Origin: Euzebya pacifica
GTDB taxonomy: Bacteria > Actinomycetota > Nitriliruptoria > Euzebyales > Euzebyaceae
Reading direction: 5' to 3'
Assembly: GCF_003344865.1 (NCBI RefSeq)
Contig: NZ_CP031165.1
Span: forward strand, 2,609,910 to 2,673,909
DNA: 64,000 nucleotides
Shown here: positions 1-64,000 of the stretch, piece after piece
How the letters are laid out: each line of letters starts with the position of its first letter
Numbering within the stretch: position 1 is the stretch's first letter
Translations under genes and position numbers: made by a program
Notes under the pieces: model-generated
Told to the model about the DNA's origin: nothing
Seen by the model: only the letters and a program-made list of their open reading frames with translations
Databases searched by the model: none

Positions 1-1371
1 GGAGGTGATGAACCGCTCGGTGACGTCGGGGTTGAAGTCGAAGTCGTGGTTGCCGAGGTCCAGCGCGTCGTAGTTCATCAGCGACAGGCCGAGGGCGTCC
101 AGGATCGGACCGTCCTCGTCGGACAGCGACGCCTGGAACTCCGGACCAGCCAGGAAGTTGTCACCGGAGGTGACGGTCACCACGCCGGAGTCGTCACAGC
201 CCTCGGCGAACGGGGCGTCCTGCAGGGTGTTGGCGAGGGTGACCATGTTGGCCAGGCCGCCGTAGCCCTCCGAACCCGGGAACAGGTCGGACTCGCCGTC
301 GTTGTGGTGCAGCAGGCGCAGGCAGAACGCGGCCTCGGGGGCCTCGAAGGTGGCGGCACCGTCGATGCCCATCAGGACCTCGTCGGTGAACTGGTTGCCG
401 ACGACGACGGTGTCCTCGACCAGGTCGAGCGTCGAGCCGAGGATGTCGAAGGCGTCGACGGAGGCGGCCAGGTTCTCGCAGTCGACCATGACGGTCGTCC
501 AGCCGTTGGCGCCGGCGATGGCGGAGGCGGCGAGGCCCTCGACGTAGCTGCAGCCGGGGATGACGAAGCGGTTGGTCGGGACGGCGCCGAGCTCGGAGAC
601 GGCGTGGTCGTAGGCGGCCACGGAAGTGGTGACACGGGTGTCGCCGGCGATGCGGCTGACCTCGCCCTCCTCACCGGCGATCGCGCTCTCGACCTCCTCG
701 GTGACGGCGGCGGTGCCACCCACGATCACGCGTGGTGCGTCGGGGTTGGCGGCGATGTAGGCCGCGATCTCCTCGGGGAGGCGTTCGGCGTTGACCGGCA
801 GGATCGGGCTGCCGTCGAGGCCGGCGATGGTGGCGGCGTTGATGGCGTCGGGCCAGCCGCGGGCGTCGTCGGCGTTCTCGCCCTCGACGAAGTACAGGGT
901 GGAGGGACCACCGGTCGAGGCGTCGAGCTCACCGGCCACCTCGATGGCGGTCTCGAAGCGGTTGTCGCCCGCAAGGCGACGGGTCGTGTGACCTGCCTGG
1001 GCGATCTGCTCCTCAGCCGCCTCGCTCACGGCAGCGATGCCGCCGAGGATGATGACCTCGTCGGGTGCGATGCGCGCGAGCTCGGCGAGGACGGCCTCGC
1101 TGACGGTGTCACCCTCGACGAAGAGGATGGGGGCGCCGTCGGCGGCCGCGAGCGGGGAGCCCGCCAGGGCATCGGCGTAGTCATCGGCACGGGCGATGTA
1201 GGCGCGTGGGGCGTCCTCGGACACGTAGGTCCCGGACAGCTCGGCCGTCGTGTCGATCGGGCCTGCCTGCGCGCCGCGCACTGCGGCCGCGTCCGATGGA
1301 CTCGGCACTGCTACCAGCAGGGCAGCAAGGAGGGTCGCGACGAAGGCGACCACGGGAATTCGAACAGCCAT
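1..1371 (-). CDS. Exported cell-wall-binding repeat protein with 5'-nucleotidase-like metallophosphatase domain (3' end outside window)
   Basis: Read from an ATG at 1371 the frame stays open to base 1, so the C-terminus lies outside the window. Residues 1-30 form a signal peptide. About residues 45-330 hold three cell-wall-binding repeat 2 units (motifs such as ILGGIAAVS and RLAGDNRFETA), a family that anchors proteins non-covalently to the wall. From about residue 352 a calcineurin-like 5'-nucleotidase/UshA-type domain begins: LLHHNDGE, SGDNFLAGP and GNHDFDF are the metal-binding blocks. The protein is therefore probably a wall-associated nucleotidase or cyclic-nucleotide phosphodiesterase that salvages phosphate or nucleosides outside the cell; the substrate is inferred. 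It is divergent from dtd. A weak AAAGG lies about 13 nt before the start. Confidence 0.88.
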   Translation of the reverse strand, partial: MAVRIPVVAFVATLLAALLVAVPSPSDAAAVRGAQAGPIDTTAELSGTYVSEDAPRAYIARADDYADALAGSPLAAADGAPILFVEGDTVSEAVLAELARIAPDEVIILGGIAAVSEAAEEQIAQAGHTTRRLAGDNRFETAIEVAGELDASTGGPSTLYFVEGENADDARGWPDAINAATIAGLDGSPILPVNAERLPEEIAAYIAANPDAPRVIVGGTAAVTEEVESAIAGEEGEVSRIAGDTRVTTSVAAYDHAVSELGAVPTNRFVIPGCSYVEGLAASAIAGANGWTTVMVDCENLAASVDAFDILGSTLDLVEDTVVVGNQFTDEVLMGIDGAATFEAPEAAFCLRLLHHNDGESDLFPGSEGYGGLANMVTLANTLQDAPFAEGCDDSGVVTVTSGDNFLAGPEFQASLSDEDGPILDALGLSLMNYDALDLGNHDFDFNPDVTERFITS

Positions 1372-1457
1372 GTGAACGGCAACCTTTCGAGATGCTCTCA
1401 TTCGGGTGAACGACGGAAGGACGCACCCCTCGGGGCGCCCCGCCGGCGACTGCACCC

Positions 1458-1463
1458 TACCCT
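1458..1463 (+). promoter_or_regulatory. Candidate -10 box of a leaderless dtd transcript
   Basis: TACCCT fits the actinobacterial TANNNT -10 pattern and ends 8 nt before the ATG at 1472, leaving no room for a ribosome binding site. No convincing -35 was seen. Confidence 0.45.
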
Positions 1464-1471
1464 GTCGCCCC

Positions 1472-1909
1472 ATGAGAGTCGTGCTCCAGCGAGTTCGTTC
1501 AGCCGCCGTTTCCGTTGACGGGGCGGTGACCGGTCGGATCGATCACGGACTGATGGCGCTCGTGGGCGTCGGCCAGCGTTCCACCGCCGCCGATGCCGAG
1601 TGGTTGGCCGCCAAGACCCAGGACCTGCGCGTCTTCCCCGACGAGGACGGCAGGATGAACCGGTCGGTGCGCGACGTCGGTGGCGGCGTCCTCGCGATCA
1701 GCCAGTTCACCCTCTACGGCGATGCCCGCAAGGGTCGGCGGCCATCGTTCGTTGCCGCTGCAGCCCCCGACCGGGGCGAGGCGCTCTACGAGGCCTACTG
1801 CGATGCCCTCGAGGTGCCGGTCGGCAGGGGCGTGTTCGGTGCGGACATGGCGATCGACATGGTGTGCGACGGACCGGTGACCATCCTGCTGGACCACGGC
1901 GAGGACTAG
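1472..1909 (+). CDS. dtd: D-aminoacyl-tRNA deacylase (DTD)
   Basis: This 145-residue protein starts MRVVLQRV, the usual DTD N-terminus, and has the usual DTD length. The SQFTLYGD block (about residues 77-84) matches the conserved SQFTL motif, and a C-terminal DGPVTILLD matches the GPVT motif; together these build the active site at the dimer interface. DTD hydrolyses D-amino acids and glycine from mischarged tRNA in the cytosol. The frame is open further upstream, but the ATG at 1472 fits the family and sits 8 nt after a TANNNT box. The next gene, a histidine kinase, starts about 60 nt downstream. Confidence 0.95.
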   Translation: MRVVLQRVRSAAVSVDGAVTGRIDHGLMALVGVGQRSTAADAEWLAAKTQDLRVFPDEDGRMNRSVRDVGGGVLAISQFTLYGDARKGRRPSFVAAAAPDRGEALYEAYCDALEVPVGRGVFGADMAIDMVCDGPVTILLDHGED

Positions 1910-1968
1910 TGAGAAGGTGTGCGGTCCCGGTGGTTGTGTCGACCGGGTCCTTGCACGATGAAGAGGGC

Positions 1969-3570
1969 ATGATCGCGATCGCGGCGAAGGTGGCGAACCT
2001 GTTCTCGAGCACGCGCAGCGTGCGTGGGGTCAGGCTTGCCCTTGCCCTTGTCGCCGTGGGCGTCCTCACGCTGCTGCTCGTCCTGTTGATGCGGGACGAG
2101 GCGGGCCGTCGTGCCCGTGCCGATGCGGTGCTCGACGGCATGGCGCAGGACGCGGGCATGGTGCTGGATGCGTGGTGGGACAACCACCTCGTCCTTCAGC
2201 GTGCCGCTGGATTCGGGCTGGGCAGCGACGACGCGGCGGCGTTCCAGACGGCCTGGGACTTCTCCCACGTGCAGTTCGCCCTCCTGCTCGACGGCGACGG
2301 ACGCGTGCTGGCGACCTATCCCGAGCGTCCCGACCTGGCCGTCGGCGACGACCTCTCGGGATCCTTTCCCCACATCGACGCCGTGCTCGCCGGGGCCGGC
2401 AGCGCCTTCTGGGCCAGCGGTGACTCCGTGACCGACTCGGGCACCGTCGTCGCCAGCGCCGTGTCCACCGGCCTGTCCGGCGGAGTGGTGTCGGCCGCGA
2501 TCGACCCCAGGGCCACCGCGCTGCCCGACCTGCTCGCCGCGACGGTGGCGGAGGTGCCCTCGGCGCGTGTCTCCGTCGTCGAACCCGTCACCGGCGTCAC
2601 GGTGATCTCGCCGCGACGCAGCACCGACGGGCTGGTCGCCCGCACGGCCCGAGCCGTCGAGGGCGGGTTCGAGGTGACGGTGGCCGTGCCGCAGGCGGAC
2701 CTCGCCGACCTCGTCGGTGGCACCACCAACCCGATCGCACGAGTGGTGGTGTCGACCATCGCGCTGCTCTTCGGGTTCGCCATCTGGCGGTTGCCGCGAC
2801 GGGTCGCGGGCGAACGTCGCACCGACGCCAGCACGCGGGCGCTGTTGGAGACACAGGCGGCGCTGGAACGGTCACGCGAGGAGCTGCGGCTGTTCTCCTA
2901 CCGTGTTGCCCACGACCTCGTCGGTCCCCTGACCGGCATCAAGGGCCTGGCGCAGATGCTGGCCGAGGGACGTGTGCGTGACGACGACGTCCCCGTGGTC
3001 ACGGCGCGACTCGCGAACTCTGCCGAGGCGGCCGTCGGCATGGTCCACGGCCTGCTGGGCAGCGCCGAACGCCTCGGCGGCGAGACCCGGTCACGTGTGG
3101 AGCTCGTCGAGCTGCACGACTGGGTGCAGCGCATGGTCGCCACGGAGCTCGCCCAGACGGGCGGTTCGGTAGACCTCGACACGGAGGCGGACGTGCTGTC
3201 GCTGCCGGAGCAGACCGTGCGCACGGTCCTCCTCAACCTCGTCGTGAACGCCCTGAAGTACCGACGACCGAACGTGCCGCCACGGGTGACCATCGGCGTG
3301 CGGGCGGTCCCCGACGACGACACGGTGGAGTTCACGGTCCGCGACAACGGGATCGGGGTCGAGCCGGCCGAGCTGTCCCGCATGTTCGACCGCGGTGAGC
3401 GACTGCAGGCCGACGACCGCACCGACGGCCACGGATCCGGCCTCGCGGAGTGTCGTCGGCTGCTGACCGTCCTCGGCGGGCGCATCGTTGCCGACAACGC
3501 CGACGGCAACGGGCTGGTCGTGACCTTCACCGTCCCTGTCGACGTGACGACGTCCAGTTCGGCTCGCTGA
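1969..3570 (+). CDS. Membrane sensor histidine kinase (orphan)
   Basis: The 533-residue protein has a first membrane helix at about residues 21-41, an extracytoplasmic sensor region of about 210 residues with no recognised fold, and a second helix at about 256-275. A HisKA dimerisation domain follows with phospho-acceptor His315 in VAHDLVGPL, then a HATPase_c domain with an N box (NLVVNALKY), G1 box (DNGIGV) and G2 box (GHGSGLAE). It should autophosphorylate in response to an outside signal. No response regulator lies beside it, so the partner and signal are unknown. The open frame overlaps dtd upstream; the ATG at 1969, just after AAGAGG, was chosen, with TTG 1951 as alternative. Confidence 0.9.
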   Translation: MIAIAAKVANLFSSTRSVRGVRLALALVAVGVLTLLLVLLMRDEAGRRARADAVLDGMAQDAGMVLDAWWDNHLVLQRAAGFGLGSDDAAAFQTAWDFSHVQFALLLDGDGRVLATYPERPDLAVGDDLSGSFPHIDAVLAGAGSAFWASGDSVTDSGTVVASAVSTGLSGGVVSAAIDPRATALPDLLAATVAEVPSARVSVVEPVTGVTVISPRRSTDGLVARTARAVEGGFEVTVAVPQADLADLVGGTTNPIARVVVSTIALLFGFAIWRLPRRVAGERRTDASTRALLETQAALERSREELRLFSYRVAHDLVGPLTGIKGLAQMLAEGRVRDDDVPVVTARLANSAEAAVGMVHGLLGSAERLGGETRSRVELVELHDWVQRMVATELAQTGGSVDLDTEADVLSLPEQTVRTVLLNLVVNALKYRRPNVPPRVTIGVRAVPDDDTVEFTVRDNGIGVEPAELSRMFDRGERLQADDRTDGHGSGLAECRRLLTVLGGRIVADNADGNGLVVTFTVPVDVTTSSSAR

Positions 3571-3584
3571 GGGCCGTTCGAGGC

Positions 3585-3622
3585 TTTACACGCAAGAAAC
3601 ATTGAAGCAATCCGAGCGGAAC
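3585..3622 (+). promoter_or_regulatory. GlnR-like box upstream of amt
   Basis: Four pentamers spaced by exactly six bases read TTTAC-N6-GAAAC-N6-GCAAT-N6-GGAAC. This follows the actinobacterial GlnR operator layout gTnAc-N6-GaAAc repeated twice. It lies 80 bp before the amt start, a position suited to activation. That GlnR binds here is inferred from the layout; no glnR gene is in the window. Confidence 0.62.
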
Positions 3623-3701
3623 GGCTGCTCCTTACGTTTCCTCCCACAGTACGAATCCCATAGCCGTTGAGGATTCGTCACCCCCCCAGGAGGTAACGGT
3701 T

Positions 3702-5147
3702 TTGCGACTCAAGCTCATGGCCACTCTGATGGCCGCCATGTCCGCGTTGTTGGTCCTTGCGGGGCCAGCGGCCGCGCAGGACGTGGCCACCGTCGAGGAC
3801 GTGGCACTCGTCCAGTTCAACCTCGACGTCGTGTTCTTCATGCTGGCAGCCGGCCTCGTCTTCTGGATGCAGGCGGGCTTCAGCATGCTCGAGACGGGCA
3901 TGACCCGTTCCAAGAACGCCGCCAACATCATGATGAAGAACATGGCTGACGCCTGCTTCGGCATCATCGCCTACTTCCTGCTCGGCTTCGGCCTGATGTA
4001 CGGCGCGTCGGCCGGTGGCTTCATCGGCACCGACACGTTCGCCCTCTCTGCAGGCAGCTACTCCGAGCTCGGCCTGTACGGCGGAGACTCCTTCCTCGCC
4101 GCCGACTTCATCTTCCAGGCCGTGTTCGCCGCGACCGCCGCGACGATCGTGTCCGGTGCCGTCGCCGGCCGCATGAAGTTCTCCGGCTACCTCATCGTCA
4201 CGCTGCTGATGACCACGCTGATCTACCCGATCGTTGGTCACTGGAAGTGGGGCGGCGGCTGGCTGGACTCCCTCGGCTTCTACGACTTCGCCGGTTCCAC
4301 CCTGGTGCACATGACCGGTGGTGTGGCCGCCCTCGTGATCGCCGGCATCCTCGGCCCGCGCATCGGCAAGTTCGCCAAGGACGGCAAGCCCCGCGCCATC
4401 CCCGGCCACTCCATGCCGCTGGCCACCCTGGGCATGTTCGCCCTCTTCTGGGGCTGGTTCGGCTTCAACGGCGGGTCGGTCCTGGCCGCTGACGGTTCCC
4501 TCGTCGGCCCGGTCCTGCTGACCACGACCCTCGCCGGCTGCGCCGGTGGTGGGACCGCGATGGTCTACACCTGGCTGCGCTACGGCAAGCCCGACATCGG
4601 CATGACGATCAACGGCGTGCTGGCCGGCCTCGTCGGCATCACCGCCGGTGCGGACCAGGTCGGCGCGATCGCCGCCCTCGTCATCGGTGTCATCGCTGGT
4701 GTGCTGGTCGCCCTGGCCGTCCCCGCCGTCGACCGCCTCGGCATCGACGACGCCGTCGGCGCCTTCTCCGTCCACGGTGTCAACGGCGCCTGGGGCACCC
4801 TGGCGGTCGGCATCTGGGCCAACACCGGCGAGGAGGGCCTCACGGGCCTCTGGCACGGTGGTGGCGCCGGCCTGCTGGTCGACCAGCTGATCGGTGTGGT
4901 CGCGGTGTCTGCCTTCGTGGCGGTCTGCGCAGCAGCCCTGGCGTTCGCCCTCAAGGCGACCAACCTCCTGCGGGTCTCCGAGGCCGAGGAGATCGAGGGC
5001 CTCGACATCCACGAGCACGGCATGTACGGCTATCCCGAAGCCGCCCTCGGCGCCTCGGCCTACCCCGGTGGTCCAGTCACCGCACCGACCGGCGAGGTCG
5101 CCGTCAGCCTGCCGGCTGCCGACGCCCGCTCCGAGGAACCGGTCTAG
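3702..5147 (+). CDS. amt: Ammonium transporter (Amt family)
   Basis: The 481-residue protein has a signal-like N-terminus ending near GPAAAQ, then the Amt core of about eleven membrane helices. Visible Amt signatures are FWMQAGFSMLETG, SKNAANIMMKN, GPRIG, FWGWFGFNGGS and HGVNGAWGTLAVG, which carry the phenylalanine gate and twin-histidine pore region. It conducts ammonium/ammonia across the cytoplasmic membrane. The TTG start is supported by AGGAGGT at 3688-3694, seven bases upstream; the ATG at 3717 is placed worse. A GlnR-like box lies 80 bp upstream and a hairpin follows the stop. No glnK or glnD is adjacent, unlike many amt operons. The next gene downstream is glnA2. Confidence 0.95.
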   Translation: MRLKLMATLMAAMSALLVLAGPAAAQDVATVEDVALVQFNLDVVFFMLAAGLVFWMQAGFSMLETGMTRSKNAANIMMKNMADACFGIIAYFLLGFGLMYGASAGGFIGTDTFALSAGSYSELGLYGGDSFLAADFIFQAVFAATAATIVSGAVAGRMKFSGYLIVTLLMTTLIYPIVGHWKWGGGWLDSLGFYDFAGSTLVHMTGGVAALVIAGILGPRIGKFAKDGKPRAIPGHSMPLATLGMFALFWGWFGFNGGSVLAADGSLVGPVLLTTTLAGCAGGGTAMVYTWLRYGKPDIGMTINGVLAGLVGITAGADQVGAIAALVIGVIAGVLVALAVPAVDRLGIDDAVGAFSVHGVNGAWGTLAVGIWANTGEEGLTGLWHGGGAGLLVDQLIGVVAVSAFVAVCAAALAFALKATNLLRVSEAEEIEGLDIHEHGMYGYPEAALGASAYPGGPVTAPTGEVAVSLPAADARSEEPV

Positions 5148-5191
5148 GCACCGACCGGGTCGGACGCCTCCGCCCGTTCGCACGACGTCGC

Positions 5192-5219
5192 GAGCCGCAC
5201 CTCCTCGGAGGTGCGGCTC
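5192..5219 (+). terminator. Hairpin terminator after amt
   Basis: A near-perfect GC-rich inverted repeat (GAGCCGCACCTC pairing with GAGGTGCGGCTC) lies 45 bp past the amt stop. It has no T tract, as is common in high-G+C actinobacteria. Confidence 0.6.
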
Positions 5220-5316
5220 GTGGTCGTTCACGACCCCGACGACCCCGCAGGGGGTGTCCTGAACCCCCCGTTCGTGCCCTCCGTGGCGAAGCGAGGTGAT
5301 CGGGGCACTCGTCATC

Positions 5317-5322
5317 TAGGAT
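5317..5322 (+). promoter_or_regulatory. Candidate -10 box of a leaderless glnA2 transcript
   Basis: TAGGAT matches TANNNT and ends 7 nt before the glnA2 ATG. No ribosome binding site is present, so the mRNA may begin at or next to the start codon. Confidence 0.5.
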
Positions 5323-5329
5323 CACGCCC

Positions 5330-6655
5330 ATGGATCGGCAGCAGCAGTACGTTCTCCGCACCGTCGACGAGCGCGACATCGGCTTCGTCCGGCTGTGGTT
5401 CACCGACGTGCTCGGGAGCCTCAAGTCGGTTGCCGTCACGGAGTCCGAGGTCGAGGGCGCCTTCGCGGAGGGCATCGGCTTCGACGGCAGCGCCGTCGAC
5501 GGCTTCGCGCGCGTCCAGGAGTCCGACATGCTGGCGCGTCCGGACGCCTCGACCTTCCAGGTCCTGCCGTGGAAGGAGGGCTCGCCGGGCGTGGCGCGCA
5601 TGTTCTGCGACATCCACCGTCCCGAGGGCGAACCCTTCGCGGCCGACCCGCGGCAGGTCCTGAAGCGCAACCTGTCCAAGGCCTCCCAGATGGGCTTCAC
5701 GTTCTACGTGCACCCCGAGATGGAGTTCTTCCTGTTCAAGGGGGCCGACGACCCGACGCCGCTGGACCGTGGTGGCTACTTCGACCTGACGCCCAACGAG
5801 ATCCAGTCCGACTTCCGCCGGCAGGCCATCACCATGCTGGAGAAGATGGGGATCTCGGTGGAGTACTCCCACCACGAGGTCGCGCCGTCACAGCACGAGA
5901 TCGACCTGCGGTATGCCGACGCCCTGACGATGGCCGACAACATCATGACGTACCGCCACGTCATCAAGCAGACCGCGATGCGCCTGGGTGTCCACGCGTC
6001 GTTCATGCCCAAGCCGTTGACTGGCGAGTGGGGCAGTGCCATGCACACCCACCTGTCGCTGTTCGACGGGGACTCCAACGCCTTCTACGACCCCGACGAC
6101 CCCTACCGGCTGTCCGACACCGCCAAGCACTTCACGGCCGGCCTGCTGCGCCATGCGCGGGAGATCACCGCGGTGACCTGCCAGTGGGTCAACTCCTACA
6201 AGCGGCTGGTGCCCGGCTACGAGGCGCCGGTGTTCATCTCGTGGGGACGCCACAACCGGTCCAGCCTGATCCGCATCCCCCAGTACAAGCCGACCAAGGC
6301 CGCGTCGACGCGCGTGGAGTACCGGGCCCCCGACCCCGCCTGCAACCCCTACCTGGCCTTCTCGGTCCTGCTGGCCGCTGGCCTCAAGGGCATCGAGGAG
6401 GGGTACGAGCTGCCACCGGAGGCCGAGGACAACATCTACGAGATGACCGAGGCCGAACGCCGGGCCGCGGGTATCACGTCGCTCCCGGCCTCCCTCGACC
6501 AGGCACTCAGCGTGATGGAGGAGTCCGAGCTGGTCGCCGAGGCACTCGGAGAACACGTCTTCGACTACTTCCTGCGCAACAAGTGGCAGGAGTGGGAGGA
6601 GTACCGCTCACAGGTGACGCCCTTCGAGCTCGAGCGGTACCTGCCGACGCTGTGA
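5330..6655 (+). CDS. glnA2: Glutamine synthetase, GlnA2-type class I
   Basis: This 441-residue protein resembles the actinobacterial GlnA2 branch throughout: it starts MDRQQQYVLRT, has GIGFDGSAVDGF, FMPKPLTGEW, the ATP-site block NRSSLIRIP and metal ligand regions MEFF and SMADN-like ADALTMADN. It ends in EHVFDYFLRNK, typical of GlnA2. The loop corresponding to the GlnA1 adenylylation site reads NIYEMTEAERRAAG, so it is divergent from the DKDIYEL of the GlnA1 in this window. It makes glutamine from glutamate, ammonia and ATP, or may act on a related substrate. GlnE follows after only 4 bases, the same order as in mycobacteria, which implies a two-gene operon. Confidence 0.93.
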   Translation: MDRQQQYVLRTVDERDIGFVRLWFTDVLGSLKSVAVTESEVEGAFAEGIGFDGSAVDGFARVQESDMLARPDASTFQVLPWKEGSPGVARMFCDIHRPEGEPFAADPRQVLKRNLSKASQMGFTFYVHPEMEFFLFKGADDPTPLDRGGYFDLTPNEIQSDFRRQAITMLEKMGISVEYSHHEVAPSQHEIDLRYADALTMADNIMTYRHVIKQTAMRLGVHASFMPKPLTGEWGSAMHTHLSLFDGDSNAFYDPDDPYRLSDTAKHFTAGLLRHAREITAVTCQWVNSYKRLVPGYEAPVFISWGRHNRSSLIRIPQYKPTKAASTRVEYRAPDPACNPYLAFSVLLAAGLKGIEEGYELPPEAEDNIYEMTEAERRAAGITSLPASLDQALSVMEESELVAEALGEHVFDYFLRNKWQEWEEYRSQVTPFELERYLPTL

Positions 6656-6659
6656 CCCC

Positions 6660-9557
6660 GTGAGCATCGAGCTCGGTCCAGCCGCGAACGCGGACTGGGC
6701 GGTCCGCACGCTGGAACGCATCCGCGAGCTGTCGCGGGAAACGTTCGTCCGCCTGGAACACGATCCGGACCTGGCGAGGACGGTCGTGGTGGTCACGGGG
6801 GCCTCCGAAGCGCTGGGCGACCAGATCGTGGGCCACATGGCCCTGCTCGACGTCCTGGTCGACGTCGACGACCCGTGGTCGGCGGACGTGGTGGCCGCCC
6901 GCGCCCGGGATGCCGTTGCCGCCGGGCTGGCGGACGGGGGCGACGATGCCGATGCGCGAGCGGCCGAGGCGATGGCCGGCATGCAACGCGAGGGCCTGCT
7001 GCGCATCGCCGCGCGGGACATGCTCGGTCTGGCCGACACCCCGCAGATCGCCGAGGAGCTTGCCGACCTGGCCGACGGCCTGATCGTCTGCGCGCACGGG
7101 GTGGCCGCCGAGGGCGCGGCAGGCACCGACGCCGAGCTGGCGGTGCTGGCGATGGGCAAGCTGGGCGGCGAGGAGCTGAACTACGTCTCCGACGTCGACG
7201 TGCTGTTCGTGCACCGCGGCGACACCCCGACGGCCGAGCGCATGGCCAAGCGTGTCCTGCACCTGCTCGGCACGCACACGCCACGCGGGGCGGTCTACGA
7301 GATGGACGCCAACCTGCGGCCCGAGGGTCGCAACGGTCCGATCACCCGCACCATCGAGAGCTACCGGGCCTACTACGAACGCTGGGCCAAGACCTGGGAG
7401 TTCCAGAGCCTGCTCAAGATGCGGCCGGTGGCCGGTCCGCCCGACCTCGGCGCGGACTTCGAGCAGCTGGTCGCGCCGTTCCTGTGGCCCGACTCCCTCG
7501 GCGCAGAGGCCGTGGAGGAGATCCAGCAGATGAAGCGCCGGGTCGAGACGTCCCGGCCGGTGACGCGCGACGGCAGCCGGCAGCTGAAGCTCGCGCCCGG
7601 TGGCCTGCGGGACATCGAGTTCGCCACCCAGCTGCTGCAGCTCGTCCACGGCCCGGCCGATCCGTCGTTGCGGCTGCGCGGCACCGTCCCGGCGCTGGCG
7701 GCGCTGGCGAAGGGCGGCTACGTCGACGACGGCGACGCCGCGTTGTTCACCGATGCCTACCTCTTCCTGCGGACCGTCGAACATCGGTTGCAGCTGCGTC
7801 AGCTCCGCCGCACCCACACCATCCCCGACGATCCCGGCGACCTGCAGCGGGTCGCCCGCACCATGGGGTTCCGCGACCTGCCCGCCCGTTCTGCGGCCGA
7901 GGAGTTCTCCAAGGAGCTGGCCCGTGTGCGCACGGGCGTACGGCGCTTGCACGAGCAGCTGTTCTACCGTCCGCTGCTCTCGACGCTGGCGTCCTACGGC
8001 GTCGAGGAGCGCGTGGTTGCGGCCGGCCGATTCGACAAGGATGCGGCAGCCGCCCGGCTGGCGGCGCTGTCGTTCTCCTCGCCGGGCCAGGCCCTTCGCC
8101 ACCTCGAGGCCATGGTGCAGGGCGGGGGGCGGACCGCGAGGCAGCTGCGGGTCGTGCTGCCGACCATGTTGCAGGCCCTGTCGGACCAGCCGGACCCGGA
8201 CGGTGGCCTGGCGGCCCTCCGCAGCCTGACCGACCAGCTCAAGGACAACCCCCGGTTCGTGCGGACCATCCGGGACAACCCGCCGGCGGCCCGGCTGCTG
8301 GCCAAGGTGCTCGGCGCCAGCCCGCGCCTGGGGGAGTGGCTCGGCCGGCAGCCGGAGGTGCTGCAGCTGCTGGACGACGAGGAGGTGCTCGCGCGGCCAC
8401 ACACCCGAGACGACGTGATGGGCGGGGTCGAGGGACTGCTCAAGCGCGGCGGCGGTCGGGTCAGCCGCGAGGCGTTGCGGCGCCTGAAGCGACGAGAGGC
8501 CCTGCGCACGGCCATGCGCGACGTCAACGGGGCGGCCGACGTTCCCGAGATCGGTCGCGAGCTGACGTGGCTCGGCGAAGGCCTGCTGTACGCGGCGCTG
8601 TCCACCATCACCCCCGACGAGGTGCGGATCGCCGTGATCGGCATGGGTCGCTTCGGCGCCGGTGAGCTGGCCCACTCCTCCGACCTCGACGTGATCGTCG
8701 TGCACGACGGGCCGACCCCTGTCGCCGAACACGCGATGGAGGAGGTGCTGGAGTTCCTGTCCGCCGTAACCCCCGAGGGCTCGGCGTTCCGCGTCGACCC
8801 GGACCTGCGACCCGAGGGACGTCGCGGGCCGCTGACCCGGACGCTGGAGTCCTACGCCGCCTACTACGAGCGCTGGGGGCAGGACTGGGAGCTGCAGGCG
8901 CTGACGCAGGCACGCCCCGTCGCGGGCGACGCCGAGCTGGGTCAGGCCTTCATGGACCTGATCACGCCGCTGGTGTATCCCGACCCCATGCCGACCGAGC
9001 GGCTCGTCGCCATCCGCACCATGAAGGCACGGGTCGAACGCGAACGTGCGGGACGCAAGGGCGTGCAGCCGTCGCGTCGGACCCCACGGCGTCGCGCCGC
9101 AACCCTTCGCCGTGACCAGGTCGAGATCCGTGCCCGTGATGCAAGCCAACGACGGTCGTTGCCCAACGCCTCGTCCTCCGACGACCTCAAGCTCGGTCCC
9201 GGCGGCCTGAGCGACGTGGAGTGGACGGTGCAGCTGCTCAGCATGCGCCACGGTGGCGCCGACCCGCTGGTCCGGGGGCCGGGCACGCTGGCCGGCCTGG
9301 AGCGGCTTGCCGCTGCGGGGATCCTCGCACCCGAGGAAGCGGCATGGCTGCGCAACGGCTGGCTGCTGCTGTCGCGGCTGCGCAACGGGCTGTACCTGAT
9401 CAAGGTTCGCGACACCTCCACCCTGCCGCAGAACCCCGAGGTGCTGCAGAAGCTCGCGGCCCTGATGCACTACCGCTCGGCACAGGCCCTCACCGAGGAC
9501 GTCGACCGTGCCCGCCGCCGGATCCGCAAGGTCTTCGATCGTCGCTTCTTCGACTGA
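6660..9557 (+). CDS. glnE: Bifunctional glutamine-synthetase adenylyltransferase/deadenylase
   Basis: The 965-residue protein carries the two nucleotidyltransferase halves of GlnE. The N-terminal (deadenylase) half has GKLGGEELNYVSDVDVLFV at about residues 165-183, with the metal-binding DVD. The C-terminal half has GRFGAGELAHSSDLD at about residue 662. Each half is followed by an LRPEGR...GPxTRT block and a YYERW helical segment. GlnE attaches AMP to class I glutamine synthetase and removes it according to nitrogen state, normally with PII input. The GTG start lies 4 nt after the glnA2 stop. A 50-residue basic insert (about residues 800-845, rich in Arg) before the final helical domain is unusual. 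Confidence 0.96.
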   Translation: MSIELGPAANADWAVRTLERIRELSRETFVRLEHDPDLARTVVVVTGASEALGDQIVGHMALLDVLVDVDDPWSADVVAARARDAVAAGLADGGDDADARAAEAMAGMQREGLLRIAARDMLGLADTPQIAEELADLADGLIVCAHGVAAEGAAGTDAELAVLAMGKLGGEELNYVSDVDVLFVHRGDTPTAERMAKRVLHLLGTHTPRGAVYEMDANLRPEGRNGPITRTIESYRAYYERWAKTWEFQSLLKMRPVAGPPDLGADFEQLVAPFLWPDSLGAEAVEEIQQMKRRVETSRPVTRDGSRQLKLAPGGLRDIEFATQLLQLVHGPADPSLRLRGTVPALAALAKGGYVDDGDAALFTDAYLFLRTVEHRLQLRQLRRTHTIPDDPGDLQRVARTMGFRDLPARSAAEEFSKELARVRTGVRRLHEQLFYRPLLSTLASYGVEERVVAAGRFDKDAAAARLAALSFSSPGQALRHLEAMVQGGGRTARQLRVVLPTMLQALSDQPDPDGGLAALRSLTDQLKDNPRFVRTIRDNPPAARLLAKVLGASPRLGEWLGRQPEVLQLLDDEEVLARPHTRDDVMGGVEGLLKRGGGRVSREALRRLKRREALRTAMRDVNGAADVPEIGRELTWLGEGLLYAALSTITPDEVRIAVIGMGRFGAGELAHSSDLDVIVVHDGPTPVAEHAMEEVLEFLSAVTPEGSAFRVDPDLRPEGRRGPLTRTLESYAAYYERWGQDWELQALTQARPVAGDAELGQAFMDLITPLVYPDPMPTERLVAIRTMKARVERERAGRKGVQPSRRTPRRRAATLRRDQVEIRARDASQRRSLPNASSSDDLKLGPGGLSDVEWTVQLLSMRHGGADPLVRGPGTLAGLERLAAAGILAPEEAAWLRNGWLLLSRLRNGLYLIKVRDTSTLPQNPEVLQKLAALMHYRSAQALTEDVDRARRRIRKVFDRRFFD

Positions 9558-9607
9558 TGCGGCGCCGGCGTGGTGGGGCGCTGCCATGCGTCGGCCGTCG
9601 CCGGGGA

Positions 9608-9613
9608 TAAGGT
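9608..9613 (+). promoter_or_regulatory. Candidate -10 box of a leaderless transcript
   Basis: TAAGGT matches TANNNT and ends 9 nt before the GTG of the VOC gene, suggesting an independent promoter just after glnE. Confidence 0.38.
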
Positions 9614-9622
9614 GACCCGACC

Positions 9623-9955
9623 GTGATCGCCGAAATCATCATCATCGTGGGCAGCCTCGACGAGGCCGTGACCTTCTACACCGAGACCGTCGGCCTGGAC
9701 TACCTGCGACGGGTCCGGGTGGACGACGCGACGGTCGTGATGCTCGGGGCCGGCGGTACCCGCGTGTCGTTGCTGGAGGGGCCCACACCGAGCGTGCGGG
9801 TGGTGTTCACCTCCGACGACATCGGCGTGGACCATCGTCGCCTCGTCCGTCGGGGGACACCGATGCCGATCGAACCGACGCGTGCAAGGGGCGGCACCGT
9901 GCTGCCGTTCACCGATCCGTGGGGCAACGCCCTGGCCTTCTGGGAGACCTCGTGA
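9623..9955 (+). CDS. VOC (glyoxalase/bleomycin-resistance) superfamily protein
   Basis: The 110-residue single-domain protein has the βαβββ pattern of VOC proteins: an opening VGSLDEAVTFYTETVGLDYL, a central strand block and a closing FTDPWGNALAFWE. The Phe-Thr-Asp-Pro-x-Gly-Asn motif and terminal Glu are standard VOC features, the Glu often ligating metal. Members range from glyoxalases to dioxygenases and drug-binding proteins, so the substrate cannot be assigned. The GTG start is 9 nt after TAAGGT. Its TGA overlaps the GTG of the next gene, so the pair is translationally coupled. Confidence 0.82.
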   Translation: MIAEIIIIVGSLDEAVTFYTETVGLDYLRRVRVDDATVVMLGAGGTRVSLLEGPTPSVRVVFTSDDIGVDHRRLVRRGTPMPIEPTRARGGTVLPFTDPWGNALAFWETS

Positions 9956-10413
9956 GCATCGAACACACCGGCCGCCTGACCAGCGGACTCGTCATCGGAT
10001 GGCGGGAGTGGGTCCGCCTTCCGGACCTCGACATCGTGGTCAAGGCGAAGGTCGACACCGGGGCGCGGACCTCTGCGATCCATGCCACCGACATCGAGCG
10101 CCACGACGACGTCATGCACTTCACGGTGCATCCCCACCAGCGCGATGACGACGACGAGGTCCGGGTGACCGCCCCGCTGGTGGACGTCCGTGAGGTGCGC
10201 TCCTCCTCCGGTGCCACGAGTGAACGCTTCGTCGTCCGGACGCCGGTCACGCTGCACCGTCGGCGCTGGCTGATCGAGCTGACGCTGGCCAGCCGGGACG
10301 ACATGGGGTTCCGCATGCTGCTCGGTCGGACCGCCGTGCGCGGACGGTTCCTCGTCGACCCCGGTGTGTCCTACCTCGCAGGTGACGGCAACCGCCCGGA
10401 CAGGGAAATGTGA
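9952..10413 (+). CDS. Retropepsin-like putative ATP-dependent zinc protease family protein (PF05618/RimB type)
   Basis: The 153-residue protein has the family signature IGWREWVRLPDL followed by KAKVDTGARTSAIHA, the DTGA being the aspartic-protease-like active-site triplet, and ends with MLLGRTAVRGRFLVDP. Such proteins are commonly found beside RimK-type ATP-grasp ligases, and some are thought to trim glutamate tails. No rimK is visible here. The GTG start overlaps the stop of the VOC gene by 4 bases. Catalytic activity as a protease is known only for the wider fold; here it is inferred from the retained Asp-Thr-Gly. Confidence 0.82.
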   Translation: MSIEHTGRLTSGLVIGWREWVRLPDLDIVVKAKVDTGARTSAIHATDIERHDDVMHFTVHPHQRDDDDEVRVTAPLVDVREVRSSSGATSERFVVRTPVTLHRRRWLIELTLASRDDMGFRMLLGRTAVRGRFLVDPGVSYLAGDGNRPDREM

Positions 10414-10453
10414 CGGATCGAGGTCGCAGTCGTCACGCTTCGGGCGAGGAGAC

Positions 10454-10459
10454 TATCGT
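10454..10459 (+). promoter_or_regulatory. Candidate -10 box upstream of the trypsin gene
   Basis: TATCGT ends 6 nt before the ATG at 10466 and matches TANNNT. A GAGGAG at 10446-10451 lies 14 nt from the ATG and is poorly spaced, so a leaderless mRNA is the better reading. Confidence 0.45.
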
Positions 10460-10465
10460 GCTCGC

Positions 10466-13003
10466 ATGCGACGTCTGCCAAGCCTGGTCCTCACCGCACT
10501 GCTGGTCATGCCGCTGCTACCGACCGTGCCCGCCGTGGCGCAGGAATTCCACATCATCAACGGTCGGCCGGCGGATCCGGGGGAGTATCCGGCCATGGCC
10601 GCGTTGGTCATCAGGGATCAGGAGTTCCAGTTCTGCGGCGGCACGCTGGTGGACGCCGAGTGGATCCTGACGGCGGCCCACTGCTTCTACGACAGCCGGA
10701 CCGGCGGGTCCCAGATCCCGCCGGGTGAGCTGGAGATCGTCATCAACGCCACCAACTGGCGAACCGACAACTCCGCAGGGGTCGAACGGTTGGGGGTCGA
10801 CCAGATCGCCATCCACCCCGACTACGACGAGTTCCTGACCGTCAACGACATCGCGTTGCTGCACCTGAGCACCCCGTCGGCGACACCCCCGGCAGCCGTG
10901 GTCACCGGCGGGCAGGGAGCCCTGTACGCCCCGGGTCGGACGGCGTGGGTGACGGGCTACGGGACGACCACCCCGTTCGGCGAGAACCCCTCCGACGTCC
11001 TGCTCGAGGTCGACGTGCCGCTCGTGGACGACCAGTCGTGTGCGCAGGGGTACCCCGATCTGGTCTTCGACCGTCACACGTGCGCCGGTGATCCCGGGAC
11101 CGAGGAGGCGCCGGGCAACGACACCTGTCAGGGCGACTCCGGTGGGCCGATGTGGACCGACGAGAACGGTGTCCTGACCCTCATCGGCATCACGTCCTTC
11201 GGTGGCCTGTGCGGCGTGCAGGACCCCGGCGTGTACACCGAGCTGATCACCTACCTCAGCTGGGTCAGCGGCACGATCGACGGGTCCATTCCGATCAACA
11301 CCCCGACCGACCCCACCACCCCCGAGCTGCCCGGCGGTGCATCGGCCCCGATCGACCGGATCACCTTCGACGGATCCGCGACGTCCGACGCGGTGCTGCA
11401 GGCCGTGGCGATCTCGCGCGCCACGTTCCGCGACGACGACGCCTCCTTCGGCGTGATCGCCACGTCCGCACGCTTCCCGGATGCGCTCGGCGGCTCGTCG
11501 CTGGCCTACGGGCTGGGACCGTTGTTGTTCACCAACCCCGACGGCAGCCTCGCGCCGGAGACCGCAACCGAGCTCCAGCGGGCCGTGATCGCCGGCAGCG
11601 AGATCTTCGTCCTCGGCGGAACCGCGGTGGTTCCCGACTCCACGCTCGAGGCCATCCGTCAGCTCGGCTTCACCGTCACCCGCCTGGCCGGCGCCGGGCG
11701 GGAACAGACCGCGGTCGCCGTCGGCAACCTCGTCGTCGACCTGTTCGACGGGGCGCTGCCCAACGACACCGCCATCGTTGCAACCGGCGGCAACTGGCCC
11801 GACGCGGTGACCGTCGGCCAGATCGGGTCCCGGTGGGGCATGCCGATCCTGCTGACGCCCGCTGATGTCCTCAACGGCGACACGGGCGCGTTCCTGTCAC
11901 AGCACCGCCCGTCCACGGTCCTCGTCGCCGGCGGCACGGCCGTCATCTCCGACGCGGTCGTCGCCGAGATCGAGGCCATCACGGGACCGGGGAGCGTCGT
12001 GCGGCTGGCCGGCTCCACCCGGCACGGCACGGCCGCCGCCGTCACCGACTACAACATCCGTGAGTACTACGGCTCGGTGCAGCCGCCCTACGTCGTCGCC
12101 GTCAACCTCCGCCGTGAGCCCGACGGCTTCGCCCATGTCCTGGCATCGTCGATGCTGACCGGCGCCTTCGGTGGCGTCATGGCCACCGTCGAGGGCGACA
12201 CCGGAGTCGACGTGCCGACGGAGGTGCTCGACTCCATCTGTGGCCTCGACGGCCAGGTGCTCGTCGCCGGCGGCACCGACCTGGTGTCGGACCCGGCCGC
12301 GAACCTCGTCCAGGCGGCGTCCGGCGGCGCCGGCTGCAACGCCGTCCGACAGCTCCGGCTCGGCGACGTCACCTTCTCCTCGATCACCGGGGCGCTCCCG
12401 TCGCGGCTGTACGAGTTCGAGGGAACGGCCGGCACGACCATCCGGATCAGGATGGACGCCCTGGGTGACCCGGCCACGGCCGTGGATCCGATCCTGTCGT
12501 TGCGGGACGCCAGCGGCCAGATCGCCTTCAACGACGACGACGGTGACGAACCGGGGGTCAACTCCTTCATCGAGGCGACCCTGCCGGCCGACGGCACGTA
12601 CACGATCGAGGCCAGCAGCTTCGGGGGCAGCACGGGCGACTTCATCCTGAGCCTGGACCCCATGCCCGAGTTCGAGGCCTTCGGCAGCCTGTCCGCGGGT
12701 GAGCGAGAGGTCTACTACCCCATCACCGCGCCGCCCGGCACACGCATCGTGGTGACGCAGCGGGCCCTCGACGGGTTCATCGATCCGCTGCTGCTGGCGG
12801 TCGAGGGTGACGAGACCAACGTGTTCGACGGCGAGATCGTCGGCTTCAGCGACGACGGGGGAGGGTTCCCCAACGCGCGCATGGACTTCCGGATGCCCGC
12901 GAGTGGACAGGTGACCCTGGTTGCAGGGGTGTACGACGAGTTCTTCGGACCCTACTCGCTGGCCGTCTTCAGTCCGACGGGCCAGGCCATCGGGTTCGGA
13001 TAG
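10466..13003 (+). CDS. Exported trypsin-like serine protease with cell-wall-binding repeats and C-terminal β domains
   Basis: The 845-residue protein has a signal peptide (about 1-25) and a chymotrypsin-fold domain beginning FHIINGRPAD, like an activated trypsin N-terminus. The triad is His72 (TAAHC), Asp128 (NDIALL) and Ser225 (QGDSGGP). Asp six residues before the Ser (NDTCQGDS) corresponds to the trypsin S1 Asp, predicting cleavage after Arg/Lys. About residues 295-620 hold three cell-wall-binding repeat 2 units (FVLGGTAVVP, LVAGGTAVIS). Two repeated β domains resembling pre-peptidase C-terminal modules follow (about 632-730 and 735-840), the first with an Asp-rich DDDGDE loop. It likely acts at the cell surface; targets are unknown. 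No protease inhibitor gene is adjacent. Confidence 0.93.
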   Translation: MRRLPSLVLTALLVMPLLPTVPAVAQEFHIINGRPADPGEYPAMAALVIRDQEFQFCGGTLVDAEWILTAAHCFYDSRTGGSQIPPGELEIVINATNWRTDNSAGVERLGVDQIAIHPDYDEFLTVNDIALLHLSTPSATPPAAVVTGGQGALYAPGRTAWVTGYGTTTPFGENPSDVLLEVDVPLVDDQSCAQGYPDLVFDRHTCAGDPGTEEAPGNDTCQGDSGGPMWTDENGVLTLIGITSFGGLCGVQDPGVYTELITYLSWVSGTIDGSIPINTPTDPTTPELPGGASAPIDRITFDGSATSDAVLQAVAISRATFRDDDASFGVIATSARFPDALGGSSLAYGLGPLLFTNPDGSLAPETATELQRAVIAGSEIFVLGGTAVVPDSTLEAIRQLGFTVTRLAGAGREQTAVAVGNLVVDLFDGALPNDTAIVATGGNWPDAVTVGQIGSRWGMPILLTPADVLNGDTGAFLSQHRPSTVLVAGGTAVISDAVVAEIEAITGPGSVVRLAGSTRHGTAAAVTDYNIREYYGSVQPPYVVAVNLRREPDGFAHVLASSMLTGAFGGVMATVEGDTGVDVPTEVLDSICGLDGQVLVAGGTDLVSDPAANLVQAASGGAGCNAVRQLRLGDVTFSSITGALPSRLYEFEGTAGTTIRIRMDALGDPATAVDPILSLRDASGQIAFNDDDGDEPGVNSFIEATLPADGTYTIEASSFGGSTGDFILSLDPMPEFEAFGSLSAGEREVYYPITAPPGTRIVVTQRALDGFIDPLLLAVEGDETNVFDGEIVGFSDDGGGFPNARMDFRMPASGQVTLVAGVYDEFFGPYSLAVFSPTGQAIGFG

Positions 13004-13024
13004 GTCACAGGCGGATGAGGGGCA

Positions 13025-13053
13025 GGGGCCGGGTTCGCGGGGAACCCGGCCCC
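13025..13053 (+). terminator. Hairpin terminator after the trypsin gene
   Basis: GGGGCCGGGTTC pairs perfectly with GAACCCGGCCCC across a 5-nt loop, 21 bp after the stop at 13003. Confidence 0.7.
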
Positions 13054-13116
13054 CGCGACGTCCTGGACCAGCGCCACACGCGTGACCGCCTGACCGGTCC
13101 CATCGCTGACAACGAC

Positions 13117-13146
13117 GAACGAGCCGCCCGGATGGGCGGCTCGTTC
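13117..13146 (-). terminator. Hairpin terminator of the small cell-wall-binding protein gene
   Basis: GAACGAGCCGCCC pairs with GGGCGGCTCGTTC across a 4-nt loop, 14 bp past the stop of the minus-strand gene. On that strand the right side continues GTCGTTGTC, mildly T-rich. It may act in both directions. Confidence 0.7.
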
Positions 13147-13160
13147 GGTCTGCGGACTGA

Positions 13161-13754
13161 CTACGGGGTCGGGTCAGTCGGGGTCTCGCTCGGCGAGGGG
13201 CTCTCGCTGGGCGTCGGCTGGTCCGTCGTGGTCGGGATCGGGATGGGCAGTCCGGTCTCGGTCTCCGTCGGCTGCGGGTCGGTCTCGGTCTCGGTGGGGA
13301 CCGGCTCGGACTCCGTCTCCGTGCCGTCGCCGGCGCTGGCGGCGACCGCGGCGTCCTGGAGGACCTGGTCACAGACGGCGTCCTCGCCGCCGAGGGCGAT
13401 GACCTCGGTCGGGGCCAGACGGCTGATCTCGTCGGAGATCACGGTCGGGAGCTCGTCACACTGGGGGACGAGCAGGACCGGTCCACCGGTCAGGGGTGCA
13501 GCGGACAGGGCATCCGGGAACTCGTCGGCACGGGCCAGGAAGACCGTGTCGGAGCCGTTGGGGAACTGGTACTCGCTGATCTCGACCGACGTCTCGAAGC
13601 GGGTCTCACCACCGAGGCGCTCGGTGCTCACCTCGCCGTCCGGGAACGGAAGTGGCTGCGAGCTGGCGGTGGTTGCGCCGAACGCCCAGCCGGACACGGC
13701 CAGGAGCAGGGCGACCAGGCCGCCGATCAGGAGGGGCCTCTTGGACTGCGTCAT
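13161..13754 (-). CDS. Small exported protein with one cell-wall-binding repeat and a Pro/Thr/Glu-rich tail
   Basis: From the ATG at 13754 (MTQSKRP, with AAAGG upstream) the protein has 197 residues. Residues about 7-30 form a signal peptide or anchor (LLIGGLVALLLAVSGWAF). A single cell-wall-binding repeat 2 unit follows, with RLGGETRFETS, ADEFPDALSAAPL and VIALGGEDAV. Most family members carry three repeats, so one is unusually minimal. Two Cys in the repeat (PQCDEL, AVCDQV) could form a disulfide. The last 60 residues are low-complexity Thr/Glu/Pro/Ser, such as a wall-spanning or disordered linker. Function is unknown beyond probable wall association. An open frame continues upstream, but only the ATG at 13754 leaves a proper signal peptide. 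Confidence 0.82.
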   Translation of the reverse strand: MTQSKRPLLIGGLVALLLAVSGWAFGATTASSQPLPFPDGEVSTERLGGETRFETSVEISEYQFPNGSDTVFLARADEFPDALSAAPLTGGPVLLVPQCDELPTVISDEISRLAPTEVIALGGEDAVCDQVLQDAAVAASAGDGTETESEPVPTETETDPQPTETETGLPIPIPTTTDQPTPSESPSPSETPTDPTP

Positions 13755-13868
13755 CACGTACGCCTTTCTGGAAGAAGAAAAGGGGACGTGTATCGGATAT
13801 CCGCTTGACGAGGACTGAAACGCGGCCATCCGGTCCTGCGGTGCGCCAACGGTCTCGTGGACGACGCG

Positions 13869-14516
13869 TCAGGTCGTCGCGGGTGTCCAGAAGGCCCGGG
13901 AGCGGTCGTCGATGGGGGAGTCGAGCGCACGCCGGATCATCGCCGGGTCAGGCGAGGGGGCATGGTGCAGGTCCCACATCTGCAGGCCGGTGAGGTTGGC
14001 CGATGGTGCCGGTGTGGCGGTCAGGCGCTGGCCTGCTTCGAGCCGGCCGGGGGCGATCACACGGAGATACCAGCCGGGACGCCGCTCGGCGGTGAACCGC
14101 TTGACCCACCCTCGTGCGGCGTCGGGACCGACGAGCTCCCCCATGCGGGCCGCGAACGTCACGCAGGGGATCCGCGGAGCGCTCACCTCGAGCACGACCC
14201 CCTCGACATCGAACCGATCGCCGACCCGGATCGGGTCGTGGGGCCACCGATCCACCGTGACGTTCTCGCCGAACGCCCCGTTGGGCAGCTCGGTGTCGAG
14301 CTGTGCTTCGAAGACCTCGTAGTCGCTGCGCGCGTAGGCGTACACCGCCTGACCCGGCCCGCCGTGGTGCTGGGTGGCCACGATGTCGTCCCCCTCCACT
14401 CCCTCGTGCTGGACGGTGATGGACGGCACGGGCTGCTTGTCGATGCCCGTGTGGATCGTCGTCCGCCCGCTCGTCACGTCGCGGGCGCGGCCGGTCTGCA
14501 CCGAGATGATCTGCAT
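13869..14516 (-). CDS. MOSC-domain protein (YiiM-like)
   Basis: The 215-residue protein shows the YiiM-type MOSC layout: a strand-rich start, HHGGPGQAVYAYARSDYEVFE, GAFGENVTV and APRIPCVTFAARMG, the Cys being the predicted catalytic or sulfur-carrying residue. A C-terminal helical extension (about 150-215) is also typical. MOSC proteins move sulfur to or from molybdenum cofactor; YiiM-type members reduce N-hydroxylated compounds. No molybdoenzyme gene is nearby, so the substrate is open. On the minus strand TAGCGT ends 6 nt before the ATG, suggesting a leaderless mRNA. It lies upstream of, and in line with, the small wall-binding gene, 114 bp away. Confidence 0.88.
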   Translation of the reverse strand: MQIISVQTGRARDVTSGRTTIHTGIDKQPVPSITVQHEGVEGDDIVATQHHGGPGQAVYAYARSDYEVFEAQLDTELPNGAFGENVTVDRWPHDPIRVGDRFDVEGVVLEVSAPRIPCVTFAARMGELVGPDAARGWVKRFTAERRPGWYLRVIAPGRLEAGQRLTATPAPSANLTGLQMWDLHHAPSPDPAMIRRALDSPIDDRSRAFWTPATT

Positions 14517-14522
14517 GTCGCC

Positions 14523-14528
14523 ACGCTA
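14523..14528 (-). promoter_or_regulatory. Candidate -10 box of a leaderless MOSC-gene transcript
   Basis: Read on the minus strand, TAGCGT matches TANNNT and ends 6 nt before the ATG at 14516. Confidence 0.42.
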
Positions 14529-14558
14529 TCGGGTCGGTCGTCTGGGGTGGAACGACAC

Positions 14559-14586
14559 GACCCCCTCCGCCGGGGCGGAGGGGGTC
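14559..14586 (-). terminator. Hairpin terminator of the GSII gene
   Basis: GACCCCCTCCGCC pairs perfectly with GGCGGAGGGGGTC around a very short loop, 26 bp after the stop of the minus-strand GSII gene. Confidence 0.68.
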
Positions 14587-14611
14587 GCGGTCGAGTCCTG
14601 GACCTGCGGTC

Positions 14612-15628
14612 CTACAGCTTGGCCAGCGCGGAGCAGACCGTTTCGGTCATCAGGGCGGTGATGACGTAGGGGTCGGCGTTGGCGTTGGGCCGACGGTCCT
14701 CGATGTAGCCCTTCTTGTCCTGCTCGACCTGCCAGGGGATGCGGACCGACGCACCGCGGTCGGACACGCCGTAGCTGTACTGGTCGTAGCGCTGGGTCTC
14801 GTGGGCGCCGGTCAGGCGCTCCTCGATGCCGACGCCGTATCCGGCCAGGTGCTTGGCCGGCACGCCGTCCTCGCCCAGGGCGTCGCACGCGGCGATGATC
14901 GGGTCGTAGCCCTCGCGCATCGCGTTGGTGGAGAAGTTGGTGTGCATGCCGGCGCCGTTCCAGTCACCCTTCATCGGCTTGGCCGCCAGCGACATCTCGA
15001 CGTTGTACTTCTCGCCCAGGCGGAACAGCAGGTAGCGGGCGATCCACAGGTGATCGGCAACCGTCAGCGTGTCGGCCGGGCCGATCTGGAACTCCCACTG
15101 GCCGGGCATGACCTCGGCGTTGGTTCCGGCGATCATCAGGCCGGCTTCGATGCACAGGGTCGTGTGCTCCTCGACGATGTCGCGACCGTGGATCTTGGCC
15201 GCACCGACACCGCAGTAGTAGGGGCCCTGCGGTTCGGGGAACCCGTTCGCCGGGAAGCCGGCGGGCCAGCCGTTGAGGTCCAGCATCGTGTACTCCTGCT
15301 CGAGGCCGAACAGGGGCTCCTGGTCCTTGTACTTCTCGTAGACCTCGCGGGCCTTGGCACGCGTGTTGGTCGGGTGCGACGACCGGTCCTTGGTCAGGGC
15401 CGTCTCGCACATGACCAGGATGTTGTCACCACCACGGATGGGGTCGGGGCAGCTGAAGACGGGCTCCAGGACGACATCGGAGTTGTCGCCGCTGGCCTGG
15501 TTGGTCGACGAACCGTCGAACCCCCAGATCCCGGGCTCGGCGCCGTCGGCGAGGATCTTGGTCTTCGAGCGGATCTCGGCGGTGGGTTCCGTCCCGTCGA
15601 TCCAGAGGTATTCAGCACGGTAAGGCAT
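14612..15628 (-). CDS. glnII: Type II glutamine synthetase (GSII, eukaryote-like)
   Basis: The 338-residue length and motifs identify GSII, not class I: YLWIDGTEPTAEIRSKTK at the start, WGFDGSSTNQA, EQEYTMLD (metal ligands), MPGQWEFQIGP, GAGMHTNFST, GAHETQ, and RGASVRIP for ATP. GSII is an octamer-decamer that makes glutamine and is not controlled by GlnE adenylylation. It is known from Streptomyces, Frankia and rhizobia, typically induced by nitrogen limitation. Here two GAAAC half-sites 11 bp apart lie 57 bp upstream. It is the second of three glutamine synthetases in the window. The ATG at 15628 matches the usual N-terminus of the family. Confidence 0.95.
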   Translation of the reverse strand: MPYRAEYLWIDGTEPTAEIRSKTKILADGAEPGIWGFDGSSTNQASGDNSDVVLEPVFSCPDPIRGGDNILVMCETALTKDRSSHPTNTRAKAREVYEKYKDQEPLFGLEQEYTMLDLNGWPAGFPANGFPEPQGPYYCGVGAAKIHGRDIVEEHTTLCIEAGLMIAGTNAEVMPGQWEFQIGPADTLTVADHLWIARYLLFRLGEKYNVEMSLAAKPMKGDWNGAGMHTNFSTNAMREGYDPIIAACDALGEDGVPAKHLAGYGVGIEERLTGAHETQRYDQYSYGVSDRGASVRIPWQVEQDKKGYIEDRRPNANADPYVITALMTETVCSALAKL

Positions 15629-15684
15629 GGATGGCTCCAGTCAGTTCACGATTGGACACGTGGACGACAGCGTCATGGCCTCCT

Positions 15685-15700
15685 GTTTCATACATGTTTC
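15685..15700 (-). promoter_or_regulatory. Paired GAAAC half-sites (partial GlnR-like box) upstream of glnII
   Basis: On the minus strand GAAAC-N6-GAAAC appears, the 11-bp spacing of GlnR boxes. The first pentamer differs from gTnAc at one key base and no second pair was found, so this is weaker than the boxes at amt and glnA1. Confidence 0.35.
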
Positions 15701-15769
15701 GTTGACAGGTCCGGTCCGCTAAATGTCGTGTCCGGATAGAGGCCGGGCCTGGATCTCCTCGGCCATCGG

Positions 15770-18325
15770 TCACGGACGCCACAGCTCGACAAGGGCCAGC
15801 AGCTCCGCCAGCGCAGGTCGACCGTCGAGGTCCAGCGCCCGGTACAGGCGCGACAGCGTGTTGCTGACCGTCCGCCGTGACAACGTCATCGTGTCGGCGA
15901 TCCGCTGGTCGGAGGCGCCGGCCGCGGCCAGCCGGCCCATCTCCAGCTGACGAGGCGAGGCGGGTCCTGCGATGGCAGGCAGGCCGGGCAACGCCACCTC
16001 GTCCAGGGCGTTGCCGAGGTGCTGCGCGTCGAGTCGTTCCGACAGGTCGCCGGCACGACGTGCTCGCAGCGCGGCAGCAGCAGGGCCGATCATGCCGGCG
16101 GCGGCCAGCTCGCGTGCCGCCCCCAGCGCGTCGGCCGGCGGGCCGAGACGAACGCGTCGGACCAATGCGGGCCAACGGTCGGCGTCGCCGGAAGGGGCCG
16201 GTGCCGGCAGCATCGTGTCCACGTTCTCGCAACGCGTGTGGCCGTGGGAGTTCGAGGCCACCCCGCACGCCGCCAGCGCCCAGACGACCTGGGGTCTGCC
16301 CAGCCGTTCGTAGCGTGCGAGCCGAGACGCCAGGGCCTCCTCCAGCTCGTGCCCCAGCGCGCTGGCCACCTCCACGGCAACCACGTCGATGGTCGACCTC
16401 GCCAGCTCGTTGGTGGGGGCTGCCGCGGCCCGCGCCTCCGCGAGCAGCGTGGGTCCCGCAGCGGCATCGCCGGTGTGGACCGCGGCAAGCGCCGCGTAGG
16501 CGAGGGCGAACGGCCGCAGGTCGTAGCGGTCGACCGGTTGCAGGGCGGCTGCCGCTCGCCTGGCCAGCGCACCGCCCGTCCGTGGGTGGCCGGCGGCGAC
16601 CAGCATGCCGGCGGCGAGGCTCCACCACGCGGCTGTGGTCGCGGCATCACGGCTGCCGGCAGCCATGGCCATCTCGCGCTCGTCGAGCGCCAACGCCGCT
16701 GCCGGACCGTCGACGAAGAACGTGGACCAGTGCACGGCGGCGAGGGTCTCCCACCGTTCCGATGCTGCCGCGCCCGCCGCCGAGAGCAGGTGGTCGAGGC
16801 GATCCGCTGTCTCGTGTGGAAGCCAGCCCTGCCGGACCATCACGGCCACTCCCTGGGCCTTGCCGACCTCCAGCGCCGTTCGGGGCGAGTCCGCCCCGTC
16901 GGCCTCGGGGACCTCCACGGCGTCGAGGTCGTGCCCGTACCCGACCAGCGTCACGACCCTGGCGCTGAGCCGACGGGCGAGGTCGACGTCGGCCACGAGT
17001 CCGAGGGCGCGGTCGATGCAGGCCCGCGCGGCCGGCACGTCCCCCAGCAGGTGGGCGTGGAGCAGCGCAAGCAGCATGGCGGCGTCGGTCACCACCGCAG
17101 GCGTGACGGCGGCGGACACCAGCCGGTTCAGCTCGGCGACGGATCCGTCGATGTCCCCGGTCGCCAGGGTCGCCCGTGCCGCAACGAGCGCCAGGTCGTC
17201 GTCCAGCGGTCGGGGCGCAGCGGCAAGCACGTCGAGCACGTCGTGGGGCAGCTGCTCCACCAAGGACTCCAGCGCATCGGCATCCGGTGGGGGCAGCGCA
17301 TCGGTTTCGCTGGCAAGCAGCAGCGGGAGCGGGGTACCCGTGTCCTCGGCTGCCTGTCGGAGCCGACCGAGCACCGCGGTGCGGTGCAGGCTTGCGCGTT
17401 CGAGCAGGCGGTGCTGGAGGAACCGGTTGCGCACCGTCAGCAAGCCCTCGACGTCCAGCAGCAGCTCACCCTCCACGGCCCGGCGCACGGCGTCGGGGGT
17501 GCCGATCCGGACCAGCGCAGCGGGCGCGATGGCCCCGGCGACTGCCACCGTCTCCAGCACCTCGTCCAGCCCGGCGGGCAGCGCCCCGATCTGGCCGTCG
17601 ATGATCTCGCGAAGCACCGCGGGCATCGGCGCGTCCCCACCGAACCACCCCGTGCGCAGCGCGTGAAGGAACCACAGCGGCGCCCCGTCAGCCACCGCCA
17701 GCGCCCGCTGGACGAGGTCGGGGGCGGTACCGGTCGGTGCGAGCGCGGCCAGGCGTTCGTCGCCCAGCGGGGGGACCTGCACACGAGCGAGGGTGTCATC
17801 GGCCAGCAGGGGGCCGAGCTCGCCCAGGGGGGTGTCCAGCGCAGCGGCCACGACGAGCCGGATGACTCGCCTGCGAACGCCCTCGACGAGCAGGCGGGCC
17901 GTCCACGGATCCAGCTGGGGCCAGCCCTCGACCAGGACGACGAGCGAGGTGTGCTCGGACCGGGACTCGAGCCCTCGGAGGGCCATCGAGACCCGGGCGG
18001 CCGGGTCGGCGAACGTCGACGGGGCGACGAGGCCACCGATGCCAGCCGCGGCCAGCGGATGGTCGGTCAGCCGCGGTGACCCGGTGACCACGACGGTGTC
18101 GGCGTCGACGGCGTCGGCCGCCGCCCGCGCCACCGTGGTCGTGCCGACGCCCGGGCGTCCGACCAGCAGCACCGACCCGCCGGCAGCGAGGGCCTCGAGC
18201 GCCGTCCCCAGCTCTTGCTCGCGTCCCTGCACAGCTCCTCCGACCGGTCCTGTCGTCTGCCGACAGGCGGTTGAGTATGTCTGCGGGCGGCGTTGAGCAT
18301 ATCCACCGAGCCGTTTCGGCGTCAC
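15770..18325 (-). CDS. LuxR-family transcriptional regulator with AAA/STAND-type ATPase region (degenerate P-loop)
   Basis: Up to 851 residues: an N-terminal ATPase-like domain, a long helical repeat region (about 330-770, Ala/Leu-rich, TPR-like) and a C-terminal LuxR HTH (SPRQLEMGRLAAAGASDQRIA, then MTLSRRTVSNTLSRL). This is the architecture of large ATP-binding LuxR regulators. The P-loop reads GRPGVGTTT, so the Walker A lysine is Thr, and the Walker B region (LVVLVEGWPQLD) is also unusual. ATP hydrolysis is therefore doubtful. The start is uncertain: GTG 18325 is the longest, but a GTG at 18232 just before QGREQELG would better fit the family and leave two direct repeats in the promoter. 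The gene lies 142 bp upstream of, and in line with, glnII. Confidence 0.82.
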   Translation of the reverse strand: MTPKRLGGYAQRRPQTYSTACRQTTGPVGGAVQGREQELGTALEALAAGGSVLLVGRPGVGTTTVARAAADAVDADTVVVTGSPRLTDHPLAAAGIGGLVAPSTFADPAARVSMALRGLESRSEHTSLVVLVEGWPQLDPWTARLLVEGVRRRVIRLVVAAALDTPLGELGPLLADDTLARVQVPPLGDERLAALAPTGTAPDLVQRALAVADGAPLWFLHALRTGWFGGDAPMPAVLREIIDGQIGALPAGLDEVLETVAVAGAIAPAALVRIGTPDAVRRAVEGELLLDVEGLLTVRNRFLQHRLLERASLHRTAVLGRLRQAAEDTGTPLPLLLASETDALPPPDADALESLVEQLPHDVLDVLAAAPRPLDDDLALVAARATLATGDIDGSVAELNRLVSAAVTPAVVTDAAMLLALLHAHLLGDVPAARACIDRALGLVADVDLARRLSARVVTLVGYGHDLDAVEVPEADGADSPRTALEVGKAQGVAVMVRQGWLPHETADRLDHLLSAAGAAASERWETLAAVHWSTFFVDGPAAALALDEREMAMAAGSRDAATTAAWWSLAAGMLVAAGHPRTGGALARRAAAALQPVDRYDLRPFALAYAALAAVHTGDAAAGPTLLAEARAAAAPTNELARSTIDVVAVEVASALGHELEEALASRLARYERLGRPQVVWALAACGVASNSHGHTRCENVDTMLPAPAPSGDADRWPALVRRVRLGPPADALGAARELAAAGMIGPAAAALRARRAGDLSERLDAQHLGNALDEVALPGLPAIAGPASPRQLEMGRLAAAGASDQRIADTMTLSRRTVSNTLSRLYRALDLDGRPALAELLALVELWRP
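18270..18303 (-). promoter_or_regulatory. 22-bp-spaced direct repeat near the LuxR-gene start
   Basis: GTTGAGTATGTC and GTTGAGCATATC (plus strand) start exactly 22 bp apart, two helical turns. They lie between the LuxR-type gene and the divergent exported-peptide gene. This suggests a tandem operator, perhaps for autoregulation; the binding protein is not known. Confidence 0.4.
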
Positions 18326-18364
18326 GGTGGGTCACCCACGCCCCGTCCGACCCGGAGACCGTTG

Positions 18365-18565
18365 ATGCCCCACAGCTCGTCCCTGCGCCCGTGGCTCGCC
18401 GCCGCGGCGAGCTTCGTGCTCGGGCTGGTCCTCCTCGCAGCCCCCGGCGTCAGGGCGAGGGCCGGCCAGGGCGTGGAGCAGCCGGGACAGGCGACCCACG
18501 GGGTCTTCCTGGTCGACACGCACCGGACGCTGGACGGGGCGGGGTGCCTGCAGCCGATCTGCTGA
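18365..18565 (+). CDS. Small exported peptide
   Basis: A 66-residue ORF begins with ATG 7 nt after GGAG (18354-18357). It has a clear signal peptide (about residues 8-30, ending in PGVRA) and a short mature part of about 36 residues with two Cys near the C-terminus (GAGCLQPIC). A strong T-tailed terminator follows 19 bp after the stop, which supports a genuine small gene. No family was recognised. It is divergent from the LuxR-type regulator and shares its control region, so it may be a target of that regulator. Confidence 0.6.
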   Translation: MPHSSSLRPWLAAAASFVLGLVLLAAPGVRARAGQGVEQPGQATHGVFLVDTHRTLDGAGCLQPIC

Positions 18566-18583
18566 CCGAGGACCGAGGGGGAG

Positions 18584-18612
18584 GGGTCGGACGAGACGTC
18601 CGACCCTTTCTT
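18584..18612 (+). terminator. Rho-independent terminator after the small exported peptide
   Basis: GGGTCGGACG pairs perfectly with CGTCCGACCC around a 3-nt loop and is followed by TTTCTTC. This is the most classical intrinsic terminator in the window. Confidence 0.82.
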
Positions 18613-18696
18613 CGGCTTCGGGTGGTTGGGCCGGGACGGCGGGAGAATCTCCCTGACTATGGTTCAGTCACTGCGTGTGCTGCCGATTGGCAGGCC

Positions 18697-21168
18697 GTGA
18701 GATGGGTGGGTACGCATCGTCGGAGCCTCCAGGTGAGAGTGGCCGGCATGGTCGCCCTCCTGGTGGTCGTCCTGTCGCTGGTGTTCACCTGGCAGTGGGT
18801 GACCCGCGAACAGGCGGCGCTCCAGCGTGCCGTCGACACCTCGGTGATGGCGCTGGGCGAATCGTTGTTCATCGAGTTCGCCGACACGTTCACCGACAGC
18901 GGCATCGAGGCCATGACCGACTTCCAGCAGCGGGTCGAGGAGATCCCTGACGTGGAGTCCCTGGAGGTCGTGCCGCTCTCGGCATCGGCGCTGGCGTTGC
19001 TGGCGGACGGGGGCGCCGACCGCCTCGACCCGATCCGCCCCGAGGCGTTCGAGTCCGTCACCGAGGACGGCATCACGACGCTGCGTGTGCCCCTCACGAT
19101 CGACGGCGAACCGGTGCTCCGGGTGGAGGTGCGGTTCCGGGCGGGCTTGATCGACGAGCCGCAGGCCGCCGCCAGACGTGCCGGGATCGTCAACGGCGTG
19201 GTCGTGCTCCTGCTCGGCCTCGTGGCCACCTGGTTCGTCGCACGAAGCGCGACGTCGGGCGTGCGACAGCTCACCACCCAAGTGCGTGACTCCGCCGAAC
19301 GCCATCTGCCACAGGTGCTCTCGGCGGTCCGCGACGGGCGTCCGGTCACCCCTGCACAGCTGCAGCCGGGCGAGATCTCGGTGCGGGGTGTCGCCGAGGT
19401 CGAGGCGCTCTCCTCGGCCTTCACGACCCATCGCGCCGCCGTGGCCGAGCTGGCCGGAGAGCTGTCGGCCCGCCTCGTCCGGAGTGACACTCGCTTTCGC
19501 ATCGGCTTCGACCGCTCGCCGATGGGCATGGCGTTGATCGGTGCGGACGGTCAGGTCCAGCGGGTCAACGCCGCGCTCGCCACGTTGCTCGGGCGCGACG
19601 TCGACGACCTCGAGACCGCGTCATTGCCCGACCTGCTTCACCCCGACGACGTCGACCGCATGGCGGACGTGTTCCGGCGCCTGACCACCGGTGCGCTCGA
19701 GGGCGATGTGTCGGAGATCCGCTATCTCACCGCCGCTGGTGACGAGGTCTGGACCATGCAGGGTGCATCGGTGCACTTCGACGCTGACGGGCAGCCCCTG
19801 ACCATCTTCCTGCAGATGCAGGACGTCACCGAGACCAAGCACGCCCAGGAGTCCCTGCGCGAGCTGGCCTTCCACGACTCCCTCACTGGACTGCCGAACC
19901 GAGTGGCGCTCGAACGCGAGCTGCAGTCGGCGCTCGAGTCGGGCCGCCCTGCCCTGGCCATGCTCGACCTGGACCGGTTCAAGCTCGTCAACGACAGCCT
20001 CGGCCACCATGCGGGCGACCGGCTGCTGCAGGCCGTCGCGGCACGTCTGGATGCGCTCGTCTCACCCGTCGGCATGCTGGCACGCCTGGGCGGCGACGAG
20101 TTCGTTGCCGTGCTCCGGTCGGTGGACGCTCGTGTTGACGTCGAGCTGGCGGCGACGCAGCTGCTGGCAGGGATGGAGGCGCCCTTCGAGCTGGACGGCC
20201 GTCGGTTCTGGGTGCGCTGCTCGATCGGCCTCGCGATGGCCGAACCCGAGCAGACCGCCAACGACCTGCTCTCCAACGCCGACGCTGCCGTCCACCACGC
20301 CAAGCAACGCGGCCGCGGCGGATGGGCCCTGTTCGACCAGAGCCTGCAGGACAACGCCACCGAACGGCTCGGTTTGGAGCACGACCTGCGCGATGCCCTC
20401 GGCACCGACCAGCTGCTGCTGCACTACCAGCCGATCGTGTGCGCCCGCACGGGTCGCCTCGTGGCGCTGGAGGGCCTGGCTCGCTGGGCGCACCCGACCA
20501 GGGGATTCGTGTCGCCCGGCTCGTTCGTCCCCGTCGCGGAGGAGACCGGCCTGATCACCGAGCTCGGCGATCGCGTGCTGGAGCTCGGCCTGGCCGACCT
20601 GGCCCGCTGGTCGGCCTCGTGCCCCGATCAGGCGTCGTTCCACCTCTCGCTGAACCTGTCCGGCCGCCAGCTCCACGATCACGACCTCGTGCGCCGCGTC
20701 GGCACCCTCCTCGACCACCACGACATCGATCCCGGCCGTCTCGTGCTGGAGGTCACCGAGACCACCCTGCTCGACGACCGTGCCGTCGACCACCTGGAGC
20801 TGCTCCGGCAGCTCGGCGTGCGAATCGCAGCCGACGACTTCGGGTCGGGATTCACCGCCATCGGACAGCTGGCCCGACAGCCCGTCGACATCCTCAAGGT
20901 CGACATGTCCCTGGTCCGCGATGCCGTCGAGGGCGGGAAGGCCGCGGCGATCCTTGCCTCGGTCGGCTCGCTCGGCACCGCACTGGGCGTGTCGGTCGTC
21001 GCCGAAGGGGTGGAGGAGTGGGCGCAGTACGACGCCGCCGTGGCCGCTGGATGTGACCTGATCCAGGGATACCTCTTCGGGCGTCCGGTCGCCGCCGACG
21101 TCGTCACCGCCGACGTCCTGCCGACCGACGACCTGATGGCCCGGGCAGCTCCCGAGCCGACCGCCTGA
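18697..21168 (+). CDS. Membrane-bound HAMP-PAS-GGDEF-EAL cyclic-di-GMP enzyme
   Basis: From GTG 18697 the protein has 823 residues. Two membrane helices (about 14-34 and 161-184) flank an extracytoplasmic sensor. A HAMP-like linker, a PAS domain (about 270-380, RFRIGFDRSPMGMAL and DLLHPDD) and a GGDEF domain (intact LGGDEF) follow. No RxxD inhibition site is seen before the GGDEF. The EAL domain has EGL in place of EAL and keeps NLSGRQL, LEVTETTL, DDFGSGF, KVDMSLV and VAEGVEE, so it is probably active. It likely both makes and degrades c-di-GMP. The open frame extends upstream through the exported-peptide gene and its terminator, so the longer start was rejected. The stop overlaps the next ATG by one base. 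Confidence 0.9.
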   Translation: MRWVGTHRRSLQVRVAGMVALLVVVLSLVFTWQWVTREQAALQRAVDTSVMALGESLFIEFADTFTDSGIEAMTDFQQRVEEIPDVESLEVVPLSASALALLADGGADRLDPIRPEAFESVTEDGITTLRVPLTIDGEPVLRVEVRFRAGLIDEPQAAARRAGIVNGVVVLLLGLVATWFVARSATSGVRQLTTQVRDSAERHLPQVLSAVRDGRPVTPAQLQPGEISVRGVAEVEALSSAFTTHRAAVAELAGELSARLVRSDTRFRIGFDRSPMGMALIGADGQVQRVNAALATLLGRDVDDLETASLPDLLHPDDVDRMADVFRRLTTGALEGDVSEIRYLTAAGDEVWTMQGASVHFDADGQPLTIFLQMQDVTETKHAQESLRELAFHDSLTGLPNRVALERELQSALESGRPALAMLDLDRFKLVNDSLGHHAGDRLLQAVAARLDALVSPVGMLARLGGDEFVAVLRSVDARVDVELAATQLLAGMEAPFELDGRRFWVRCSIGLAMAEPEQTANDLLSNADAAVHHAKQRGRGGWALFDQSLQDNATERLGLEHDLRDALGTDQLLLHYQPIVCARTGRLVALEGLARWAHPTRGFVSPGSFVPVAEETGLITELGDRVLELGLADLARWSASCPDQASFHLSLNLSGRQLHDHDLVRRVGTLLDHHDIDPGRLVLEVTETTLLDDRAVDHLELLRQLGVRIAADDFGSGFTAIGQLARQPVDILKVDMSLVRDAVEGGKAAAILASVGSLGTALGVSVVAEGVEEWAQYDAAVAAGCDLIQGYLFGRPVAADVVTADVLPTDDLMARAAPEPTA

Positions 21169-22112
21169 TGCGCCTCCTCCTGACCGGCGCGTTCGGCAAC
21201 GTGGGACGCGCTGTGCTGCGCCAGCTGGCCGACGGCCCCCACGAGGTGACGTGCCTCGACCTGCCGACGAAGGCCAACCGCCGGCGCGCGGATGCCGTTC
21301 CGTGGGCAGTCCGCTGGGTCGACCTGACCGACCGCAGTGCCGTCGCCAGCGCCGTCGAGGGGCACGATGTCGTCCTGCACGTCGCTGGCGTCATCCCACC
21401 CGCCAGCATCCACCGTCCCGACGTGGCCGAACGGGTCAACGTCGGCGGCACCCGCAACGTCATCGCCGCCTGTCAGGAGGCACCGGTCCCACCCCGTGTG
21501 GTCTTCACCTCCTCGGTGGCCCTGTTCGGACCGACCCAGCACCTGCCGCCGCCTCGGTCCGTCGGCGACCCCATCGTCGTCACCGACGACTACACACGGC
21601 ACAAGGCCGAAGCCGAACGGCTGCTGGCCGCGTCCGGGCTGGACGTGACCGTGTTGCGCCTGGGGGCCGTCATTCCCATCGAGGTCATCGGGGTCGTGGA
21701 CCCGTTGATGTTCGAGGTGCCGCTGCAGGACCGCATCGAGATCGTCCACCCCGACGACGTCGGTCGCGCCGTCGTACGGGCCGCCGAACGTCCCGACACC
21801 GTGGGACGCACGCTGCTCATCGGCGGGGGTCCGGCGTGTCGAGTTCGCCAGCGCGAGCTGATGTCCCGTGCGCTGGACGCGGTCGGCGTCGGCATGCTGC
21901 CCGACGACGCCTTCACGACGTCGCCCTTCCACACCGACTGGCTCGACACGGAGGAGAGCCAGGCGTTGCTCGACTACCAGCGGCATGACCTCGACGACCT
22001 GATCGCCGACATGACCCGGTCGGTCGGATGGCGCCGGGCCCCGGCCCGCGTGCTCGCGCCGGTGATCCGTCGGGCGCTGGTCCGGCGTTCGCCCTACCCC
22101 GCTCGCCGCTGA
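21168..22112 (+). CDS. NAD(P)-dependent epimerase/dehydratase family protein
   Basis: The 314-residue protein is an extended SDR. It starts with a Rossmann TGAFGNVGRAVL (GxxGxxG), has the Asp-binding acidic end of β2 (CLDLP, NAD-type), the VLHVAGV block, TSSVALFG, and an active-site YTRHKAEAE (YxxxK). Such enzymes modify nucleotide sugars or related alcohols. The ATG overlaps the stop of the GGDEF-EAL gene (TGATG), so the two are co-translated, though a functional link is not evident. The substrate cannot be assigned. Confidence 0.87.
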   Translation: MRLLLTGAFGNVGRAVLRQLADGPHEVTCLDLPTKANRRRADAVPWAVRWVDLTDRSAVASAVEGHDVVLHVAGVIPPASIHRPDVAERVNVGGTRNVIAACQEAPVPPRVVFTSSVALFGPTQHLPPPRSVGDPIVVTDDYTRHKAEAERLLAASGLDVTVLRLGAVIPIEVIGVVDPLMFEVPLQDRIEIVHPDDVGRAVVRAAERPDTVGRTLLIGGGPACRVRQRELMSRALDAVGVGMLPDDAFTTSPFHTDWLDTEESQALLDYQRHDLDDLIADMTRSVGWRRAPARVLAPVIRRALVRRSPYPARR

Positions 22113-22198
22113 GGTGATCGGTCGCCTCCGAACTGATGGGACGACACGAGCTGATGGGAAGATGTGTGGGCTGGGCCCTCGTCGGGAACCACATCCCC

Positions 22199-22351
22199 AT
22201 GAACACCAACAGCTTCGGACGCATCCTCCAGCGCATCGGATCCATGATGTCGGGCACCAGCCGGACGGGCCGAGGGCGCACGACCACGACGACCCGCACG
22301 TCCTCGCGCCGCGGCGGACTGCTCTCGGGCCTTCGCCGGATCTTCGGCTGA
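22199..22351 (+). CDS. Possible small basic protein
   Basis: A 50-residue ORF (MNTNSFGRILQRIGSMM...) has an amphipathic start, a Thr/Arg-rich middle and ends LLSGLRRIFG. Starts at 22136 would give 71 residues. There is only a poor GGGAA ribosome site. Its 3' end is the first unit of a 23-bp tandem repeat. No family was recognised and it may not be expressed. A strong hairpin 104 bp after the stop is consistent with a transcript ending here. Confidence 0.35.
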   Translation: MNTNSFGRILQRIGSMMSGTSRTGRGRTTTTTRTSSRRGGLLSGLRRIFG

Positions 22352-22424
22352 CGCCCTGCCGGATCCTCGGCTGACGCCCTGCCGGATCCTCGGCTGACGC
22401 CCTGCCGGATCCTCGGCTGACGCC
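22335..22424. repeat. 23-bp tandem repeat, four copies
   Basis: Unit GCCGGATCCTCGGCTGACGC plus CCT occurs at 22335, 22358, 22381 and 22404; copy 1 has one mismatch and copy 4 is 21 nt long. The first copy encodes the end and stop codon of the small basic ORF, and later copies repeat that segment. Each copy holds an imperfect inverted repeat (GCCGnnnnnnCGGC). Confidence 0.93.
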
Positions 22425-22454
22425 GAGACGACGACCCCGGACGAACGACACCAG

Positions 22455-22480
22455 ACGACCCCCGCCGAGGCGGGGGTCGT
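22455..22480. terminator. Hairpin terminator between the small ORF and the SDR gene
   Basis: ACGACCCCCGCC pairs perfectly with GGCGGGGGTCGT. It is placed to serve both the plus-strand unit ending near 22351 and the minus-strand SDR gene ending at 22518. Confidence 0.68.
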
Positions 22481-22517
22481 GTCGTGTGGCGGGGCGACCC
22501 GGTGGGTCGAGACCCCG

Positions 22518-23165
22518 TCAGCCGCCGTGGATGTCGAGGACGGTGCCGTTGATCCAGCGGTTGGCCAGCGTGGCGGTCACGAGGGCCGCCACGTCTCCCG
22601 GTCCACCGGCGTGGCTGCCGGCTCCGGTGCTGCCCATCGCCTCCGGCGAGACGACGTTGACCCGCAGTGGGGACCACTCCTGAGCCAAGGCTGGAGCAAG
22701 GGTCTCCACGGCGGCGTTGATGGCCGCAAGCGGGGCGGCACCGGCCGGACGGCGCGACAGCATGCCCGAGATGAACAGCATGCTGCCTTTCTCGTCCATC
22801 CGTGGGCGCAGGTGGCGGGCCGTCCACATGATGCCCTTGAGCTTGACGGCGATGATCGCGTCCAGCTCCTCGGCCGTGATGTCGCTGAGGCCCTTGAAGG
22901 AGTTGTCGGCCGCGGTGATGACGGCATGGTCGAAGGGACCTGCGGCCAGGAGGGCGTCCACGGTCTCGTGGTCGGTGACGTCGAAGCCGATGCCGGTCAC
23001 GTCGCCGTCGTAGTTGGCTGCGGCCTGCGCTGCGCCCTCGGCCGATCGGCTCGTGATGGTCACGCGAGCACCAGCGGAGACGGCATGGCCCGCGATCGCC
23101 CCGCCGATCTTCCCCGTGCCGCCGACGACCAGGACGTGTGCTCCGGCGAGAACTGCATCGGTCAT
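22518..23165 (-). CDS. Short-chain dehydrogenase/reductase family protein, atypical active site
   Basis: The 215-residue protein has the classical SDR nucleotide site (VVGGTGKIGGAIA), TSRS after β2, an AADNS block where NNAG is usual, and VNVVSPEAMGS. The catalytic Tyr-x-x-x-Lys is absent: the corresponding helix reads PAGAAPLAAINAAVETL. Similar divergent SDRs exist, and they may use another chemistry or act as non-catalytic binders. The ATG at 23165 is preceded by GAGGAG, supporting the start. It is divergent from the glycosyltransferase cassette, with 108 bp between. Confidence 0.82.
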   Translation of the reverse strand: MTDAVLAGAHVLVVGGTGKIGGAIAGHAVSAGARVTITSRSAEGAAQAAANYDGDVTGIGFDVTDHETVDALLAAGPFDHAVITAADNSFKGLSDITAEELDAIIAVKLKGIMWTARHLRPRMDEKGSMLFISGMLSRRPAGAAPLAAINAAVETLAPALAQEWSPLRVNVVSPEAMGSTGAGSHAGGPGDVAALVTATLANRWINGTVLDIHGG

Positions 23166-23273
23166 GGTTGGTGTGCTCCTCGTCGTGGCGTGGGTGGTGA
23201 GCGTGCCACCAACGGTGCCCGCTCGTCAGCGCAGCGCACCAACCGCCGGCCCTCGGTCTGGCATGGTGCCCGC

Positions 23274-24437
23274 ATGACGCACGTCCTCGATGGCGGGGCC
23301 CTGTACGCCACGTACGACCGCTTCCCGGCGCCGAAGGGCGCGTCGACCCACATCGCCCGGTTCGCCGGCGCGTTGCTGGGCGCCGCCGATCACGGGCTGC
23401 TGCACTGCCTGGCGGGGGACAGCCTCCCCCCGTACCAGCAGGAGGGGACGATCACGATCCGACGGACCGCGGCAACGGAGGTGCATCCGCTGGGCCGTGC
23501 CGAACGGTTCGGGGCCGAGGTGGCGGACAGCGTCGCCCGGGAGCGGTGGACGACCGCCCAGGGACGTGAGCCGTGGAGCGTCATGGCGCTGCTCGCGGAG
23601 GATCGGACCTGGCCGGTGGTGTACGAGGTCAACGGCCTTCCGTCGATCGAGTGGGCCGAGACCTACCCGCAGGCCCCGCGTGCCGACCTGGCAGCCATCG
23701 ACGCCCTCGAACGGTGGTGCCTCGACCGGGTCGATGCGGTCGTCACACCCTCCGCCGTCACCGCGCAGGCGCTGGCCGACCGTGGCGTGTCGAGCGAACG
23801 GATCGCCGTCATCCCCAACGGCGCGGACCTCCCCGACCCGGCCCTGCCACGACCCCCCGACGCCCCATCCGGCCCCTACCTCGTCTACGTCGGCGGTCTG
23901 CAGCCGTGGCAAGGCGTCGATGTGGCCGTCCGCGCACTTGGTCGGATCCGCGATCTCGGCATCCCCCTGGTGGTGGTGACCGGCGCACGACCGCGGCAGC
24001 TCCGCCCACTGCTGCAGCTGGCACGCCGGCTCGACGTCGGCGACCTGGTCCACGTACGGAACGCGCAGCACGCCGCGGCGACATCGGCGTGGCTGGTCCA
24101 TGCGTCCGTGTCGTTGGCCCCGCTGCGCGACACGCCACGCAACACCGTCCAGGGCTGCTGTCCGCTGAAGGTCGTGGAGAGCCTGGCGGCGGGCACGCCG
24201 GTCATCGGCAGCGATCTGGAGGTGGTCCGCGCGGAGGTGCCCGACGGCATCCACGGCCTGCTCGTGCGGCCGGACCGGCCACGGGACCTGGCCCGCGCCA
24301 TCCGCGTCGCGCTGGATGCCCCGGAGGCGCTTGCTCGCTGGGGTGCCGCGGGGCGCGCCCACATCGCGTCGAACCGGACATGGAGCGCCGCGGAACAGGC
24401 GTTGCTGGACGTCCACGTTCGCCTCATCACAACCTGA
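23274..24437 (+). CDS. GT4-type glycosyltransferase
   Basis: The 387-residue protein has the GT-B fold. The N-terminal domain includes the glycine-rich acceptor loop (FPAPKGASTHIARFAG), and the C-terminal domain has LVYVGGLQPWQG, then CCPLKVVESLAAGTPVIGS, the EX7E-type nucleotide-sugar site of family 4. It should transfer a sugar to a lipid, protein or glycan in the cytosol. The ATG at 23274 was chosen because the upstream extension overlaps the SDR gene on the other strand. It is the first gene of a five-gene run with two other glycosyltransferases. Confidence 0.88.
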   Translation: MTHVLDGGALYATYDRFPAPKGASTHIARFAGALLGAADHGLLHCLAGDSLPPYQQEGTITIRRTAATEVHPLGRAERFGAEVADSVARERWTTAQGREPWSVMALLAEDRTWPVVYEVNGLPSIEWAETYPQAPRADLAAIDALERWCLDRVDAVVTPSAVTAQALADRGVSSERIAVIPNGADLPDPALPRPPDAPSGPYLVYVGGLQPWQGVDVAVRALGRIRDLGIPLVVVTGARPRQLRPLLQLARRLDVGDLVHVRNAQHAAATSAWLVHASVSLAPLRDTPRNTVQGCCPLKVVESLAAGTPVIGSDLEVVRAEVPDGIHGLLVRPDRPRDLARAIRVALDAPEALARWGAAGRAHIASNRTWSAAEQALLDVHVRLITT

Positions 24438-24461
24438 TCCACCAACGCCCCCGATCGTGTA

Positions 24462-24467
24462 TACGCT
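24462..24467 (+). promoter_or_regulatory. Candidate -10 box of a leaderless transcript
   Basis: TACGCT matches TANNNT and ends 6 nt before the GTG at 24474, so the downstream four genes may also be transcribed separately from the first glycosyltransferase. Confidence 0.48.
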
Positions 24468-24473
24468 GCGCCG

Positions 24474-25223
24474 GTGAGCGACACGACAACGGGGCCAGCG
24501 AGCAGCTGGATGCGATCCCTCGACGGTGGCGGATGGCAGGGGGGCCAGCTGTCACCCGCCGAATGGCGCGGCGTGGTGCGGGAGGTTGCCGAGGCCAACC
24601 GCCTTGCGCGTCTCGAGCGCGACGGCGCCGGGTTCCTCCGGCGGACCTTCCGGAAGAAGACGCTGCCCCCGATCGCCCCCGACGACTGGTTGGCCATGGC
24701 CGCACCGCTGGTCGAGGTGGTCGCCGACGACGCGCGGCCGGACGCGCCCATGACCGTCAGCATCGACGTCCGTGGCACGCAGTCGCCGGACAAGGTGGTC
24801 TGGAAGGGCGCGCTGGCCGAGCCGCTGCCGCCCCGGGTGCGAACGATCGACGAGACCCGCTACAGCGACCCGATCCTGGACCTGCACGCCCGTCTCGTCG
24901 ACGGCACTCGCTGTCACCTGTCCGTCGTCCGTCGTGTCCGGGCACGTCGGATCGTCAAGCGATCCGCCTCGAACAAGATCAAGGTCAAGCACAAGGAGAA
25001 GACCAAGACGGTCATCAACGCGAAGCTCGTCGTGGACGGGGCACGCCCGATCCATGACCCGCCCGCCGGGGTCCCCGTCACCGTCGACCGCTCCGGTGCG
25101 CAGGTCCGTATCTCCTCGAGGGCCACGCTCACCGATGCCCGGCCCGAGCAGGTGGTCGAGGTGGCGCTCGGACTCCTGGTCGGCGTCCACGGCCTGATCG
25201 ATGCAGGGACCACGACCCGATGA
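24474..25223 (+). CDS. Hypothetical protein in the glycosyltransferase cassette
   Basis: No family was recognised in this 249-residue protein. It has no signal peptide or membrane segment. Residues about 30-65 look helical and charged (FLRRTFRKKTLPP). A second notable part, about residues 158-185, is strongly basic and β-like (NKIKVKHKEKTKTVINAK). The rest alternates Val-rich strands. The GTG start is 6 nt after a TANNNT box, and the stop overlaps the next start by 4 bases. Its conserved coupling with the two following genes suggests a role in the same glycan pathway, but this is inference. Confidence 0.7.
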   Translation: MSDTTTGPASSWMRSLDGGGWQGGQLSPAEWRGVVREVAEANRLARLERDGAGFLRRTFRKKTLPPIAPDDWLAMAAPLVEVVADDARPDAPMTVSIDVRGTQSPDKVVWKGALAEPLPPRVRTIDETRYSDPILDLHARLVDGTRCHLSVVRRVRARRIVKRSASNKIKVKHKEKTKTVINAKLVVDGARPIHDPPAGVPVTVDRSGAQVRISSRATLTDARPEQVVEVALGLLVGVHGLIDAGTTTR

Positions 25224-25555
25224 CCCGCTGCACGCTCCCGAGGGGCTTCGTCAACGTCCGCCAGTGCGATGCCGACGCTGCCGGGCAGTGCCCGGAGTGC
25301 CGTCGATCGGTCTGCGTCGAGCACTGGACGGGCTCGATGTGCGTGGAGTGCGCGGCCGCACGGGGGTGGCTGACCGACACACATGCGGCCGCGAGCTACC
25401 GGCAGCGGTTCCGGTCCCGGTTCGGCGGCCCGTCGGGCCAGCGCAACGACGACGGCGACTTCTGGTTCGACCACGCGTGGTACGTCCAGCAGTCGGGCCT
25501 CCTCGACACCACCGACGAGTGGACCGACGACGAGGGCAGCGGCTGGGACTCGTGA
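25220..25555 (+). CDS. Small zinc-ribbon/B-box-like hypothetical protein
   Basis: The 111-residue protein has a Cys/His pattern near its N-terminus: Cys-x-x-Asp then CPECRRSVC, EHWTG and MCVECA, i.e. six Cys and one His fitting a cross-brace or B-box-type zinc site. The C-terminal half is rich in Asp and aromatic residues (DGDFWFDHAWYV). The function is unknown. The ATG overlaps the previous stop (ATGA), and the following glycosyltransferase starts 7 nt after the stop. Confidence 0.7.
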   Translation: MTRCTLPRGFVNVRQCDADAAGQCPECRRSVCVEHWTGSMCVECAAARGWLTDTHAAASYRQRFRSRFGGPSGQRNDDGDFWFDHAWYVQQSGLLDTTDEWTDDEGSGWDS

Positions 25556-25562
25556 ACACCCG

Positions 25563-26684
25563 TTGACCACACGACTCCTGTGGGTCACGGCCCATCACCC
25601 ACCGAGCCGGGGCGGCATGGCCACCTCCAGCGACCGGATCACCTCCCGGCTCCGCGGGCTGGGCGTCGGCATCGACCTGGTGCACCTGACCAACGGCGTC
25701 GGCGAGGTGCACGCCCGGCAGGTGGGGGGAGGGGAGGAGCTGGTGGTGCCCAGCGGTGGTGATGCCGCTGACGCCGCCCGCACGGCATGGAACCGCCTGG
25801 CTGGTAGGCACGGGCGGTACCGGGCCGTGGTGTGCTTCGGTGGTCCCCAGGCGATGGCCCCGGCGCCGGTCTGGGCCGCGTGGCTCGGCGCGCCGCTCGT
25901 CACGCTGCTGCGGGGCAACGACTTCGAGACGGGCGTGTTCTCGCCCCGCCGGTCGGTGCTGGTCGACGGCCTGCGCTCCTCGCGGGTCGTGTCCACCGTG
26001 TCACGTGACATGGCGCAGCGCGTCGGCCTGCTGCTCGGTGACGCCGGACCGACGGTGGTCACCGTCACCAACGGGATCGACACCCACCTGTGGACCGTCA
26101 CGGACTCCGACCGGCGCCGCGCGGCGGCGTGGCGGGCGGCAACGGTGCCGGCGGGCCGTCGGGTGGTCGGCCTCGTCGGGCAGCTCAAGGCCAAGAAGGG
26201 TGCGGTCGACCTGCTCGAGGCGGTACGGCGATCGGGCAGCGCGGACCGTGTGCACATCGCCCTGATCGGCGACCTCGACCCGGGTGTGGGTGAGTGGCTG
26301 GCGGCCGACGGGGGTCGGCTGTCGTGGTCGCACGAACCGTTCCTCGACCGGTTCGAGCTGCTCGCGCGCCTGCCAGCCATCGACGTGATCGCGCTGCCGT
26401 CCCGGCACGACGGCCTGCCGAACGTCGCGCTGGAAGCGGCCACGGTCGGCGTACCGCTGCTTGCCGCCCAGACCGGTGGGCTGGCCGACCTTGCCGCCGC
26501 CGGACCGATCGGCTTCACCTTCGACGCCGGCGATGCCGACGGGCTGGCCGAGGCCCTGGTCGCGGCGCTGTCGTGTCCGGCGGCCGACCTGCGTGATCTC
26601 GGGGCGAAGGCGGCCCGAACCGCCTCGGGGTTCGACGCCCAGCGGGAAGCCGAGGCGTACCTGGCCCTGTTCGCCGAGCTGTGA
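25563..26684 (+). CDS. GT4-type glycosyltransferase
   Basis: The 373-residue protein from TTG 25563 begins LTTRLLWVTAHHPPSRGGMATSS, the usual GT4 start with a Gly-rich acceptor loop. The donor domain has VVGLVGQLKAKKGAVDLLEAV and PSRHDGLPNVALEAATVGVPLLA, containing the EX7E-type site. It should use a nucleotide-activated sugar. An ATG at 25618 is possible but would remove the first strand. Its stop overlaps the next GTG by 4 bases, so it is coupled to the MurG-like protein. Confidence 0.87.
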   Translation: MTTRLLWVTAHHPPSRGGMATSSDRITSRLRGLGVGIDLVHLTNGVGEVHARQVGGGEELVVPSGGDAADAARTAWNRLAGRHGRYRAVVCFGGPQAMAPAPVWAAWLGAPLVTLLRGNDFETGVFSPRRSVLVDGLRSSRVVSTVSRDMAQRVGLLLGDAGPTVVTVTNGIDTHLWTVTDSDRRRAAAWRAATVPAGRRVVGLVGQLKAKKGAVDLLEAVRRSGSADRVHIALIGDLDPGVGEWLAADGGRLSWSHEPFLDRFELLARLPAIDVIALPSRHDGLPNVALEAATVGVPLLAAQTGGLADLAAAGPIGFTFDAGDADGLAEALVAALSCPAADLRDLGAKAARTASGFDAQREAEAYLALFAEL

Positions 26685-27466
26685 GCGTCGCCATCTGGTG
26701 CCCCGGCGACGGGCTGGGACACCTCACCCGAGCCGTGGCGGCCAGCCACACCCTCGGCATGGCCCCGGCTGGGGTCACGCTGCTGGTCGACGACCCGTCG
26801 GCGGTCGACACGCGGCTCTCCGGTGTCCATCAGCTCGATGTGGCGCGGCTGCCGCTGGAGGGCGTGGAGGAGCTGTGGGTCGACGCGCTGCCGTCCGGTC
26901 GGGGCGAGCTGACGATGGCTGCGCTCGCGGGAGTCCCGACCGTCAACCACCTGGCGCGGCGGCTGGACTGGTCGCGATACCAGCGGCTGCTGCCCGCGGA
27001 CCCGCCCCGGTTCGATCGGGTGCTGGTGACCGAGCCGCTGCCGGACCAACAACGGGCGTGGCTCGCGGCCCGCTCCCGTTCGGTCGAGGACGTCGAGCTG
27101 CACGACCCGCCTGCGCCGCCACCCCCCGCTGACATCGTCGACCTCGTCCGCGGGTCGTGGCTTGTCGTCCACTCCGGCCCGCCCTCCGAAGTGGAGGAGC
27201 TGGTGGCAACGGCGCGCGACACCGCCCGGGTGGTACGGACCACCGCCCGCGTGGTCGTCATCGGCAGCGGAGGACTCGACGTGCTGCCAGCGTGGCCGTT
27301 GCTCGGGCTGGCGGCGCGCTTGTTCACCGGGGGAGGGGCGAACACGATCCGTCAGGTACGCCTCCACGCCCCCGGGACCCCGCACACCGCCGTCCCCTTC
27401 CCCCGTCGACACGACGACCAGACGGCCCGCCTGGCTCGGCTCCGCACCGCCGCGGCGGCTCGCTGA
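26681..27466 (+). CDS. Compact GT28/MurG-like predicted glycosyltransferase
   Basis: The 261-residue protein begins VAIWCPGDGLGHLTRAVAAS, the GxGHxxR-type loop found in MurG-like and predicted archaeal/bacterial glycosyltransferases, and contains FTGGGANTIRQVRLH, the donor-site GGxxT block. It is about 100 residues shorter than MurG, because the second domain appears compressed. GTG 26681 overlaps the previous stop. It may modify the product of the two GT4 enzymes. The substrate is unknown. Confidence 0.72.
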   Translation: MSVAIWCPGDGLGHLTRAVAASHTLGMAPAGVTLLVDDPSAVDTRLSGVHQLDVARLPLEGVEELWVDALPSGRGELTMAALAGVPTVNHLARRLDWSRYQRLLPADPPRFDRVLVTEPLPDQQRAWLAARSRSVEDVELHDPPAPPPPADIVDLVRGSWLVVHSGPPSEVEELVATARDTARVVRTTARVVVIGSGGLDVLPAWPLLGLAARLFTGGGANTIRQVRLHAPGTPHTAVPFPRRHDDQTARLARLRTAAAAR

Positions 27467-27857
27467 CCGACGCTGCCCGCCCCGGACCTGATCACAGGCG
27501 CGGGCGCGTGCGACCGACCAGGGTCGCCAGCACCGTCCACCGCGCGCCACGGGCACGCCGAGGGACGGTCCTGGGGCGTGGCTGGGCAGGCAGCTGGCGG
27601 GTCATCCGGTAGGGACGGACCGCGGGGCTGGAGGGGGTGGTGTGCGGACCCATGGCGATGCTCCTCGTGCGTTGTCGGGACGTGCACAGGAAAGGCGTGA
27701 GATCCGTTCTCACAGCCGTGAGACACCCCGATCTCGTCCGCCGAGCCACACGGCTGGCCGGGGTCATCGCGATCGGGGGAGGAACCCGACCCCGTCGTGT
27801 CGAACCCCGTGCGGGACGCGCCCGTCGGGCGCCCGAGCCGATATCGAAGGTGCAGAG
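27467..27857. other. Intergenic region holding a small minus-strand ORF
   Basis: About 390 bp separate the glycosyltransferase cassette from the exported propeller protein. Apart from the small ORF at 27492-27653 and an AAGG ribosome site before 27858, no promoter, repeat or terminator was convincing. Confidence 0.5.
27492..27653 (-). CDS. Possible small basic protein
   Basis: A 53-residue ORF starts at ATG 27653 with GAGGAG at 27661-27666, seven nt upstream, an excellent ribosome site. The product is very basic and Pro-rich (MGPHTTPSSPAVRPYR..., RRARGARW). There is no signal peptide and no recognised family. The strong ribosome site is the main reason to list it; codon pattern alone is not decisive. 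Confidence 0.42.
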   Translation of the reverse strand: MGPHTTPSSPAVRPYRMTRQLPAQPRPRTVPRRARGARWTVLATLVGRTRPRL

Positions 27858-29174
27858 ATGGCCAAGCCAATGGTCCTAGTCGTGTCGATCCTCCTCGCCC
27901 TGGGGGCAACGGGCGCGGCGGCGGGGTCGCTCGTCACGTCGGCGGCGCCTGGGTTGCCGGCGCAGGTCGTGGAGTTCACCCCCGATGCGACGCGGGAGGA
28001 GGGCTACCCGACGACCACCTGGACCGCGGACGGTCCGGTCGACGGCACCTCGCAGTGGCGCGTCGTGCACGGCACCGGCAACGCCGCGGAGCTGTGGTTG
28101 CACGCCACCCCCGACGGTCGCCTCTACGACTTCGGTGGCCGGTACCTGAACTACAGCGACGACGACGGCGAGACCTGGCAGTCCGTTCGCCCCCTGGAGC
28201 CGCTGGTCAACGGCGAGGGTTCCGTCGTCATGGCCCCCAACGGCGATGTCGTCGGCGTCACCTGGGACCCCTACGCGGGCGACCGCATCCTGACCTTCAA
28301 GTACACCGCGGCCACCGGCACGTGGGAGTACGCGGCCGACCCGTTCCACACCCCGTTCTGGGACCGGCCCGGCATCGACGTCATCCCCGGCGACTTCACC
28401 TCACCGACCGGCGAGCAGGTCTCCTACATCACCCTCATCAAGGGATTCCCCCACGAGCTGTGGCACTACAGCTACGACGGCCTGCACTACCCCTTCACGA
28501 TCTCCCGCGCGGTCGACGACCGGACGACGACGCCCATCTCCGACTGGCTGGACGTCGAGCCCGACGCGACGCTCGACTGGATCCAGCCCCTGCCCGTCCT
28601 GGGCGGCATGGTCACCCCGCTGGGTGGGGGCCGCGGCCTCGGCGGCTCGATGATGTTCGACGGTGAGGACATGCGGTGGCACCGCTTCACCATGCCGGAG
28701 GGGGCGATCCCCGGTGGCATCACCCAGACGGACTCGCGCGGCCGGCTGCACAACGTGGTCCGCAGCGGCGACGACGCGGTCTACCGCATCTCCACCGACG
28801 GTGGACGCTCCTGGTCCGGTGACCTCGTCCTTCCCGGCATCCGGCCGGGCGACATGAAGGCCAACGCGGCGGTCGGCGTTGCCGCCGTATCCGGCGTCGA
28901 CGGCACCCAGGACGTGCTCTACAAGCTCGACATCAGCACCGACGTCCCGACGCTGACGCAGCGGTTCGAGATCGGACTCGGTGATGACTGCCGCTGCTCC
29001 GGCATCGGGTTCTACGGCGTCCAGGGCGGTCACCGCTTCGACTTCCACACCGTCGTGATCCTCCCGGACGGCCGGCTGGCGGTGTCGTTCATGGACTCCA
29101 CCACCATCACCAGCTTCCCGACCCTCGACCTGCCCGTCGTGGCCCCCGCGCTCGCGGTGGAGCTGCCGGAGTAG
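27858..29174 (+). CDS. Exported sialidase/BNR-like β-propeller protein
   Basis: The 438-residue protein starts at ATG 27858 with AAGG 7 nt upstream. A signal peptide covers about residues 1-25. The body holds repeated β-strand blocks with Asp-box-like motifs such as SDDDGETWQSV and STDGGRSWSGD, which are the Ser/Thr-x-Asp-x-Gly-x-Thr-Trp hallmark of BNR propellers. No Arg triad of a true sialidase was identified, so it may be a binding protein and not an enzyme. Two Cys (DDCRCSG) lie near the C-terminus. It is convergent with the lipoprotein gene, 1 bp apart. Confidence 0.78.
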   Translation: MAKPMVLVVSILLALGATGAAAGSLVTSAAPGLPAQVVEFTPDATREEGYPTTTWTADGPVDGTSQWRVVHGTGNAAELWLHATPDGRLYDFGGRYLNYSDDDGETWQSVRPLEPLVNGEGSVVMAPNGDVVGVTWDPYAGDRILTFKYTAATGTWEYAADPFHTPFWDRPGIDVIPGDFTSPTGEQVSYITLIKGFPHELWHYSYDGLHYPFTISRAVDDRTTTPISDWLDVEPDATLDWIQPLPVLGGMVTPLGGGRGLGGSMMFDGEDMRWHRFTMPEGAIPGGITQTDSRGRLHNVVRSGDDAVYRISTDGGRSWSGDLVLPGIRPGDMKANAAVGVAAVSGVDGTQDVLYKLDISTDVPTLTQRFEIGLGDDCRCSGIGFYGVQGGHRFDFHTVVILPDGRLAVSFMDSTTITSFPTLDLPVVAPALAVELPE

Positions 29175-29175
29175 G

Positions 29176-29655
29176 TCAGGACCCGCCGGGCCCGCCGGCC
29201 GGGGTCGGCACCATCTCCGATGCCGACTCGGCCCCGACGGTCGCGGTGAAGTTCGAGCCGCCCGCGCAGGTGATCTGGACCTTCACGAACATGCGGTGGG
29301 TGCCGTCGGTGACCAGCACCTCGGTCTCCACCCGTTCGTCCTCGACGGTCAGGACGTCCAGGTCGGGATGGGACTCGTAGAAGTCTCGCGCCTGTATCGG
29401 GGTCATGTCCATCACCCCCTCAGCCTGCGTCAGCGGGCCGACCTCCTGCAGCGAGAAGGTCGTGGCGGAGCCCGGCAGCACCAGGCCGGGGACGTCCCGC
29501 AGCTCGGGCGGGTCGGGCTGCTCGACGCACGGTGGATAGGCCGAGAGGTCCAGGTCGGCGTCGGGGGAGGGGACCCAGTCCTCGGTGCCGCTGCAGCCCA
29601 CCAGCGCAACCACCGACCACATGGCCAGCAGGGCGGTCGCGCATCGGTTCGGCAT
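29176..29655 (-). CDS. Small lipoprotein
   Basis: From ATG 29655 (MPNRCATALLAMW) the 159-residue protein has a lipobox LVGC, with the lipidated Cys at position 21. The rest is soluble, acidic and has two more Cys (PPCVEQP, ITCAGG). No family was recognised. Another ATG at 29679 would extend the signal by 8 residues. It is downstream of, and in line with, the K+ channel gene (49 bp gap), suggesting cotranscription. Confidence 0.72.
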   Translation of the reverse strand: MPNRCATALLAMWSVVALVGCSGTEDWVPSPDADLDLSAYPPCVEQPDPPELRDVPGLVLPGSATTFSLQEVGPLTQAEGVMDMTPIQARDFYESHPDLDVLTVEDERVETEVLVTDGTHRMFVKVQITCAGGSNFTATVGAESASEMVPTPAGGPGGS

Positions 29656-29704
29656 CGAGCCAGCGTCGCCGATCGTCATGGGCGTCGCCACGACGGATGC
29701 GGGA

Positions 29705-30727
29705 TCACGCGCCGTCGGTCGGCCTGACGACGAGCAGCCGGTCGTCGGGCCGCAGCACGAGGGTGGCGGGGTCAGTGAACGGCAGGCGGTCCTTCCCGCG
29801 GATGACGGTGAGCAGCTGGGTGTCGGCCGGGACCGCTGGTCGACCGTCGGGGTCAATCGAGGGGGCGACCTCGGCCAGCTCCAGCGACGTGCCCACGTCC
29901 AGGAGGTCGTCGATGACCCCGAGGGCCGACGGGGTCTGTGTGGCCAGCCCGAGCAACCGTCCGACGGCGGCGGAGGAGTCGATCACCGCATCGGCGCCGC
30001 TCTGTCGCAGCAGGTGCTTGTTCTCGCGTTCTCGCACCGCGGTCACGATGTGGGCCGTCGGGTTCGCCTGGCGGGCGGTGAGGGTGATCAGCACCGCGGT
30101 GTCGTCGCGGTTGGGCGTCACGATCACGCTGCGGGCCGACGCCACCGCGGCCTGGTCCAGCACCGCGGTCCGGGACGCGTCCCCGTGCACTGAGGCGAAG
30201 CCGTCCTCGGTGGCCTCCTCCGTGGCTTGGGCGCTGGAGTCGACGACGACGATGGCCGACGGATCGACCCCGTCGGCGAGCAGCGCACGGGCGGCGCTGC
30301 GCCCCGTCGCCCCGAATCCACAGATCACGAAATGGTCCTGCACGTCTTCCCTCCAGCGTCGAACGGCCAGCAGCTGTCGGTACTGCTCGGTCAGGACCTC
30401 CACCGTGGTACCGACGACCAGGATGAGGAAGATGATCCGGGCGGGGGTGATCAGCAGCACCGTGGCCAACCGTGTTGCCGTCGTGACCGCCGAGATGTCG
30501 CCGTACCCGGTCGTCGTCACCGTGACCGACGCGTAGTACAGCGCATCGATCAGGCCGACGGGGTCGCCCGTCACATCGGTGTAGCCGTCGCGGCCGACCA
30601 GCACGACCAGCGCGATGAACGCGATCAGCAGCAGGGCGAAGCCCACGCGACGGGCGACCGCTCGTCGCGGGTCGTGGGGTCGGCGCGCCAACCTGACCCG
30701 ATCCAACGGGCGCGTGTCCTCCGGCAT
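29705..30727 (-). CDS. Two-helix potassium channel with RCK (TrkA-N/TrkA-C) domains
   Basis: The 340-residue protein has one membrane helix (about 28-47), a pore helix and the selectivity filter TTTGYGD, and a second helix (LLITPARIIFLILVVGTTVEV). The cytosolic part is an RCK/TrkA-N domain (HFVICGFGATGRSAARALL Rossmann, VVDSS) and a shorter TrkA-C domain at the C-terminus. It is the MthK/Kch type of ligand-gated K+ channel. The nucleotide or ion that gates it is unknown. The gene is divergent from the small paralogue at 30865. Confidence 0.92.
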   Translation of the reverse strand: MPEDTRPLDRVRLARRPHDPRRAVARRVGFALLLIAFIALVVLVGRDGYTDVTGDPVGLIDALYYASVTVTTTGYGDISAVTTATRLATVLLITPARIIFLILVVGTTVEVLTEQYRQLLAVRRWREDVQDHFVICGFGATGRSAARALLADGVDPSAIVVVDSSAQATEEATEDGFASVHGDASRTAVLDQAAVASARSVIVTPNRDDTAVLITLTARQANPTAHIVTAVRERENKHLLRQSGADAVIDSSAAVGRLLGLATQTPSALGVIDDLLDVGTSLELAEVAPSIDPDGRPAVPADTQLLTVIRGKDRLPFTDPATLVLRPDDRLLVVRPTDGA

Positions 30728-30864
30728 GGCCGGGTTCTACCAAGGTGCCGGGCGCCCAGCGGGGACCCGGCGTCAGCGCCTCGCCGTGGCCGGTCGGACG
30801 AGGTTCGCGTCGGCGTGCCCCGGGGATGCCTGAGGTGCCAGTTCCGATACCCAGGAGGAACGTC

Positions 30865-31104
30865 ATGAGCACCACCACCCAGCGACACCAGGACCTTCGC
30901 GTCGAGCGCACCCTGCGTGCGGTCGTCCGCACCCAGTCGGGGTCGACCTACCGGCTCGACGGTGACCGGGTCGTGCTCGACGGACCCGGTGAGCAGCCCT
31001 TCCAGGAGTTCACGCTCGTCTCCCTCGACGGTGCCCGCCTGATGTACACCGACGGTGAGCAGCTCTTCCGCTCCAGCGAGATCGTGGCGCTCTCCAGCGT
31101 GTGA
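30865..31104 (+). CDS. 79-residue hypothetical protein, copy A of a local duplicate
   Basis: The ATG lies 6 nt after AGGAGG (30853-30858), a strong ribosome site. The protein is 79 residues, soluble and rich in charged β-type segments, with no recognised family. It is 58/79 identical to the product of 33424-33663. The conserved core is TLRAVVRT, STYRLDGDRVVLDGPGE, LDGARLMYTDGEQ and RSSEIV, while the first 13 residues vary. A DNA-binding or membrane role is not evident. The duplication on both sides of a stress-like block makes it interesting. Confidence 0.8.
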   Translation: MSTTTQRHQDLRVERTLRAVVRTQSGSTYRLDGDRVVLDGPGEQPFQEFTLVSLDGARLMYTDGEQLFRSSEIVALSSV

Positions 31105-31145
31105 CAACCCGCGTCGGTCGGCCCCAAGCGGGGCCGACCCTGACC

Positions 31146-31162
31146 GGTTGCGAACTGCAACC
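31146..31162. promoter_or_regulatory. Palindromic operator 1 upstream of the DUF899 gene
   Basis: GGTTGC-N5-GCAACC is a perfect 6-bp inverted repeat. It overlaps the candidate -35 box (TTGCGA, 31148-31153). Confidence 0.7.
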
Positions 31163-31176
31163 AAATAGCCTACGCT
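31148..31176 (+). promoter_or_regulatory. Candidate promoter between the twin operators
   Basis: TTGCGA (31148-31153) and TACGCT (31171-31176) are separated by 17 bp, a standard -35/-10 arrangement. The predicted start falls in or next to the second palindrome, so repressor binding could block transcription at both sites. Confidence 0.52.
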
Positions 31177-31183
31177 CCATACC

Positions 31184-31200
31184 GGTTGCGATTTGCAACC
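31184..31200. promoter_or_regulatory. Palindromic operator 2 upstream of the DUF899 gene
   Basis: A second GGTTGC-N5-GCAACC with the same arms lies 38 bp from the first, between the -10 box and the ribosome site. The pair implies control by a dimeric regulator; no regulator gene is adjacent. Confidence 0.7.
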
Positions 31201-31219
31201 GACAAGGGGAGGAGGCCTC

Positions 31220-31879
31220 GTGCTCGGGACGAAACACGCGACACCGCCGGTGGTGGGTCGCGACGACTACGAACGAACACTTGCCCAGCAGGTCGAGGTG
31301 GAGAAGGAGCTGACCCGCTTCGGTGACCGCGTGTCGGCGAGGCGTCGGCGCCTGCCGATGACGCCGATCGAGGACTATCGGTTCATCGGGGTCGACGGAC
31401 CGGTTCGGCTCGACGACCTCTTCGGGGATCGCTCGCAGCTCGTCCTGCAGTCCTTCATGTTCCATCCGGACTGGGACGACGGGTGCCCGAGCTGCACCTG
31501 GGCCGCCGACAACATGCCCCGTGACCTCGACCGGCTGCTGGCCCCCAGGAGCGTGGCGTTCGCGATGGTCTCCCGCGCGCCGATCGAGAAGCTGCGGGCC
31601 TGGCGTCAACGACGGGGATGGGACCACCTGGTGTGGGTGTCGTCGGCCGAGACCACCTTCAACACCGACTGGGGGTGGACCGTCGACGAGCAGGACCAGC
31701 CCGGCTACTCCTACCTGCTGAGGACCGACGACGGGATCTTCCTGACCTACCGCACCCAACGGCGCGGCACCGAGGCGCACCTGCCGGTGGCAGCCATCTG
31801 GGACCGGACCGTCTACGGCCGGCAGCAGGACTTCGAGGACAGTCCGCAGGGATGGCCGCAGGAACCCACCTACGGCTGA
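31220..31879 (+). CDS. DUF899-family thioredoxin-like protein
   Basis: The 219-residue protein starts at GTG 31220, four nt after GGGGAGGAGG. It has the DUF899 pattern: ELTRFGDRVSARRRRLP, then LQSFMFHPDWDDGCPSCTWAADNM, with the CPSC pair, VSRAPIEKL and WVSSAETTFN. The domain is a thioredoxin-fold relative of unknown enzymatic role, often regulated by stress regulators. Twin GGTTGC-N5-GCAACC palindromes lie just upstream. The longer TTG start at 31193 would run through operator 2 and was rejected. It is followed by a hydrolase gene after 59 bp. Confidence 0.88.
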   Translation: MLGTKHATPPVVGRDDYERTLAQQVEVEKELTRFGDRVSARRRRLPMTPIEDYRFIGVDGPVRLDDLFGDRSQLVLQSFMFHPDWDDGCPSCTWAADNMPRDLDRLLAPRSVAFAMVSRAPIEKLRAWRQRRGWDHLVWVSSAETTFNTDWGWTVDEQDQPGYSYLLRTDDGIFLTYRTQRRGTEAHLPVAAIWDRTVYGRQQDFEDSPQGWPQEPTYG

Positions 31880-31938
31880 CGTCCCGTGTGGAGGACCACA
31901 CCGTGACGCCCGGGGCGAACCACGGGAAGGGGGCTGGT

Positions 31939-32787
31939 ATGGCCGAGGTGATGATCGAGACCGGAGGGGTTGAGCTGTGCACGGAGACGTTCGGCGCGCC
32001 GACCGATCCGCCGGTGCTGCTGGTCATGGGGCTGGGCGCGTCGATGCTGTGGTGGGACGAGGGCTTCTGTCGAACGCTCGCGGGGGCTGGCCGCTTCGTG
32101 ATCCGCTACGACCATCGCGACACCGGACGTTCGACCTGCCATGCGCCCGGTCATCCGGGGTACGGCGGAACCGCGCTGGTCGCCGACGCGATCGGGGTGC
32201 TGGACGGGCACGGGGTGGGGTCGGCGCACGTCGTCGGCGTGTCTGCTGGGGGAGGGATCGCGCAGGTCCTGGCCCTCGACGCGCCCCACCGCGTTCGGTC
32301 GCTCGTGCTCGTCAGCACCTCACCCGCGGTCCCAGTCGACCAGCCGCTACCGCCACCCGCTCCGGCGTTCGGGCGCTTCATCGGCGAGGTGGAGGTCGAC
32401 TGGACGGACCGGAGGTCGGTGATCGACTACCTCGTCGGGTTCACGCGGCTGCTCGCAGGTGACCAGCGGCCGTTCGACGAGGACACGTGCAGGGACCTGG
32501 TCCGCCGCGACGTGGATCGGGCCGTCGACTTCGCGTCGTTGCAGAACCACGACCACCTCGACCACGACGACGGCCCGCATCCCCCGCTCGCGTCCATCGC
32601 CGCGCCCACGCTGGTGGTCCACGGCACGGCCGACCCGTTGTTCCCCCTCGCCCACGGCGAGGCGCTGGTCGAGGCGATTCCCAACGCAGGGGCCCGCTGG
32701 CTGGACGGTGCCGGCCACGAGCTGGACCCGGCGGATCTGGCGGTCGTCGCGTCGGCGATCATCCAGCACACGGCCTCGGTGGGATGA
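31939..32787 (+). CDS. α/β-hydrolase
   Basis: The 282-residue protein begins MAEVMIETGGVELCTE, with GGAAGGGGG-like sequence just before the ATG. It has an α/β-hydrolase core: oxyanion region VMGLGASMLWW, YDHRDTGRST, nucleophile elbow GVSAGGG (Ser), Asp in HGTADPLFP and His in GAGHEL. This combination is common in esterases and epoxide or lactone hydrolases. The substrate is unknown. It probably shares the operator-controlled promoter with the DUF899 gene. A GTG 36 bp upstream is an alternative start. Confidence 0.85.
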   Translation: MAEVMIETGGVELCTETFGAPTDPPVLLVMGLGASMLWWDEGFCRTLAGAGRFVIRYDHRDTGRSTCHAPGHPGYGGTALVADAIGVLDGHGVGSAHVVGVSAGGGIAQVLALDAPHRVRSLVLVSTSPAVPVDQPLPPPAPAFGRFIGEVEVDWTDRRSVIDYLVGFTRLLAGDQRPFDEDTCRDLVRRDVDRAVDFASLQNHDHLDHDDGPHPPLASIAAPTLVVHGTADPLFPLAHGEALVEAIPNAGARWLDGAGHELDPADLAVVASAIIQHTASVG

Positions 32788-32826
32788 GCCCCTGGCGCCC
32801 CGCCGTCCAGGACGCCTCCCCGGTCG

Positions 32827-33277
32827 TCACGGGGTGGCCTGCGGGTCCAGCTGAGACGTGCAGGCCGAACAGCGCGAGGCCTCCTTCGGCAGGACCGTGA
32901 TGCAGTACGGACAGGTCCTCGTGGTCGGCGGCTCGGGGACACCCGGGTCGGCCGGCCGTCGCAGCCGGTTCAGCAACCGAACGACGAGGAACACTCCGAG
33001 CGCGACGAGGACGAGGTTGACGAGGGCCGTCAGCAGGGCCCCGTAGCCGATCGCGGCACCGTTGACGGTCCAGGCCAACCCAGGAGAAGTCGGGCTTGCC
33101 GAACACGGCGGCGACGAGGTTGAGGAGGACGTCGTTGGCGAAGCTCTGGACGACCGCGTTGAACGCCGCCCCGATGACCACGCCGACCGCGAGGTCCACG
33201 ACGTTGCCGCGAAGCGCGAACTCCTTGAACTCGTCGAGCAGTCGGATGCGTGGGACGTTGGGCACGATCTTGTTCAT
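32827..33277 (-). pseudogene. mscL: Large-conductance mechanosensitive channel gene, frameshifted
   Basis: The first 66 codons encode an MscL N-terminus (EFKEFALRGNVVDLAVGVVIGAAF) through GKPDFSW. The frame then breaks, and the remaining MscL (LAWTVNGAAIGYGAL..., second helix LVNLVLVALGVFLVV) continues in another frame. Removing one G from a GGG run (33079-33081 as CCC on the plus strand) restores ...PDFSWLAWTVNG. The C-terminal tail has a zinc ribbon (CPYC...CSAC), a form seen in some MscL proteins. MscL is a pentameric osmotic safety valve. As written the gene would be cut short; a sequencing error, recent mutation or recoding are all possible. Confidence 0.85.
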
Positions 33278-33423
33278 GCAGGCCGTGGTTCCCCGCGACG
33301 CACGCCACGAACCCATGCGCCCGTGGAGGGACGCTGAATCCTCGGTGGCCATCCTCGACCGGTTGGCCGCTCGGACGGTCGGGCACTCCTGTGGCAACGA
33401 ACCGGAACCCATGGAGGCACGAG

Positions 33424-33663
33424 ATGAGCACGATCACCCGCAACACCGAGCAGGAGACCATCGAACGGACACTCCGCGCAGTCGTCCGTACCGAGTCCGG
33501 GTCCACCTACCGGCTCGACGGTGACCGCGTCGTCCTCGACGGCCCGGGCGAACGCGCCTACGACGAGTTCACGTTGATCACCCTCGACGGTGCACGGCTG
33601 ATGTACACCGACGGCGAGCAGGTCTACCGCTCCAGCGAGATCGTCACGATCTCCAGCCTGTAG
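33424..33663 (+). CDS. 79-residue hypothetical protein, copy B of a local duplicate
   Basis: ATG 33424 lies 6 nt after GGAGG (33413-33417). The 79-residue product is 58/79 identical to that of 30865-31104, including the same length, core motifs STYRLDGDRVVLDGPGE and LDGARLMYTDGEQ, and the ending RSSEIVxxSS. No family was recognised. It is divergent from the broken mscL and convergent with glnA1. Strong ribosome sites on both copies argue that both are expressed. Confidence 0.8.
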   Translation: MSTITRNTEQETIERTLRAVVRTESGSTYRLDGDRVVLDGPGERAYDEFTLITLDGARLMYTDGEQVYRSSEIVTISSL

Positions 33664-33695
33664 CCGGATCCCACAGACGTCCCGGGGGGGACGAA

Positions 33696-33731
33696 CGACG
33701 TGGCGCTGCCCTATTGGGCGGCGCCACGTCG
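33696..33731 (+). terminator. Long hairpin after copy B
   Basis: CGACGTGGCGC pairs with GCGCCACGTCG and the stem continues through one G·T pair and GCCC/GGGC around a TATT loop, about 16 pairs in all. It lies 33 bp after the stop. Confidence 0.75.
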
Positions 33732-33823
33732 CGTGTGGGGGACCGCCACCCCTGCGCATGTCGGGTGTTCACGGCCGGCCGCCCGAAACCCGACAAGCGG
33801 GGGTTTGTGGCCCGTGACCACGA

Positions 33824-33857
33824 CGACGGCCCCCAACCGAGGGGTCGGGGGCCGTCG
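33824..33857 (-). terminator. Hairpin terminator of glnA1
   Basis: CGACGGCCCCC pairs perfectly with GGGGGCCGTCG, 15 bp past the glnA1 stop on the minus strand. Confidence 0.68.
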
Positions 33858-33872
33858 ACGAGCGTCAGGTGC

Positions 33873-35291
33873 TCAGATGTCGTAATAGAGCTCGAACTCG
33901 TGGGGAGTCGGGCGCAGGCGGTTCGGGGTGACCTCGGCCTCCATCTTGAAGTTGATGTGGGTCTCGATGAGGTCCTCGGTGAACACACCGCCCTCGAGCA
34001 GGAACTCGTGGTCGTCCTCGAGCGCCGCCAGCGCCTGGTCCAGGCTGGCCGGCACCGACGGCAGGTCCGCCAGGGCCTCCGGGCCGAGCTCATAGATGTC
34101 CTTGTCCACCGGGTCCGGCGGCTCGATCTTGTTCCGCACGCCATCCAGGCCCGCCATCATCAGCGCGGAGAACGCCAGGTAGGGGTTGCACGAGGGGTCC
34201 GGCACGCGGAACTCCACGCGCTTGGCCTTCGGGCTCTTGGAGATCAGCGGGATACGGCAGGCCGCCGAACGGTTCCGCTGGCTGTAGACCAGGTTGATCG
34301 GGGCCTCGTAGCCGGGGACCAGCCGCTTGTAGCTGTTGGTCGTCGGGTTGGTGAAGGCCAGCACCGCGGGGGCGTGGTGCAGCAGGCCGCCGATGTAGTG
34401 GCGAGCCATCTCCGACAGGCCGGCGTAGCCGGTCTCGTCGTAGAACAGCGGCTCGCCGTCCTTCCACAGCGACATGTGGGTGTGCATGCCGGAGCCGTTG
34501 TCCATGAAGATCGGCTTGGGCATGAACGTCGCGGTCTTGCCGTTGCGCAGCGCCACGTTCTTGACGATGTACTTGAACAGCATGACCTGGTCGGCGCACT
34601 GGGCGAGCGGCGCGAACCGGAAGTCGATCTCGGCCTGGCCGGCGGTGCCGACCTCGTGGTGCTGCAGCTCGACCTCGATACCCGCCCGCTCGAGCTCCAC
34701 GACCATCTCCGAGCGAAGGTCGGTCATGTGGTCCATCGGGGGAAGCGGGAAGTAGCCCTGCTTGTGACGGATCTTGTGGCCCAGGTTCGGGCCTTCGTCC
34801 TTGCCGGTGTTCCACGCGGCCTCGACGGAGTCGATGGCGTAGAACGACCCCTTGGGCTCGGAGATGAAGCGGATGTCGTCGAAGACGAAGAACTCCGCCT
34901 CCGGTCCGACGTAGCAGGTGTCGGCGATCCCGGTCGACTGCAGGTAGGCCTCGGCCTTCTGCGCGACGTAGCGGGGGTCACGGCTGTAGCTCTCGCCCGT
35001 GAGCGGGTCCCGCACGAAGCAGTTGAGGATCAGCGTGGGGTGCTGGCGGAAGGTGTCGACGACCGCCGTGTTGGGGTCCGGCACCAGCAGCATGTCGGAT
35101 TCCTGGATCTCCTGGAATCCGCGGACCGACGAGCCGTCGAAGCCGAGGCCGTCGTCGAACACCTCGCGGGTCACCTGGTGGGCGGGCATCGTGTAGTGCT
35201 GCATCAGACCGGGCAGGTCGATGAAGCGGAAGTCGACGAACTGGATGCCCTCGTCGTTGATCTTGTGCAGGACGTCTTCTGGACTACCCAA
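33873..35291 (-). CDS. glnA: Glutamine synthetase GlnA1, class I, adenylylatable type
   Basis: The 472-residue protein matches the class I-β length and motifs: [55 protein letters not shown] (ATP) and [13 protein letters not shown]. Tyr400 in DKDIYEL lies in the adenylylation loop, the known target of GlnE, whose gene is at 6660-9557. It is likely the main assimilatory enzyme. A four-part GlnR-like box lies 93 bp upstream and a hairpin follows the gene. It is transcribed alone, downstream of the small membrane-protein gene. Confidence 0.96.
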
Positions 35292-35383
35292 CGGTGGTCT
35301 CCCTTGCTCGGTCAGCTCTGGGTGGGGGGTGATGCTCGCTCAACAGGCGTTGACACCCGAGCGGCGAACCTATCGAACCCGGG

Positions 35384-35421
35384 GTCACGGTCGCATGACC
35401 TGATTGTTTCTACCGTGTTAC
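35384..35421 (-). promoter_or_regulatory. GlnR-like box upstream of glnA1
   Basis: On the minus strand the pattern is GTAAC-N6-GAAAC-N6-GTCAT-N6-GTGAC. The first pair fits the GlnR consensus gTnAc-N6-GaAAc perfectly, and spacing is exact for all four. This is the best of the three sites in the window. Confidence 0.7.
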
Positions 35422-35425
35422 GAGC

Positions 35426-35452
35426 GCCCGTTGCGACTCTGTGGCAACGGGC
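35426..35452. promoter_or_regulatory. 9-bp inverted repeat next to the GlnR-like box
   Basis: GCCCGTTGC pairs with GCAACGGGC across 9 nt. It abuts the GlnR-like box and could be an operator or a second terminator of the upstream gene. Confidence 0.5.
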
Positions 35453-35484
35453 GGGTGGCACTTACCCGACGCCTCGGACACGGA

Positions 35485-35510
35485 AACGCCCCGGCGCGAG
35501 CCGGGGCGTT
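35485..35510 (-). terminator. Hairpin terminator of the small membrane-protein gene
   Basis: AACGCCCCGGC pairs perfectly with GCCGGGGCGTT around a 4-nt loop. On the minus strand it lies 27 bp after the stop at 35537. Confidence 0.72.
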
Positions 35511-35536
35511 GGGGTGTTCGTGGGTCGTCGGGTGGG

Positions 35537-35785
35537 TCAGACGCGGTGCTCGGTGTGCACGACCTGACCGCCGTCAGCGGTGCGGTGGACCTCCTGGGTG
35601 GTCTCGCGGCGACGGCCCGGGCGGTTGCTGGCGTACATCGCCAGGCCGATCAGCCCGCCGATGACACCCGCGGCCATGAGGATCTGGCCGATGACGACCA
35701 GGTCGAGCCCGGCGACGTCGACTTCCACGCCGAACGCCAGGATCGCGCCGATGACGAACAGGACGATTGCGCTTCCGATGGCCAT
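35537..35785 (-). CDS. Small two-helix membrane protein, DUF6458-like
   Basis: ATG 35785 has AAGGAGG (35794-35800) 8 nt upstream. The 82-residue protein has two membrane helices: IGSAIVLFVIGAILAFGV and LVVIGQILMAAGVIGGLIGLAM, joined by VDVAGLDL, the pattern of actinobacterial DUF6458 proteins. The C-terminal tail is basic then polar (RRRETTQEVHRT...). The role of the family is unknown. It lies 91 bp downstream of mscS on the same strand. Confidence 0.82.
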   Translation of the reverse strand: MAIGSAIVLFVIGAILAFGVEVDVAGLDLVVIGQILMAAGVIGGLIGLAMYASNRPGRRRETTQEVHRTADGGQVVHTEHRV

Positions 35786-35876
35786 GTCACTTGCCTCCTT
35801 GCCGAGCACGAGCCCGGAACGGTGATGTGACCGAATGAATGCCCGGTAACGCGCAGTCCAACCCCGTCCAGAGGAA

Positions 35877-37055
35877 CTAGTCGCCGGGCAGGGGCGGCGC
35901 CGGGTCCTCGGGAGGTGACGTGTCGACCGGTGCATCGCCCACCCCGGGTTCCATCGCGGCCGCGGGAACACCGGCGGCGGGGACGTCCTGCTTGACCCAG
36001 ATCGTGCGCTGCGGGAAGGGGATCTCGATGCCGGCGTCGTCGAACGCCTTCTTCAGCCGACGGCGGAACTCGCGGTTGACCTTCCACTGCGACGCAGGAC
36101 GGGTCTTCATCACCAGGCGCAGGACGACCTCGTTGGGACCGAACTGCTGGACACCCCACAGCTCGGGCTCCTCGAGGATCTCGGGGTCCCACTCGGGATC
36201 GACGGCCATGCCGTGGGCCACCTCGGTGAGCACGGCGGAGGCATGGTCGAGGTCGGTGTCGTAGGACACGCCGATGTCGAGCAAGGACCGGGACCACAGC
36301 TGCGACATGTTGCCGACACGACTGATCTCGCCGTTGGGGACGTGCCACACGGTCCCCTCGACGTCGCGCAGGCGGGTGACCCGCAGGCTGATCGCCTCCA
36401 CCACACCGGTGGCCTCGCCGACGTTGACGACGTCACCGATGCCGTACTGGTCCTCCAGCAGCATGAACGTGCCGGACAGGAAGTCCTTCACCAGCGACTG
36501 TGCGCCGAAGCCGAGCGCCACACCGACGACCCCAGCACCCGCGACCAGCGGGCCGATGTCGATGTCGAGCTGTCCGAGCACGATGAAGACCGCGATCATC
36601 CAGACGACGAAGGCGACGATCGAACCGATCACCCCGCCGATGGTGTCGGCGCGCTGACGGGATCGTTCCTCGAAGACCCGGCGCTCCTCCACCGTCAGGC
36701 CGTCAGCCATGCCAGGGGCACGCCTGGCGATGCGGCCGATGGCTTCCTGGCTCTCGTTGGCGGTCCGGCGGACCGCCCCGGCGATCAGACGTCGGGCAAT
36801 CCGGGCCACGACCGCGGCGGCGATCAGTACGAGCACGATCGACAGCAGGACCGGCATGACGCTGCCCAGCAGGGTTGCCAGCGTCTCGTTCCCGGTCGTG
36901 TCCAGTACCCACTTGCAGATGGCGTTGGCGTCCGTGCCGCACCCGTTGAGGGCCGATTCTCCGATGTTCTCCAGAACGGACTCCTCTGATGACGCGTCGG
37001 CATCGGTCTGGGCCAGGATGATGGACAGGGGCAACGAGAGGTCAGGGAAGCTCAT
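35877..37055 (-). CDS. mscS: Small-conductance mechanosensitive channel family protein
   Basis: From ATG 37055 the protein has 392 residues. An extracytoplasmic N-terminus (about 1-60) with two Cys precedes TM1 (about 65-90), TM2 (about 140-163) and the pore helix TM3 (LVAGAGVVGVALGFGAQSLVKDFLSG), the Gly/Ala-rich MscS hallmark. The β domain (YGIGDVVNVGEATGVVEAISLRVTRLR) and α/β domain follow. A Pro/Asp-rich tail closes the protein. It opens under membrane tension to release solutes. With mscL frameshifted nearby, this may be the main osmotic valve of the locus. The start has GGAGAG upstream. Confidence 0.93.
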   Translation of the reverse strand: MSFPDLSLPLSIILAQTDADASSEESVLENIGESALNGCGTDANAICKWVLDTTGNETLATLLGSVMPVLLSIVLVLIAAAVVARIARRLIAGAVRRTANESQEAIGRIARRAPGMADGLTVEERRVFEERSRQRADTIGGVIGSIVAFVVWMIAVFIVLGQLDIDIGPLVAGAGVVGVALGFGAQSLVKDFLSGTFMLLEDQYGIGDVVNVGEATGVVEAISLRVTRLRDVEGTVWHVPNGEISRVGNMSQLWSRSLLDIGVSYDTDLDHASAVLTEVAHGMAVDPEWDPEILEEPELWGVQQFGPNEVVLRLVMKTRPASQWKVNREFRRRLKKAFDDAGIEIPFPQRTIWVKQDVPAAGVPAAAMEPGVGDAPVDTSPPEDPAPPLPGD

Positions 37056-37229
37056 GTCTCTCCGACTCTTGCACGCGACGTGCACCTCAAACGTCCCAAC
37101 CCGTCCGATCGTGACATTCCCTGCCGATCAGCAGGCGACCATCGCGCCGATCGGGTCGGCTCCGTCGCCTGCAGCCCGACCTTTCGTATCCTGCGCCTCT
37201 ATCCAGCTTCCTTCCCCTGGGGGATCTCC

Positions 37230-39461
37230 GTGCGTCTCGTGACCCGTCCACTCGTCCTTCTGCTCGCGCTGGTGCTCGGCATCCCGTTCGCCGCTGCACA
37301 GGAAGAGGGAGGTGACGCACCAGATGACGCCGGCGACATCGTGATCGCCGGGCCCGAGGGCGCGCAGGCCGCTGCCCAGCTCAGCCAGGCAACCTCCAGT
37401 GAGGGCACGAGCCGGGTCATGCTGGCCTCCGATGCGTCGTTTGCTGACGCGCTTGCCTCGGCAGTGCTCCAGCAGGACGGTCCGCTGCTGCTGGTCCCGC
37501 CGACCCTGCCCCTGCCGGGTGCGGTCATCGGTGAGCTCGAGCGCCTCGCCCCCACCGAGGTCACGCTGCTCGGCGGCGAGTCCGCCATCGGGCAGGACGT
37601 GGAGGAGGAGTTGCAGCGCATCGGCTTCGCGACCAACCGCATCGCCGGGGCGACCCGCTACGACACCGCGACGGCCATCGCGCGCACGCGCCCCAACGCC
37701 GTCACCGCGCTGCTGGTCCGTGCCTTCGACGCCTCCGGCGGCAACGGCACCGGTGCCTGGGCGGACAGCGTCTCGGCAGGGGCCCTGTCCACGCAGCTCG
37801 GACTGCCCATCCTCCTGACCGCCAGCGACGAGCTCAGCAGCCCCACCGCGGAGTACCTGAACAGCAGCGGCATCCAGACGGTGATCATCGTTGGCGGTAC
37901 GGGCGCGGTCTCGGCCGGCATCGAGGAGCAGCTCCGGGCCGCCGACTTCATCGTCAGCCGCGCTGCGGGCGCCACCCGCTTCGAGACGGCGCTCGACGTT
38001 GCCCGAGTGCGGCGACTGGCCCCGTCACGCGCGGTGCTCGTCGACGGCATCGGTGAGGACGGCTGGCAGGGTGGCCTCGCTGCGGCCCGACACGCCGCGC
38101 TCGAGGGCGCACCCATCCTTCCCGTCACCGACGAGGCGATCCCCGCCTCGATCCAGGCGTACCTCGACCAGGTGCAGCCCTCGCTGCTCACCTGTGTGGA
38201 GGTCCAGCTCGACCTCTGCCGTGGCGGCACCGGCGAGGGCGAGGGCGGCGGATCTGCCGTCGTCACCTTCAACCCGCCGACCGGCTCGGCGATCCGTGCC
38301 GGCGAGCCGATCATCGTCGGCGTCGACGACCCCGAGCGGTCGCTCGACGGCACCGTGTCGGTGTCGTCCAACTGCACGGTCGTCGGCTACCCGAGCACCC
38401 CACAGTTCGTGACCGAGGGATCCGTCAACTTCGGCCTGACCGTCGCCCCGGAGGAACCGGGCGGCGACCAGCCCCGCCCCAGCGGTGCGGTCCCGGTGCA
38501 GCCGAGCGCAGGCAACCCCCAGCCCCAGCCCGGGGCGACGGCCCAGCCGGTCGAGGACAACGAGCCCACGCCGGTGGACTACCCGTTGTCCTGTGAGGTC
38601 ACCACGTCCCTCGGCACCGCCGACGGCGGCGAGCAGGTGGACCGCAGCGTCTACACCGTCGTTGACCTCCGCCCGCGGATCCGTGTCTCCTCCTTCCCCT
38701 TGGTGGAGGGTGCCGCCGTCGCCTTCACCGATGTCACCGGTGGTCCCGTCGACACCTGGTCGTGGGACTTCGGTGACGGTGGGACCAGCGCCGAGCAGCA
38801 CCCCGACCACGTCTTCGACGACATGGGCTGCTACCCGGTCGACCTCGAGGTGACCTCCTCCCTGCAGCACTGGTTCGACGGGTCGAGGTTCGCCGAGACC
38901 GAAACACGCCTCATCGGTATCGCACCGGCCGACGCCGACCTCGCCCACGTGGAGATGTACGTCGTCGAGGGCTTCGTCCCGGTCCCCGGTGCGGTGGTCC
39001 GCATGTCCGACCTCGACGGGAACGAGATCGCTTCGGCGACGGCGGGCAGCGACGGGGTCGCGGTCTTCAACGACGGCGGCGCATCCAGCCTCTCTGGTGT
39101 CGACCACGGCACCTACGTGTTCACCGTCGACGGTGAGGACGGGCTGACGGTCCAGACGGTCGCGCCGGGACAGACGGTCTGCCCCGGCGTCCAGATCGGG
39201 GACATCGGTGACCTGACCGTGACCGCCCAGACCGACGCTGCCGAACCGGCCCCGATCCCCGGTGCCACGGTCGAGATCACGCGTGATGGGTTCACCTTCG
39301 GTGGCACGACCGACGACAACGGCAGCTTCTCGCTGGCCGACCTGCCGGTCGGCAGCTACACCGTCGAGGTCCGCGCCCAGGGCTTCGTGACCGAGACCCG
39401 GACGGTCGTCGTCGTCGCCGACACCGGGACCACCCTCGAGGTCTCGATGACCCGCAACTGA
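37230..39461 (+). CDS. Exported cell-wall-binding repeat protein with PKD and Cna-B-like domains
   Basis: The GTG at 37230 follows GGGGGA by 5 nt, and TATCCT (37187-37192) is a plausible -10. The 743-residue protein has a signal peptide (about 1-25, FAAAQ), three cell-wall-binding repeat 2 units (about 30-310, e.g. VTLLGGESAIG, RIAGATRYDTATAIAR and IIVGGTGAVS), a β region with a Pro/Gln-rich linker, a PKD domain (about 487-543, WSWDFGDGG), and two β-sandwich units; the last (about 667-740) resembles carboxypeptidase-regulatory or Cna-B repeats. It is probably a structural or adhesive wall protein; no catalytic domain is seen. Confidence 0.9.
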   Translation: MRLVTRPLVLLLALVLGIPFAAAQEEGGDAPDDAGDIVIAGPEGAQAAAQLSQATSSEGTSRVMLASDASFADALASAVLQQDGPLLLVPPTLPLPGAVIGELERLAPTEVTLLGGESAIGQDVEEELQRIGFATNRIAGATRYDTATAIARTRPNAVTALLVRAFDASGGNGTGAWADSVSAGALSTQLGLPILLTASDELSSPTAEYLNSSGIQTVIIVGGTGAVSAGIEEQLRAADFIVSRAAGATRFETALDVARVRRLAPSRAVLVDGIGEDGWQGGLAAARHAALEGAPILPVTDEAIPASIQAYLDQVQPSLLTCVEVQLDLCRGGTGEGEGGGSAVVTFNPPTGSAIRAGEPIIVGVDDPERSLDGTVSVSSNCTVVGYPSTPQFVTEGSVNFGLTVAPEEPGGDQPRPSGAVPVQPSAGNPQPQPGATAQPVEDNEPTPVDYPLSCEVTTSLGTADGGEQVDRSVYTVVDLRPRIRVSSFPLVEGAAVAFTDVTGGPVDTWSWDFGDGGTSAEQHPDHVFDDMGCYPVDLEVTSSLQHWFDGSRFAETETRLIGIAPADADLAHVEMYVVEGFVPVPGAVVRMSDLDGNEIASATAGSDGVAVFNDGGASSLSGVDHGTYVFTVDGEDGLTVQTVAPGQTVCPGVQIGDIGDLTVTAQTDAAEPAPIPGATVEITRDGFTFGGTTDDNGSFSLADLPVGSYTVEVRAQGFVTETRTVVVVADTGTTLEVSMTRN

Positions 39462-39471
39462 CCGTCGGGAG

Positions 39472-39501
39472 GGTGGGCTGCGTCACGACCGGCAGCCCAC
39501 C
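39472..39501 (+). terminator. Hairpin terminator of the PKD wall protein gene
   Basis: GGTGGGCTGC pairs perfectly with GCAGCCCACC, 10 bp after the stop. Confidence 0.68.
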
Positions 39502-39502
39502 G

Positions 39503-39520
39503 CCTCCGGCTCGCCGGAGG
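39503..39520 (-). terminator. Short hairpin after lipA
   Basis: CCTCCGG pairs with CCGGAGG around a 4-nt loop, 7 bp past the lipA stop on the minus strand. Confidence 0.5.
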
Positions 39521-39527
39521 GTCGACG

Positions 39528-40493
39528 TCAGGCGGTCGGCCGGCTCCAGGCGCCGGCGTTGATCGCCTGGTCGCCGGCCATGAAGCTCGACCGCACCAGC
39601 GGACCGGCCTCGACGTGGTCGAAGCCGAGCTCGCGACCGTACTCGCGGTAGCGGTCGTACTCGTCGGGGGCGGCGTAGCGCTGCAGCGCGAGGTGCTTGT
39701 GCGTGGGCTGCAGGTACTGGCCGATGGTCAGGATCTGGCAGCCGGCGTCGGCGAGGTCGCGCATGGCCTCGCGCACCTCTTCCTCCGTCTCGCCCATGCC
39801 GAGGATCAGGTTGGACTTGCGGGCGATCTCGGGGGCCCAGTCGCGGGTTCGGCGCAGGACGTCCAACGACCCCTCGTAGGTGAACGCGGGACGCGTGTGG
39901 CGGAAGACGCGGCGCACCGTCTCCAGGTTGTGGGCGAGCACCTCGGGCCGGGCGGAGATGACCTCGCGCAGCGCGTCCTCGTCACCACGGAAGTCCGGGA
40001 TCAGCAGCTCGACGCCGCAACCGGGGACCTGTTCGTGGATCTGCCGGGCGGTCTCGGCGTACAGCCAGGCCCCGCCGTCGGGGAGGTCGTCACGGGCCAC
40101 GCCGGTCACGACCGCGAAGTGCAGCCCCATCTCGGCAACGGTCTCGGCCACCCGCCGGGGTTCGTCACGGTCGTAGCCCTTGGGCTTGCCCGTCGCGATC
40201 TGGCAGAAGCCACAGCGACGGGTGCAGTCCTCGCCACCGATGAGGAACGACGCCTCGCGCTGCTCCCAGCACTGGTGGATGTTGGGGCAGGCCGCCTCCT
40301 CGCAGACGGTGTTCAGGGACGCGCCCCGCATCGTCTTCTTCAGCTCCCGGTAGTTGGGGCCGGCGAGGGGGATGTGGCGCTTCATCCATTCGGGCTTGCG
40401 CTGGGCCACGGATGGCGCGCCGACGATCGTCAGCCGTCGCGCATCGGCCGGAATGGATGTGGCGGACTGGGGCGAGGTGTCGATGGTGCTCAC
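39528..40493 (-). CDS. lipA: Lipoyl synthase
   Basis: The 321-residue radical-SAM protein has both LipA iron-sulfur motifs: the auxiliary cluster [12 protein letters not shown] (Cx4Cx5C) and the radical-SAM CTRRCGFC (Cx3Cx2C). The C-terminal RSSFMAGD contains the conserved Arg-Ser-Ser of the auxiliary cluster. It inserts two sulfur atoms into protein-bound octanoyl groups to give lipoate. Its GTG overlaps the lipB stop by 4 bases, so the two are one operon. Clients are visible nearby: the two-lipoyl E2 at 42314-44083 and the glycine cleavage pathway of GcvT. Confidence 0.97.
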
Positions 40494-41200
40494 GGAGCAT
40501 CGAGTGTAGGCGCCGCGTCCACCGATGCGTGCAGTCCCAGCTCAGCCGGTCGGACGGCCCGTGGTGTGCGCCGAAGGTGGTGGGCCAGCGCGGCGGTGAG
40601 GTCCCTCGCGACGTCCTCCGTCGAGGCCTCCGCTCCCAGCGCCGACAACGACGTGACACCGCCGTCGGTGATGCCGCACGGGACGATCCCCCCGAAGTCG
40701 GCGAGATCGGGTCGCACGTTCAACGCCACCCCGTGCTTGGTCACCCGGTTGGTGATCCGAACGCCAACGGCGGCGATCTTGTCGGTGCCGACCCACACGC
40801 CCGGGTAGCCGTGCCGGCGATCCGCAGACACGCCGTGTGCGCCAACGGTGTCGATGAGCGCATCCTCCAGGGCGGTGACGTAGCGCCGGGCGCCCAGGGC
40901 CTCGTCGAGGCGCACGATCGGATAGGCGACCACCTGTCCGGGACCGTGGTAGGTCACGTCACCGCCCCGATCGATCCGCACCACGGGGATCCCCGGGCGC
41001 AGGCCGGTCACGTTCGCGTCGACATCGGCGTGACGTCCTGCGGTGTAGACCGGCGGATGGCTAAGCATCAGCAGCACGTCGTCGATCAGGCCCTCGCGAC
41101 GAGCCTCGACCAGCTGCTCCTGCCAGCCGAGGGCCACGCGGTAGTCGACCTCGCCAGCCCACACCGTCAGCATCACCGCATCGTGCATGTCATCCATCAT
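40490..41200 (-). CDS. lipB: Octanoyltransferase (lipoate-protein ligase B)
   Basis: From ATG 41200 ([10 protein letters not shown]) the protein has 236 residues. LipB motifs are [45 protein letters not shown] with the catalytic Lys, and HGVALNV. The usual catalytic Cys is present in GIVPCGITD. It moves octanoyl from acyl carrier protein to lipoyl domains, before LipA. The start is not certain: two further in-frame ATGs follow within 12 bases, and the frame is open upstream to 41329. It overlaps lipA by 4 bases. Confidence 0.95.
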
Positions 41201-41376
41201 GCCCCCGGGCGCAACCGGCCGGATTCCCGCAGGAACCGGCGGTTCCTGATCCGTCGGAGGCACCGCGCGATGGTTCGAGATGACTACGTACGCTGCGCGT
41301 GACTCGCGGTTCTTCGTCTCCAACCTCAACCTCGTGGCGGATGGTTCGGGGCGAACGTTGCCCGCACCGTTGTGTC

Positions 41377-42216
41377 ATGCCCACGACGAGCCCCGCACCG
41401 ACCGCCGCCCACGACGAGCTCATCACGACCTACCTGCCCCTCGTCGGGTACGCGGTCAACAGCATGGCCTCCAGGATCCCGCGCCACGTGCCGCGCGACG
41501 ACCTGATGTCGGCCGGCATGCTCGGGCTCACCCAGGCCGCACAGGCCTACGACGACTCCACGGGTGTGCCGTTCGACCGGTTCGCCAGGATGCGCATCAA
41601 GGGTGCCCTGCTCGACGAGCTGCGGTCCCGCGACTGGGCGTCCCGTTCGGTTCGCCGCAACGCCCGCCGCATGCAGGCCGCCAGGGACACCGTCATCGCC
41701 CGAGAGGGTCGTGCCCCCAACCTCGACGAGACCGCTGCGGAGATGGGTGTCGGCCTCGACGAGGCCCGTCGGCTGGTCGATGACGTGCACCGTGGGACCG
41801 TCCTCAACTACGAGTCGCTGACCGTCGACGGCGTCGACGAGGTCCTGCCGGCCCACGAGTCCACCCCCGAACACCAGCTGCTGGACCGCGAGCGCCAGGG
41901 CATCCTGCTCGACGCCATCGCCGAGCTGCCCGAGCGCTTGCAGGTCGTCATCAACGCCTACTTCTTCGAGGAGCGGGCCATGGCCAACATCGCCGAGGAG
42001 CTCGGGGTGACGGAGTCCCGCATCAGCCAGATGCGCAGCGAGGCCTTCGAGATGATCCGCACAGCGATGACGATGACGCTCGAGAGCACCCCGGCCCCCG
42101 AGGAGGAGCGTCCGAACAGCCGTGCTGCTCGTCGTCGCGCCGGCTACTACGCCGCCGTCGCCACCGCCTCCACCATCGGCCAGCGGTTGGACCGCGTGCC
42201 GGCGATGGCCGCCTAG
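41377..42216 (+). CDS. RNA polymerase sigma factor, sigma-28 (FliA/WhiG) type
   Basis: The 279-residue protein has region 2 (YLPLVGYAVNSMASRIP, DDLMSAGMLGLTQAAQAYD, FDRFARMRIKGALLDELRSRDW, then SVRR), region 3 (ARDTVIAREGRAPNLDETAAEMGV), and region 4 with its HTH (LPERLQVVINAYFFEERAMANIAEELGVTESRISQMRSEA). ARMRIKGALLDELRSxDW is the signature of FliA/WhiG sigma factors, which drive flagellar genes or, in Streptomyces, sporulation. No flagellar gene or FlgM-like anti-sigma is in the window. It is divergent from lipB. A hairpin shared with the E2 gene follows. Confidence 0.92.
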   Translation: MPTTSPAPTAAHDELITTYLPLVGYAVNSMASRIPRHVPRDDLMSAGMLGLTQAAQAYDDSTGVPFDRFARMRIKGALLDELRSRDWASRSVRRNARRMQAARDTVIAREGRAPNLDETAAEMGVGLDEARRLVDDVHRGTVLNYESLTVDGVDEVLPAHESTPEHQLLDRERQGILLDAIAELPERLQVVINAYFFEERAMANIAEELGVTESRISQMRSEAFEMIRTAMTMTLESTPAPEEERPNSRAARRRAGYYAAVATASTIGQRLDRVPAMAA

Positions 42217-42249
42217 ATCCCGGCCGCCCGGACCCCACACCCCCCGACG

Positions 42250-42280
42250 CGACGCCGCCCCCTTCGAGGGGGCGGCGTCG
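42250..42280. terminator. Bidirectional hairpin between the sigma gene and the E2 gene
   Basis: CGACGCCGCCCCC pairs perfectly with GGGGGCGGCGTCG around a TTCGA-type loop. It sits between two convergent genes and may stop both. Confidence 0.72.
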
Positions 42281-42313
42281 TGGGTCGGTGCGCGGGGATG
42301 CCGCAGCTCGGGG

Positions 42314-44083
42314 CTACCCGATCTCCTGCGCCCAGTCGGTTTCCTCGAGGACCCGCTTGACGTCGGTGACGAACCGGGCGGCGTCGGCACCGTCGAGCAG
42401 GCGGTGGTCGTAGGTCAGCGACATGTACATCATCTGGCGGATGCCGATCGACTCCGTCCCGTCGGGGCCGGTGACGACGGCCGGGCGCTTGGCGATGGCG
42501 CCCACACCCAGGATCGCGACCTCGGGGTAGTTGAGGATCGGCGTGTCGATCAGGACGCCGCGGCTGCCCGTGTTGGTCAGCGTGAACGTGCCGCCCTCGA
42601 TGTCGGCGAAGTCGATGCGCTTGCCGTTCTCGCCACGCGCCTTCTGTGCCGCATCGTTGATGCCGCGGGCCAGCCCGGCCACGGTCAACGAGTCCGCACC
42701 CTTGACGTTGGGGACCAGCAGGCCCTTGGGCGTGTCCACGGCGATGCCGAGGTTCACGTAGTCCCGCAGGTACAGCTTGCCGTTGTCCCAGTCGGCGTAG
42801 GCGTTGACCATCGGGTGGTCGCGGACGGCGATGATCGCCGCTCGGGCAACCATGGCGAACGGCGACAGGGACACGCCCTCGCGGGACTTGAACGATTCCT
42901 TCACCTTGCCGCGGGCGTTCATCAGCGCGGTGACATCGGCCTCCTGGACCGTGGTCAGCTGCGCAGCCTTCGACTGGGACTCCAGCATCTTCTCCGCGAT
43001 CCGCTGGCGGATGCGGGAGAGGTCCTCGACGCGCTCCCGGTCACCGGCCTCGCGGGCGGGCTGGGACGGTGCGGGGGCGGCCTTCGGCGTCGCCTGGCCG
43101 CCGGACGGCGCCGAGGCGGCGGCCTTCTGCTTCTCGGGCTGCACCTGCGACTGCGCCTGGGGCGACTGTGCCTGCGACGACGCGCCGCCGGAGCCACCGA
43201 TGGCGGCCTCGACGTCCTCGCGGGTCACGCGACCGCCCTGTCCGGATCCGCTCACGGAGGACAGGTCGACGTCATTGTCGGCGGCCAGTCGGCGCACCAG
43301 GGGCGAGGCGAGGGTGTCGGGGCCGGCCGGCGTGCTGCTGTCGCCCGACGAGGCGGCCGCTGCCGGTTCGCTGACAGCGGGCTTGTCGCTGGCCTGCTCG
43401 GTCGGCGCGGACTCCGCAGCGTCGCTGCCCCCACCGCTGCCACCCAGTCGGGCCACGACGGTGCCCACATCGACGGTCTCGTCGACCTCGACGAGGATCT
43501 CGGTGATGGTGCCCGCGGCGGGGGAGGGGACCTCGGTGTCGATCTTGTCGCTGGACAGCTCGAACAGGGGCTGGTCGACCTCGACGGTGTCGCCGACGGA
43601 CACGAGCCACCCGGTGATGGTGCCCTCCGTCACGGACTCGCCGAGCTCGGGCAGGATCACGTCGGTCGCGGGACCGGCGTCGCCGCCGTCGCTGGCCGCG
43701 CCGGACGCACGGGCCCCGGCGTCACCGTCCGCGACCGGTTCGGGCTCCTCGGCGGGGGCTTCGGGCTCGGGTTCGGCCTGCTCGGGTTCGGCCTGCTCGG
43801 CGGGGGCGTCGTCGGCGGGGGCCTCGTCGGCACCCCCGGCTTCGCTCTCCTCACCGATGCGCGCCACGACCGTGCCGACCTCGACGGTCTCGTCGACCTC
43901 GACGAGGATCTCGGTCACGGTCCCGGCCGTGGGGGAGGGGACCTCGGTGTCGATCTTGTCGCTGGACAGCTCGAACAGCGGCTGGTCCGCCTCGACGGTG
44001 TCGCCGACCGACACCAGCCAGGCCGTGATCGTGCCTTCGGTGACGGACTCTCCGAGCTGCGGCAGCTCGACATCAGTGGCCAT
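42314..44083 (-). CDS. 2-oxoacid dehydrogenase dihydrolipoamide acyltransferase (E2), two lipoyl domains
   Basis: The 589-residue protein has two near-identical lipoyl domains with modified Lys43 and Lys180 (each in SSDKIDTEVPSP), separated by an Ala/Pro/Glu-rich flexible linker. A peripheral-subunit-binding domain (PLVRRLAADNDVDL...GQGGRVTREDVEAAI) and the catalytic acyltransferase core (ending DHRLLDGADAARF, the HxxxDG motif) follow. It is the E2 of a pyruvate, 2-oxoglutarate or branched-chain complex; which one cannot be decided without an E1 gene. It lies 68 bp downstream of lpd on the same strand, and lipA/lipB, which modify it, are 1.8 kb away. Confidence 0.95.
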   Translation of the reverse strand: MATDVELPQLGESVTEGTITAWLVSVGDTVEADQPLFELSSDKIDTEVPSPTAGTVTEILVEVDETVEVGTVVARIGEESEAGGADEAPADDAPAEQAEPEQAEPEPEAPAEEPEPVADGDAGARASGAASDGGDAGPATDVILPELGESVTEGTITGWLVSVGDTVEVDQPLFELSSDKIDTEVPSPAAGTITEILVEVDETVDVGTVVARLGGSGGGSDAAESAPTEQASDKPAVSEPAAAASSGDSSTPAGPDTLASPLVRRLAADNDVDLSSVSGSGQGGRVTREDVEAAIGGSGGASSQAQSPQAQSQVQPEKQKAAASAPSGGQATPKAAPAPSQPAREAGDRERVEDLSRIRQRIAEKMLESQSKAAQLTTVQEADVTALMNARGKVKESFKSREGVSLSPFAMVARAAIIAVRDHPMVNAYADWDNGKLYLRDYVNLGIAVDTPKGLLVPNVKGADSLTVAGLARGINDAAQKARGENGKRIDFADIEGGTFTLTNTGSRGVLIDTPILNYPEVAILGVGAIAKRPAVVTGPDGTESIGIRQMMYMSLTYDHRLLDGADAARFVTDVKRVLEETDWAQEIG

Positions 44084-44151
44084 CGTGTGTGCCTCTCAGT
44101 TCTTCGGTGGGGTGTGGTGGAGTATGGGGTGTGGCGGGGGGACGTGTTGGG

Positions 44152-45552
44152 TCAGCCGTGAAGCGCGCGGCCGGCGAGCGCCATGTGCGCCTCACCCACG
44201 GCCTCCGACAGCGTGGGGTGCGGGTGGATGAACTCGGCAACGTCGGTCGGCAGGGCCTCCCAGTTGTAGATCATCTGGCCCTCCGCGATCAGGTCGGTCG
44301 CGTGCGGGCCCACGATGTGGACGCCGAGGACCTTGCCACCACCCTTGGCGGCAAGCACCTTCACGTGCCCGGAGCCACCCTGCATCATCGCGCGGGCGTT
44401 GTGGCTGAAGGGGAACTTCTTGGCGTCGAACTCGATGCCTTCCTCCTTCAGCTCCTGCTCGGTGTAGCCGACCGCGCCGATCTCCGGCGTGCAGTAGTAG
44501 ACCTTCGGCACACCCCGGTAGTCGATGGGGGTGACGGGTTCGCCGGCGACCTGGTTGGCGACCAGCATCCCCTCCATGAAGCTGGCGTGCGCCAGGCCCA
44601 GGGTCGGGATGACGTCACCGATGGCGTACACCACGCCGCCGTCACCGAAGGTCACGCCGGTGCGGCAGTACTCGTCGACGGTGATGAACCCGCGGTCGAG
44701 GGTCACGCCGGTCGCCTCGATGTTCATGCCGTCGGTCACCGGGCCGCGACCGATGGCGAGCATGAGCAGGTCGCCCTCGACGGTCTTGCCCGACTTCGTG
44801 GTGACGGTGACGGTGCCGTCCCCCTTCTCGACCTTCTCCACGAACTCGCCGGTCATCGCCGTGATGCCGTTCTTCTTCAGCTCGCGCTTGAGGGTCTTCT
44901 GGGTGTCGATGTCCTCCAGCGGCACGACGGCGTCCATCGCCTCGATGATGGTCACCTCGTCCGCGCCGTAGCCGTTCCAGACGGTGGCGAACTCCACGCC
45001 GACCGCGGAGGCCCCGAGGACGATCGGGCGCGACGGCACGCGCTCCATGTACATCGCCTCGTCGGAGGTGATGACCAGCTCGCCGTCGACCTCGGCGAAG
45101 GGGAGGGTCTTGGGGCGCGACCCCGTGGCCAGGACGAAGGCTTTGGTGGCCTCGACGTCGACGGACCCGCCGTCGGTCTCGACGCTGATCGTGTTGGGAC
45201 CGGTCAGCGTGCCGTGGCCGTTGAAGGTGGTGACGCCACGCCCCTTGAGGGTGGCCTGCAGCCCCTTCCAGTTCGCGTCGACGATGCCGTTCTTGTAGCC
45301 GATGACCTTGTCGATGTCGACGCCGTCGAAGGCGGACTTCACACCGAGGTCCGGCCCGTGCTTGGCGTGCTCGGCAACCTCCGCGGCGTGCAGGAACGCC
45401 TTGGTGGGGATGCAGCCCCAGTGCAGGCACGTACCGCCGACCTTGGCCTTCTCCACCAGGGCAACCGACAGGCCCAGGCCCGCCGCCCGCAGGGCGCAGG
45501 AATAGCCGCCGGTGCCGCCGCCGAGGACGACTACGTCAAACGTTTCAGCCAT
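44152..45552 (-). CDS. lpd: Dihydrolipoamide dehydrogenase (E3)
   Basis: The 466-residue flavoprotein has the FAD-binding GGGTGGYSCALRAA, the redox disulfide Cys42-Cys47 in GGTCLHWGCIPTK, the NAD-binding SAVGVEFA and the second FAD block (TVDEYCRTG...YAIGDV), and ends with HPHPTLSEAV, the His-Glu pair of the active site. It reoxidises dihydrolipoyl groups of E2 and of the glycine cleavage H protein, passing electrons to NAD+. It is divergent from gcvT and upstream of the E2 gene, consistent with an lpd-E2 operon. Confidence 0.97.
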   Translation of the reverse strand: MAETFDVVVLGGGTGGYSCALRAAGLGLSVALVEKAKVGGTCLHWGCIPTKAFLHAAEVAEHAKHGPDLGVKSAFDGVDIDKVIGYKNGIVDANWKGLQATLKGRGVTTFNGHGTLTGPNTISVETDGGSVDVEATKAFVLATGSRPKTLPFAEVDGELVITSDEAMYMERVPSRPIVLGASAVGVEFATVWNGYGADEVTIIEAMDAVVPLEDIDTQKTLKRELKKNGITAMTGEFVEKVEKGDGTVTVTTKSGKTVEGDLLMLAIGRGPVTDGMNIEATGVTLDRGFITVDEYCRTGVTFGDGGVVYAIGDVIPTLGLAHASFMEGMLVANQVAGEPVTPIDYRGVPKVYYCTPEIGAVGYTEQELKEEGIEFDAKKFPFSHNARAMMQGGSGHVKVLAAKGGGKVLGVHIVGPHATDLIAEGQMIYNWEALPTDVAEFIHPHPTLSEAVGEAHMALAGRALHG

Positions 45553-45644
45553 GAGAGGAACCGCTCACTTCGTGGGAGATGCAGACAGGGGGTCGACCGC
45601 GACCCGCGCGGTCGGGGCGGATCGTAGCGGTCGTCGGCCAGCGG

Positions 45645-45650
45645 TACAGT
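45645..45650 (+). promoter_or_regulatory. Candidate -10 box of a leaderless gcvT transcript
   Basis: TACAGT matches TANNNT and ends 8 nt before the ATG at 45659. This leaves no room for a 5' leader, so a glycine riboswitch is unlikely here. Confidence 0.5.
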
Positions 45651-45658
45651 CCCGCCTG

Positions 45659-46777
45659 ATGACGACCGATACCCCCACCGACGTCCAGACCCCCTTGCGC
45701 CGCTCGCCGCTGCACGACCGCCATGTCGCCGCCGGCGCACGAATGGCGGAGTTCGCCGGCTGGGAGATGCCGATCGACTACGGCTCGGTCGTGGCCGAGC
45801 ACGAAGCCGTTCGGGGTTCGGGTGGCATGTTCGACCTGACCCACCTCGGCACGGTGGCGGTGACGGGTCCGGGGGCCGAACAGGTCATCCAGCGGTCCTT
45901 CACCAACGACGTCACGACCCTCGAGGCCGGCCGCTCGCACTACACCCTCTGCCTGGATGCCGACGCGGGGATCATCGACGACCTGCTGGTGTACCGGCTC
46001 GACGACTGGTTCCTGGTGGTGCCCAACGCGGCCAACACCGCCGCGGTCACCGCTCGCCTGCTCGACCAGTCCCGCACCCACGACGACGACGTCACCATCA
46101 CCGTGGCGACCCTGGCCTGTGTCGCCGTGCAGGGCCCCGAGGCCGTGGCCATGCTGACCGCCGCCATGCCGGCCGCGTTCGGTGAGGACGCGCCCGCCCC
46201 CGCCGACCTGGCCTACCTGGACTGCGTGTCCCTCGGTGAGGCGCAGGTCCTCTCGCGGTCCGGCTACACCGGCGAGGTCGGGTTCGAGGTGTTCTGCACC
46301 GGCGAGCGGGCCGGCCTGCTGTGGGACGCCCTGGCCGAGGCCGGCGTCACCCCTGCCGGGCTCGGCTGCCGGGACACCCTGCGCCTGGAGATGGGGTACC
46401 CGCTGCACGGCAACGACATCTCCACCGACCACACGCCCGTCGAGGCGCGCCTCAACTGGGCGGTCAAGCCCGGAACGGGGTTCGTCGGCGAGGACGCCTA
46501 CGTGGCCGCCAAGGACGCCGGTGCCACGCAACGGCTGATGGGGTTGGTCGCCGAGGGACGTCGTCCTCCCCGCGCCGGCGACGCGGTGATGCGGGACGGG
46601 CAGCAGGTCGGCACGATGACCTCGGGCAGCTTCTCGCCGGTCAAGAAGGTCGGCATCGGCATGGCCTACGTCGACATCGAGCTGGAACCGGGGACGGCGG
46701 TCGAGGTCGACGTGCGCGGCAAGCCCGTCGCGGCAGAGGTCGTGCGTCCCCCGTTCGTGGAGGCACGGACCAAGTGA
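45659..46777 (+). CDS. gcvT: Aminomethyltransferase (glycine cleavage T protein)
   Basis: The 372-residue protein has GcvT motifs: LHDRHVAAGARMAEFAGWEMPIDYGSVVAEHEAVR, MFDLTHLG, QRSFTNDVTTL, a folate-pocket SGYTGEVGFEVF, LRLEMGYPLHGNDI and SGSFSPVKKVGIGMAYV. It transfers the aminomethyl carbon from the lipoylated H protein to tetrahydrofolate. gcvH and gcvP are not in the window. The stop overlaps the next GTG, coupling it to a desuccinylase-like protein, an arrangement I do not recognise from other genomes. Confidence 0.94.
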   Translation: MTTDTPTDVQTPLRRSPLHDRHVAAGARMAEFAGWEMPIDYGSVVAEHEAVRGSGGMFDLTHLGTVAVTGPGAEQVIQRSFTNDVTTLEAGRSHYTLCLDADAGIIDDLLVYRLDDWFLVVPNAANTAAVTARLLDQSRTHDDDVTITVATLACVAVQGPEAVAMLTAAMPAAFGEDAPAPADLAYLDCVSLGEAQVLSRSGYTGEVGFEVFCTGERAGLLWDALAEAGVTPAGLGCRDTLRLEMGYPLHGNDISTDHTPVEARLNWAVKPGTGFVGEDAYVAAKDAGATQRLMGLVAEGRRPPRAGDAVMRDGQQVGTMTSGSFSPVKKVGIGMAYVDIELEPGTAVEVDVRGKPVAAEVVRPPFVEARTK

Positions 46778-47784
46778 CCACCCTTTCCGACGGCGAGGCC
46801 GTCCGCATCGGTGGCGCCGATGTCCCGCCGGGCGCCCGGGTCGACATCCGCCTGAGCGTCAGCGAGAGCTACACCGGCGACCGGCTGTCCATCCCGATCA
46901 CGGTGATCAACGGCGAGCATCCCGGCCCGAGGATGTTCGTCACCGCCGCGGTGCACGGCGACGAGCTGAACGGCATCGGTGTGGTGCGCGAGCTGATGAC
47001 GACGCTGGAGCCCAACGAGATCAACGGCGTGCTGATCCTGGTGCCGGTCGTCAACGTGCTCGGCCTGCCGTTGCACTCCCGCTACCTCCCGGACCGTCGA
47101 GACCTCAACCGCGCCTTCCCCGGCTCCACCGAGGGGTCCATGGCATCGCGGCTGGCCAACACCATCACCACCCAGGTGCTGGACGTCTGCGACGTCGGTG
47201 TCGACCTGCACACCGCAGCCAGCGGGCGGGCCAACCTGCCCCAGATCCGGGCCAACTTCGACATCCCGAAGTCCCTGGAGTACGCCCGTGCGTTCGCCCC
47301 GCCGATCCTGGTGGACGCGCCGCACCGTGTTGGTTCGCTCCGCTGGGCCGGCGCCGAGCGCGACGTCCCGGTCCTCACCTACGAGGCCGGCGAGGCGCTG
47401 CGCTTCGAGGAGTCCGCGATCGGCATCGGCGTGGCCGGCGTGCGTCGGCTGATGGCGCACCTCGGCATGCTGACCGAGGACGAGGCCGACTCCGACGGCA
47501 CCCCGCTGGAGGCCGACGAGACCCACTGGGTGCGCGCCGACCGCGGCGGCATCATGAACCTCGAGGTCGGCCTCGGCGACTCGGTGTCGGTCGGCCAGCC
47601 CCTGTGGACGGTGTCCTCGCCCTTCGGCCGCGACCGCAAGCCCATGGAGTCCCCCTGGGAGGGCGTCGTGATCGGGGCCAGCACGATCCCGCTGTGCAAC
47701 CCGGGCGACGCCGTGGTGCACATCGCCGTGCCAGGTGGCGAAGGCGAGTTCGACGAGGACGTCGACGTCGAGTCGTTCCTGTAG
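46774..47784 (+). CDS. Succinylglutamate desuccinylase/aspartoacylase family zinc protein
   Basis: The 336-residue protein is an M14-like AstE/AspA member: AAVHGDELNG holds zinc ligands His and Glu, RDLNRAFPG holds the substrate Arg/Asn, and VGVDLHTAASG holds the third zinc ligand His. A downstream β domain (about 250-325, WVRADRGGIMNLEVG...) resembles the C-terminal barrel of AstE-like proteins. Such enzymes cut an amide bond next to a carboxylate. The exact substrate is unknown. It is co-translated with gcvT (GTGA overlap). Confidence 0.87.
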   Translation: MTTLSDGEAVRIGGADVPPGARVDIRLSVSESYTGDRLSIPITVINGEHPGPRMFVTAAVHGDELNGIGVVRELMTTLEPNEINGVLILVPVVNVLGLPLHSRYLPDRRDLNRAFPGSTEGSMASRLANTITTQVLDVCDVGVDLHTAASGRANLPQIRANFDIPKSLEYARAFAPPILVDAPHRVGSLRWAGAERDVPVLTYEAGEALRFEESAIGIGVAGVRRLMAHLGMLTEDEADSDGTPLEADETHWVRADRGGIMNLEVGLGDSVSVGQPLWTVSSPFGRDRKPMESPWEGVVIGASTIPLCNPGDAVVHIAVPGGEGEFDEDVDVESFL

Positions 47785-47909
47785 CCAAGGGTCGTCCTCG
47801 GGTCGGTCCGAGCTCGGGCCAGAAAATCTCGATCGCCGGTGTATCAGCGTCGCCGTTCCTCCCTCTTGAGGGTCGGACGCCACGTCGGGCTCGTGCCGGT
47901 GGCGTCGTC

Positions 47910-47943
47910 GGTCCCGCTGGAGCTGAGGGGGTCCAGCGGGACC
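47910..47943 (+). terminator. Hairpin terminator after the desuccinylase-like gene
   Basis: GGTCCCGCTGGA pairs perfectly with TCCAGCGGGACC around a 10-nt loop, 125 bp after the stop and 133 bp before the ECF sigma -10 box. Confidence 0.6.
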
Positions 47944-48075
47944 GCCCCGAACCGACCGCCGTACGCCGAACGGAGCCCCGATGACCACCCTGGAGGCCAC
48001 CCGGCCCACGATCCGGGTCCCCGCCGCCATCGCACCCGGGGCCCCGTCCTGCACCGGGTGGGGACCGCGGTGCCC

Positions 48076-48081
48076 TACATT
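48076..48081 (+). promoter_or_regulatory. Candidate -10 box of a leaderless ECF sigma transcript
   Basis: TACATT is a good TANNNT match and ends 7 nt before GTG 48089. It argues for that start over the ATG at 47981. Confidence 0.5.
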
Positions 48082-48088
48082 GCGCGGA

Positions 48089-48646
48089 GTGGACCCTGCG
48101 GATTCCGACGACCCGGTCGTGCTGCTCGAACGTGCCCGCGCCGGTGACCAACCTGCGTGGGACCGCCTGGTGGACAACTTCTCCGGGCTGGTCTGGTCGG
48201 TCCTGCGGTCCTACCGGCTGGGGGCCGCGGCCAACGACGACGTCTTCCAGACCGTGTGGTTGCGGCTGGTCGAGCACGCCGACCGCATCGCCCAGCCCGA
48301 ACGACTTGCCGGCTGGCTTGCGACCACCACGCGCAACGAGGCGCTGCGGGTCCTCCGGATGCAGCAGCGGACCCGGCCGAGCGACATCGTCGGACAGGAC
48401 GCCGACCGGACCGAGCTGCAGCCGCTGGAGCTGCTCGTGGAGTCCGACACCCACCGCGAGGTCCTCGCGGCGTTCGGCGAGCTGTCGGAGGACTGCCAGC
48501 GCCTGCTGCGCCTGCTGACCACGGATCCGCCGCTGGAGTACGCCGAGGTCGCGGAGATGGTGGGACGGCCGATCGGTTCGCTGGGCCCCACCCGGGCCCG
48601 GTGCCTGGCCAAGCTGCGGACGTTCCTGGGAGGTGACGAGGCATGA
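48089..48646 (+). CDS. ECF-type RNA polymerase sigma factor
   Basis: From GTG 48089 the protein has 185 residues. Region 2 is VLLERARAGDQPAWDRLVDNFSGLVW, then DDVFQTVWLRLVEH and RIAQPERLAGWLATTTRNEALRVLR, and region 4 is LSEDCQRLLRLLTTDPPLEYAEVAEMVG with the HTH ending IGSLGPTRARCLAKLR. These are ECF sigma hallmarks. An ATG at 47981 with GGAG 5 nt upstream would add 36 residues with no family match; the TACATT box favours the shorter start. Its stop overlaps the next ATG, so the unknown protein downstream is likely its partner. Confidence 0.87.
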   Translation: MDPADSDDPVVLLERARAGDQPAWDRLVDNFSGLVWSVLRSYRLGAAANDDVFQTVWLRLVEHADRIAQPERLAGWLATTTRNEALRVLRMQQRTRPSDIVGQDADRTELQPLELLVESDTHREVLAAFGELSEDCQRLLRLLTTDPPLEYAEVAEMVGRPIGSLGPTRARCLAKLRTFLGGDEA

Positions 48647-49110
48647 AGGACCTGACCGACGACCAGCTGCTCGCCGTCCTCGGCGAGGCCCTGCGGCTGT
48701 CCGAACCCGTCCCCGACGCGGTCCGGGACATGGCTCGCGGTGCGCTGGCGTGGCGCACCATCGACGCCGAGCTGGCCGCGATCACCAGCGACTCCGCAGT
48801 GGAGGGCCTGGTCGGCGTTCGCGGAACCGCGGTGGCGCGGACGGTGCTGTTCACCGCAGGGGAGGTGGAGGTCGAGCTGACCGTCGCCTCGACGACGACC
48901 GACGCGGAGGGACGCAGCCGCCTGACGCTGTCGGGCCAGGTCGTCCCCGAGGCCCGGGTGTCGGTTCGCATCCAGCACCGCGAGGGCGAGACGCTCGTGA
49001 CCTCCGACGAGTTCGGGGCCTTCGCCGCCGTCGACGTCCCGCGGGGGCCGGCGCGCGTGCTGCTGGACCTGCCGGACGGCCCCGTCGTGACCGAGGCCGT
49101 CACCCTCTAG
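48643..49110 (+). CDS. Hypothetical protein coupled to the ECF sigma factor
   Basis: The 155-residue protein is translationally coupled (ATGA) to the sigma gene. Residues 1-50 are helical (LTDDQLLAVLGEALRL... VRDMARGALAWRTIDAELAAI) and could bind the sigma factor, as anti-sigma N-termini do. Residues about 60-155 form a β-sandwich (FTAGEVEVELTVASTTTDAEGRSRL..., SDEFGAFAAVDVPRGPARVLL), resembling carboxypeptidase-regulatory domains. No membrane helix is present. An anti-sigma or effector role is inferred from position only. Confidence 0.7.
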   Translation: MKDLTDDQLLAVLGEALRLSEPVPDAVRDMARGALAWRTIDAELAAITSDSAVEGLVGVRGTAVARTVLFTAGEVEVELTVASTTTDAEGRSRLTLSGQVVPEARVSVRIQHREGETLVTSDEFGAFAAVDVPRGPARVLLDLPDGPVVTEAVTL

Positions 49111-49133
49111 TCCGGTCGCCCGGTCCCGGTCGG

Positions 49134-50321
49134 TCAGTCCCGGTCGCTCCGGCCGGGCAGCGACAGCATCCGGTCGAGCGCGACCTTCGCCCAGTGCCGG
49201 GTGTCGGGATCGACGCGGATCTCGTTGACCACGCGGCCCTGGACCAGCTCCTCCAGCGTCCACACGAGGTGGGGGAGGTCGATGCGGTTCATCGTCGCGC
49301 AGAAGCAGACGTTGTCGTTGAGGAACATGATGTCCTGCTCGGGGTGCTCCTGTGCCAACCGGCCGACCAGGTTCAGCTCGGTGCCGATCGCCCAGGCGGT
49401 GCCCGGCTCGGCGTTGCGGACCGCCTCGATGATGTAGCTGGTCGACCCGACCTCGTCGGCCTGGGTGACGACCTCGTAGCGGCACTCGGGGTGGACCAGC
49501 AGCTTCACGTCGGGGTTCTTCGCCCGTGCCAGCGCCACGTGCGCCGGCGTGAAGGTGCCGTGGACCGAGCAGTGCCCCTTCCAGAGCACCACCTTCGCGT
49601 CGCGCAGCTGCTCCGCGGTCAGGCCGCCCAACGGCTGGTGCGGGTTGTAGACGACGCAGTCGTCCAGCGACAGGCCCATGTCGAGCACCGCGGTGTTGCG
49701 GCCGAGGTGCTCGTCGGGCAGGAACAGGATCTGCTCGCCCTGCTCGAAGGCCCACTCCATGGCGCGCTCGGCGTTGGAGGACGTGCAGACCACCCCGCCG
49801 TTGCGACCCGTGAAGCTCTTGATGGCCGCCGTGGAGTTCATGTAGGTCATCGGCACGGTGTGGTCGGGGCCGACGCCCGCCGCGCGAAGGTCCTCCCAGG
49901 CCCGTTCGACCTGCGCGATGTCGGCCATGTCGGCCATGGAACATCCCGCCGCGAGGTCTGGCAGGATCACCCGCGTCGACTCGTCGGTCAGGATGTCGGC
50001 GGTCTCGGCCATGAAGTGCACACCGCAGAAGATGATCGTGTCGGCCCCGTTGGCCGCAGCCTCCTGGGCCAGCTTGAAGGAGTCACCACGCGCATCGGCG
50101 AACTCGATGACCTCGTCGCGCTGGTAGTGGTGGCCGAGGACGAACACCGAGTCGCCGAGGATCTCCTTGGCTGCCCGGGCGCGGGCCACCAGGGAGGGGT
50201 CGGATGCCGCGGGCACCTCGCCGGGGCACACGGTGCCACGCTCGGACGTCGGGTCGGCACCACGGCCGAGGATCAGCAGCTGCGTGCGGTCGGCGGCGGT
50301 GGCCAGTGAGCTCGTCGGCAT
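49134..50321 (-). CDS. nadA: Quinolinate synthase
   Basis: The 395-residue protein has NadA motifs: LGHHYQRDEVIEFAD, GDSFKLAQEAA, FCGVHFMAETADIL, LPDLAAGCSMADM, VCTSSNAE, WKGHCSVHGTF, HPECRYEVV and an LNDNVCFCATMNR near the C-terminus. The conserved Cys residues in CGVHF, HPECR and VCFCATM region supply the [4Fe-4S] cluster. It condenses iminoaspartate and dihydroxyacetone phosphate to quinolinate for NAD synthesis. nadB and nadC are not adjacent. A 21-bp palindrome lies about 52 bp upstream, between it and the divergent glycerate kinase gene. Confidence 0.97.
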   Translation of the reverse strand: MPTSSLATAADRTQLLILGRGADPTSERGTVCPGEVPAASDPSLVARARAAKEILGDSVFVLGHHYQRDEVIEFADARGDSFKLAQEAAANGADTIIFCGVHFMAETADILTDESTRVILPDLAAGCSMADMADIAQVERAWEDLRAAGVGPDHTVPMTYMNSTAAIKSFTGRNGGVVCTSSNAERAMEWAFEQGEQILFLPDEHLGRNTAVLDMGLSLDDCVVYNPHQPLGGLTAEQLRDAKVVLWKGHCSVHGTFTPAHVALARAKNPDVKLLVHPECRYEVVTQADEVGSTSYIIEAVRNAEPGTAWAIGTELNLVGRLAQEHPEQDIMFLNDNVCFCATMNRIDLPHLVWTLEELVQGRVVNEIRVDPDTRHWAKVALDRMLSLPGRSDRD

Positions 50322-50372
50322 GGCGGTCGTTCCTGTCCGTCCCCCTGCGGTGGTGTTCGGCTCGAGGAGGAC

Positions 50373-50393
50373 TTAGTGTCAAACGTACACTTA
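50373..50393. promoter_or_regulatory. Palindrome between nadA and the glycerate kinase gene
   Basis: TTAGTGT-N7-ACACTTA is an inverted repeat with 6 of 7 matched arm positions. Its place before nadA suggests an operator of an NAD-sensing repressor, such as NrtR; this is inference. It could also serve the divergent gene. Confidence 0.5.
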
Positions 50394-50446
50394 CTAGGCT
50401 GGGGCCGAGGATACCAGCGCGGGAGAACCGGGACAGCGACAGCCGC

Positions 50447-50452
50447 TACGCT
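50447..50452 (+). promoter_or_regulatory. Candidate -10 box of a leaderless glycerate kinase transcript
   Basis: TACGCT matches TANNNT and ends 8 nt before the ATG at 50461. Confidence 0.48.
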
Positions 50453-50460
50453 GCGCGACC

Positions 50461-51543
50461 ATGCGTGTCCTCATCGCCCCGGACTCCTTCTCCGGCACGC
50501 TCACCGCCCTGCAGGCCGCCGAGGCCATGGCCGACGGCTGGCGCCGCGTTCGCCCCGCCGACGAGCTGGTGCTCGTGCCCATGTCCGACGGCGGTGAGGG
50601 GCTGATCGACGTCGTCGGCCATGCCCAGCCATCGGCAACGTGGCACACCGTCGAGGTCGCGGACGCCCGCGGCATGGCCACCGAGGCAGTGTGGCTGGAG
50701 CTGCCCGACGGGACGGCCGTGGTCGAGACGGCTCGCGCCTGCGGCCTGCACACGCTGCCCGAGGACGGCAGGGACCCGCTGCGCGCGACCACCTACGGAG
50801 TGGGTCAGCTGCTGGGCGACGTGGCCGCGTCGGGGTGTCGTCGTGTGGTCATCGGTCTGGGTGGGTCGGCGACGGTGGACTGCGGTGCCGGGATGGTCTC
50901 GGCGATGACCGGCCACGCGCTGCGTCGGGCCGACGGCAACGGCGTGAAGGTCGGCGGCCGCTGGGTCAAGGAGAGCGCGTCGCTGCGACCGCATGTGCGC
51001 CCCGAGCTCGGGGACGTCGTGATCGCCAGCGACGTCACCAACCCCTTGCTGGGCAGCGATGGCGCCGCAGCCGTCTTCGGACCGCAGAAGGGCGCCGATG
51101 CCGCGGGCGTTGCCGAGCTGGAAGAGGCGATCGCCGCCTGCGCCGAGGTGCTGGAACGCGACCTCCCCGGCGGGCCGTGGCGTGACCGACCCGGCGCCGG
51201 GGCGGCCGGCGGCCTCGGGTTCGCGCTGATGGCGTTGACCGGGGCGACCCCGCGGTCGGGCGCCGAAGTCGTCGCCGAGCTCGTCGGCCTGGATGTCCAG
51301 CGGGCCGACGTGGTGGTGACCGGGGAGGGCAGCATCGACGCCCAGACGTCCAGCGGGAAGGCCCCCGCCTTCGTGGCGACGACCGCGAGGGACGCCGGGG
51401 CCGTGACGGTCGGGATCGGTGGCCGCGTGCATCCGGCGGGCACCGCCGGGTTCGACCGAGTGGGTGAGCTCGGCGAGGAGGGCCTGACGCGCGCCGCCGG
51501 ACGCCTGGCCGACGTCGCCGCCGAGGTCGCGTCCTCGTTCTAG
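50461..51543 (+). CDS. Glycerate 2-kinase (GarK/GlxK family)
   Basis: The 360-residue protein shows the type I glycerate kinase motifs: APDSFSGTLTALQAAEAMADGW, PMSDGGEGLIDV, IGLGGSATVDCGAGM, DVTNPLLG and FGPQKGA, GAGAAGGLGFALM, and GEGSIDAQTSSGKAP. It phosphorylates glycerate to 2-phosphoglycerate, feeding glycolysis from glyoxylate or serine breakdown. No other glycerate-pathway gene is next to it. It is divergent from nadA and convergent with the GAF/GGDEF gene. Confidence 0.95.
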   Translation: MRVLIAPDSFSGTLTALQAAEAMADGWRRVRPADELVLVPMSDGGEGLIDVVGHAQPSATWHTVEVADARGMATEAVWLELPDGTAVVETARACGLHTLPEDGRDPLRATTYGVGQLLGDVAASGCRRVVIGLGGSATVDCGAGMVSAMTGHALRRADGNGVKVGGRWVKESASLRPHVRPELGDVVIASDVTNPLLGSDGAAAVFGPQKGADAAGVAELEEAIAACAEVLERDLPGGPWRDRPGAGAAGGLGFALMALTGATPRSGAEVVAELVGLDVQRADVVVTGEGSIDAQTSSGKAPAFVATTARDAGAVTVGIGGRVHPAGTAGFDRVGELGEEGLTRAAGRLADVAAEVASSF

Positions 51544-51580
51544 CGGACCCGTGCGGGGGTCGTCCGGGCAACGGCCGGGT

Positions 51581-52903
51581 TCAGGACTGCAGCATGCGGC
51601 CGGCGGCAACCCGCCAGGCGTCGCGCACCGACTCCAGCTCTGGGGTGGCGGCGAAGCCGACCCCGACGGGACTGCCGTCGGCGCGACGAATCGGTCCCAG
51701 CCGCTCCCGCACCGAACCGGCGATCTGCTCGGCGGTGGACAGGCTGGCGCCGCGCAGCAGCAACCCGAACTCGGCAACGCCGACACGGGCCACGAGGTCG
51801 GTGTCGGTCGCCTGCCGCTGCAGGACCGCACCGACGATCTGCAGCAGGCGGTCGGGCGCCTCGACGTTGCCCAGCCCGACGGCCACGACGGCACCGCTGT
51901 CGGTGGCGTCCAGCGCATCGGCCCAGGCGCGGTGGTCGGGCAGGCCGGTGACCGGATCCCGGCGCAGCAGCCAGCGAACCCGCTCGACGTGACGGTCCAG
52001 CGTGGACGCGGTGTCCGCGGCCGCCAACGCGACCGAGGCCGTCTCGGCAAGCAGCGTGCCGACGTCGAGGTCGAGGCTGGTGAAGCCCCGCGGACGGCCC
52101 GAGGCGTGGGCGGCCAGCAGGAAGCCCTCGGATGTCAGCGGCATGATCATGGCGCTGCGCAGGCCGTCCTCGGGTGAGAGGGGCGACGGGAGCGGCGCAT
52201 CACGGACGTCCTGGATGACCAGCACCTCCTGGGGCAGGGCGCTGACGACCAAGTCGGCCGCCTCCCGCAGGCCACCGGGGTCGTGGGGCGCCCAGCCGGG
52301 ACGGGCCACGGCGAGGTCTGCACCCGGTTCGGGCAGCAGGAGCACGAAGTCGGCGTCGAGGACGTCGGCCGCCTGGCGCACCAGGTGGTGGGCGGTACGG
52401 CTGCGGTCGCCGACGGGCTGCAGCAGCTCGCGAAGGCGGGTGTACACGTCCAGCTCGTGGCTGAGGTCGCGGGTCGGCTCGGTTCCCACCAGGGCGGCGG
52501 CGGCTTCCGAGGCGGCGGCCGTCAGGGTGTCCTCGTCGACGGCGGACAACCAGTCCTTGGCCCCGCCGATCACGACCACGACGCCGTCGGCCGGGACCAG
52601 CGCCGCGCTCGAGGCGTAGTACGGGCCGACGATGCGAACGGGTTCGTCCTGCTGGATGCGCAGCGTCTGGCCCTCGGTCGCCGCGACGAACCGCGGCTCG
52701 TCGCGCTCCTCCACCGCCACCGTGCCAGCCCAGGCCTCCCCGAGCCCGACGCCGCCGAGCAGCAGGTGCGAGCGCCCGTGGGTGTGGGCGAAGACCAGCA
52801 CGTCGCTGGCGCCCATCTTTGCTGCAGCAACCGCAGCCGCGGACGTATCGGTGGCCCGCGGGCCCTCGGAAGATCTGGTGTCGGACGAGATGAGAGACTC
52901 CAT
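51581..52903 (-). CDS. GAF-like sensor protein with a degenerate GGDEF domain
   Basis: The 440-residue cytosolic protein has an N-terminal sensor region (about 20-145), a GAF-like domain (about 155-300, with VLDADFVLLLPEPG and SAMIMPLTSEGFLLAA), then a GGDEF-like region (about 315-440) starting RRDPVTGLPDHRAWADAL. The signature GGDEF reads RVGVAEFG, so the catalytic Gly-Gly-Asp/Glu is lost. It probably does not make c-di-GMP; it could bind GTP or serve as a receptor. A complete GGDEF-EAL protein is encoded at 18697-21168. No transmembrane helix is seen. Confidence 0.8.
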   Translation of the reverse strand: MESLISSDTRSSEGPRATDTSAAAVAAAKMGASDVLVFAHTHGRSHLLLGGVGLGEAWAGTVAVEERDEPRFVAATEGQTLRIQQDEPVRIVGPYYASSAALVPADGVVVVIGGAKDWLSAVDEDTLTAAASEAAAALVGTEPTRDLSHELDVYTRLRELLQPVGDRSRTAHHLVRQAADVLDADFVLLLPEPGADLAVARPGWAPHDPGGLREAADLVVSALPQEVLVIQDVRDAPLPSPLSPEDGLRSAMIMPLTSEGFLLAAHASGRPRGFTSLDLDVGTLLAETASVALAAADTASTLDRHVERVRWLLRRDPVTGLPDHRAWADALDATDSGAVVAVGLGNVEAPDRLLQIVGAVLQRQATDTDLVARVGVAEFGLLLRGASLSTAEQIAGSVRERLGPIRRADGSPVGVGFAATPELESVRDAWRVAAGRMLQS

Positions 52904-53033
52904 CGCTACCTCGTCGGCGCATCAACGCCGCCCCTTAGCAGCCGTAGTCTAATCACGGACGGGGCGTGCCGAATGAGGCAGCGCCGTCGAGGGCCGTGTG
53001 CCCATGGGTCGTCACACCGAGGAGGGCAGGGGA

Positions 53034-53510
53034 GTGCAGGAGACCAAGCCAGCGACCGCACGGGTCATCGCCGCCGCCGCAGCAGCGGGACTCGACATCA
53101 CCGTCAGGCAGTTCCCGGAGGGCACCCGAACCGCGGCCGACGCTGCCGCGGCGATCGGGTGCGACGTGGCCGCCATCGTCAAGAGCATCGTCATGCACGA
53201 CGACGTGGGACCGTTGCTGGTCTTCACCTCCGGCCGGAACCGTGTCGACGCCGGAAAGGTCGAGGCCGAGATCGGTGGCGGCGCCGTGCGGCGTGCGACG
53301 GCCGAGGAGGCCCGGGCCGCCACCGGGTACGCGATCGGGGGGACCGCACCCTTCGGCCACCCGGCCCCGCTGCGGATGCTCGTCGATCGCGACCTGCTGG
53401 AGTTCGAGGAGGTGTGGGCCGCCGCCGGGACACCGGACACGGTCTTCCCCTTGACGCCCCGGCAGCTGATGGCGGCGACCGGTGTCCCGCCTGTCGACGT
53501 GGCCGAATGA
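53034..53510 (+). CDS. YbaK/EbsC-family aminoacyl-tRNA deacylase
   Basis: The 158-residue protein from GTG 53034, eight nt after GGAGG, has the YbaK/ProX fold: a helical start, VAAIVKSIVMHDD (with the catalytic-site Lys), TSGRNRVDAGKVE, GYAIGGTAPFGHPAPLRMLVD, and FPLTPRQLM. GTAPFGH is the Gly-X-X-Pro loop of the family. These enzymes clear misacylated tRNA, mostly Cys-tRNAPro or Ala-tRNAPro. In-frame starts at 52998 and 53004 would add a family-foreign N-terminus and have no ribosome site. Confidence 0.88.
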   Translation: MQETKPATARVIAAAAAAGLDITVRQFPEGTRTAADAAAAIGCDVAAIVKSIVMHDDVGPLLVFTSGRNRVDAGKVEAEIGGGAVRRATAEEARAATGYAIGGTAPFGHPAPLRMLVDRDLLEFEEVWAAAGTPDTVFPLTPRQLMAATGVPPVDVAE

Positions 53511-53545
53511 GCCGCGCCTGCCTGTGCATCGGGTGACGCGAGGCA

Positions 53546-53551
53546 TACACT
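53546..53551 (+). promoter_or_regulatory. Candidate -10 box upstream of the A-type carrier gene
   Basis: TACACT fits TANNNT and ends 11 nt before the ATG at 53563, allowing at most a very short leader and no ribosome site. Confidence 0.4.
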
Positions 53552-53562
53552 CGGGGACACCT

Positions 53563-53934
53563 ATGAGCGACGTCACCACTGCCCCAGCCGCATCCGAGAC
53601 CGTCGAAGGTCCGGTGTCCCTCACCGACTCGGCGGCCGAGAAGGTCCGCGAGCTGATGTCTCGCGAAGAAGACACCGACGCCATCTCCCTCCGCATCGCC
53701 GTCCAGCCGGGTGGCTGCGCCGGCATGCGCTATGCCCTTTACTTCGACGACCGTCAGCTCGACAACGACGTGCTCATCGACGTCAAGGGTGTCCCGATTC
53801 GCGTGGACAAGATGTCCAGCCCGTACCTCCGTGGCACGACCATCGACTGGGTCGACAGCCTCCAGGGCGCCGGCTTCTCCATCGACAACCCCAACGCGCA
53901 GTCCTCCTGCGCCTGTGGTGACTCCTTCCAGTAG
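53563..53934 (+). CDS. A-type iron-sulfur cluster carrier (IscA/ErpA-like)
   Basis: The 123-residue protein has the A-type carrier pattern: VSLTDSAAEKVRELM, RIAVQPGGCAGMRYAL with the first conserved Cys, VDKMSSPYLRGTTIDWVDSLQGAGFSIDNPNA and a C-terminal SSCACGDSF holding the other two Cys. The usual end is CGCGxSF, so it is the CACG variant common in actinobacteria. It carries Fe-S clusters to apoproteins such as LipA, NadA and KorAB. The ATG 11 nt after TACACT suggests a near-leaderless mRNA; a T-rich terminator follows. Confidence 0.92.
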   Translation: MSDVTTAPAASETVEGPVSLTDSAAEKVRELMSREEDTDAISLRIAVQPGGCAGMRYALYFDDRQLDNDVLIDVKGVPIRVDKMSSPYLRGTTIDWVDSLQGAGFSIDNPNAQSSCACGDSFQ

Positions 53935-53955
53935 GAGTCCGCGCGTACGCTCCTG

Positions 53956-53977
53956 ACGGCGGCCTTCGGGCCGCCGT
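53956..53977 (+). terminator. Rho-independent terminator of the A-type carrier gene
   Basis: ACGGCGGCC pairs perfectly with GGCCGCCGT around a TTCG tetraloop, followed by a T/G-rich tail (TTCGCGTTGTTTG). Confidence 0.82.
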
Positions 53978-54120
53978 TTCGCGTTGTTTGTTGGTGTTTG
54001 TGGGTCCTCGCCGCCATGACCCCCGACTTCCTCCCTCGATTCTCGACCCTCGCTTCGCATCGGGCACTGCGAGCCTCGCTCGGAAGGTCGGGGTGCGGCT
54101 GCGGCGGTGCACGGGGACCT

Positions 54121-54328
54121 CTGCGCGTTCGGCACACGATCGGTGTGTGACTTGGACAGCTTCTGGGGTGGCCGAACGCACCCGGGGTCGGGGGACGTGC
54201 GCGTTGGCGAGCGCTGGGGGTGGTCGAACGCACACGCGGGCGAGGGGTGGGTGACTTGGGCGGCCGGTGGTGCGGCCGAACGCACACGGCGAGGGGCCGA
54301 CGGGGCGGCTGGGGGTGTCGAGGAGCGA
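54121..54328. repeat. Degenerate tandem array with 52-bp period
   Basis: CGAACGCAC occurs at 54173, 54225 and 54277, exactly 52 bp apart. GTGACTTGG occurs at 54147 and 54251, exactly 104 bp apart. The segment at 54121 shows a degenerate relative (CGTTCGGCACACG). Thus at least four diverged units are present. No coding role is visible, since 52 is not a multiple of three. Confidence 0.75.
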
Positions 54329-54348
54329 CGGGGCCTTGGGGTGGGCGG

Positions 54349-54588
54349 TCAGCGCACGCGCATGACGAGGTAGGCGCGGTGGCCGTCCTCGTCGGTGACC
54401 TCTCGCAGCTCCTGGCCGCGCATGCGGCACCACGCCGGGATGTCGACGTCAGCGCCGGGGTCATCGGACAGGACCCGGACCCCATGGCCGACCTCGACCG
54501 TCACGATGGCCTTGGCCAGGTCGATGACCGGGAGGGGGCAGGGTCGACCTCTGGAGTCGACGACGGTGACGGCGGACACGGCCGCCAC
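54349..54588 (-). CDS. TusA-family sulfurtransferase-like protein
   Basis: The 79-residue protein has the TusA CPxP motif in SRGRPCPLPVIDLAKAI, the Cys being the persulfide carrier, followed by VRVLSDDPGADVDIPAWC and a strand-rich end, the usual SirA/TusA length. It passes sulfur to tRNA modification, molybdopterin or other acceptors. Its start is GTG 54588; GTG 54579 is possible. It lies 28 bp downstream of a cysteine desulfurase on the same strand, the likely sulfur donor. Confidence 0.9.
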   Translation of the reverse strand: MAAVSAVTVVDSRGRPCPLPVIDLAKAIVTVEVGHGVRVLSDDPGADVDIPAWCRMRGQELREVTDEDGHRAYLVMRVR

Positions 54589-54616
54589 GCTAGCCGGGAT
54601 CGGCGGCCAGTCGACG

Positions 54617-55807
54617 TCAGGTACCGGGCTCGATGCCCAGCCTGGCGCGCTGCTCGGCGACGACGCGGGCGAGGTCGTCCACGAAGGCGTCCGCGTGGTC
54701 GGTACCGAAGCGGTGGTCGAACGACACCCGCACGTGGCCGTGGGTCAGCGCCTCCATGGCCACGAGCACATGGGACGGTTCGCCGCTTGTCGTGGCGCAC
54801 GACGACCCGCTGTGGACGGCCCAGCCGACGGCGTCCAGCGCGGTGACCAGCGCCTGGCCCTCGACGTACAGCGCCGAACAGGCCACCAGGTGGGGGAGGC
54901 TGTCGTGCTGGGGCCCATGGACCTCGAGGTCGGGCACCGACTGGGCCAACCGCGCACGGAGGTGGCGTCGGACGGCGTCGGCACGGGTGACCTCGCTACC
55001 CGCTTCCCCGGCGGGATTGCGGGGCCGCAGGGTGGCGAGCACCTCTGCCATCGCGGCGATGCCCGGCAGGTTCTGCAGGCCGGCCCGGCGTCGGCGCTCG
55101 CGTTCGTCGCCGGTCAGGATGCCCTGCAACCGTGCACGGGGGGAGGTGAGGAGGGCGCCCACGCCTCGTCCGCCGCCGAACTTCGCCGCGCTGATCGACA
55201 GGTAGTCGGCGTCGAGGCGCTCCAACGAGACGGGCAGCCGACCGGCGGTCTGGGCTGCGTCGACGTGCAGCAACGCGTCGGCCTCCCGGCAGAGCCGAGC
55301 GACCTCGGCGACGGGCTGGACGGTCCCGACCTCGTGGTTGGCGTGCTGCACGTTGACCAGCACCGCGCCGTCGGCCAGCACCTCCTCCAGCTCGTCGAGG
55401 CGAATCCGTCCGTCGGCGTCGACACCGACCCGGACGTGTTCGTGGCTGCCGGTCGCCGCCACGGCGTCGGCGGCCGCCAGGACGGCGGAGTGCTCGACCG
55501 CACACGACACGATCCGTTTGGGCCTGGTCGCATCGGCGGCGGCGGTGCCACGGATCGCCAGGTGGATGGCCTCGGTGGCGCCGCTCGTGAACGTGGTGGC
55601 GTCGGCCCGGCCGCCCAGCTCCTCCGCTACGGCACCGCGGGCGCGTTCGAGCAGGTCGCTGGCGTCACGACCGGCCCGGTGCAGCCGCGTCGGGTCGGCC
55701 GGGAACCCCTCCGCCACCTGGGTCAGGGCGACGAGGGCGCGGGGGTGCCAGGGCGATGCGGAGGCGATGTCGAGGTGGGGGCGTGGACCGGCGGGGGGCG
55801 GGGGCAT
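54617..55807 (-). CDS. Cysteine desulfurase (NifS/IscS family)
   Basis: From ATG 55807 (MPPPPAGPRPHLDIASASP) the PLP enzyme has 396 residues. It shows TSGATEAIHLAI, CAVEHSAV, QHANHEVGTVQPV, HVDAAQTAG, the PLP lysine in SAAKFGGGRGVG and the active Cys in HSGSSCATTSGEPSHV. The usual His before the PLP Lys (SHK) is Ala here. It takes sulfur from cysteine as a persulfide, probably for the TusA-like protein next to it or for Fe-S assembly. The open frame continues to 55870 but would break the family N-terminus. It is divergent from korA. Confidence 0.93.
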   Translation of the reverse strand: MPPPPAGPRPHLDIASASPWHPRALVALTQVAEGFPADPTRLHRAGRDASDLLERARGAVAEELGGRADATTFTSGATEAIHLAIRGTAAADATRPKRIVSCAVEHSAVLAAADAVAATGSHEHVRVGVDADGRIRLDELEEVLADGAVLVNVQHANHEVGTVQPVAEVARLCREADALLHVDAAQTAGRLPVSLERLDADYLSISAAKFGGGRGVGALLTSPRARLQGILTGDERERRRRAGLQNLPGIAAMAEVLATLRPRNPAGEAGSEVTRADAVRRHLRARLAQSVPDLEVHGPQHDSLPHLVACSALYVEGQALVTALDAVGWAVHSGSSCATTSGEPSHVLVAMEALTHGHVRVSFDHRFGTDHADAFVDDLARVVAEQRARLGIEPGT

Positions 55808-56005
55808 GACCGGAAGGCTCGCACGGACTGCCGACCGTGCACGGGCCCTGACGCTTCGTCCCACTTCCAACGGACCTTCCCGGAACCCCGCGGGCCGGCG
55901 ATCGACCGGACTAGGATGCGCGCCACAGAGGGCGGTCGACGAGCCGAGAAGACCACCCGCGTCCCCTCACCGGGACGTCGCGACGACGCTGGAGGCATCA
56001 CGCCG

Positions 56006-57892
56006 GTGACAGACACGAAGGACGTCGAGCACGCGACCGAGAAGCCAGTCGAACGACTGGGCACGGTCACGATCCGCTTTGCGGGGGACTCCGGTGATGG
56101 CATGCAGCTCACCGGGACGCGGTTCACATCCGCCACGGCGGACGCCCACAACGACCTGGCCACGCTGCCGGACTTCCCGGCGGAGATCCGGGCCCCAGCA
56201 GGGTCGCTCCCCGGTGTGTCGGGCTTCCAGCTGCACTTCGCCGACCACGACATCCTCACGCCCGGCGACGCGCCGGACGTGCTGGTGGCGATGAACCCGG
56301 CGGCGCTGAAGACCAACCTGAAGGATCTCGTCTCGGGCGGGACGCTCATCGTCAACACCGACGCCTTCACGCGCGGCAACCTCAAGAAGGCGGGCTACGA
56401 GGAGAACCCGCTCGACGGCACCTCCCTCGAGGGCTACCGGGTGTTCCAGGTCCCCATCACCACCATGACCGTCGGTGCGCTGGAGGACTTCGACATCTCC
56501 AAGAAGGACAAGCAGCGCTCGAAGAACATGTTCGCGCTGGGGCTGATGTCGTTCATGTTCTCGCGTCCCACCCAGGGCACCGAGGAATGGCTTCGCGCGA
56601 AGTTCGCCAAGTCACCCGATGTGGCCGAGGCCAACATCAAGGCGTTCCGGTCGGGCTGGGCCTTCGGCGAGACGACCGAGGTGTTCAGCCATCGCTACGA
56701 GGTCGCGCCGGCCAAGCTGCCCCCGGGGACGTATCGCCAGATCACGGGCAACACGGCGTTGTCCTACGGGCTGATCGCCGCGGGCACGCAGTCGGGCCTG
56801 CCGTTCTTCCTCGGCGGCTACCCGATCACGCCGGCCTCCGACGTCCTCCACGAGCTGTCGCGCCACAAGCACTTCAACGTCAAGACGGTGCAGGCCGAGG
56901 ACGAGATCGCCGGCATCGGCGCCTCCCTCGGGGCCGCGTTCGCCGGGTCCCTTGCGGCCACCGTCACCTCCGGTCCGGGCATCGCGCTGAAGGGCGAGAC
57001 GATCGGCCTGGCGTTGTCCGTCGAGCTGCCCCTCATCATCATCAACGTCCAGCGCGGTGGTCCGTCCACCGGGCTGCCGACCAAGACCGAGCAGTCCGAC
57101 CTGCTGCAGGCCATGTACGGCCGCAACGGTGACTCGCCGGTCCCGATCGTGGCGGCGGCGACTCCCGGGGACTGCTTCTTCGCGGCGATCGAGGCGGCGC
57201 GGCTGGCGCTGAAGTACCGCACGCCCGTGTTCCTGCTCTCCGACGGGTACCTCGCCAACGGTGCCGAACCGTGGCGCATCCCCGACGTGGCGTCGCTGCC
57301 CGACCTGCGGCCGTTCGTGGGCTTCGCCACAGGGCCCAACGCAGGGGAGGAGTTCTGGCCGTTCAAGCGCGACGAGGGCACCCTCGCCCGGCCGTGGGCG
57401 ATTCCCGGAACGCCGGGGATGGAGCACCGGATCGGGGGGCTGGAGAAGGCCGACGGCCTGGGCAACATCTCCTACGACCCCGACAACCACCAGCGGATGA
57501 CGAACCTGCGCCAGCAGAAGATCGCCGGCATCGCCGCCGACATCCCGCAGCTGGAGGTCGACGGTGACCTCGATGCCGACGTGCTGGTGGCCGGTTGGGG
57601 TTCGACCTACGGGCCCATCCGCCAGGCGGTCCGGAAGGTGCGGCGGGACGGGCGGAAGATCGCGCGCGTCCACTTCCGCCACCTCAACCCCTTCCCGGCG
57701 AACACCGCAGAGGTCCTCGGCCGCTACAAGCGGGTGGTCGTACCGGAGATGAACACCGGACAGCTGTCCATGCTGCTGCGGGCCCAGTACCTGGTGGACG
57801 CCCGTGGCTACAACCGCGTGCGCGGCCTGCCGTTCACGACCCAGGAGCTGCAAGCCGAGCTGGAAGCCCACATCGACGAGGTGAGTCCGTAA
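56006..57892 (+). CDS. korA: 2-oxoglutarate:ferredoxin oxidoreductase, α subunit (γ-α fusion)
   Basis: The 628-residue protein begins with a γ domain (about 15-195: IRFAGDSGDGMQLTG, DFPAEIRAPAGSLPGVSGFQ), then an α/pyrimidine domain (GNTALSYGLIAAGTQSGLPFFLGGYPITPASDVLHELS, AEDEIAGIGASLGAAFAGSLAATVTSGPGI, QRGGPSTGLPTKTEQSDL). YPITPxS and GPSTGxPT are typical of the OFOR α chain. The GTG start has GGAGG 10 nt upstream; a longer frame upstream overlaps the desulfurase on the opposite strand. The enzyme makes succinyl-CoA with ferredoxin reduction, or runs in reverse to fix CO2. korB follows after 3 bases. Confidence 0.96.
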   Translation: MTDTKDVEHATEKPVERLGTVTIRFAGDSGDGMQLTGTRFTSATADAHNDLATLPDFPAEIRAPAGSLPGVSGFQLHFADHDILTPGDAPDVLVAMNPAALKTNLKDLVSGGTLIVNTDAFTRGNLKKAGYEENPLDGTSLEGYRVFQVPITTMTVGALEDFDISKKDKQRSKNMFALGLMSFMFSRPTQGTEEWLRAKFAKSPDVAEANIKAFRSGWAFGETTEVFSHRYEVAPAKLPPGTYRQITGNTALSYGLIAAGTQSGLPFFLGGYPITPASDVLHELSRHKHFNVKTVQAEDEIAGIGASLGAAFAGSLAATVTSGPGIALKGETIGLALSVELPLIIINVQRGGPSTGLPTKTEQSDLLQAMYGRNGDSPVPIVAAATPGDCFFAAIEAARLALKYRTPVFLLSDGYLANGAEPWRIPDVASLPDLRPFVGFATGPNAGEEFWPFKRDEGTLARPWAIPGTPGMEHRIGGLEKADGLGNISYDPDNHQRMTNLRQQKIAGIAADIPQLEVDGDLDADVLVAGWGSTYGPIRQAVRKVRRDGRKIARVHFRHLNPFPANTAEVLGRYKRVVVPEMNTGQLSMLLRAQYLVDARGYNRVRGLPFTTQELQAELEAHIDEVSP

Positions 57893-57895
57893 GCC

Positions 57896-58918
57896 ATGAG
57901 CACCATCAACGAACTTCCGCAGTACTCCAAGAAGGACTTCACCTCCGACCAGGAGGTGCGGTGGTGTCCGGGTTGCGGGGACTACTCGATCCTCGCCAAC
58001 GTCCAGGCGACCATGCCCGACCTCGGGGCCCGCAAGGAGGACGTCGTCTTCATCTCCGGGATCGGCTGTTCGAGCCGCTTCCCGTATTACATGGACACCT
58101 ACGGCTTCCACTCCATCCACGGGCGTGCGCCGGCGATCGCGACCGGGGTGGCCACCGCCAACCCGAACCTGAAGGTGTTCGTCGTCACCGGTGACGGCGA
58201 CGGGTTGTCGATCGGCGGCAACCACCTCATCCATGCCCTGCGTCGCAACGCCAACCTGACGATCATCATGTTCAACAACCAGATCTACGGGTTGACCAAG
58301 GGGCAGTACTCACCGACCTCGGAGATCGGGAAGATCACCAAGTCGACGCCGTTCGGGTCGCTCGACCACCCCTTCAACCCGGTGTCGGTGGCGATCGGTG
58401 CCGAGGCGACGTTCGTGGCCCGCTCCATCGACACCGAACGCGAACACCTGCGCGAGATGATCGAGGCCGCGGCGGCCCACGAGGGCGCGGCGTTCATCGA
58501 GGTCTACCAGAACTGCAACATCTTCAACGATGGGGCCTTCGAGGTGCTCAAGGACCATCCCGAGGAGAACCAGATCAGGCTGGTCCACGGCGAGCCCATC
58601 CGGTTCGGCAAGGACATGGAACGCGGCATCGCCATGTCGCCGAAGGCACGGCCGGAGATCGTGGACGTGGCCTCGGTGGGGGAGGACAACATCATCGTCC
58701 ACGACGCGCATCGCGAGGACTCCTCCTTCGCGTTCATGCTGTCGCGCGTGGCGCACGGCCCGACGACGCCGACCCCGATCGGGATCTTCCGACAGGTGCA
58801 GCGTCCGGTCTACGAGGACCAGGTGCAGTCCCAGGTCGACGCCGACATCGCCCGGCGTGGTGAGGGTGACCTCGCGTCACTGCTTGCCGGCAACGAGACC
58901 TGGACCGTCAGCGAGTAG
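57896..58918 (+). CDS. korB: 2-oxoglutarate:ferredoxin oxidoreductase, β subunit
   Basis: The 340-residue protein carries the TPP-binding half: RWCPGCGDYSIL, GIGCSSRFPYYM, TGDGDGLSIGGNHLIHALRRN with the GDG(x)-N motif, and NNQIYGLTKGQYSPTS. Cys in CPGCG and GCSS plus a later Cys (YQNCNIF) would hold the [4Fe-4S] cluster. It forms the complex with KorA. No separate δ ferredoxin subunit gene is seen, in line with two-subunit KorAB of actinobacteria. The ATG lies 3 bases after the korA stop. Confidence 0.96.
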   Translation: MSTINELPQYSKKDFTSDQEVRWCPGCGDYSILANVQATMPDLGARKEDVVFISGIGCSSRFPYYMDTYGFHSIHGRAPAIATGVATANPNLKVFVVTGDGDGLSIGGNHLIHALRRNANLTIIMFNNQIYGLTKGQYSPTSEIGKITKSTPFGSLDHPFNPVSVAIGAEATFVARSIDTEREHLREMIEAAAAHEGAAFIEVYQNCNIFNDGAFEVLKDHPEENQIRLVHGEPIRFGKDMERGIAMSPKARPEIVDVASVGEDNIIVHDAHREDSSFAFMLSRVAHGPTTPTPIGIFRQVQRPVYEDQVQSQVDADIARRGEGDLASLLAGNETWTVSE

Positions 58919-59028
58919 GCGGCAGGCATGGTTCGAGGGTCGGTTCGGGCATCAGGTCCGAGCCGACCCCGCTCGGGTCGTCGGCTGGGTTCGGCGGCAG
59001 CGGAGAGGCGTGGCATGATCGCGTGGCG

Positions 59029-59592
59029 ATGAAGATCCTCATGATGGCCGACCACGCGTCGGTGGCAGCCCAGGTCCGTACGGCCGTGGAGGGCTGGGAC
59101 GCCTCAACGGTGTTCCAGGTCTCGACGCCCCAGCGGGCGATCGCCCTGCTCGACGAGGGCGAGTCCTACGACGTCGTCGTCGCCGACAACGACACCCACC
59201 CCACCGGTGGGCTCGCGCTGGCCCGGGAGGTGAAGGCCCGTGGGCAGATGGGCAAGGACATGCCGCCCGTGGTGCTGCTGATCGCCCGAGCCCAGGACAA
59301 GTGGCTGGCCAACTGGTCCCAGGCGGACGCGTACGTGCAGAAGCCGGCCGACCCCTTCGACCTGCGAGAGACGCTGCAGGCCGTCGTCGCCGGCGACCCG
59401 ATCCCGGCGCTTCCCGGCGTGGGCGGCGAACCGAAGCCGTCGTTGCTGGACCCCGCTCCCGAGCGCGAGCTCGCCGTCCAGACCGGCGCGGTCGGTCGTT
59501 CCGACGAGGGGCCTGCCGACGAGCTGCCCGAGGGTGCCACCGGTGACGCCGCTGCGGTTGCGGCGGGCACGAACCCCTCCACCGGTCTGTAG
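59029..59592 (+). CDS. Stand-alone receiver-like protein with acidic tail
   Basis: The 187-residue protein begins MKILMMADHASVAAQVRTAVE, like a CheY-type receiver. VVVADNDTHPTGGLALAREVKARG holds the phospho-acceptor-like Asp (Asp-Asn-Asp), and YVQKPADPFDL holds the conserved Lys. A conserved pattern up to about residue 125 is followed by a 60-residue acidic, Ala/Pro-rich tail without a DNA-binding domain. It could be a phosphorelay target for an orphan kinase. A GTG at 59023 is an alternative start. It lies between korB and trpD with no clear functional link. Confidence 0.75.
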   Translation: MKILMMADHASVAAQVRTAVEGWDASTVFQVSTPQRAIALLDEGESYDVVVADNDTHPTGGLALAREVKARGQMGKDMPPVVLLIARAQDKWLANWSQADAYVQKPADPFDLRETLQAVVAGDPIPALPGVGGEPKPSLLDPAPERELAVQTGAVGRSDEGPADELPEGATGDAAAVAAGTNPSTGL

Positions 59593-59596
59593 CCCC

Positions 59597-60628
59597 GTGC
59601 GCGACGAGGTCCGTTTCCCCGACGTGCTCTCGGCCCTCCTGGCCGGCAACGACCTCGATGACGCCACCACGTCGTCGGTGATGGAACAGATCATGGACGG
59701 CAACGCCACGCCGGCCCAGGTCGCCGGGCTGCTGATGGCGCTGCGCATGAAGGGCGAGACCGGTGAGGAGATCGCCGGCCTGGTCCGGTCGATGCGGTCC
59801 TACGCCCTGCCCGTCCGGGTCGACGGTCCGCTGGTCGACACGTGCGGCACCGGTGGGGACCGAGCGGGGACGTTCAACGTGTCCACCGTCTCGGCCATCG
59901 TCGTGGCCGGCGCCGGGGCGAAGGTCGCCAAGCACGGCAACCGGGCGGCGAGCGGCAAGTGCGGGTCCGCTGACCTGCTCGAGGCGTGGGGAGTCGTCAT
60001 CGACCTGCCCCCTGAAGGCGTCGAGGCCTGCATCGAGGAGGTCGGAATCGGCTTCTGCTTCGCCCCGAAGTTCCACCCGGCGATGCGGCACGTTGCGCCG
60101 GCGCGCCGCGAGCTGGGCGTCCCGACCGTCTTCAACTTCCTCGGCCCGTTGACCAACCCGGCGGGTGCGTCGCACCAGTCGATCGGCGTGTCCGATGCGT
60201 CCATGGCGCCCAAGATGGCCGACGTCCTTGCCCGCCTGGGGTCGACACACGCGCTCGTCTTCCACGGCCACGATGGTCTGGACGAGCTCACGACGACGGG
60301 TCCCAGCACGATCTGGGAGATCCGGGACGGAGCGGTCGAGCAGTACCAGTTCGACCCTGCCGACCACGGCATCGCCCGCGCCACCCTGGCCGACCTGAGG
60401 GGCGGCGAGGTCGACGTCAACCTGCGCATCGCCAACCAGATCCTCGACGGGGTCGAGGGTGCACCCCGCGACATCGTCGTCGTCGGCGCCGCTGCGGCCC
60501 TCCGTGCGGCCGACCACCACGACAGCTGGGACGACGCCATCGCGGCGGCCAAGGAGTCCATCGACTCCGGATCCGCCCGCCGCGTCCGCGACGAGTGGGT
60601 CAAGCTCTCCTCCTCCCTGGCCGCCTGA
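59597..60628 (+). CDS. trpD: Anthranilate phosphoribosyltransferase
   Basis: The 343-residue protein from GTG 59597 has TrpD motifs: FPDVLSALLAG, QVAGLLMALRMKGETGEEIAGLVR, VDTCGTGGDRAGTFNVST (PRPP site), KHGNRAASGKCGSADLLEAWG, FAPKFHPAMRHVAPARRELGVPTVFNFLGPLTNPA and HGHDGLDELTTTG. It is the second step of tryptophan synthesis. It is the only trp gene in the window and follows the receiver gene by 4 bases, so the two are probably cotranscribed. Confidence 0.96.
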   Translation: MRDEVRFPDVLSALLAGNDLDDATTSSVMEQIMDGNATPAQVAGLLMALRMKGETGEEIAGLVRSMRSYALPVRVDGPLVDTCGTGGDRAGTFNVSTVSAIVVAGAGAKVAKHGNRAASGKCGSADLLEAWGVVIDLPPEGVEACIEEVGIGFCFAPKFHPAMRHVAPARRELGVPTVFNFLGPLTNPAGASHQSIGVSDASMAPKMADVLARLGSTHALVFHGHDGLDELTTTGPSTIWEIRDGAVEQYQFDPADHGIARATLADLRGGEVDVNLRIANQILDGVEGAPRDIVVVGAAAALRAADHHDSWDDAIAAAKESIDSGSARRVRDEWVKLSSSLAA

Positions 60629-60705
60629 CCCGGGGTCGCCCGCCCGCCCCCGTGGGGTCTGGCGTCTCGTCCGATGTGCCCGGCCAGCGCCGGCGGTGTG
60701 GCCAC

Positions 60706-60826
60706 TGGCGCGATCGGGGCCTGCGTCGGCCTGACGCGATGATCGGCACGATCCTCCTGGGCGCGACGGCTCCCGGTTGGCGCGATCGGGGCTTGCGTCG
60801 GCCTGAGGCGATGATCGGCACGATCC
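60706..60826. repeat. 49-bp direct repeat, 72 bp apart
   Basis: Segments 60706-60754 and 60778-60826 match at 47 of 49 positions (two substitutions). They begin TGGCGCGATCGGGGC and end GATGATCGGCACGATCC. They lie between trpD and the split endonuclease gene. The period is 72 bp. Confidence 0.93.
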
Positions 60827-60913
60827 CGATGCACGGACTGCGACCGAAGAGGTCAGGACGGGCTGTGGACAACGCGATGGACGGCTTCGCCTGTGGAGCC
60901 TGATGCTCTGGAC

Positions 60914-61290
60914 ATGCAGCACCTCCACGGAGTCGCGACGCTCGCGCAGCTTGCCCGAGCCGGCATCAGCAAGGACCGGCTGAGCCGCATGCCTGAGTAC
61001 GAACGGTGCGCCAAGGGCCACTATGCGCTTCCGGGTGCTCGGCGGGACTTCTGGTTCCACGCCGCCCTCGCTCAGTCCATTGCTGGAGAGGACTCGCGCC
61101 TGACGTCGGACTCCGCGTTGTACGCGTGCAAGGTGCTGAAGGACGCTCCGGCACGCCTCCGAGTCGTGGTGAACGAGGGGAAGGGCAGCCGAAAGAAGCG
61201 GGGGTTCGACGTACGACGTTCGAGCCACCTCCCGGAGGCCGTGGTGACAAGGCATGGCATCCGATCCGTGCCCGTCGCCTATGCGCTCAC
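60914..61290 (+). pseudogene. DUF559-type endonuclease gene, 5' fragment, split by an IS21-family element
   Basis: The fragment encodes MQHLHGVATLAQLARAGISKDRLSRM and onward, a winged-helix N-terminal domain as in AbiEi-like proteins, and ends in YALT exactly at the insertion. The final CTCAC is repeated after the element. Joining it to the 3' fragment gives ...VAYALTDYARDASDRGVAF..., a continuous frame. GTG 60893 is another start. The intact protein would have 295 or a few more residues. The role was probably nucleic-acid cleavage in a defence or mobile context; this follows only from the DUF559-like nuclease fold. Confidence 0.88.
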
Positions 61291-61421
61291 TGTCGGTAGC
61301 GGCCCAATACTGACCCCCTGACGACGGGCGAATCTTGACCCCCTTCGTCGTGGTTCACCTGCTGTGGGCGGGTGGGATCTGACCCTGACTCGATCGTGTC
61401 GTCGAGTCAGGAGGAAGGGTT

Positions 61422-62639
61422 GTGATTGACGTGGAGCAGTGGGCTGAGGTCCGCCGGTTGCATTTCGCTGAGGGGATGGCGATCAAGGCGATCGTGCGGG
61501 CGACGGGGTTGTCGCGCAACACGGTGCGGGCGGCGATCCGCTCGGCGTCGCCACCGAAGTACGAGCGGGAGGCGGCGGGGTCGGCGGTGGATGCGTTCGA
61601 GCCGCAGATCCGCCAGTTGCTCAAGGCCACGCCGGACATGCCGGCCACGGTGATCGCCGAGCGGATCGGCTGGTCGCGGGGGATGACGGTGCTGCGCGAC
61701 CGGGTGCGTGAGCTGCGTCCGGCCTACCTGCTGCCGGAGGGGTATGGCCGCACCGTCTATCGGGAGGGCGAGCTGGCCCAGTGGGACCTGTGGTTCCCCG
61801 AGGACCTGAAGGTGCCGGTCGGGTTCGGACAGACCGCGGTGCTGCCGGTGATCGTCGGGGTGCCCTGCTACTCGCGGTGGATCACCGCCCGGATGATCCC
61901 GTCCAAGGACAAACACGACGTGCTCGGCGGGCACCTGTGGTGCCTCCGCGACCTGGGCCGGGTGCCCCGCAAGGGGGTGTATGACGGCGAGCCCGCGATC
62001 AGCGTCCGGCGGGGCCGCAAGCTGGTCTACACCCAGGAGTACTTGGCGTTCCGAGGCACGTTGGGGATGGGCTCGATCGTGCTGGCCAAGGGCCACCCGG
62101 AGCGCAAGGGGGTGGTGGAGCGGGCCAACGGCTACCTGGAAACGAGCTTCATGCCCGGACGCAGCTTCGGCTCGATCGACGACTTCAACACCCAGCTGGG
62201 CCTGTGGCTTGAGGACCGGGCCAACGTCAGGGTCCACGCCGGGCTGCGCCAGCGGCCCTCCGAACGCATCGACGCCGACCTGGCCGCGATGCTGCCGCTG
62301 CCGCCGGTGCCGCCCGATGTCGATTGGACCCACACCGTCCGGTTGGGCGCCGACCACTGGGTGCGGGTGGACACCAACGACTACTCCGTCCACCCGGGCG
62401 CGATCGGCCGCAAGGTCACCATCCGCCGCACCGCCGATCAGGTCGTGGTGACCTGTGGCCGCGACGAGGTCGCCCGCCACGACCGGGTCCTCGCCAAGCA
62501 TCAGACCATCACCGACCCGGCCCACGACGCCGCCCGCAAGGCCCGCGCCCAGCTGCTCGAGCTGCCCGTCGCCGGCCCCGACACCGGTGTGGAGCAGCGG
62601 GACCTCGCCGACTACGACCGGCTGCTCGGGGTGGCCTGA
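61422..62639 (+). CDS. istA: IS21-family transposase
   Basis: The 405-residue protein starts at GTG 61422, after AGGAGGAAGGG. It has an HTH (FAEGMAIKAIVRATGLSRNTVRAAI) and an rve integrase core; candidate catalytic residues are Asp122 (AQWDLWF), Asp188 (VYDGEP) and Glu233 (KGVVERANGYLE), followed by a C-terminal β domain (VDTNDYSVHPGAIGRKVTIRRT) typical of IstA. It cuts and joins the element ends, needing IstB. The stop overlaps the istB ATG (TGATG). Confidence 0.95.
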   Translation: MIDVEQWAEVRRLHFAEGMAIKAIVRATGLSRNTVRAAIRSASPPKYEREAAGSAVDAFEPQIRQLLKATPDMPATVIAERIGWSRGMTVLRDRVRELRPAYLLPEGYGRTVYREGELAQWDLWFPEDLKVPVGFGQTAVLPVIVGVPCYSRWITARMIPSKDKHDVLGGHLWCLRDLGRVPRKGVYDGEPAISVRRGRKLVYTQEYLAFRGTLGMGSIVLAKGHPERKGVVERANGYLETSFMPGRSFGSIDDFNTQLGLWLEDRANVRVHAGLRQRPSERIDADLAAMLPLPPVPPDVDWTHTVRLGADHWVRVDTNDYSVHPGAIGRKVTIRRTADQVVVTCGRDEVARHDRVLAKHQTITDPAHDAARKARAQLLELPVAGPDTGVEQRDLADYDRLLGVA

Positions 62640-63424
62640 TGGCAACCACGCCGGCGTCGGCCACCGACAGCCACCTGGCCTACCTGTGCCGGGCCATGAA
62701 GGCCCCGTCCCTCGCGGCGGCCGCCCCGCGGCTGGCCGACCGGGCCCGCGAGGAGGGCTGGACCCACGAGGCGTTCCTCGCCGCGTGCCTTGAGAAAGAA
62801 GTCGACGCCCGCGCCGCCCACGGCGGCCAGGCCCGCATCAAAGCCGCGAAGTTCCCGGCCCGCAAGACCCTGGAGGACTTCGACTTCGACCACCAGACCT
62901 CCGTCAAGCGCGAATTGATCGGCCATCTCGGCCAGCTCGACTTCGTCGACGCCCGCGCCAACGTGGTGTTCCTCGGCCCGCCCGGCACCGGCAAGACCCA
63001 CCTCTCCATCGCGCTGGGCATCCGCGCCTGCCTGGCCGGTCACCGCGTCGCCTTCGCCACCGCCGCCCAATGGGTCGACCGGCTCGGCGCCGCCCACGCC
63101 GCCGGCCGGCTCCAGGACGAACTCCGCGCCCTCGGCCGCGTCCCCGTCGTGGTCATCGACGAGGTCGGCTACATCCCGTTTGAGGCCGAGGCCGCCAACC
63201 TGTTCTTCCAACTCATCGCCGCCAGATACGAACGCGCCAGCGTGATCATGAGCTCCAACAAGCCATTCAGCCGGTGGGGCGAGGTCTTCGGCGACCCCGT
63301 CGTGGCCGCAGCCATGATCGACCGGCTCGTCCACCACGCCGACGTCGTCCCGCTCAAGGGCGACAGCTACCGCCTCAAGGACCGCGACCTCGGCCGCGTC
63401 CCCGCCGCCGACCCAGCACCATGA
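62639..63424 (+). CDS. istB: IS21-family transposition helper ATPase
   Basis: The 261-residue AAA+ protein has LEDFDFDHQTSV, Walker A GPPGTGKTH, Walker B VVVIDEVGYIPF, sensor region IMSSNKPFSRW and a C-terminal VPLKGDSYRL, all typical of IstB/DnaC-like ATPases. It forms filaments that select the target and activate IstA. It ends 61 bp before the right terminal repeat. Confidence 0.96.
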   Translation: MATTPASATDSHLAYLCRAMKAPSLAAAAPRLADRAREEGWTHEAFLAACLEKEVDARAAHGGQARIKAAKFPARKTLEDFDFDHQTSVKRELIGHLGQLDFVDARANVVFLGPPGTGKTHLSIALGIRACLAGHRVAFATAAQWVDRLGAAHAAGRLQDELRALGRVPVVVIDEVGYIPFEAEAANLFFQLIAARYERASVIMSSNKPFSRWGEVFGDPVVAAAMIDRLVHHADVVPLKGDSYRLKDRDLGRVPAADPAP

Positions 63425-63490
63425 ACTCCAGAGGGGGTCAAGATTCAACCGCTGCAAGGGGGTCAGATTTCGCCCGCTGTTGACACTCAC

Positions 63491-64000
63491 CGACTATGCC
63501 CGTGATGCGTCCGATCGAGGGGTGGCCTTCGCCATCAGCTCGGCACTCGGGCTTCGGCTGACGACGCTCGAGGAGATTGCAGCCATCGTGGACGGCCGCG
63601 GTCAGTTTCCGGGCTCGGCACGGATGAGGAGGGTGCTCGCCGATTTCGGTGACGCCGAGTCCCACTCTCGTCGTGAGCGCTCCTTGCGACGAGAGCTGTT
63701 GCGTCTGGGTGTCCCGATCGTCGACGGCAGCCATGACATCCTGGACGAGCGGGGGAGGACCGTCGCGCAGGCTGACGTGGCTGTCCCCGCGGTGCGTCTC
63801 AACGCCGAGGTCGACGGACCGCACCACTTCGCTCCCGCGCAACAGGCCTCCGACAGACGGCGGGACCGCAACCTCAAGGCCATCGACTGGGACGTCGTCC
63901 GCTACCTCTACTACGAGATCGATGAGGACGTGGAGAGGGTCGCCCGGGAGATCGCTGACCTGTATCACCGGCGGCTGCGCGCCCTCCAGCAGGCCGCCTG
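63491..64000 (+). pseudogene. DUF559-type endonuclease gene, 3' fragment
   Basis: After the CTCAC duplication the frame of the 5' fragment resumes (DYARDASDRGVAFAISSAL). It includes a helical segment (FPGSARMRRVLADFGDAESHSRRERSLRREL) and the DUF559/VSR-like nuclease part: DVAVPAVRLNAEVDGPHHF, then RRRDRNLKAIDWDVVRYLY. Asp/Glu in NAEVDG and the following His match the PD-(D/E)xK-type core. The window ends in TG after LQQAA, probably the first two bases of a TGA stop. In the absence of the element the gene would be complete. Confidence 0.88.

Follow-up and report, generated by a model that had tools for sequence, protein, structure and literature searches.

Organization of the five-gene cassette

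Five co-directional ORFs were located at positions 23274-27466 of the window (the whole analysed stretch of 64,000 nucleotides of Euzebya pacifica), in the arrangement that a sequence-only reading had described. The genes are as follows.

GT4A, 23274..24437, + strand, 387 aa; GT4 (GT-B) glycosyltransferase, Pfam PF13692
p249, 24474..25223, + strand, 249 aa, GTG start; basic protein of an unnamed family, without Pfam match
p111, 25220..25555, + strand, 111 aa; small Cys/His-rich zinc-finger-type protein with an acidic tail ending -DS
GT4B, 25563..26684, + strand, 373 aa, TTG start; second GT4 glycosyltransferase, Pfam PF13692
Third enzyme, 26681..27466, + strand, 261 aa, GTG start; compact enzyme with a predicted GT-B fold

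The third-codon-position GC of the cassette ORFs was 0.88-0.94. The genes had been said to be joined by overlapping starts, which held for two of the four junctions, p249/p111 (ATGA overlap) and GT4B/third enzyme (GTGA overlap), while GT4A and p249 were separated by 36 nt and p111 and GT4B by 7 nt. In the scan of public genomes described below, 46 of the 49 loci have a 4-nt p249/p111 overlap; it is absent in L105, L129 and L143. Calls of p111 and the third enzyme were cut back, either to the domain or to a start codon close to the end of p249. Such trimming makes the overlap easier to find, but it was also seen with untrimmed short ORFs in L078, L138, L164 and L134.

The same five-gene order was found in the congener G002, with identities of 83% (GT4A), 76% (p249), 77% (p111), 87% (GT4B) and 71% (third enzyme), and the TTG start of GT4B is also TTG there. 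The dN/dS values of the five genes between the window and G002 were 0.14-0.49 (0.155 for GT4A), revealing purifying selection. Since the order is the same in G002 and in 38 scanned loci and the genes are under purifying selection, the gene set is not a product of chance; p111 as chance coding was ruled out by its conserved residues and frame. The cassette is patchy within the genus, being carried by two of four members. An epimerase-type dehydrogenase gene lies two genes upstream of the cassette, and the SDR gene adjoining the cassette has a 68% identical copy in G003 in a different context.

The three enzymes

Both proteins read as GT4 glycosyltransferases passed Pfam cut-offs, with PF13692 at 67.0 bits for GT4A and 59.3 bits for GT4B (cut-off 27); PF00534, PF13579 and PF13439 were also above cut-off for GT4A, and PF00534 scored 58.5 bits for GT4B. 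Both are thereby confirmed as GT4 proteins (PF00534/PF13692), although no NCBIfam model among the matches listed (for GT4B, 25 of 26) reached its cut-off. The mycothiol enzyme MshA was rejected, because the two proteins scored 49.8 and 45.6 bits against the TIGR03449 cut-off of 462.5.

The third enzyme carries the motifs GxGxGHxxR and PFPRxxDDQxxR and matched no family in Pfam (E 1) or NCBIfam (E 0.1). Its predicted model (pLDDT 95.5, pTM 0.90) is a GT-B fold of two Rossmann-like domains with Z 15.7 to GtfD (1rrv), 15.5 to PseG (3hbn) and 14.9 to SpnG. The predicted fold is shared with these proteins over the whole length, whereas identity in the alignments is 11-14%, and at 261 aa the enzyme is shorter than GT1 chains. 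PseG is a hydrolase, and its score matches those of the transferases; judging from the model, the third enzyme could therefore hydrolyse rather than transfer. The earlier description as MurG-like therefore stands for the motif and the predicted GT-B fold, but not for the sequence family: PF03033 and PF04101 of GT28/MurG were unmatched by the window protein, and PF03033 was found in one of 48 family members (E 0.048).

The p249 and p111 proteins

Family alignments were built with 45 rows for p249, 40 for p111 and 48 for the third enzyme, leaving out short, edge-cut, run-on and redundant relatives. The basic character assigned to p249 was borne out by a positive net charge in 45 of 45 members, and the alternating lysines K168/K170/K172/K174/K176 are near-invariant. 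The best Pfam E-value among the 45 members was 0.0019, which is no match. The p249 model (pLDDT 87, pTM 0.83) consists of helices and three long antiparallel strands. Residues ~70-246 align with YbjN/type III secretion chaperone-like folds at a weak Z of 6-7.7, below 8 (DR_1245 6.5, SycT 6.1); p249 differs from them in having no sequence match, in its extra N-terminal helices or TM-like stretch, in its lysine strand and in its place in a glycosyltransferase cassette. Foldseek returned nothing at E 0.001, and neither did a BFVD fold search. In four Bacteroidetes, p249 carries a fused tail ending FDS.

The p111 protein has eight invariant Cys/His residues in 40 aligned members (C4, C16, C24, C27, C32, H35, C41 and C44), a full set of zinc-ligand-type residues that agrees with its having been called a Cys-rich zinc protein and from which zinc binding may be expected. 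There was no Pfam match, as the best zinc-finger model gave the window protein 14.7 bits against a gathering score of 27.9, and the best E-value among the 40 members was 0.0011 (ZnF_RZ). The tail is net negative in 40/40, and the last residue is Ser or Thr in all 53 complete members, compared with 12 of 54 p249 and 14 of 89 third-enzyme C-termini.

Gene order and distribution across bacteria

A motif (pattern) scan of public genomes returned 119 stretches, and the compact third enzyme was present in 87. The exact order GT4A-p249-p111-GT4B-third enzyme was found in 38 of these 87 loci, and in 3 more a lipoprotein gene was added to it, so the order is conserved and not scattered, as the gene-neighbourhood check with G002 also indicated. 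Among the carriers are Actinomycetota, Acidobacteria, Bacteroidetes and Hahella. p249 was found in 52/87 third-enzyme loci, many of them cut by locus ends, and in none of the 32 pattern hits without the third enzyme. Ten genomes were then searched for p249 and 8 were positive, including two positive controls, L127 and L129, whose loci themselves contain it. The other eight had a third-enzyme stretch without p249; six of them carry p249 elsewhere, beyond the locus end on the same contig in three and on another contig in three, and the search did not find it in L119 and L151, which are remote and hold a third-enzyme relative. p249 was flanked by other cassette genes in five of the six regions read; in L217 it stands without p111, GT4s or fused tail.

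Tree distances were correlated (r 0.94-0.96; 37 loci with near-complete genes), which is also expected from plain vertical descent. A PF02397 sugar transferase lies inside one cluster only, L213, and points to a lipid-linked product. A radical SAM-SPASM gene was found in only two remote clusters, L216 and the Heimdallarchaeota MAG L119.

Flanks were compared in loci no longer than 8 kb, using all ORFs of at least 100 aa and counting shadow frames, and no flank gene held a constant place across distant carriers. Exceptions were an FHA-like group of 33 ORFs, which lie on both strands and at varying distance under six taxon labels (Solirubrobacter and an Acidobacteriales MAG among them), and a response-regulator group of 4 ORFs under three labels. 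Two further groups, upstream ones of 46 and 32 ORFs, are common to Actinomadura, Actinoplanes and Actinoallomurus.

Relatives were also sought with single proteins. Among 61 genomes, p249 and the third enzyme were found only in the window genome and one congener. In 396 Actinomycetota, queries with p249, p111 or the third enzyme again gave these two alone, in a search that was weak because it scored just the best 6-11 first-look candidates of each genome. The 48-row profile of the third enzyme matched 21/296 genomes, at full length in the same two and as short partial matches in the other 19 (E 8.5e-9 to 7.5e-4), indicating that the full enzyme is rare in these Actinomycetota samples. GT4A found 7/296 genomes at E 1e-20, five of which gave general GT4s of 31-36% identity. 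A pattern scan of genome contigs with automatically chosen, poor peptides gave zero matches. Viral contigs gave none with the motif scan and the family queries other than the third enzyme, and in plasmids no p249, p111 or third enzyme was found, the GT4A and GT4B queries retrieving only general GT4s. By sequence, the PDB returned general glycosyltransferases for GT4A and GT4B, only chance-level matches for p249 and p111, and nothing up to E 1 for the third enzyme.

Comparison with known systems

In the cassette and four neighbours, Pfam identified no gene for a flippase, polymerase, ligase or NDP-sugar synthesis, and a Wzx/Wzy or GtrA polysaccharide cluster was rejected on the same nine genes. 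No paper on the five-gene set was found by title or abstract start in the open-licence literature. The wps-1/2/3 and gsf clusters of Actinoplanes missouriensis are likewise actinomycete glycan gene clusters, in which wps-3 includes a single GT4 and gsf encodes a protein whose C-terminal domain is GT28; they differ in their Wzx/Wzy or GtrA genes, GT2 enzymes and sulfotransferases, and, going by the cluster descriptions, the five-gene set is in none of them (PMC13390465). With neither MshA nor a Wzx/Wzy-type cluster recognisable, the earlier suspicion of an unrecognised set was upheld; the set matches no pathway found and probably builds an unrecognised sugar structure.

Proposed function of the cassette

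Our preferred reading, with confidence balanced about the midpoint, is a self-contained glycan-assembly module whose three glycosyltransferases would be organised by p249-p111. GT4A, GT4B and the compact GT1/PseG-like enzyme, all three GT-B enzymes, would act in sequence at the cytoplasmic face of the membrane and on a single small acceptor, for which a lipid-linked sugar is the most likely candidate. The non-catalytic core of the complex would be formed by p249 and p111. Here p249 would serve as a basic binding protein that is perhaps chaperone-like and, in those Gram-negative carriers that were seen, probably anchored in the membrane; p111 would be a putative adaptor of zinc-finger type, docking on p249 or on an enzyme through its acidic tail and C-terminal -DS.

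In favour of this module are the conserved gene order, the co-occurrence of p249 with the third enzyme, the p249/p111 overlap, the opposite charges of p249 and the p111 tail, the p249 tails ending FDS, the correlated tree distances and the PF02397 gene of L213. Against it are the lack of recognised export and sugar-synthesis genes, the single occurrence of PF02397, the weak chaperone-fold resemblance of p249, the possible hydrolase nature of the third enzyme, the isolated p249 of L217 and the two remote genomes in which p249 was not found. The scaffold or substrate roles suggested earlier for the two small proteins gain indirect support from the gene overlap, the opposite charges, the tailed p249 forms of four Bacteroidetes and the Ser/Thr end of p111.

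It is fairly unlikely that the locus is an ordinary exopolysaccharide or glycolipid operon of glycosyltransferases in which the two small proteins are incidental. Such an operon would fit the GT4s, which are both standard members of their family, and the PF02397 gene in one cluster. However, p249 and p111 accompany the glycosyltransferases in all four carrier groups named above, persist in most cases where the cluster is broken up and have invariant core residues, and no Wzx/Wzy-type gene was seen among the window neighbours scanned.

Less probable is that the acceptor is p111 itself, or the tail that some p249 proteins carry, glycosylated at the invariant C-terminal Ser/Thr or at tail Ser/Thr/Tyr; the product would be a small glycoprotein or resemble a RiPP, and p249 would act as tail-binding chaperone. 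The C-terminal Ser/Thr of p111, the translational coupling with p249 and the radical SAM-SPASM gene are consistent with this; however, that gene is in two clusters only, no signal peptide was seen in p111 by eye, several Bacteroidetes keep only the tail fused to p249, and a fixed acidic C-terminus is also typical of a docking peptide. A bolder version, which we hold to be improbable, is a new type of protein-templated glycosylation that spans Acidobacteria, Actinomycetota, Bacteroidetes and perhaps Asgard archaea. In this version p249, as a chaperone-like protein with a lysine strand, would present p111 as a dedicated zinc-headed carrier; the fixed C-terminal Ser/Thr of p111 would be where the three glycosyltransferases assemble a glycan, to be received or displayed by the lipoprotein where one is present.

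A conflict or defence-type module modifying an intruder or self target is highly improbable. In its favour, GT4B passes PF20706 GT4-conflict (29.4 bits, cut-off 26) and the genus distribution is patchy; against it, general GT4 models give GT4B double that score, Pfam places none of the four window neighbours scanned in a defence family, and PADLOC assigned 0 families to 10 cassette proteins (E 0.01), on which anti-phage defence was rejected.

That three protein families lacking a Pfam model accompany two GT4 enzymes across several phyla of bacteria strongly suggests a biosynthetic pathway not recognised so far. Direct and cheap tests could start from the lysine strand of p249 and the invariant tail of p111, and the named strains among the carriers (Actinoplanes, Nonomuraea, Hahella and Fulvivirga) make the cassette open to genetics.

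Organization and conservation of the cassette

As far as these searches go, the core of p249 and p111 and the five-gene set around it are undescribed; the enzymes of the cassette are of known kinds. No family library, structure library or literature searched (literature coverage being incomplete) named the cassette, in agreement with the sequence-only reading, which had not recognised the set. All five co-directional genes had a codon composition of the coding type:

23274-24437, + strand: GT4A, GT4 glycosyltransferase by Pfam
24474-25223, + strand: p249, basic protein of 249 aa, below every Pfam and NCBIfam cut-off
25220-25555, + strand: p111, Cys/His-rich protein of 111 aa, below every Pfam and NCBIfam cut-off
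25563-26684, + strand: GT4B, GT4 glycosyltransferase by Pfam, TTG start
26681-27466, + strand: third enzyme, 261 aa, below every Pfam and NCBIfam cut-off

Two GT4 enzymes had been proposed, and Pfam placed GT4A and GT4B in that family. The overlapping starts proposed for the whole set were found at p249/p111 and GT4B/third enzyme, but the remaining two junctions were gaps of 36 and 7 nt. GT4B also exceeded the Pfam cut-off for PF20706 (GT4-conflict; 29.4 bits vs 26), with general GT4 scoring higher. Among four neighbours scanned with Pfam no obvious partner gene was found, and no export or polymerisation gene was recognised in these and the five cassette genes. Two were dehydrogenases, one epimerase-type and one of the SDR type; the others were as follows, with identity to the Euzebya congener G002:

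18742-21168, upstream of the cassette: PAS-GGDEF-EAL protein by Pfam, 86%
27867-29174: 435-aa protein, sub-threshold BNR matches in Pfam, without NCBIfam name, 88%

G002, one of three congeners, carried the whole five-gene set with its order unchanged, with the same flanking genes on both sides and the same TTG start of GT4B. Identities for GT4A, p249, p111, GT4B and the third enzyme were 83, 76, 77, 87 and 71%, and dN/dS was 0.155, 0.253, 0.490, 0.142 and 0.260, respectively; therefore all five are kept as proteins. In the other two congeners p249, p111 and the third enzyme had no match at E 0.001. A full-length third enzyme occurred in 2/296 evenly sampled Actinomycetota, only the window genome (a 6.37-Mb assembly of two contigs) and G002.

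Distribution in distant genomes

A DNA pattern for the third-enzyme motif PFPRxxDDQxxR was searched over the genome collection and matched at least 119 stretches. Iterated profiles found the third enzyme in 87 of the 119 listed, and an edge-cut 88th case (L085) was seen by eye. Among the matches listed, the order GT4A-p249-p111-GT4B-third enzyme was exact at 38 of the 87 loci, so conserved there as in G002, and at 3 it was kept except for Lp (lipoprotein or secreted lysine-rich protein, about 195-250 aa) before the third enzyme; since Actinomadura dominates the carriers, such locus counts are not counts of independent events. Where at least 4300 nt lay upstream of the third enzyme (28 loci among the matches listed), 20 had the exact order, 3 the order plus Lp, 3 Lp without a separate p111, and 2 no GT4, p249 or p111 nearby. 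None of the 32 remaining matches listed had p249, p111 or a strong GT4B. As labelled in the records, MAG labels included, carriers of the third enzyme included Actinomadura, Actinoplanes, Nonomuraea, Actinoallomurus, Spirillospora, Virgisporangium and Solirubrobacter, together with Acidobacteria MAGs, Hahella, Fulvivirga, Chryseotalea and other Bacteroidetes.

Lp preceded the third enzyme, mostly after GT4B, at L076, L088, L097, L113, L125, L126, L127, L129, L143, L159 and L167, and also preceded it at L121. Of its 12 full-length members 10 were aligned, and the 6 scanned had no Pfam match above cut-off.

p249 was searched in ten genomes, with L127 and L129, which have it in the locus, as positive controls (both matched). 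In the other eight, whose third-enzyme locus had no p249 profile match, it lay beyond the locus end on what by length is the same contig in three (L088, L126, L113), on a different contig in three (L121, L112, L093), and was not found at E 0.001 in L119 (Heimdallarchaeota MAG) and L151 (Chthonomonadales MAG). The set is thus mostly retained where clusters are split; the full set was not seen in L217, L119 and L151.

Gene order in the six p249 regions read
L213: GT4A-p249-p111-flavin oxidase-PF02397 sugar transferase-GT4B-Lp
L214: GT4A-p249-p111
L215: GT4A-p249-p249-p111-GT4B; Lp and third enzyme elsewhere (L121)
L216: GT4A-p249-p111-GT4B-radical SAM/SPASM-Lp-third enzyme
L217: p249 alone, no other cassette gene within the stretch
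L218: p249-p111-GT4B

In L119 a third-enzyme relative and GT4 relatives occurred together with a p111-like protein of 80 aa and a radical SAM-SPASM protein; a 521-aa protein on its opposite strand resembled p249 by eye only. Radical SAM-SPASM genes thus lay inside or beside two very remote versions of the cassette, at L216:9291-10442 and L119:4601-5785. One of the two tandem p249 paralogues at L215:5588-8073 had additional transmembrane-like stretches.

The third enzyme

The third enzyme, a putative transferase or hydrolase, had been called MurG-like. Its predicted model (pLDDT 95.5, high confidence) matched a GT-B-type fold along its length, with GtfD (Z 15.7, rmsd 3.1, 241 aligned) and PseG (Z 15.5, rmsd 3.8, 227 aligned) as comparisons, and Foldseek returned six matches at E ≤0.001, which we take to be GT1-type. 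The family name itself was not borne out, as no Pfam or NCBIfam cut-off was reached: PF03033 (E 0.048) and PF13528 (E 0.061) each matched 1/48 members, with unrelated Pfam models ranking above them, and TIGR00661 matched 1/48 (E 0.0034). Residues invariant across 48 aligned members included G9, G11, G13, H14, R17 and N221, and also P239, F240, P241, R242, D245, D246, Q247 and R250; PFPR..DDQ..R was also the search pattern, so in all members but the two from the genus it is invariant by construction.

The p249-p111 pair and its proposed role

Across 45 aligned p249 members D98, K168 and K170 were invariant, G167, K172, K174 and K176 reached at least 90%, and net charge was positive in all. In the model these lysines occupy every second position of a long predicted strand (169-188). 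Model comparison gave Z of 7.7 (2plg), 7.2 (CapZ), 6.5 (DR_1245) and 6.1 (SycT), which are only middling, and a chaperone-like fold is therefore suggestive only. All eight Hahella, Acidobacteria and Bacteroidetes members checked had N-terminal-third hydropathy maxima >2.2, consistent with a membrane anchor; the actinobacterial maximum was ≤1.71, none exceeding 2.2.

In p111, C4, C16, C24, C27, C32, H35, C41 and C44 were invariant across 40 aligned members, putative ligands enough for two zinc ions, and the region downstream was negatively charged in 40/40. The last residue was Ser or Thr in 53/53 complete members (compared with 12/54 for p249 and 14/89 for the third enzyme), 49 of them ending DS, and five additional p111s ended DS or ES. 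In four Bacteroidetes that lacked a separate p111 (L076, L159, L127, L097), p249 itself carried a tail ending FDS; L143 and L215, also Bacteroidetes, had a separate p111, and L217 had neither p111 nor tail. This fusion, the 4-nt p249/p111 gene overlap in 46/49 loci and the opposite charge link p249 with the p111-type tail. Co-inheritance of the cassette genes (tree-distance correlation) would fit linkage and shared descent alike.

On the simplest account, p249 and p111 would form a complex that holds the three GT-type enzymes together, and these enzymes would assemble a short glycan on one shared acceptor. The PF02397 transferase inside L213 hints that this acceptor may be polyprenyl-linked, a basis of one cluster. 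Alternatively, p111 itself may be the acceptor, a live reading in view of its constant Ser/Thr terminus and of radical SAM genes in two clusters, although two such cases are few.

Near the Actinomadura, Actinoplanes and Actinoallomurus cassettes, groups of ORFs recurred on the upstream side, as did an FHA-like group downstream. At L121 (oriented 2944-5067, Cytophagales MAG), an ORF resembling polyphosphate kinase by eye immediately preceded Lp and the third enzyme.
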